From IMG/VR virus record IMGVR_UViG_3300021964_000666, positions 1 to 21,342 of that record: a stretch of DNA of 21,342 nt, one strand, 5' to 3'. Both the position numbers and the translations under genes were made by a program. The DNA comes from a virus. The notes beneath the pieces were generated by a model. It saw only the letters and a list, made by a program, of their open reading frames with translations, did no database searches and was not told where the DNA came from. Shown here in pieces: positions 1 through 21,342 of this stretch (the stretch's first letter is position 1; each line of letters opens with the position of its first letter).

Positions 1-902
1 ACCTTGCGCTCGGCTTCCTTAGCGACTGCTCGGCGGTAACCCTCGGCCAAGTAGACCAAGATGCCGAACCCGCGACCCTTGGTGTCGAACTCGTCATGCT
101 CGGCAACACCCTTGAGGTTGAGGTCGAAGTCGGTGTCACCGTCCAAGTTCCGCGCCCACTCAATGGCGAGGCGAGCCTCTTCCAAGTTCTTGCGAGCATT
201 GTCTTCGATACCCTTGCGCCATTCGCGATCATCGAACCGTTCGGTCACCGGGGGACGGAGGACGTAATCAACGGCATCCTTGGTCGACCTGCCGAACTCA
301 TAACCGGCCTTCGTGTAACCTTCGGCCTTGATGATCTCGTTGGCCACTGCGACGATCAAGACGGTGGGAAACAACGTGTCAGGTCGGGCAAACTTGAAGA
401 CTTCCTCTTCGCGTTCATCGATACGATGCGCGATCCAAGGAGTGAGTCGGAGATTGCCGATGTAGTCCTTGGCACAGGTGCCACCAACTCGGAGTCGGGT
501 GCCGTTGTCGTCTTCCACCACGATCGTGTGGTTACGGTGACGCTTGTGGCCACACGCATCACAGGTCGGCTCGGTGCCGATGTACTCGGTGACGATCCCC
601 TCGGGAGCGTCGGGAGCAGGGCAGACGATGCCGACTGCGTGGTCGACTACCGCGAGAAGCCTCCAGCCGTCATATCGGATGGGGTGCGTTTCCCACTCAA
701 CCTCAAATACCGGAGTTTCGACGGCGACTGCAAAACCATCGTGGGTGCGGACACCCGTCTCGCCGGTCAGCCGGTAGGTCGGGGCAGGAACGCCGAGTTT
801 CTCGGCCTTTTTGGTGATCTCAAGGAGTCGGAACTTGAGGGTGCGAATCTCGTAGTCCGTCAGCCACCTCTTGATCTTTCTGTTGTTTGTGTCCTCTGTC
901 AT
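1..902 (-). CDS. Conserved CxxC protein of unknown function, 3' end outside the window
   Basis: I translated this frame by hand from the ATG at 902-900. It stays open for 300 codons to the left edge with no stop, so the C-terminus is missing. The overlapping plus-strand frame is its shadow. Residues 114-117 are CDAC, followed by GHKRHRNH, a beta-type stretch (TIVVEDDNG) and GGTCAKDYIG with C143. This looks like a small metal-binding ribbon with three visible Cys and nearby His. From memory, proteins with a C-x2-C-G-x-x-R segment and a later VG-x-x-C-x-x-D-[FY]-[ILV]-G segment recur in phages and plasmids with no known role, so I assign none. A helical, charged region follows (about 225-300). 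There is no Shine-Dalgarno before the ATG, and a promoter-like sequence ends six bases upstream, so the mRNA is probably leaderless. It lies after the lysis genes and is probably not structural. Confidence 0.85.
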   Translation of the reverse strand, partial: MTEDTNNRKIKRWLTDYEIRTLKFRLLEITKKAEKLGVPAPTYRLTGETGVRTHDGFAVAVETPVFEVEWETHPIRYDGWRLLAVVDHAVGIVCPAPDAPEGIVTEYIGTEPTCDACGHKRHRNHTIVVEDDNGTRLRVGGTCAKDYIGNLRLTPWIAHRIDEREEEVFKFARPDTLFPTVLIVAVANEIIKAEGYTKAGYEFGRSTKDAVDYVLRPPVTERFDDREWRKGIEDNARKNLEEARLAIEWARNLDGDTDFDLNLKGVAEHDEFDTKGRGFGILVYLAEGYRRAVAKEAERK

Positions 903-908
903 ATGACC

Positions 909-937
909 ATTGTATCAGATTGATACATCAATGACAA
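909..937 (-). promoter_or_regulatory. Sigma70-like extended -10 promoter for the left-edge gene
   Basis: On the minus strand there is TTGTCA (937-932), a 17-base spacer and TACAAT (914-909), preceded by TGA, which gives an extended -10 (TGnTACAAT). The last base of the -10 is six bases from the ATG at 902, so the expected start of transcription falls on or next to the start codon. This fits a leaderless mRNA. It is one of the two clear promoter-like sequences I see in the window. Confidence 0.65.
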
Positions 938-946
938 CAGTATCAA
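911..946. promoter_or_regulatory. Operator-like TGATAC repeats over the promoter
   Basis: A perfect 7-base inverted repeat, TGTATCA-GAT-TGATACA on the plus strand, covers 911-927 and overlaps the -10 and spacer. A further GTATCAA lies at 940-946, just upstream of the -35. The same region also contains TTGAT-AC-ATCAA. Three TGATAC/GTATCA units around one promoter are what a repressor or activator binding region would look like. The regulator itself is not in the window. Confidence 0.5.
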
Positions 947-947
947 C

Positions 948-1520
948 TCAGCAGCGGTCACCGCTCATGTACCACGGCTGTGCCCAGCAGGTGTAGTGCT
1001 CATCGGCATACTGTGCGATCCACAGTGCCTCAGTGAGATTTGTTACCGGCACCAGCAGGTCATCGCGGGTCAGTCCCTTGGCCTCTAGGCGTTCACCGTG
1101 TGCTGCCCAGTTGATTTGCAGCAGGCCGTAATCATAGGTTCTGCTGATCGCTGTCCAGTCGCACGCACTCTCGGCCATTGCGATGGCATCCAGTGTGGGC
1201 AGCCACTCAACTGGCCAGCCAACATCGACGGCCAGTGACCACATCTCGGGACATCGCGCATTGTCGATACCGACGATGGTCGTGGTCGTGGTGGACTCCA
1301 AGGTGATTCCCTCGGGCAAGTCGGGCACTGGTGGCAGCGACACCTCGCTGTCGTGCTGATCTGCCGAGATGGGGATGGTGGGCACCGGATCGTTGACCCA
1401 CAGTGTTGTTGTGGTGATCGCTGGTGGATCAGCCCGAACCTCGGGTGCTGACTCTTCGATGTTGGCAGCCAGTGCCGTAGTGCACATGGCAGCGATGAAT
1501 AGGTATGCCAGTCTGAACAT
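948..1520 (-). CDS. Secreted lysozyme/transglycosylase-like endolysin
   Basis: This 190-residue protein starts with a Sec-type signal sequence (hydrophobic 2-18, ending in ALA-AN, probable cleavage near 18-19). A Pro/Thr-rich linker follows with two threonine runs near 36-39 and 77-81. The C-terminal half (about 88-190) resembles a lysozyme-like/SLT fold: AMAESACDW with E117 as the likely catalytic acid, then YDYGLLQIN at 129-137 and a closing CWAQPW segment. Four cysteines in the mature part (90, 120, 178, 190) would suit disulfides outside the membrane. The likely role is peptidoglycan cleavage at lysis, with export by the host Sec system; a small membrane peptide is encoded just upstream. 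A strong GGGAGGAGAGG ribosome site precedes the ATG. It is separated from the late operon by about 80 bases carrying its own promoter-like sequence. A secreted host-wall enzyme role is possible but less likely in this position. Confidence 0.8.
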   Translation of the reverse strand: MFRLAYLFIAAMCTTALAANIEESAPEVRADPPAITTTTLWVNDPVPTIPISADQHDSEVSLPPVPDLPEGITLESTTTTTIVGIDNARCPEMWSLAVDVGWPVEWLPTLDAIAMAESACDWTAISRTYDYGLLQINWAAHGERLEAKGLTRDDLLVPVTNLTEALWIAQYADEHYTCWAQPWYMSGDRC

Positions 1521-1545
1521 AATGACCTCTCCTCCCGTGGTCTTC

Positions 1546-1565
1546 GTCCCCCTGACTTGGGGGAC
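1546..1565. other. GC-rich hairpin in the endolysin leader
   Basis: The minus strand reads GTCCCCC-AAGTCA-GGGGGAC, a perfect 7-base-pair stem with a 6-base loop. It lies between the predicted transcription start and the endolysin ribosome site. There is no run of T after the stem on either strand, so it is not a typical intrinsic terminator. It could stabilise the mRNA or slow polymerase reading through from the late operon. Confidence 0.5.
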
Positions 1566-1570
1566 TCGTC

Positions 1571-1600
1571 ATTGTAGCGCAATGATGCGCTAGTGGCCAA
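1571..1600 (-). promoter_or_regulatory. Promoter-like sequence for the endolysin
   Basis: On the minus strand TTGGCC (1600-1595) and TACAAT (1576-1571) are separated by 18 bases. The -10 matches the consensus at five of six positions; the -35 is weak (four of six). The predicted start near 1564 would give a leader of about 44 bases that includes the 1546-1565 hairpin and the ribosome site. The -10 hexamer is the same as at the left-edge promoter. Confidence 0.4.
1575..1592. promoter_or_regulatory. Perfect inverted repeat inside the endolysin promoter spacer
   Basis: TAGCGCA-ATGA-TGCGCTA on the plus strand is a perfect 7-base inverted repeat with a 4-base centre. It fills most of the space between the putative -35 and -10 and touches the -10. 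A protein bound here would block or reshape the promoter. Alternatively it is simply an RNA hairpin at the end of the late transcript. The two cannot be told apart from sequence alone. Confidence 0.5.
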
Positions 1601-1687
1601 TCACCAGCCGTTACGCTTCAGCCACAGGCGTGTGACCACACCCCCGTAGACCATGAACAGAATGAACTGCCACGGCCACGGCAACAT
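1601..1687 (-). CDS. 28-residue single-span membrane peptide, lysis candidate
   Basis: I found this by hand translation. The ATG (1687-1685) shares one base with the TGA of the preceding gene (TGATG), and the frame ends at TGA 1603-1601. The peptide begins MLPWPWQFILFMVYGG, continues VVTRLWLKRNGW, and has one hydrophobic span at about 7-19. Its C-terminus is basic and aromatic, which by the positive-inside rule would put it in the cytoplasm. Size, single span, tight coupling and position immediately before a secreted endolysin suggest a minimal holin-like or lysis-timing peptide. Known holins are usually longer, so the function is inferred from context only. It could also be a non-conserved reading frame, although the exact stop-start overlap argues for translation. 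Confidence 0.5.
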   Translation of the reverse strand: MLPWPWQFILFMVYGGVVTRLWLKRNGW

Positions 1688-1845
1688 CACTCACCGTCGT
1701 CTGGTGACGACTCATCCTTCTCTGCGAGCGCGGACTCAAGGTTGCTGATGTATGCCTGTTGCACAGCGATCTCGTACTCGCGTGGGAACCGCTGCTGCAC
1801 GATAGCAAGTACTTGTTCGGCATTGAGGTTGTTCGGGTTGCTCAT
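1687..1845 (-). CDS. Small acidic helical protein of unknown function
   Basis: This 52-residue frame starts at ATG 1845-1843, overlapping the fibre gene's TGA as ATGA, and ends at TGA 1689-1687, which in turn overlaps the next gene. Both junctions are typical of translationally coupled phage genes, so I prefer this frame to the competing one at 1611-1823. The protein begins MSNPNNLNAEQVLAIVQQRF. It is mostly helix-prone (about 8-44, with a regular hydrophobic pattern) and ends in an acidic tail (EKDESSPDDGE). It has no signal sequence, membrane span or known motif. Small helical proteins of this kind often sit between fibre and lysis genes. I cannot name a function. Confidence 0.65.
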   Translation of the reverse strand: MSNPNNLNAEQVLAIVQQRFPREYEIAVQQAYISNLESALAEKDESSPDDGE

Positions 1846-3782
1846 GCTGCTGACTCTAGCGATGCGACACGCTGGCGCAAAGACTTGACTTCGGCGGTTA
1901 GTACAGCGATGAGATCAGGCCATTTCCAACCCGTCGCTTTCAACTGCCCATCCTCCGTCCACTCGTACTGTGCAAGTTTGCCGTCACCAGCAGTCGCCAC
2001 TTCCTCTGCGATGAAACCGTACTGAAGATCAGCCTCGCGCATCTGTCGTTGTGCATCTGTCTCAGATGTCGGGTCAAACTCGTCGTCCTCGTCGTCAGGT
2101 GTTGGCTGATTCGGGATGAACTTCGGAATGAAGGTGACAGGACGCAAGGAGTCGATGAGATCGCCCGACCCGTCAAATGTCGCGACCTGCTCTTTCAGTT
2201 CAATGGTTGATGTGAAGCGGTACAGCGTGCCGAAAGTGTTGTTCCGCAGAACATATTGGTATCCGCTTGTTGTGCTAGTCGCTAGGCTTGCTGTGACGAT
2301 TGTGCCAGAGGCCACAATGCAACCCACGCTGTTGCCCGCTGTAAGCCCTAACTGGTTGGTGGTGTGACGGTAAATACCGACATCTGTGTCGCTTCTAAAC
2401 GATAAAACTGGAGATGCTGCGCTACCAAGATCGTACGCTCTTACGCCGGGATCGGGATGAATCCATCTGTTCATGTAGATTTGTTGATTCGCATGGATAC
2501 GCGACCAACTTGTGTCCGCATAAATCTGAATGTAATCAGCCGTCGTCGTGTCGCCGTAGCAAGTAATAACCCCGTTAGTGTTTGTGTCGATCTGAACTTT
2601 GACTCCGCTGTCACCGTCCTCGTAAAACCTGAAGTACCTATTAGATGTGAACGCCATCGTGGAACCTTCGATCCCGATGTAATACTGGTTGTACAACTGA
2701 ATCTTTGTTTCGACGGCATCAGGGAACGTCATCTTTCCCTGACCAATCGTGATCGAACGCTCAACCCAACCCGAATTATAGTTGCCGTGACCCGAGTCGG
2801 GTGTACGAATCTGGATACCACCCTCCGCTGTCAGGTACACAAACTCGCCTGTCATGCCCGTATGTTTGCCTTGCGATTCTCCAGCACCTAAAACAAGTTG
2901 CTGGCCAGTCCGATCACGAATCTCATTAGTCACAAGATAACCATTGACGGTCACATTGCCTGTGACGGTGCCACCAGCAGTAGGTAAATACGAATGGGTA
3001 TGAACCGCTGTTGCAAACGCAGACGCATGGCTACCATCTACAGTGTCAGCATCTAGCCCGTTACCTGATCCTTCGTCAGAAGTAGTAAGTACACGAGACC
3101 CACTAACTTTTACTCCACCACTATCAGCCTCCAACACAGCCGCACCGTTGTACCAAATCTCAACACCGCTACCACCGTCGTAGATGACGAGGCCGTTCGA
3201 CTGCTGGCTGTTCAAGATGCTGTAGTCACCAGCGCCGACTGTGATGTTGAGCGTGTCATTCGCACCTTTGAGGCGAAGGATGTTGCCGTCTGCGCCTGCA
3301 TCTACATCAAGCGTGTATGTAGGTGTCGTTGTACCGATACCGACATTGCCAGACGAATCAACGCCCATAGCGTTTATGTTCCCATTGCGAAAACCAACAA
3401 AGTTAGCGTCAGGATCGAAAAACACTTGACCTGCACGGCTTGTTCCCCCAGCCTCAGGTGCTCTCAATTCAATCCTAGCGTCCGACCCATTAGTTGTGTG
3501 CTGAAACACAGACGTATTGTCATTCGCTGAGCGAACATCAAGCGTCTGACTAGGTGACGTTGTGCCGATACCGACACGGGAGTTCACATCGTCGTAGTAG
3601 AGCGAAGATGCACCAGCGAACGATCCTCCGTTGTTGTACTGCACCTGTCCGTCCGACCCGGCAGCACCGATCGTCGCGGTGAGTGTCCCACCGACCGTCA
3701 CATTGCCGGTCGTGGTGAGCGTGTCAATCGACAGGTCGTTGAGTTGCGCTGCCGTCAGAACTTGTCGTGCTGTGAACGTCAT
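1842..3782 (-). CDS. Tail fibre/spike with C-terminal S74 self-cleaving chaperone
   Basis: This 646-residue protein is probably the main host-recognition fibre. The N-terminus (QVLTAAQLNDL) resembles that of the neighbouring 180-residue fibre protein and may be the tail anchor. The shaft contains repeated elements: VGIGTTSPSQTLDV (about 70-83) and VGIGTTTPTYTLDV (about 147-160), then LDADTVDGSHAS and HTHSYLPTAGGTVTGN near 243-276, all common in phage fibres. From about 520 the sequence matches the S74 intramolecular chaperone: S525 followed five residues later by K530, then LRPVTFIP, YGFIAEEV and a final coiled-coil helix (LIAVLTAEVKSLRQRVASLE). In this family the chaperone assists trimer folding and cuts itself off, so the mature fibre would be about 524 residues. 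The start overlaps the upstream gene as ATGA. Confidence 0.85.
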   Translation of the reverse strand: MTFTARQVLTAAQLNDLSIDTLTTTGNVTVGGTLTATIGAAGSDGQVQYNNGGSFAGASSLYYDDVNSRVGIGTTSPSQTLDVRSANDNTSVFQHTTNGSDARIELRAPEAGGTSRAGQVFFDPDANFVGFRNGNINAMGVDSSGNVGIGTTTPTYTLDVDAGADGNILRLKGANDTLNITVGAGDYSILNSQQSNGLVIYDGGSGVEIWYNGAAVLEADSGGVKVSGSRVLTTSDEGSGNGLDADTVDGSHASAFATAVHTHSYLPTAGGTVTGNVTVNGYLVTNEIRDRTGQQLVLGAGESQGKHTGMTGEFVYLTAEGGIQIRTPDSGHGNYNSGWVERSITIGQGKMTFPDAVETKIQLYNQYYIGIEGSTMAFTSNRYFRFYEDGDSGVKVQIDTNTNGVITCYGDTTTADYIQIYADTSWSRIHANQQIYMNRWIHPDPGVRAYDLGSAASPVLSFRSDTDVGIYRHTTNQLGLTAGNSVGCIVASGTIVTASLATSTTSGYQYVLRNNTFGTLYRFTSTIELKEQVATFDGSGDLIDSLRPVTFIPKFIPNQPTPDDEDDEFDPTSETDAQRQMREADLQYGFIAEEVATAGDGKLAQYEWTEDGQLKATGWKWPDLIAVLTAEVKSLRQRVASLESAA

Positions 3783-3952
3783 GGCGTTGCCTCAGGCGGG
3801 TCGTCGTCAGCGGGTTTCTCTTGGCCGACTGCGCGAGCGATCCATGCGTCGTATTCTTCGCGTGTCATCGGCACGATCTCATCACCAATCTGGCGTGTTG
3901 CGCTATCAAACGGCGTTACCGCTTCTAGTCCCTCGCGTGTCCATTCAGCCAT
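3779..3952 (-). CDS. Small acidic protein between the two fibre genes
   Basis: This is a frame of 57 residues from ATG 3952-3950, or 61 from ATG 3964. I prefer the shorter form, which starts MAEWTREGLEAV, because it overlaps the upstream stop by only 8 bases. It ends in an ATGA overlap with the large fibre gene. It contains DEIVPMTREEYDAWIARAVG and a Pro/Asp-rich tail, with no membrane span or Cys. Its position suggests a fibre assembly factor or a short tip component, but I recognise no family. The ribosome site is weak; translation is probably coupled to the gene before it. Confidence 0.6.
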   Translation of the reverse strand: MAEWTREGLEAVTPFDSATRQIGDEIVPMTREEYDAWIARAVGQEKPADDDPPEATP

Positions 3953-4487
3953 CGTTGTATCCATACACTAGAAACTTGCCAGAAACAAACGTGCCCACGG
4001 TGCACTCAAACGTCACCGCCGTAAAACTAGTGCTTGTGTTGAAAAAACCGTTGACGCGCATCCCCCGAATACCGCCAGCGGTTCCAGCCCACGATGTAAA
4101 ACTGGACAGATACGGCGCGTAGATGTCCACACAGACAATGCCGGCGTTGATCGAGCCGTTCGTGTAACTAATCGCCATTGGTGCCGCGTTGGTGTACTGG
4201 ACATCGTTGATTGTTCCAGAGAACGGATAGCGCGATATCACGCCGTAATACAAACTGGCGTGCACACCTCCCGTGCCCAGTTCCATGTCTACCTCATCGC
4301 CAGTCGTGGAATAATCAAGGTTGACACCCATCACGCGATAGTTCGTAAAAGTTGACGAAAACGCATCGGTGATCGTCACGGAGGTTGGCGTGCCGGTAAT
4401 CGTCTGCGACTTCACAAGCACTAATCCGCTAGATGCGTTGAGATCGGCTGCGGTCAGTACATCGCCGTTAGTGAATGGGAATGGCAT
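3945..4487 (-). CDS. Small fibre-like minor tail protein
   Basis: This 180-residue protein starts MPFPFTNGDVLTAADLNAS, an N-terminal motif close to that of the 646-residue fibre (QVLTAAQLND), so both may attach to the same tail tip site. The rest is rich in Ser, Thr, Gly and aromatic residues with alternating beta pattern (VKSQTITGTPTSVTITDAF, TAVTFECTVGTF) and ends KFLVYGYNDG. This resembles short beta-sandwich fibre or receptor-binding domains seen in environmental phages. No catalytic motif is visible. It lies directly after the two minor tail proteins. Confidence 0.65.
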   Translation of the reverse strand: MPFPFTNGDVLTAADLNASSGLVLVKSQTITGTPTSVTITDAFSSTFTNYRVMGVNLDYSTTGDEVDMELGTGGVHASLYYGVISRYPFSGTINDVQYTNAAPMAISYTNGSINAGIVCVDIYAPYLSSFTSWAGTAGGIRGMRVNGFFNTSTSFTAVTFECTVGTFVSGKFLVYGYNDG

Positions 4488-4499
4488 CTCGTCTGTCTC

Positions 4500-5888
4500 C
4501 TAATAAATCTTGGTTGGGGCTGCAAGCCGGTTCTCGTCCAAAACGCCGAGGTCTTCGTCGTCCAGCCGATATCCGAACCCGACTTGGCTGCCCAAGCCTT
4601 TCTCCAACCGTATCACCCAGTCGGTTGGAGTTACATAGAGCGTTGAACGAAGAAAGGTGCCCTGACCCTGCACCAGAGTTCCACCTGCACCGGGGATGTC
4701 GATGATCGTGTTGTAGTACGTCGCTCCGTCGTACATCACTTGTATCACGGCATCCAGAGCGTCGTCCTCGCAGTACGACTCAATCATGCCCCCGCTGATC
4801 TCAAGCCCTTCCACACTGGACTCACCCTGCTGCCACCATGCAGTGAGCATGTCCGCTTGGTCGGTTAGGTATTGCTGCGACGTTCCTCCCGGTGCTGTTG
4901 CCACCGGCAACTCTGTCATGCTGACACTGCGTACCCCATAGGTTTCTATTCGGGCAGCGTCAGAGGACAGTGCTGATTCGGTTGGGCTTGCGAGGTACGC
5001 CATCGTCGCGTTGCGACGTAGGTCAATGTCGAAGGTCAGGTTCCTGTAGGGCAGGAGGTCGTAGATCGTTCCCCCACCCCCATCGTCACGGCCAGCAGCA
5101 ATGCTGGTGGGATCAGTGAACCTAAGTGCATCGACGGTCAGTGTTGACCTCGGCATCAAGTTGAGCGGAGTGGCGATCACGACATCCGCGTAGCAGAAAG
5201 TGATTGAGCCGACGACTTGGTACGACAGGTTGATGGGAAACAGCAGCCCGAAGTCAATCGTCATAATCTGCTTCAAGACTTCAAGAGTTGATACGCCATC
5301 GGGGAACTGGAGTGTGATGTCACCCACTGTGACGGTAACACCGGCAGGGGCAGAGACACTGGCTTCAAGAACATCAGCACCCAACGGCTGAACGTAAGTA
5401 GAGATCAGTTGTCCAACTGCGTCTGCAACCGACAGTGAGACAAGGTTGACGTTCGCTAATGCTGATCGCTCCATCCATGTCGGGAAGTCTCTGGCGAACA
5501 CCGTCACTGTTGAGGTGAACCCATCGTCTTCCACTTCAACGTCCGTGACGATTAGCCCACCGAACGCAGTCCTCTCGGTCGTACCATCGGTCGTGTCGGC
5601 ACATGGCACGATGTAGATGAGCCAGTTGCTGAACCAATCCAGACCACCAGCGTCGTAAGTCCCGCCACCTCCCGGCGAGAAGGCACCATCTGAGTTGTCC
5701 AAGGTCATTTCGATCTGGCGACTGCCAACTTCGCCATACTCAACTTCGTCCACCATCATTAGCCCACGAACTCGGGAGGTGAGGTCGAATCCACTGTCAG
5801 GAACGCCTGACGTACTGCTCATCCCTGCTGGAGTTCCACCGGCAATCGGTTGCCGTGCCAGCACCTTCCAGTCTGTGTAGATCGTCAT
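4500..5888 (-). CDS. Minor tail (tail tip) protein, second paralogue
   Basis: This 462-residue protein starts MTIYTDWKVLARQ and overlaps the upstream gene by four bases (ATGA). It is a clear paralogue of the 464-residue protein just upstream. Shared blocks are MTIY near the start, a TSRVR segment near 38, DNSDGAFSPGGGGTY near 67-81, and EDDGFTSTVTV near 121-131. Length and C-terminal pattern (TPDDWELTL versus TPTDWVIRL, then FG[FY] and GVL-[GD]-x-NRLA) also agree. Position after the tape measure and before the fibres points to the tail tip: distal tail or tail-associated hub proteins. I see no lysozyme or protease motif. The exact role of each copy cannot be assigned. Confidence 0.75.
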   Translation of the reverse strand: MTIYTDWKVLARQPIAGGTPAGMSSTSGVPDSGFDLTSRVRGLMMVDEVEYGEVGSRQIEMTLDNSDGAFSPGGGGTYDAGGLDWFSNWLIYIVPCADTTDGTTERTAFGGLIVTDVEVEDDGFTSTVTVFARDFPTWMERSALANVNLVSLSVADAVGQLISTYVQPLGADVLEASVSAPAGVTVTVGDITLQFPDGVSTLEVLKQIMTIDFGLLFPINLSYQVVGSITFCYADVVIATPLNLMPRSTLTVDALRFTDPTSIAAGRDDGGGGTIYDLLPYRNLTFDIDLRRNATMAYLASPTESALSSDAARIETYGVRSVSMTELPVATAPGGTSQQYLTDQADMLTAWWQQGESSVEGLEISGGMIESYCEDDALDAVIQVMYDGATYYNTIIDIPGAGGTLVQGQGTFLRSTLYVTPTDWVIRLEKGLGSQVGFGYRLDDEDLGVLDENRLAAPTKIY

Positions 5889-7279
5889 GCGAGTCTGTTG
5901 GTGCCCAACACGCCGTAGTTGCTTCTGCCAATCACGAAACCAAACGAGGTCACAGCAGGACGACCATCCGACAAAGTGAGTTCCCAGTCGTCTGGCGTGA
6001 TGCGGTACGAGGCACGGAAGAAGGTCACACGCGATGAAAGGTCAACTCCACCGGCACCAGTGAACTCAACGAACATCGGGATGAACAACGGGCCACGCAG
6101 AGGCTGGTCGAATCCCCCAAAAACGGTGGAGTCGGCAAGCCCACCGTTTGGTGTCTGAACAAGGTAACTCACCTCATCTAGAGCAGTGTCGGCACATTTG
6201 GCCTGAATCATTTTGCCAGTGAGCGTGATGCCTGTGATTCCAAAGTCAACACTTGAGTACCGAGCAACAAGGTGTTCTGCAAGTTCTAGTGCGTCTTCAT
6301 CATAGCCGTAGTAAAGCGATGAGAACTCTGCTGATCTCGGCCCGTAACTTTCAATGCTGGCTGTGTTCTCAGCCTCTTGTGTTATTGCACCAGTGCCAGC
6401 GATTGTGCAAGCAGCAGAGTTAGTCAGCGTGTCCATATTGAACCCAACGGTGGGTGACCGGAAGGGCAACTCGGTTCCTGTGGGAGTTCCTTCAACAAAG
6501 GTGTACTCATCTGGCTCGCCGTAAGTGCTAGTGCCTCCGTACAACCAGTTGCGTGCAATGACGAGTCCTTCGTACCTTATGTCGCACTGGGCAAGGCGTG
6601 GGTCTACGTAGAGTATCCACGGGAAGCACACACCGTGTTCTGACACCATCAAACCATTGAGAACGTCACCAAAGTTGTCACCGATGAACACTTCCAACTC
6701 TAAAGGTTGGCGATAGTCGCTGTTCCCAAACACCCCACCCACTCCATAGAAGATGCTGTCGGCACCGAACAACGGTGGCTCCTGTATTCGGTTGCCAATA
6801 CGCCACCAACTAACGACTTCTGAGTATTGGTATGGGTTGAGGAAGTTATCCCAGTCCTCTAGAAACACTCCTCTGGCTGCAAGTGTGAATGCATCGTCGC
6901 AGTCCACTGTCACGGTAGAGGTAAAGCCGTCGTCTTGATACTGCACGCTGGACACAATCCCACCGAATAGTGGTGCCTGAGCGGTCAATGATGCTGGGTT
7001 GGTGCCAGTCTTTGCCTGCACCCACACAGGGTTTGCGAGCCAGTCCCAATCTTCGTAAGTGCCACCGCCGAACGGTGTGAATGCACCATCCGAGTTGTCG
7101 AAAACGATTCGTGCCGACGCGCCACCAACTCTGCCGACCGCACATGACATATCGACTTCCACCGAGCGCACGCGAGAGGTGAAGTCAGTCGCGTCATCGG
7201 GAACACCCACAGTGTCTTGCACACCACCTCCGGTAGTTGTCTGCCCCATAACAACTCTCCACTCAACGTAGATAGTCAT
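5885..7279 (-). CDS. Minor tail (tail tip) protein, first paralogue
   Basis: This 464-residue protein follows the tape measure gene after a two-base gap, with a GGAGG ribosome site eight bases before the ATG. It begins MTIYVEWRVVMGQ and carries FTSRVRSVEVDMS near 33-45, FDNSDGAFTPFGGGTYEDWD near 60-79 and YQDDGFTSTVTVDCDD near 113-128. All are shared in form with the gene immediately downstream. The gene directly after the tape measure in siphoviruses usually encodes the distal tail protein, so this copy is the better candidate for that role, with the downstream copy next in the tip. That is inferred from gene order only. It is rich in aromatic residues and has no predicted membrane span. Confidence 0.75.
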   Translation of the reverse strand: MTIYVEWRVVMGQTTTGGGVQDTVGVPDDATDFTSRVRSVEVDMSCAVGRVGGASARIVFDNSDGAFTPFGGGTYEDWDWLANPVWVQAKTGTNPASLTAQAPLFGGIVSSVQYQDDGFTSTVTVDCDDAFTLAARGVFLEDWDNFLNPYQYSEVVSWWRIGNRIQEPPLFGADSIFYGVGGVFGNSDYRQPLELEVFIGDNFGDVLNGLMVSEHGVCFPWILYVDPRLAQCDIRYEGLVIARNWLYGGTSTYGEPDEYTFVEGTPTGTELPFRSPTVGFNMDTLTNSAACTIAGTGAITQEAENTASIESYGPRSAEFSSLYYGYDEDALELAEHLVARYSSVDFGITGITLTGKMIQAKCADTALDEVSYLVQTPNGGLADSTVFGGFDQPLRGPLFIPMFVEFTGAGGVDLSSRVTFFRASYRITPDDWELTLSDGRPAVTSFGFVIGRSNYGVLGTNRLA

Positions 7280-7281
7280 GG

Positions 7282-10200
7282 TCAGAACCTCCGTGTACCC
7301 GTCGTCGGGATGTCTAACTGCCCGCGACGACGAGTGTACTTTTCAATCTCTCTCACGATGTCTTCGGCACGCATACCGGCGTGGGTGTTGATGGTGATGT
7401 TGTAGGTGTCACCCTTGCCCCCAATGGCGTGATTCGGAATGACCGTGCCACCCGTGCTTGGGGCAAAGAGTTCGGGGCCGTTCTCACCGATGAGTGACAA
7501 CTGGTTTGCTCTGATCCGGCCACCCATCGCGAATGCGGGAATGCGTAGAACCTGACCGGGGTGAATGGCTTGGTGTTGGCCATTTCGCCACGAATCGAAC
7601 CACAGCCCGTTGTGCTCCCACAACTTCCGCATGTTCGCACCGTTCTGAGTAACTCCAATGCGACTAAGCAAGCGGAAGCCACCGTCACCCGCACGAACTG
7701 AGATTGTAGGATCGGGGGCAGGTGTGGGGGCGGGGGCGGGTGATGGAGCAGGCGCAGGTGCTGGTGCTGGTGCTACCCCACCTCCACTTCCACTTCCACC
7801 AACGTCGACACCGGCAGCCCTCAAGGCATCGATGATCTCAGTGAACTGCTCAGTAGGCGTGAGCGTCAGGCTGATCGGTGTAGTTGTCAGCGCAGTGACG
7901 TTGCCACCGATCGCTGCGAGGAAGTTGTTGAACGCATTGAAGAGTGTCAACTGAATGGACTCAACGAGGTCGGCCATCTGCTCGTTGGTTGTCTCCAGTG
8001 CCTCGGTCAAGTTGTCGACTAACGTCTTCTGCTCCTCAAACTGCCCGTTAGCCTCTGCAACTGCGTTTGCAAAGAGTTCGTCAACCACAGTGGTCAAGCG
8101 TTCGACTTCACCCTGAGCACCCGCGATGTCGGCACCAAACAAGACTTCGCCAGCCACTGTCGCTGTCTCTACACCGAGTGATGCGATCTCATCACGCATC
8201 GCGAGGAACTCGCTCATTTGACCCGAACTCATCCTGAGCAACTGCCGACCAAGTCGTGCGCCACCTTGAAGACCCGCACCGGCTACCTGTGCGATGACAT
8301 CGGCGGGGAATCCACGATCGCGAAGTGCGATGAGGTTGTCGCGGAACTCCCGAGCCTGCGACAAAATCCGCTGAGTCTGCGCCATGACGTTTGAGTCACT
8401 TGCAAGTTTCGGCGCGAATGTGTCCTTGACTCTTTCCTGCACGCGAGCCTGAGCGGTGGTGAGAGCATCCAACTCACGCTGCGCTGCGAGAAGCCGAGGC
8501 ATGGCCTCGTTGAGTTCATCGATGTAACGATCCAACTCAGTCTGCTCGCCGGGGCTGTCAACCGGGAGGCCGAACTCAATGCGGAATGCACGGTGGCTCG
8601 CGGTGAGGTCGTCAAACACCGTCCTACGCCGTGCCAACTCTTCTTGTGCAAGAGCGAGTTCTTTCATCTGCTCTGCTGCCTGCTCGGACATCTCCGTGAG
8701 GCTCTGCATCTCCCGCGAAAGTTCGGAGATCACATTGGTGAGGATCGAGCCGTCGAAACCCATTGCCTCTGCCTGCTCGGCCATTGCTGCTAGTTGGCCG
8801 GTCATGTTGCGGAAGATGTTGACCATCTCTTGTGATGATGCACCCAACAAGGAGGTGGCGAAGTCCCGCGTCATAAACGTCTCGCCAAGATCGTGTGCAG
8901 ACTGTGCCAAGCGATCGATGGCCTCGGCTAACTCGTCTGCTGCATCTGCACCGCCACTCACATCGCCTACACCGGGGACATAGCCAGTGCCCCCACCGAT
9001 CGGGCGGGTGCTGAAACTCGGGGTGCCTTCGATGGAGTCGATGACTGCTTTGACCGACAGCATCTGGTCAAGGAGCGATCCGGCAAACCCTGACATCCCT
9101 GTCACACCGGGGATGTACATCGACATCATCTGATCCAACTGCTTCTGCAACTGGCTGAGATCAAGACCGACGGCAATGCTGATCTGCGGGTCAAGCGTGT
9201 CCAAAATGCCCAACTCGTTGATGAGTTGGATGACCGCATCCCGCGAGTACCCAGCAGCCTCTGCCGACTGGATGAATGTGTTGATGAGTCCAACCTGAGC
9301 AGCCTGTGCTTCGCGCACCGAGCCACCGAGTTCCAGCGTGGTGAATCCCACATTCTGGAACTGGTCATAGAGGTTGTACATGCTGTCGACCAGCGAGTCC
9401 GTGTCGCTGTCCAAGCGGGCGACCTCGTTCATCAAGGTCTGCACCTGCTTGTTCATCTCGTAGACCGAGCGTGAAGTGTTGATGGCTGCACCATCGGCTG
9501 CCATCATCACGTTGACGAAGTCCCTCAGTGTCGGCTCTTCGATTGTGTTGTTGAGCAACTCAAGACGTTTCTCCATGTCGGTGAACCCGTCAGCAGCACC
9601 GCCTGTAGCAACTAGCGTCTGGTAGAAGCCCTCGTTGGTCTTCTTGATCGCATCTTCGATTTCGGTAACCGTGTTCACCAGCAAGTCGCCGTTGTCGACA
9701 ACCGACTTAGCGTTTTCGATCCACTCGTCCCATTTGAGAATGTTCTCGGCCAGAACGTCGTTGACAAGCGCGAGGTAGACCTTCGCTGCCTGTGTTTCTT
9801 CGTTGAGGTCGGCGTAACCATCCTCTGCCTCTGCCAGTGCTCGGGCTTGCTGAACCTGTGCGACTGTTGCTTGCTCAGTCGCGACCATAAAGTTGATTTG
9901 CTCGTCAACCGCAGACTTCAAGTCGATGTTCTCGAACTGGTCTTGGACTTCTTCCAAGTTTTCGATCATGGGTCTTATCTTCGACAGAAGTTCATCAGTG
10001 GCTTCCGCACTCATATTCTGTGCTAGTGCGTAGTTTGCTGCAGCATTGTTGGCGTCTGCGAAAACACGGTTGTTCTTGTCGTGCTCTGCTACCTGCATTG
10101 CAACTGCTCTGGCCAAGTCCGACGATGCACCGTTGGCTTCTAGGACGGATTGTGCGTAACTTGCAAACCCGTCTTCGGATTGAGCCAACAACGCTTGCTC

Positions 10201-11985
10201 AAGGTCAAAGGCGGTGTTGAGTCCCCCAAGCGAATCCAACAACTTGTCTGCGCCTTCGCTGTCAGCAAGGAACGCTGCCTCTAGTGCATTGGCACCGGCA
10301 GCACCGGACTCCAGTGCCTCCTTGTTTTCAAGGATCGCATCGGTGTTCTGACGGAGCGCAACGGTGAACTCCTCGGTGCGCTCCTTCATTGCCTTCGACT
10401 TAGAGGTGAAGTGGTCAAAGAGGGCGAATGCTGCGGTGATGGCAGCCGTCACTGCCAGCATCGGGGCAATCGATGCCATGAATGCTTTGGCCGACATGGC
10501 TGCTGATCGGAACGCCATCGACGTAGCCGACATTGCTCGGCCTGTACCGGCGAACGTGGCATTGGCCGATGCCACCTGAGCACGCATGTACTTGAACTGC
10601 TCGGCTGCTGCTTTGACGGCAGTGCCAACTCGTCCCGCGCCAAGTGCGAGTGCCTTCTTGCGAACTATTAGCACCGCAAGAACGGTGGCCAGTGCCTTGG
10701 CTCCACCGGGGAGTTCGGTGATGACGTTCGTCACCGAGGCGAGTGCATTGACCAGTGGAATGGCTGCCTCGGCCAGTGTGGTGACCGCCGTGGTGATTAG
10801 TTCCAGTGCGGGCTGGGCAGCGTCCAGCAAGTTCAAGACTGCCGAGCGAGCATCCTCGTTTGTGGCAGCGAACACTGCGAATGCTGAAACGACAGGGCCA
10901 CCCAGTAGGTTCGCAAACCTGCCCACCACCGGGATGCCCTGCAAAATGTTCCTACCCGCGAAAAGGCTCAGTGCGGTAGAGGCTGCACCGACAACTGGGA
11001 GGAGTTGCTTGAACTTCTCACCCGCTCCTTCGATGCTCACACCCATGCGGTTCATGTGCTTGACCGAGTCGGTGGCACTCTTCAAGAACGATGTGAGCGG
11101 AGCCATGATCTCACCGAACGCGACTCCCATGTCCTTGAGAACTGGGTTGAAGACCCCGCCCTCACGAACTGTCTTGGACAGTGCCTTGGTGAGATCGTAG
11201 GCAGCCTTGATGGCAGGGCCGAATCCTTCTTTGAGTACGTTGCCGAACTCAATCTGCATGTCGTTGAGCAGACGCGGGAATGACCGGAGGACTTTCCCCG
11301 GCTCCAACATGGCTGCTTCGTAGGTGCCCGCGACCTTGGTGCCTTCTTCCAAGATCATGTTGAGCACGGCGGTCTGACGCTCAGTGGCTGTCAGTGCAGC
11401 CTCGGTCTTACCGATCGATGCTGCGTACTCGGCGTATGCCTCACCTGCGTACTTGGTGATACCTGCACTCTTGAGCAGACGACTGTTGCCGGTCTGGATG
11501 GCGTAGGCCAACGTCCGAGCCGTCTCCGTTGAGTTCGACTGCGAGAGCACAGCCAAGTCCTGAGCAACTCGGGCGACCTTGGATGCCTTGGCCATGTCAA
11601 GATTGCCCTGCGCGAACAGGAGAGCCATCTCCTGAGCGGACTTCATCTCAATGCCCATGCTGCGAATCTCTTTCGCAGTGGTGTTGATGGTGCCGGGTGC
11701 AAGTCCGAGGGACTTGTTGACCGCAGTCATGGCAACGTCCATCTCGGACACATCGGCTGCTGCCTTGAACGATGCCCGACCCAACTTGATGAGTCCGAAC
11801 ATCGCTGCACCCGTTGCAGCACCGACGGCTACGAGAGAGCGTTGAAGTTTGTTTATCTGGCGGGTCGCACCTTGAGCAGCGACACCGACGTTGCCGAACT
11901 GCTTTTGAGTACGTTGAAGTTGCTGGATCGCCTGTCGGGCTTGGACATCAATCCCGACTTCGACTATTCCAACATTGACCGCCAT
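7282..11985 (-). CDS. Tape measure protein with LysM-like domain
   Basis: At 1567 residues this is the longest gene, and it follows the frameshifted chaperone by two bases, the standard siphovirus order. It is Ala-rich and helical, with hydrophobic segments near 49-68, 325-345, 430-442 and 502-525. Long coiled-coil stretches cover most of 530-1370. A Gly-Ser then Ala-Pro repeat linker (about 1397-1425) leads to a LysM-like domain at about 1428-1483: VRAGDGGFRLLSRIG, WEHNG and HPGQVLRIP. After it comes GENGPELFAPSTGGTVIPN, a motif common near tape measure C-termini, and a basic end. The protein sets tail length; at about 0.15 nm per residue (textbook rule) the tail would be roughly 235 nm. A LysM domain would let it touch peptidoglycan during DNA entry (inference). 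Confidence 0.92.
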   Translation of the reverse strand: MAVNVGIVEVGIDVQARQAIQQLQRTQKQFGNVGVAAQGATRQINKLQRSLVAVGAATGAAMFGLIKLGRASFKAAADVSEMDVAMTAVNKSLGLAPGTINTTAKEIRSMGIEMKSAQEMALLFAQGNLDMAKASKVARVAQDLAVLSQSNSTETARTLAYAIQTGNSRLLKSAGITKYAGEAYAEYAASIGKTEAALTATERQTAVLNMILEEGTKVAGTYEAAMLEPGKVLRSFPRLLNDMQIEFGNVLKEGFGPAIKAAYDLTKALSKTVREGGVFNPVLKDMGVAFGEIMAPLTSFLKSATDSVKHMNRMGVSIEGAGEKFKQLLPVVGAASTALSLFAGRNILQGIPVVGRFANLLGGPVVSAFAVFAATNEDARSAVLNLLDAAQPALELITTAVTTLAEAAIPLVNALASVTNVITELPGGAKALATVLAVLIVRKKALALGAGRVGTAVKAAAEQFKYMRAQVASANATFAGTGRAMSATSMAFRSAAMSAKAFMASIAPMLAVTAAITAAFALFDHFTSKSKAMKERTEEFTVALRQNTDAILENKEALESGAAGANALEAAFLADSEGADKLLDSLGGLNTAFDLEQALLAQSEDGFASYAQSVLEANGASSDLARAVAMQVAEHDKNNRVFADANNAAANYALAQNMSAEATDELLSKIRPMIENLEEVQDQFENIDLKSAVDEQINFMVATEQATVAQVQQARALAEAEDGYADLNEETQAAKVYLALVNDVLAENILKWDEWIENAKSVVDNGDLLVNTVTEIEDAIKKTNEGFYQTLVATGGAADGFTDMEKRLELLNNTIEEPTLRDFVNVMMAADGAAINTSRSVYEMNKQVQTLMNEVARLDSDTDSLVDSMYNLYDQFQNVGFTTLELGGSVREAQAAQVGLINTFIQSAEAAGYSRDAVIQLINELGILDTLDPQISIAVGLDLSQLQKQLDQMMSMYIPGVTGMSGFAGSLLDQMLSVKAVIDSIEGTPSFSTRPIGGGTGYVPGVGDVSGGADAADELAEAIDRLAQSAHDLGETFMTRDFATSLLGASSQEMVNIFRNMTGQLAAMAEQAEAMGFDGSILTNVISELSREMQSLTEMSEQAAEQMKELALAQEELARRRTVFDDLTASHRAFRIEFGLPVDSPGEQTELDRYIDELNEAMPRLLAAQRELDALTTAQARVQERVKDTFAPKLASDSNVMAQTQRILSQAREFRDNLIALRDRGFPADVIAQVAGAGLQGGARLGRQLLRMSSGQMSEFLAMRDEIASLGVETATVAGEVLFGADIAGAQGEVERLTTVVDELFANAVAEANGQFEEQKTLVDNLTEALETTNEQMADLVESIQLTLFNAFNNFLAAIGGNVTALTTTPISLTLTPTEQFTEIIDALRAAGVDVGGSGSGGGVAPAPAPAPAPSPAPAPTPAPDPTISVRAGDGGFRLLSRIGVTQNGANMRKLWEHNGLWFDSWRNGQHQAIHPGQVLRIPAFAMGGRIRANQLSLIGENGPELFAPSTGGTVIPNHAIGGKGDTYNITINTHAGMRAEDIVREIEKYTRRRGQLDIPTTGTRRF
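7714..7740 (+). other. G-run tract, possible G-quadruplex
   Basis: The plus strand carries G5, a 7-base loop, G5, C, G5, C and G3, a textbook four-run quadruplex pattern. It is the complement of the codons for the Ala-Pro linker of the tape measure protein, so it lies on the template strand. It may be only a side effect of proline codons. Confidence 0.45.
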
Positions 11986-11987
11986 CT

Positions 11988-12514
11988 CTACCTACGCTTC
12001 TGTGCCTGTTCTCGTTCCCATGCTGTCAACTTGTCGTGTGCTGCCCAGCCCAAGAACTCATCTGCACTCAGTGGCCGGTGGCTAGGGCTTCCGAAGAGCA
12101 ACTCCTCAACGGTTCGCCCTAGCCGTTCGGCCAGTATGTAGTAGTAGCGGTACTCAGGGTCGGCTAGTTGTCTTTTCCCTCTTCATCGACGGCTTTGGCT
12201 GTCATGCCCGACATTTCCATCGCCTTCTGCGCGACGAACTCAATCGCTCCCGCAGACTTGTCCTGCAACGCAGGCATGTCCTCTTCCGCGAAGACGGATT
12301 CCCCCGTCTCGGGGTCGAAGACCGTGGCAATGATGAGCATCGGGTAGAGGCGGTCAAGGTCAACTCCACCATCTGGAAGAGTGCAGGTCTGAAGCATCCG
12401 CGACCGCTTGCCAGCGGACATAGTGCGGACTTCGACGGTGACTCCCCATTGGGGAATGTCCAGTTCCTCACGACCAATGTCGTCGGACTGGAGGATGCGG
12501 TCACGAAGGGACAC
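11988..12514 (-). CDS. Tail assembly chaperone, frameshifted long form (GT-type)
   Basis: This product is made if ribosomes slip back one base at GGGAAAA (12179-12173) near the end of the shorter chaperone gene. I followed the -1 frame by hand: after residue 114 it continues for 61 codons to TAG 11990-11988, giving 175 residues. The added part begins RQLADPEYRYYYILAERLG, then TVEELLFGSP, then ADEFLGWAAHDKLTAWE and a basic end. There is no start codon for it on its own. It ends two bases before the tape measure ATG. In lambda and many other siphoviruses, G and GT proteins of this type coat the tape measure protein while the tube assembles. The stretch looks like ordinary coding sequence, and it fills what would otherwise be a gap of about 180 bases. 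Confidence 0.85.
12119..12167 (-). promoter_or_regulatory. Stem downstream of the frameshift site
   Basis: In the mRNA sense CTAGCCG (12167-12161) pairs perfectly with CGGCTAG (12125-12119), a 7-base-pair stem with a 35-base loop. It begins five bases after the slippery heptamer, the spacing at which a stem or pseudoknot stimulates -1 slippage. The large loop leaves room for a pseudoknot, which I did not model. Confidence 0.55.
12164..12514 (-). CDS. Tail assembly chaperone, short form (G-type)
   Basis: This is the frame-0 product, 116 residues, ending in TAG (12166-12164) shortly after the slip site. It starts at GTG 12514-12512 with AAGGAG six bases upstream. The protein begins MSLRDRILQSDD, carries IPQWGVTVEVRTMSAGKRSR near 20-40 and a helical acidic C-terminal half (DPETGESVF, GAIEFVAQKAMEMSG). 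This pattern (beta strand, a conserved MSAGKR-like turn, then helices) matches the N-terminal chaperones encoded between tail tube and tape measure genes. It would be the more abundant form. Confidence 0.85.
   Translation of the reverse strand: MSLRDRILQSDDIGREELDIPQWGVTVEVRTMSAGKRSRMLQTCTLPDGGVDLDRLYPMLIIATVFDPETGESVFAEEDMPALQDKSAGAIEFVAQKAMEMSGMTAKAVDEEGKDN
12173..12179 (-). other. -1 ribosomal frameshift site GGGAAAA
   Basis: Frame 0 reads GAG GGA AAA GAC AAC TAG, so the heptamer is G GGA AAA, which fits the X XXY YYZ rule exactly. Slippage by -1 opens a 61-codon extension. It stands 7 bases before the frame-0 stop codon. Confidence 0.85.
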
Positions 12515-12537
12515 GTTGTACTCCTTGGGTTAGTGGG

Positions 12538-12954
12538 TCAGGAAGTGGCTCGCGAAACGTCGCCAGTCACCTGCAACTCAATGCTAACCGGAACCACATC
12601 ACCGACCGGGGGACTCACATCGTATGAGGTGACGATGCACTCACCCGAGTAGATGGGGTTGGTACCCGAGGCGGTGCTTCCAGCGGTGCCGAACTCAAAC
12701 GAGAGTGTGGCCGACTGCCCGAGGACTGCTTGAATGTGAGCGTCCAGAGTTGAATCGAACATACCCGAGAGGGAGACAGTTGAGTCCTTGAGTCCCACGA
12801 TGTAGGTCTTGGAGGACGCACCGAAAGCGGTCGTCTCAGCAGTCTCAACCGACTGCGGGAACGAAACGTCGTTGAGGTAGGCACTGATGTCGGTCAGTGT
12901 CCCACCTGAGTTGTCAAGCGCGAAGTATGCGCCCTTACCGTGAACAAATGCCAT
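12538..12954 (-). CDS. Tail tube protein paralogue, short form
   Basis: This 138-residue protein begins MAFVHGKGAYFALD and is plainly related to the preceding gene. Both carry SVETAETT-x-FG, SK-x-YIVGL-x-D-x-TVSL-x-GMFD and TSYDVS-x-PVGDVV-x-x-S-x-ELQ. It consists of the beta-sandwich tube domain alone and lacks the C-terminal extension of its neighbour. AAGGAG lies five bases before the ATG. It is next to the chaperone pair, the usual place for the major tail protein, so this short form may be the main tube subunit and the longer one a minor or decorated form. The reverse is also possible. Confidence 0.85.
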   Translation of the reverse strand: MAFVHGKGAYFALDNSGGTLTDISAYLNDVSFPQSVETAETTAFGASSKTYIVGLKDSTVSLSGMFDSTLDAHIQAVLGQSATLSFEFGTAGSTASGTNPIYSGECIVTSYDVSPPVGDVVPVSIELQVTGDVSRATS

Positions 12955-12963
12955 GATGACTCC

Positions 12964-13689
12964 TTAGCGTCTGGCGAATGAGAGTATGTATGTGACACCG
13001 CCAGACGAACCGGCGAGGGTGTACTCAGCACGAAGGTATTGGTTGACAGTCGTGCCCGCTGCCACTTCCACCCGCTCAGAGGTGGTCGTACTTGCGCTCA
13101 CCGTGGTGAACGTGGCGAGGTCTGCCCACACCGCATCGTCAGCGGAGTGCTGAACTTTGATGATGGCAGTCCCGTCGTGATCGTTGGCCGTAACGTGGAG
13201 GATTCCCACGCCACCGTTGGCAGTGCTGGCACCGTGATCTTGCGAGGTGCCGTTACCCGTGGCGGTCACTTCCGCGAGAGCCGTCAATGCGATGCCGTTG
13301 TCGATGCCGTCGTCGCCCTGCAACTCAGCGGAGGCAGCAACGACATCCCCGACAGGTGCTGAAACGTCGTATGACGTTGCCTCAACCTTGGCGAGAGAGC
13401 AGCGGTTGCCAGCGGTCGTGCCGTTGTAGAAGACCGTGACCAGCCCGCCATCGTTGGTGCCGAGGACTCCTTGAAGAACCTCATCCACCGCGCCTGCTGA
13501 TCCGTCGAACATGCCGGTGAGCGACACGGTGCCGTCTTGCAGGCCGACGATGTAGTTCTTTGAGTTGTCACCGAACGAGGTCGTCTCTGCTGTCTCCACT
13601 GACCGCGACACACTGGCATCGTTGAAGAACGACGAGAGGTCGGTCTGGTTGAACAGGACGGCGGTGCCCTTACCGTGGATGAACGCCAT
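12964..13689 (-). CDS. Tail tube protein paralogue with C-terminal extension
   Basis: This 241-residue protein (start ATG 13689, one-base TGATG overlap with the gene before, AAGGAG seven bases upstream; GTG 13692 is an alternative) has the tube domain at about 1-125: FIHGKGTAVLF, SVETAETTSFG, YIVGLQDGTVSLTGMFD and ATSYDVSAPVGDVV. A second domain of about 115 residues follows, with HVTANDHDGTAIIKVQHSAD, WADLATFTTV and YLRAEYTL. That looks like an Ig-like or discoidin-like beta-sandwich of the kind displayed on tails and heads of other phages. Such domains decorate the outer tail surface and may bind surface sugars (family knowledge; the specificity is unknown). Confidence 0.85.
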   Translation of the reverse strand: MAFIHGKGTAVLFNQTDLSSFFNDASVSRSVETAETTSFGDNSKNYIVGLQDGTVSLTGMFDGSAGAVDEVLQGVLGTNDGGLVTVFYNGTTAGNRCSLAKVEATSYDVSAPVGDVVAASAELQGDDGIDNGIALTALAEVTATGNGTSQDHGASTANGGVGILHVTANDHDGTAIIKVQHSADDAVWADLATFTTVSASTTTSERVEVAAGTTVNQYLRAEYTLAGSSGGVTYILSFARR

Positions 13690-13901
13690 CACTCAACTCC
13701 TTCATCTTCGATGACTTCTTCGACCCAGTCGAACTCTTCTACATCAGCGACTGGCTCGGGTGCCTTGCCGTCGACTTTTTCGATGATCCCTTGGTCGGTC
13801 AGCCAGCGGATGGACTTCGTGGGGATGTCATCGACAATGTCGCCGGGTTCTGCCCGACGACCCTTGTAATCGATTCCTTGAATGACTCGGTATGTTGCCA
13901 C
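13689..13901 (-). CDS. Small acidic protein before the tail tube genes
   Basis: I chose the GTG at 13901-13899 because GAGGAG stands five bases before it; an in-frame ATG at 13916 lies upstream of that site. The product is 70 residues, beginning VATYRVIQGIDYKGRRAEPG in the reading frame (fMet at the GTG), with DIVDDIPTKSIRWLTDQGIIEKVD and a strongly acidic end (EEFDWVEEVIEDEGVE). The compact DIPTKSIRWLxxQGxIE part resembles small proteins found among phage head-tail genes, for which I know no function. The stop overlaps the tube gene (TGATG), so it is translated with it. Confidence 0.75.
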   Translation of the reverse strand: MATYRVIQGIDYKGRRAEPGDIVDDIPTKSIRWLTDQGIIEKVDGKAPEPVADVEEFDWVEEVIEDEGVE

Positions 13902-14035
13902 TCGTTCTCCTCGCATACGCCGTCAGTGAGCCTTGCTAGGAGGGCCACTGCGGGGCACGAACGAGTCCGAATCACAAAGCCACTGAGGGCACGACGTTCT
14001 GTTTTCTGTGATCGTACCGCTCGGGGTATTGGCGA
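13902..14035 (-). repeat. 134-base gap with an imperfect direct repeat
   Basis: This gap between the Com-like gene and the small acidic gene has no convincing reading frame. It contains gccactgcggggcacga at 13944-13960 and gccactgagggcacga at 13979-13994 (plus strand), a near-identical direct repeat 35 bases apart. The ribosome site for the next gene also lies close to it. No terminator or clear promoter is seen. Confidence 0.35.
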
Positions 14036-14188
14036 TCAAGAGTCCCGCTGGTTCTTTGCTTTGCAGCGTGAGCACACAATAAGCCATGGTCGTGTGACGG
14101 ACTCAGCGAGCAGGCGATTGCAACGCCAACAGCGTGGCTTGTCGTCTTGCGAGGCGCCCTCACCATACGGATCGTGCATGGTGTTCAT
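14036..14188 (-). CDS. Com-like zinc-finger protein
   Basis: This 50-residue protein starts at ATG 14188-14186 in an ATGA overlap with the tail terminator gene, with AAGGA six bases upstream; the ATG at 14218 is less likely. After a flexible start (MNTMHDPYGEGASQDD) it has CWRCNRLLAE, then TRPWLIVCSRCKAKN: two C-x2-C pairs 15 residues apart. The C-x2-CN[KR]LL start and I-x-C-x-RCK end resemble the Com protein of phage Mu, a small zinc protein that binds mRNA and activates translation of the mom DNA-modification gene. Here there is no modification gene next to it, and it sits among tail genes. A role in RNA binding or late gene control is an inference. Confidence 0.75.
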   Translation of the reverse strand: MNTMHDPYGEGASQDDKPRCWRCNRLLAESVTRPWLIVCSRCKAKNQRDS

Positions 14189-14586
14189 CCGAGTTCCTTC
14201 ATCACGTTGAAGTTGCAAGAGAAGAGCACACGGCGACTGTCGTCCCGGTCAAACACAAATGGTGAACTCGTTGATTCGATCCGGTGGTACAACGTGCTCT
14301 CAATCGTCGTGTTCGATACGGCGGTGAGCAACTCCCACAGTGTGTTGGCCAGTGTCCTGCCAGTGGAGTACGAGGTGTTGCGGACTATGACCTGCAACTC
14401 GGGGCGTTCAATCTGTGGGAGGTTTGTGCTCCCCATCGTGGACACCGGAACCACTCCACCCGTGCTCTCGTAGAGTGCGACCACATTGTCGGGTGTGTCG
14501 GGCATCAACGACAGGAACAGGTCGGTGCCCAGCGTCAATGAAGTGTTCGTGTCGACATAGGTTCCGAGATCATCAAGGAGAGCCAT
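14185..14586 (-). CDS. Tail terminator protein
   Basis: This 133-residue protein begins MALLDDLGTYVDTNTSLTLG and overlaps the upstream stop by one base (TAATG). It contains DLFLSLMPDTPDNVVALYE, ERPELQVIVRN and a final FSCNFNVMKELG. The order of an N-terminal helix, a MPDTPD-type turn and a core strand before ERP-x-[LI]Q is that of phage minor capsid/tail terminator proteins, which cap the tail tube and join it to the head. It follows the gp10-like gene, the normal order. Confidence 0.8.
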   Translation of the reverse strand: MALLDDLGTYVDTNTSLTLGTDLFLSLMPDTPDNVVALYESTGGVVPVSTMGSTNLPQIERPELQVIVRNTSYSTGRTLANTLWELLTAVSNTTIESTLYHRIESTSSPFVFDRDDSRRVLFSCNFNVMKELG

Positions 14587-14990
14587 TAGCGAACTCCTCT
14601 ATGAACGCGAAGACGGTGGCCAATGAACGATGCCATGAAGTGTGGAATCTGTGGGACGATCGCATACAGCGGGCGGGTGAGGTACTTGTTCTTACCCTGC
14701 CCAACATGATCTGGTGCCTCATGCACTTTGAGCGCGTAGGTCACGTTGTTGCCACTGGCGGTCGGGCCTCCGTAGCCCAACTCAATCTTGACTTTGGTTC
14801 CGCGAATCTCTGGTTTGCCCACGGTTCCCGACATCCTTAGGTAGCCGTTGACCACGGGAACGTAGTTCATCTTGGAGTCGGTCATTACTTCTTCGGCAAT
14901 CATGGTGACCGCGCTGGCAGCAGCAAGCATGATGGTCTGCTCAATCCCCGCGAAGTCCTGCTCCACCCGCACAACTGACCTGCCCCTCAT
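14586..14990 (-). CDS. HK97 gp10-like tail completion protein
   Basis: This 134-residue protein begins MRGRSVVRVEQDFAGIEQ, has a long Ala-rich helix (about 18-40) and then VPVVNGYLRMSGTVGKPEI, ELGYGGPTASGNNVTYALKVHE and a basic end with PHFMASFIGHRLRVHRG. The [PV]-x-x-x-G-x-L-R-x-S signature followed by a YA-x-x-VHE-like segment is typical of HK97 gp10-like proteins at the head-tail joint. It overlaps the stopper gene by ATGA. A tail completion role is assigned from that family and position. Confidence 0.8.
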   Translation of the reverse strand: MRGRSVVRVEQDFAGIEQTIMLAAASAVTMIAEEVMTDSKMNYVPVVNGYLRMSGTVGKPEIRGTKVKIELGYGGPTASGNNVTYALKVHEAPDHVGQGKNKYLTRPLYAIVPQIPHFMASFIGHRLRVHRGVR

Positions 14991-15304
14991 CGGAACGTGA
15001 CCACCGTGTGCTCTAGGCCGACGACCTCGGTGTGGACTTCAATGCTTGCGACTTCGGGGTCAGAGCCATCCGATAAGACGATCTTCTCCCCGAGGACGAT
15101 GTTCGTGTCCGCAATGTACGCCTTGGTGGGCTGGTGCTGTTCGTCCACTTGGTCGGAGGACGAGAGCATCGCGATTGGCTCCACATACGCGGATGCGGTG
15201 CGCGTGGCACCGTAGGTCGACTCCCCGTAGTTGTTTGTGCCACTGACCGCATGGATCGTGACCGTGTGTGGCATGAACGCCAGAAGTTGCGGGTCGATAG
15301 CCAT
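14987..15304 (-). CDS. Head-tail stopper/head closure protein
   Basis: This 105-residue protein starts MAIDPQLLAFMPHTVTIHAV three bases after the adaptor gene. It is mainly beta: YGESTYGATRTASAYVEPIA, TNIVLGEKIVLSDGSDPEV and a final LEHTVVTFR. The HTVTIHAVSG start and the V-L-G-x-x-I-V-L core are seen in SPP1 gp16/HK97 gp7-like closure proteins, which seal the packaged head after adaptor binding. Gene order (adaptor, stopper, gp10-like, terminator) agrees. Confidence 0.75.
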   Translation of the reverse strand: MAIDPQLLAFMPHTVTIHAVSGTNNYGESTYGATRTASAYVEPIAMLSSSDQVDEQHQPTKAYIADTNIVLGEKIVLSDGSDPEVASIEVHTEVVGLEHTVVTFR

Positions 15305-15307
15305 GAC

Positions 15308-15757
15308 TTACCGCAGCCTGTATGGGGCGTAGGAGTAATCGTCGGTCGGGTACACACGTTCGTTGTCGTGAATACCCTTGCGCCCGAACGTCGTCTCCCT
15401 GTCCGAATCCAACTCCCGAGTCTCCTTGGCACCTCGCCTGTAGCCCGAGATAAACGGACTGACGGGGAACGCCTCTTCGTTCGTGATGAGGCTTTCGGCC
15501 AACTCCATGTAGTGCTGGTACTTCTGCGAGAAGTCCGCACTCAGCCCACCGATTGATCGGTTCATTAGGCGAGCGAACTTGGCTGCAATAGAGCGTGCAG
15601 CCTCCGAGGCACTACGACTTAGGGTGCCGTGGAGTTCGACAAGGTAATCGACCTCTTCATCACTAATGAGTTGGTCGGTGGTGTCGGTGTCACCGATAAG
15701 AAAGCGCACGGCATCTCGGGTGGAATCACTTGGGTCACCTGAGTATGTCCATGCCAT
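15308..15757 (-). CDS. Head-tail adaptor (connector) protein
   Basis: This 149-residue protein begins MAWTYSGDPSDSTRDAVRFL and continues IGDTDTTDQLISDEEVDYLV, a start very common in gp6-like head-tail adaptors. Helices follow (SRSASEAARSIAAKFARLMN, FSQKYQHYMELAESLI) and a Pro/Arg/Asp-rich tail that in the family lies along the portal. GGAG lies before the ATG. It would bind under the portal and begin the connector. The 58-base gap on its upstream side shows two CACTACC copies and nothing else I can interpret. Confidence 0.82.
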   Translation of the reverse strand: MAWTYSGDPSDSTRDAVRFLIGDTDTTDQLISDEEVDYLVELHGTLSRSASEAARSIAAKFARLMNRSIGGLSADFSQKYQHYMELAESLITNEEAFPVSPFISGYRRGAKETRELDSDRETTFGRKGIHDNERVYPTDDYSYAPYRLR

Positions 15758-15815
15758 AATCCTGCTCCATCGGGTCTATCGGAATGGTAGTGCAGGACGT
15801 TTCTTGACGGTAGTG

Positions 15816-16118
15816 CTACTCGGTGCTCGCTTCGGTCTTCCGAGCGGGAACCGGGGGACGCTTCTTTGAGGCAACCTTGCGCTCTTGCGTCTTGGTCAAC
15901 TCAATAATGCGCCTGCCCTCGTCGTCTTCTTCGGGCAACTTCGCCCCGTGAGGAAGTGGAGCAACGTAGCGGTTCTCAATCAACGAGTCGATATGAGTCC
16001 AGCCAGTTGTGTCGCACACTTCCCCACGGACGAACCTGCGATCTCCGTCGAATGGACGGAGGACGACATACCACTTGGTGTCGGGGCGTACTGCTTTGAT
16101 GAGTGGGTCTTCGGACAC
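15816..16118 (-). CDS. Small head-region protein of unknown function
   Basis: This 100-residue protein starts at GTG 16118-16116 with GGGAGAG eight bases upstream. It has a beta-rich half (KWYVVLRPFDGDRRFVRGEV, TGWTHIDSLIENRYVAPLP) and a basic, helical tail (ELTKTQERKVASKKRPPVPA). The FxRGExxD-x-x-x-W-x-x-x-x-x-LI-x-x-RY pattern is seen in short proteins next to capsid genes, but I know of no function. It lies between capsid and adaptor, so a connector or capsid accessory role is likely. Confidence 0.7.
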   Translation of the reverse strand: MSEDPLIKAVRPDTKWYVVLRPFDGDRRFVRGEVCDTTGWTHIDSLIENRYVAPLPHGAKLPEEDDEGRRIIELTKTQERKVASKKRPPVPARKTEASTE

Positions 16119-16149
16119 TTAGGTCACTCTCCCTTGTGGTTTAGGTTGG

Positions 16150-17109
16150 TCAGGCGACGCAACCGGAGAAGAAGTACCCGAGGTCGGTGGCGATGACCTT
16201 GTAGTCCCACGCCATCTGCGCCTCAATGCGATCCGCACGGAGTTCGGGCATACGGAACCGGCTGATGCCGACGTTCTGACCCATGCCGTCGGACACTCCG
16301 CGCCATGTGAACTGGTAGCCAGCCGACGGGGTCAACAGACCGGGCGACGGGGCGACGTAGTACAGGGCTGCGTTGTTACCGGCGTTGAAGCCGAACGAAT
16401 CGCTGGCACCCTCGGCACCCGAGTTGATGATCGAACGCGAGACGAGCACGCGGTCGACACCGAACAGACGGGCGAGGATACCCTCGGCGGGAACCTCGGA
16501 CGAGGTGTACTTGATCCGATCCACGATGTCGGGATGGTGGCGCAACTGACGGAAAACGTCGTAGCCGAGAACCATCACGTTCGGCATGAAGCCGGTGTTG
16601 CTCAGGATGGCCGACTTGCCAGCCTCCACATCGGTGATGGGGTCAGACGAGGTGTAGTTGCTCCAGACCGTGAAGTCCGAGCCACCCGTCACATCCGTGT
16701 CCCACACGCCGGTCGTGAAGTAGGAGGACATCCACTCAACTTCCTGACGGAGAAGCAGACGCTGCGTCACGAACTGGGTCGCGTCGCGATCGGGGTTCAG
16801 CGGGTTGTCCGCATTCGCCCGAACTTGGTCGTCCACATCTTTGTGGAAGGCGTACACCGAGGTGCTGTAGGTGCTGGTGCTCAGGTTGTAGCCCGAGCCT
16901 GCCGACTCCGTCGCCGGGGCACGCAACTGCGCCTCGTCGCGGAACCAGTCACCCTTGGTGTAGGTGTAATACTTATCGCTCTGCTTCTCAACCGGAACCG
17001 AGGGGAACACCCGGTTGGCGATGAAGGAGCCTTGATCCTGAATGTACGCGACCGAGATGTTGGTCAGGATCGCGTCGACATGTACGTCGTTGGTGGTGGG
17101 CTGGGGCAT
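16150..17109 (-). CDS. Major capsid protein, HK97 fold
   Basis: This 319-residue protein follows a strong AGGAG ribosome site six bases before the ATG. It begins MPQPTTNDVHVDAILTNISV and AYIQDQGSFIANRVFPSVPV, a start typical of capsid proteins of this group. Further on are FHKDVDDQVRANADNPLNP (E-loop to P-domain region), LLRQEVEWMSSYFTTGVWDT (spine helix) and a TGFMPNVMVLGYDVFRQLRH A-domain segment. The last part (RGVSDGMGQNVGISRFRMPE) agrees as well. There is no obvious N-terminal delta domain of HK97 type, which fits a separate scaffold gene upstream. It forms the icosahedral shell. Confidence 0.9.
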   Translation of the reverse strand: MPQPTTNDVHVDAILTNISVAYIQDQGSFIANRVFPSVPVEKQSDKYYTYTKGDWFRDEAQLRAPATESAGSGYNLSTSTYSTSVYAFHKDVDDQVRANADNPLNPDRDATQFVTQRLLLRQEVEWMSSYFTTGVWDTDVTGGSDFTVWSNYTSSDPITDVEAGKSAILSNTGFMPNVMVLGYDVFRQLRHHPDIVDRIKYTSSEVPAEGILARLFGVDRVLVSRSIINSGAEGASDSFGFNAGNNAALYYVAPSPGLLTPSAGYQFTWRGVSDGMGQNVGISRFRMPELRADRIEAQMAWDYKVIATDLGYFFSGCVA

Positions 17110-17125
17110 CTCTGACTCCTGTTAC

Positions 17126-17518
17126 TCAGGCTGCTCGGGCCGGGGTGGCGCAGTTGATGATGGCGGTTCCGATCACGCCCGCAGCACCCGTGGCAGTGAG
17201 CATCTGCCCACCGACATAGTGCGTCGTGTCAGTTCCGATGGTACGGGCATCGGCCTGTCCGTCACCGGAAGGGCCGATGAGGTCGCCTTCGTTGAGCGCA
17301 GCGTCCGAAGACACTTTGCTCACTCCGACGACGACGATCTCTGCCGTCTGCCCAGCGGTCGGGTCGTTCTGGAGAACGCCGACCGGGACATCGGTGAGAG
17401 CAGCGCACACGGCAGCCTTGCCGTCGCTGTCAACCTTGACGAAGTAATACTGCTTCGCGCTCAGGTCGGCTGCTGCCTCCAATGTGATCTTGAGGGGCTG
17501 GGAAGCCTTGTATGCCAT
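17126..17518 (-). CDS. Capsid decoration protein (DUF2190-like)
   Basis: This 130-residue protein begins MAYKASQPLKITLEAAADLS and contains YYFVKVDSDGKAAV, DVPVGVLQNDPTAGQTAEIV, VVGVSKVSSDA and LNEGDLIGPS. That series of short beta strands with a PVGVLQN-x-P-x-x-G motif is the usual pattern of DUF2190 proteins, which sit beside the major capsid gene and stabilise or decorate the shell. It starts two bases after the scaffold stop and is followed 16 bases later by the capsid gene. Confidence 0.82.
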   Translation of the reverse strand: MAYKASQPLKITLEAAADLSAKQYYFVKVDSDGKAAVCAALTDVPVGVLQNDPTAGQTAEIVVVGVSKVSSDAALNEGDLIGPSGDGQADARTIGTDTTHYVGGQMLTATGAAGVIGTAIINCATPARAA

Positions 17519-17520
17519 GA

Positions 17521-18384
17521 TTAGTTACCTCGCAGGTACTCGGTGTAGAGGGTGGGGTTCGACTCAACAGCCTTGGCGACTGCCTGTTCGTGGGTCAGGC
17601 TGGGATTCGACTCAATCAGTCGGGCAGCAGCCTTATTGATCTCGCTGCTCGGCTCGTTGTCGAATGCCGACGACTTGCCAAGTTCAGCGAAGAGGTTGCC
17701 GGTGCTGATGCCCTCGTTGGCAGCAGTCAGAACGGTCATAAGAGCGTCGAAGGTTTCCCCGTCGACTGCGTCCGACACCGACTTGAGCACCTTGCCGAAG
17801 TCTTCGGCCTCGGCGGGGAGAGCGGAGAGTTCCGCAGCCTTGCCGATGAACTCGCGCTCCAAGCGGAAGTCGCGCTCTGCCTTGGCGATGCGCTCGGCAG
17901 CCTCGGCACGCTCCTCGGCAGCCTTGACGATCTCCACGATCGCGGGGTCAGCCGACTTCAAGATGTCTTCGCTGGCCGGTGCTGCCTCGGTGGCAACTGC
18001 CTGCTCCATCTTTTCGATCTGATCGGTGAGTTCGGCATTGGCCGACTCAAGGGCTTCGATGTACTCAAAGACCTCAGACGGCAGGTCGACCACATCGTCG
18101 TCCTTCTTCATCTTCTGGCCATACATCTTGTCCATGTCGTCCTCGTCCTCTTCGTCATCGGACTCGGCATCACCCATGAACTTGCGCTTGAGTTCCTCGG
18201 GCATCTTGTCGCCCTTGGCCTTCTCAACTTCGATCTCTTCGATCTCGTTCTCGTTGGTCATGTGTTCCTGCTCCGTGGTGTCGCTCTTGAACAAGACAAC
18301 CTTGCTCAACTGGTTGGCTGGGCGCGTGACGAGACTGATCTCATCAAACTCCATGTCCGACAAGCGGTTGCCGTTCGTAGCCAT
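17521..18384 (-). CDS. Scaffold-like protein with XkdF-type protease remnant
   Basis: I use the ATG at 18384, giving 287 residues; a TTG at 18423 overlapping the upstream stop would add 13. The start LSDMEFDEISLVTRPANQ, then KVVLFKSD, matches the C-terminal end of XkdF-type head maturation proteases, but the catalytic domain is absent. The rest fits a scaffold: an acidic stretch with DAESDDEEDEDD, then a long coiled coil (about 115-190 from the TTG count) and a C-terminus with helix-turn repeats (INKAAARLIESNPSLTHEQA, AVAKAVESNPTLYTEYLRGN). An internal ATG at 18261 has AGGA upstream and begins just after the protease-like piece, so a shorter product is possible. It would organise capsid assembly and leave or be degraded. 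Confidence 0.8.
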   Translation of the reverse strand: MATNGNRLSDMEFDEISLVTRPANQLSKVVLFKSDTTEQEHMTNENEIEEIEVEKAKGDKMPEELKRKFMGDAESDDEEDEDDMDKMYGQKMKKDDDVVDLPSEVFEYIEALESANAELTDQIEKMEQAVATEAAPASEDILKSADPAIVEIVKAAEERAEAAERIAKAERDFRLEREFIGKAAELSALPAEAEDFGKVLKSVSDAVDGETFDALMTVLTAANEGISTGNLFAELGKSSAFDNEPSSEINKAAARLIESNPSLTHEQAVAKAVESNPTLYTEYLRGN

Positions 18385-18419
18385 TGAGAACGAACGGTAC
18401 TTCCCCCGATTGACCGGCT

Positions 18420-19433
18420 TCAAGAGTTCTTGCGAGATTCTTTGGGGATCGGCTTCATCGCCTTGATCTTCTCAGTGATCTTGTCGATGGCTGCGTCATC
18501 AAGCATCTCGCCGGGGACGAGCATCACGCCGGTATCCCCGTCTGCCTTACCGATGGCTTCGACCATGTCGGCCCGCGCACTTTCTGCATACCCCTCGGCT
18601 CCACTGACATCGTAGGGAACGTAACGCATCTCGCCCTCCTTGTTAGGTGTGCGGTAGTGAGTGGTGAAAGTCGACAGGTCGAAGATGCCAATCTGATCGT
18701 GTGTCCTGCCGAGGTCGGCTGCGCGATCCAGTGTGGGGACGACAACCGATACGTCTAAGAAGATGTAGTCAACTCCATCGACGTTCTCCTTCCACGCGCC
18801 GAGGTGGTGGTTAGGGAGTGCCAACAACTCTGCCTTCTCGTTGGCGTACTTGCGGACATCGTCTGCGGAGAAGTCACTGAGTTTGACCTTCCGCTCGTTC
18901 TCTTTGCCGATTGCGACCGCCACTCCCTTGCTTCGCATCTCGTTGCGCTTCGGGTTGAAAGTGAACCCACCACCGCGAGCCATTGCTGCGAGCGACTTAG
19001 CACTCTTCCCTGTTGCCTCCACGATCCTGCGAACTCGGTTGCCCGTGCCACCACCCGCAGCAGTCTTACGTCGGCCATGAGTTTTCTGGTCGTGAGAAGA
19101 GCCACCGTGTTTCTTCACCTTCTCGTATCGCTCTAGAAGACGGCGACCCTTGGCTGCCAACTTGGCTGCATCGCTACGGTTCTTGGGAACTGGCTCGCCC
19201 CACGCTGCTGCCGAAAGTGCCAGCCGAGTTGGCTCACCCTTGTCATTGGTCATCGGGCCTGACGGGTTGGTGAAGAATCGGGTCAGGAACGATCCCTTGC
19301 GACGCATCTTCTCTGGTGTGTTGGCAGGCCCTTTGACTCCCGGCTTGAGGTTGGCACCCTCTTTGCGCTTGAAGTGGGCACGGCCAGCAGCCGTCAGTCC
19401 ACCTTTAGGGTCTTTGATCGGTTCCTTGGCCAT
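18420..19433 (-). CDS. DUF6321-type protein with tag and C-terminal unknown domain
   Basis: This protein of 337 residues starts at ATG 19433 (TGATG overlap, AAGGAG five bases upstream; GTG 19436 is an alternative). Residues about 8-105 match DUF6321 as I recall it: DPKGGLTAAGRAHFKRKEG, NLKPGVKG, MRRKGSFLTRFF, RLALSAAAWGEPVPK and a Lys/Arg-rich helix. Then comes HDQKTHGRRK at about 114-123, a Gly-rich linker, and a domain at about 154-262 with a RSKGVAVAIG strand, an ELLALPNHHLGAWKE segment, YIFLDVSVVVPTLDRAADLG and HDQIGIFDLSTF. From memory the latter pattern recurs in phage head and MuF-type proteins without a known activity. DUF6321 function is also unknown. It lies in the head region, so it is probably virion-associated or an assembly factor. 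Confidence 0.75.
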   Translation of the reverse strand: MAKEPIKDPKGGLTAAGRAHFKRKEGANLKPGVKGPANTPEKMRRKGSFLTRFFTNPSGPMTNDKGEPTRLALSAAAWGEPVPKNRSDAAKLAAKGRRLLERYEKVKKHGGSSHDQKTHGRRKTAAGGGTGNRVRRIVEATGKSAKSLAAMARGGGFTFNPKRNEMRSKGVAVAIGKENERKVKLSDFSADDVRKYANEKAELLALPNHHLGAWKENVDGVDYIFLDVSVVVPTLDRAADLGRTHDQIGIFDLSTFTTHYRTPNKEGEMRYVPYDVSGAEGYAESARADMVEAIGKADGDTGVMLVPGEMLDDAAIDKITEKIKAMKPIPKESRKNS

Positions 19434-21337
19434 CACAACTCCTTGATGTATTTAGGCGGGATGTCTTGGCTCAAGACAACTGTTCGGCCATCAGTGCCAT
19501 CCCACCCAGTGCTTTCGTAATAGTCGTAGTCACCGAAGTCATAAGCAATCCCTTGGCGTGCCTCAGACTCTGTGAACTTCGGCTCTCTTCCCAAGTCTTC
19601 TAGCGTGATGACACCATCAGCGATCATCTGTGGTAGGTCGACCTCAAACACAGAGCCTTGGCCTGCGTCAGAGTACGAATCTGTGATTGAGAGTTCGGGT
19701 GTCAAGTAGACCGCAGAACCAACACTGGCGTTGCTTATTCCCCTAGTCTCTCTGCCAGCAGTCAGCCCATCCTGTCTAATCGACTCGGCATTTTTTGCGC
19801 TAGTGCCGTGATAGACGATTGACCGTGCCGAATCTTCTTGCCACTGACGCTCTACTTCACGCTCCATGTCTGAAGTGTCGACATCATCTAACATCTCGTA
19901 CGCGCTCTTGTACGTTCGTTCGACAGTGACTTGGCCATCACTTTCACTCAGTGTGAGATAGCCACCGTCAGGTTCTCTAGCAACGATGTGACCATCAGAA
20001 GATTCGTAGCCACTACCAGTAATCAACTCGTAGTGACTCACTACATCATCAATAGACGCTTTGACTGTGGCTCCACCTTCTAAGTCGTAAATGTCGGATG
20101 GCCATGTTCTTTGGCGAATGTGCTTCAACTCTTCTGACGAGGCTTGGTACTTATCCCAGTCAATCCCCGGTAACGCCCCCTGCTTCCTACGGCCATGCGT
20201 CTTTTGGTCATGCTCCGCGTGCTTGCGTAGTGCGTCCTGCATCTTCTTCTTCTTGTATCCCAACCGCTTGCGCTTGACACCCATCGCGGTAGCGGTATGC
20301 ACCGAGTTCACAGTGGGGCTGTCCTTCTTGACCTTCTTACCCTTGGCCAACGTCTTGATCCAGTCTGAGTTGTTGCCTTCATTGAGAATCGAGCCGATGC
20401 TCGCCTTCGGGCGGTCTTCCTTACCAACGCCCCCGCTATTTGTCGGTGCAACCAGCAAGTCTTTTGAGGGCGTAACAAAGTCTTCGATGTCCATTGCGCT
20501 AGTTTGCCAAGGCTTCCCGCTGTCACCCACAAAGACAATGGCATCGTAGTTACCCGAAAGAAGGACAACTTCACTCTCAGCGGGAGAACCCAGCCCAGTC
20601 TGCGGAGTTGAGAAGATCAACTCCACTGGCACGACCGCCGTCATTACGACTGGCTCGGCACCAAGTTCGGAAGAGCCATAATCCTTGGCAAACTCAATGG
20701 CTTTCCATGTATCGGCAGTCCAAGAACTCAGTGGGCGTTCGTCAATGTCGCTCAATAGCCCTACAGTTCGCCCAAGGTTCTGGCTGCGACCCCAGTTTAT
20801 CTTCAAGGCTTCCTTGAAACTGGGTCTGTTTTGCTTGGTGATCGTCATTCCTCTTGAAACCGTAACGTGCGTAACACCGGCCTCCTTGAACTTCTGCTGA
20901 GTGGCTTCGTACTGCGCCTTGACGACCGCCTCTACGAACTCAATCGCTTTGGGGAATCGCTCACGCATCTGGTCATATGCCATAGCCGAGTCGCCACCGC
21001 TTATGTTCTCTTGCAGGTAGATGTCACGGTCATTGGTGAACTCTGTTTCGTAGTTGTGAAAGTTCACTCCGTCATAGTTATCAATGACACCAAGGCTGTG
21101 CAATGTAGCAAGGTGCAGCAACATGCTGTAACGGTCAGAGGAAGATTTTGCCCAAGCCTTGAGCACACCGGAAGCAAGTGTTTCAGCGTTGAAGTGATCC
21201 TTTGGCCCATCAAGGGGAGTCGCTCGCCCTCCCAGTGCTAGGGGCGGGTAGATCACTTGATTCTCCTGCACTAAGTCTTGTAACTCCAGCGCGATCTTGT
21301 GTGCCTTCTCGGGCGTGTCGGCAACTCCAAACTCCAT
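19433..21337 (-). CDS. Two-domain ADP-ribosyltransferase-like virion protein, possibly 5' incomplete
   Basis: The frame has an ATG at 21337 but stays open to the right edge, so the real start may lie outside; 634 residues are visible. Domain one (about 85-270) has the R-S-E pattern of arginine-type ADP-ribosyltransferases: VTVSRGM with R162, PLSSWTADTWKAIEFA with S204/S205, and a closing SPAESEVVLLSG with E254-S-E256. A basic linker follows, then HDQKTHGRRK at 376-385. Domain two (about 505-634) has VYHGTSAKNAESIRQDGL (H510), SAVYLTP (Y544) and a final VVLSQDIPPKYI, resembling the H-Y class of ADP-ribosyl or phosphotransferase folds. Enzymes of the first class modify host proteins, and some phages inject them with DNA (T4 Alt). 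Position before the head genes suggests packaging in the capsid. Activity and targets are inferred. Confidence 0.8.
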   Translation of the reverse strand: MEFGVADTPEKAHKIALELQDLVQENQVIYPPLALGGRATPLDGPKDHFNAETLASGVLKAWAKSSSDRYSMLLHLATLHSLGVIDNYDGVNFHNYETEFTNDRDIYLQENISGGDSAMAYDQMRERFPKAIEFVEAVVKAQYEATQQKFKEAGVTHVTVSRGMTITKQNRPSFKEALKINWGRSQNLGRTVGLLSDIDERPLSSWTADTWKAIEFAKDYGSSELGAEPVVMTAVVPVELIFSTPQTGLGSPAESEVVLLSGNYDAIVFVGDSGKPWQTSAMDIEDFVTPSKDLLVAPTNSGGVGKEDRPKASIGSILNEGNNSDWIKTLAKGKKVKKDSPTVNSVHTATAMGVKRKRLGYKKKKMQDALRKHAEHDQKTHGRRKQGALPGIDWDKYQASSEELKHIRQRTWPSDIYDLEGGATVKASIDDVVSHYELITGSGYESSDGHIVAREPDGGYLTLSESDGQVTVERTYKSAYEMLDDVDTSDMEREVERQWQEDSARSIVYHGTSAKNAESIRQDGLTAGRETRGISNASVGSAVYLTPELSITDSYSDAGQGSVFEVDLPQMIADGVITLEDLGREPKFTESEARQGIAYDFGDYDYYESTGWDGTDGRTVVLSQDIPPKYIKEL

Positions 21338-21342
21338 GATTG

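What the first reader, a model, noticed from the sequence alone, without database searches (positions are those of the whole stretch)
19064..20215. Identical 10-residue tag HDQKTHGRRK in two unrelated head-region proteins
HDQKTHGRRK occurs at residues 376-385 of the 634-residue protein (about 20186-20215) and at about 114-123 of the 337-residue protein (about 19064-19100). The codons differ at six of ten positions (CAT/CAC, CAA/CAG, AAG/AAA, ACG/ACT, CGT/CGA, AGG/CGT), so this is not a recent DNA duplication and the peptide itself appears to be conserved. In both proteins it separates a front domain from a C-terminal domain and has basic residues around it. I recall similar H-[DN]-Q-x-[ST]-H-G strings in other phage head proteins, but I could not check. 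It may be a capsid-targeting signal or a cut site for the maturation protease, and so a marker of packaged cargo. This is the best candidate for an undescribed system.
Basis: partly seen in the sequence, partly recalled or inferred. Interest (0 to 1): 0.8.

Follow-up and report, generated by a model that had tools for sequence, protein, structure and literature searches.

The report
Shared tag on phage head effectors
A conserved peptide of about 17 residues (VxKH-xx-HDQxTHG-xWA) stands in front of nearly every module of a large, reshuffled set of enzyme and toxin-like proteins encoded between two head genes of uncultured phages, so it looks like an undescribed label for proteins that a phage carries in its head, although packaging and cutting have not been shown.

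Summary
HDQKTHGRRK lies at 20183-20212(-) and 19065-19094(-), with 6 of 10 codons different. It is not confined to two proteins. The 634-aa ORF is cut by the contig end; a sister contig shows leader-TAG-GNAT-TAG-ART-TAG-PARP. In IMG/VR the motif (hydrophobic-x-K-H-x2/4-H-D-Q-x-[TS]-H-G-x-W-A) recurs hundreds of times, up to 19 per record, always on one strand. In the records that could be located it lies between the MuF gene and the major capsid gene. Tags precede different modules: ADP-ribosyltransferases, zeta toxin, GNAT, ParB, DUF3626. Homology breaks cluster at tags (61% within 20 aa; random 13%). Codon choice is nearly independent between copies. The tag is effectively absent from cellular genomes and was not found in the isolated phages examined. 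No paper in the searched library holds the motif strings.

Best reading: a sorting and/or processing tag for head-packaged effectors, working like the T4 capsid targeting sequence. Packaging and cleavage are inferred, not shown. A head maturation protease is encoded beside nearly every array, but core head proteins lack the tag, so cleavage by it is uncertain. Testable by virion proteomics.

The parts
20183..20212 (-). Tag copy 1, HDQKTHGRRK, preceded by LRKHAE; separates two ADP-ribosyltransferase domains
19065..19094 (-). Tag copy 2, HDQKTHGRRK, preceded by VKKHGGSS; separates DUF6321 from the C-terminal domain
19433..21340 (-). 3' part of a tagged effector polyprotein; 5' end cut by the contig edge (complete in sister L314:10261-13533: leader-TAG-GNAT-TAG-ART-TAG-PARP)
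20513..20953 (-). R-S-E type ADP-ribosyltransferase module (RG, SSW, ExE conserved in 13 aligned sequences)
   Evidence: assignment from the residue pattern, not a Pfam hit
19661..19867 (-). PARP-like ADP-ribosyltransferase module
   Evidence: PF00644, E=1.4e-6, above cut-off
18420..19436 (-). 338-aa tagged protein: DUF6321 - TAG - cargo domain
19200..19415 (-). DUF6321 front domain
   Evidence: PF19846, E=4.5e-30
18666..18980 (-). Cargo domain related to a region of 'internal virion protein' of cyanophages S-CBP42 and P60 and to modules behind tags in many other arrays
17521..18423 (-). Scaffold-like head protein (phrog_13547); no tag
17126..17518 (-). Cement/decoration protein (PF09956, phrog_673)
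16150..17109 (-). Major capsid protein (phrog_1005), the downstream border of the tag array; no tag

Best explanation
The tag is a modular signal that marks the start of each effector module in an array encoded between the MuF head protein and the major capsid protein. The probable sequence of events is: tagged proteins are taken into the procapsid through recognition of the tag (with its short leader) by a head component; at head maturation the polypeptides are cut at or near the tags, so that each ADP-ribosyltransferase, kinase, acetyltransferase or DNA-binding module is freed; the modules are ejected with the DNA and act on the new host. Because the tag is a standard connector, modules can be gained, lost and reordered at it. 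Shown by sequence: the tag, its conservation as peptide, its position in the genome, the module shuffling at tags, and an encoded head protease near it. Inferred: packaging, the receptor, cutting, ejection and the targets of the effectors.
For: (1) 228 unique tagged ORFs in the first set; 79 have 2-5 tags; first tag often at aa 18-70, then about 120-260 aa per module. (2) 42 of 42 longer records: all tags on one strand, 314 matches against 1 for the reversed pattern. (3) Synteny MuF -> tags -> MCP: MuF in 36/42, MCP phrog_1005 in 33/42, and 114 of the 115 listed tags lie in that interval in the 12 records where both genes and tags were listed (two records read as circular). (4) Modules are enzymes typical of proteins thought to be injected by phages: ADPrib_exo_Tox, PARP, ART-PolyVal, zeta toxin, GNAT, ddrB-ParB; front domains are MuF, portal, DUF6321. 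(5) Homology breakpoints cluster at tags: 61% within 20 aa against 12.6% random. (6) Same-codon fraction between copies 0.567 against 0.499 expected, so the peptide, not copied DNA, is kept. (7) Position -2 from KH is hydrophobic in 96-97% of both N-terminal and internal tags; the KH-HDQ gap is 2 or 4, never 3. (8) Head maturation protease beside the array: XkdF-type in 26 of 29 records with both MuF and MCP, two misses are cut by contig ends, the third has another protease family. (9) The cargo domain of the 338-aa protein is found in 'internal virion protein' of cyanophages. (10) AlphaFold2 puts tag 2 in a low-confidence linker, pLDDT 22-30, between two better predicted domains.
Against: No virion proteomics is known to me for any tagged phage. 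The scaffold-like protein, cement, MCP, portal, MuF and XkdF of G021 and the scaffold-like protein and MCP of the window's sister carry no tag, so a protease site shared with core head proteins is not supported. Isolated relatives with the same MCP and XkdF have no tag. A conserved element of about 17 residues with Trp is longer than typical prohead protease sites, which fits docking better than cutting. One tag in G021 lies far from the head genes.
Confidence: 0.6

Rival explanations
1. Targeting only: the tag is a docking peptide that brings each protein into the procapsid, like the T4 capsid targeting sequence or encapsulin cargo peptides, and is never cut.
For: Long, constrained motif with hydrophobic, His and Trp positions and a strict 2-or-4 gap; usually close to the N-terminus behind a short leader; core head proteins lack it.
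Against: Polyproteins keep a separate conserved tag before each of 2-5 modules, and the tag is kept when modules are fused to MuF or portal, which already reside in the head; one signal per chain would suffice for targeting alone.
Confidence: 0.3
2. Processing only: the tag is a cleavage or self-cleavage site that frees modules, and packaging depends on something else (MuF, leader).
For: One tag before nearly every module; tag in a disordered linker; head maturation protease beside the array in 26 of 29 records with both flanking genes.
Against: XkdF also occurs without tags in Arthrobacter, Microbacterium and Roseobacter phages; no tag in usual protease substrates such as scaffold and MCP; many single-module proteins have only 18-50 aa before the tag, so cutting there would just remove a leader.
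Confidence: 0.25
3. The tag is kept as a DNA recombination site that lets modules be swapped; the peptide has no function of its own.
For: Breakpoints do cluster at tags.
Against: Codons of tags within a genome are close to independent (0.567 against 0.499 expected) and differ at 6 of 10 positions in the window; residues, not bases, are kept.
Confidence: 0.05
4. Chance, or a feature inside one common domain.
For: In cellular genomes the pattern does occur at about the chance rate (88 single hits; about 60 expected from the pattern's information content).
Against: Multi-copy, one-strand arrays in phages only; unrelated flanking domains; reversed-peptide control 21 single hits.
Confidence: 0.01

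Closest known systems
T4 internal proteins and Alt with capsid targeting sequence (CTS) cut by gp21 (PMC3012670, PMC7411985)
   Same: Diverse host-targeting proteins, including an ADP-ribosyltransferase, that share only a short signal; head location; prohead protease present.
   Different: T4 CTS is about 10-20 residues, N-terminal, one per protein; here the motif is unrelated in sequence, also internal, and repeated up to 5 times per protein and 19 per record.
Polyvalent proteins (Iyer et al. 2017, PMC5512222)
   Same: Multidomain phage proteins with ART, GNAT, zeta toxin, ddrB-ParB, MuF; two Pfam polyvalent-type families (ART-PolyVal, ddrB-ParB) occur in tagged proteins.
   Different: No shared tag found in that paper by the text searches made; there release is attributed to embedded peptidase domains.
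MuF polymorphic toxins (Jamet et al. 2017, PMC5576092)
   Same: MuF head domain followed by exchangeable toxin domains.
   Different: Text searches for motif, cleavage and signal found no shared tag; here most tagged proteins have no MuF domain.
Giant-phage ejection proteins with propeptides (SPN3US, PMC7411985)
   Same: Ejected head proteins with N-terminal propeptides cut at a common motif.
   Different: Cutting is proven there; the propeptides are long, and the cut motif resembles that of T4 gp21.
Encapsulin cargo-loading peptides (from general knowledge)
   Same: Short conserved peptide brings enzymes into an HK97-fold shell.
   Different: Not phage heads; usually C-terminal; different sequence.

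Membership tests
T4-type capsid targeting sequence | Short conserved peptide shared by otherwise unrelated internal proteins | tested here: met
   Shared peptide on unrelated modules shown; that the proteins are internal is inferred
T4-type capsid targeting sequence | N-terminal, one per protein | tested here: not met
   79 of 228 ORFs have 2-5 tags; internal after MuF, portal, DUF6321
T4-type capsid targeting sequence | Drives incorporation into prohead core | not testable with these tools
   needs virion or prohead proteomics
T4-type capsid targeting sequence | Removed by prohead protease | not testable with these tools
   protease gene present beside most arrays, cutting unknown
HK97-type prohead protease (Peptidase_S78) site | S78 protease encoded | tested here: not met
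   0 of 42 records
XkdF-type (S78_2) head protease site | Protease encoded near tags | tested here: met
   32 of 43 records; 26 of 29 with both MuF and MCP
XkdF-type (S78_2) head protease site | Same site in scaffold-like protein or MCP | tested here: not met
   no tag-like string in core head proteins
Polyvalent proteins | Several unrelated effector domains in one phage polypeptide | tested here: met
   GNAT-ART-PARP in L314; ART-PolyVal, ddrB-ParB hits
Polyvalent proteins | Carried in virion and injected | not testable with these tools
   inferred from gene position and MuF/portal fusions
MuF polymorphic toxins | N-terminal MuF domain on the toxin protein | tested here: inconclusive
   met in a few (L004, L032), absent in the window proteins and most tagged ORFs
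Encapsulin cargo peptide | Encapsulin shell gene nearby | not tested
   the MCPs found are phage phrog_1005

The most novel reading that the evidence does not exclude
A phage head 'cargo code': one conserved docking-and-release peptide that lets a phage lineage load an open-ended, swappable set of effectors (up to about 19 tags, roughly a quarter of a 60-kb genome) into its head, with each module cut free before or during ejection.
Probability: 0.4. Interest if true: 0.92.

Novelty: new variant of a known kind. Interest (0 to 1): 0.8.

Why it matters
If right, the tag is a search key: any protein behind it in uncultured phages is a predicted head-packaged effector, including the many modules with no known domain. 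It would also give a second, unrelated example of a T4-like cargo signal, now as a modular connector within polyproteins, and a possible handle for loading chosen harmless proteins into phage heads. It would explain how phages can reshuffle ADP-ribosyltransferases, kinases and other early-infection enzymes without losing delivery.

Tried and rejected
tblastn of a 29-aa consensus against 50,697 phage records: no match. Whole-genome pattern search of four isolates with related MCPs (Arthrobacter Ottawa and Kovu, Microbacterium ValentiniPuff, Roseobacter RDJL) and one metagenomic phage record (MW202455): no tag. Isolates with portal relatives (Sonali, Mufasa8, Polewnik), S-CBP42 and the freshwater Actinomycetia phage DSL-LC01: no tag in the proteins or region read. 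Cellular genomes: chance hits except one Actinobacteria MAG contig, L188. S78 protease: absent. Fold search of the 338-aa model: no significant PDB match, model only 58.9 mean pLDDT. The model of the 634-aa protein is weak (47.7), used only to note that the tag is not in a confidently folded part. Literature searches for six motif strings: none. A metal-site idea (three His) was dropped because the first His of HDQ can be D, E or G.

Full report
Check of the observation. HDQKTHGRRK occurs at 20183-20212(-) and 19065-19094(-); the codons differ at six of ten positions as stated. The pattern for H-[DN]-Q-x-[ST]-H-G has no match in 100 dinucleotide shuffles of the window. The frame of the '634-aa protein' runs off the contig end. 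Contig G017 (L058 in part, L314 whole) overlaps the window over 12,118 bp at 99.98% and continues: the full protein is about 1,091 aa, leader-TAG-GNAT-TAG-ART-TAG-PARP, and G017 holds eight tags, with differing codons.

The tag is widespread in viruses. The reversed peptide gave 21 stretches, all single, in a complete scan. From one fixed-codon pattern with 15 hits I estimate very roughly 1,000 HDQKTHG copies in IMG/VR. In 257 Gb of cellular genomes the pattern gave 88 single hits, near the roughly 60 expected from its information content, and only one (L188, an Actinobacteria MAG) has the KHGT-HDQKTHG-NWA context.

Anatomy. From unique contexts the motif is hydrophobic-x-[K/E]-H-x2/4-H-D-Q-[KSAR]-[TS]-H-G-[NSR]-W-A-x-G, or -R-R-K-T in the window's group. 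A profile search shows the tolerated changes: the T/S position can be A, E, D or K, the last G can be A or S, and the first H can be D, E or G, while D-Q and the last H stay. The residue two before KH is hydrophobic in 96-97% of N-terminal and internal tags alike, and the KH-HDQ gap is 2 or 4, with two cases of 5 and none of 3.

Architecture. Of 228 unique tagged ORFs, 149 have one tag and 79 have 2-5. Complete ORFs mostly start with 18-70 residues, then the tag, then a module of about 120-260 residues; further tags each start another module. Modules by Pfam include ADPrib_exo_Tox, PARP, DRAT (just below cut-off), ART-PolyVal, zeta toxin, GNAT, DUF3626, cytidylyltransferase-like and ddrB-ParB; domains in front of tags include MuF, portal (G027 lineage), DUF6321 and DUF5872. 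In the window the front module of the truncated protein keeps the R, S-S-W and E-x-E residues of R-S-E ADP-ribosyltransferases at invariant or nearly invariant columns of 13 aligned sequences.

Genome context. In 42 records every tag lies on one strand (314 matches against 1 reversed-pattern control match; 1-19 per record). MuF was found in 36 and MCP phrog_1005 in 33. In the 12 records where MuF, MCP and tags were all listed, 114 of 115 listed tags lie between MuF and MCP, two records being read as circular; the exception in G021 is in a 172-aa ORF with a coiled-coil-like leader. In G021 the order is portal, MuF, 17-tag array over 15 kb, XkdF-like protease, ferritin-like protein, scaffold-like protein, cement, MCP. 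In the window only the downstream end of such an array is present, next to scaffold-like protein, cement and MCP.

Modularity. Between tagged proteins of different loci, ends of homologous blocks that are internal to both proteins lie within 20 aa of a tag in 61% of 641 cases, against 12.6% for random points. Examples around the window: in L315, L052 and L089 the ART module is followed directly by DUF6321-TAG in one ORF, without the PARP module; in L062 a stretch with its own tag is inserted between DUF6321-TAG and the C-terminal module. Same-codon use between tags of one locus is 0.567 against 0.499 expected from codon usage (between loci 0.511), so the copies are not recent DNA duplicates as a rule. 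The tag's flanking class is more uniform within a locus than by chance (0.930 against 0.764, no permutation above 0.810), which fits a genome-specific partner but may also reflect shared ancestry.

Structure. In the AlphaFold2 model of the 338-aa protein the tag lies in a stretch of pLDDT 22-30 between a helical front domain and an alpha/beta domain; the 634-aa model is poor, and its tag is also outside the confident part. The cargo domain of the 338-aa protein has no solved relative by fold search, but is related to a part of the 'internal virion protein' of cyanophages S-CBP42 and P60.

How it may work. The shared tag on unrelated enzymes in the head gene block, fusions to MuF and portal, and relatives among internal virion proteins point to head packaging and ejection. 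Whether the tag is for entry, for cutting or for both is open. For cutting: nearly every module has its own tag, even in chains already joined to head proteins, and a head maturation protease is encoded in 26 of 29 records with both MuF and MCP; two of the three misses are cut by contig ends and G034 has another protease family. Against cutting by that protease: core head proteins lack the tag, and Ottawa, Kovu, ValentiniPuff and RDJL have XkdF but no tag. For docking: length and pattern of the motif. I favour both functions joined, as in the T4 CTS, at moderate confidence.

Comparison. [quoted passage not shown] Polyvalent proteins and MuF toxins supply the same kinds of domain (PMC5512222, PMC5576092, PMC9503650). 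Text searches of those papers found no shared tag, and six motif strings occur in no paper of the library, which does not include most subscription journals. So the domains are known kinds; the tag and its array logic appear new.

Noticed in passing
L316:6007-6501; L328:5837-8230: A ferritin/Dps-like protein is encoded in the head gene block of tagged phages, and in L328 it is fused to a zeta-toxin domain.
   Followed up: partly
L327:2217-5726: Portal protein (PF04860) with a tag at residue 642 and a C-terminal extension of about 520 aa: the tag also occurs in a different head lineage.
   Followed up: partly
window 12538-12954 and 12964-13692: Two adjacent related major-tail-like proteins, the longer with an extra C-terminal domain.
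   Followed up: no
window 1842-3782: Long tail protein whose C-terminal end looks like an S74-type self-cleaving chaperone domain (from reading the sequence only).
   Followed up: no
tagged loci in general: The gap between KH and HDQ is 2 or 4 residues, almost never 3 or 5, which suggests a fixed geometry of binding.
   Followed up: partly
G021:41107-41126: A lone tag far from the head genes, in a 172-aa ORF with a coiled-coil-like leader.
   Followed up: partly
L321, L322 (Arthrobacter phages Ottawa and Kovu): Relatives with the same MCP and XkdF but no tag carry other genes in the same interval, such as VRR-Nuc nuclease, ribonuclease and endonuclease VII.
   Followed up: no
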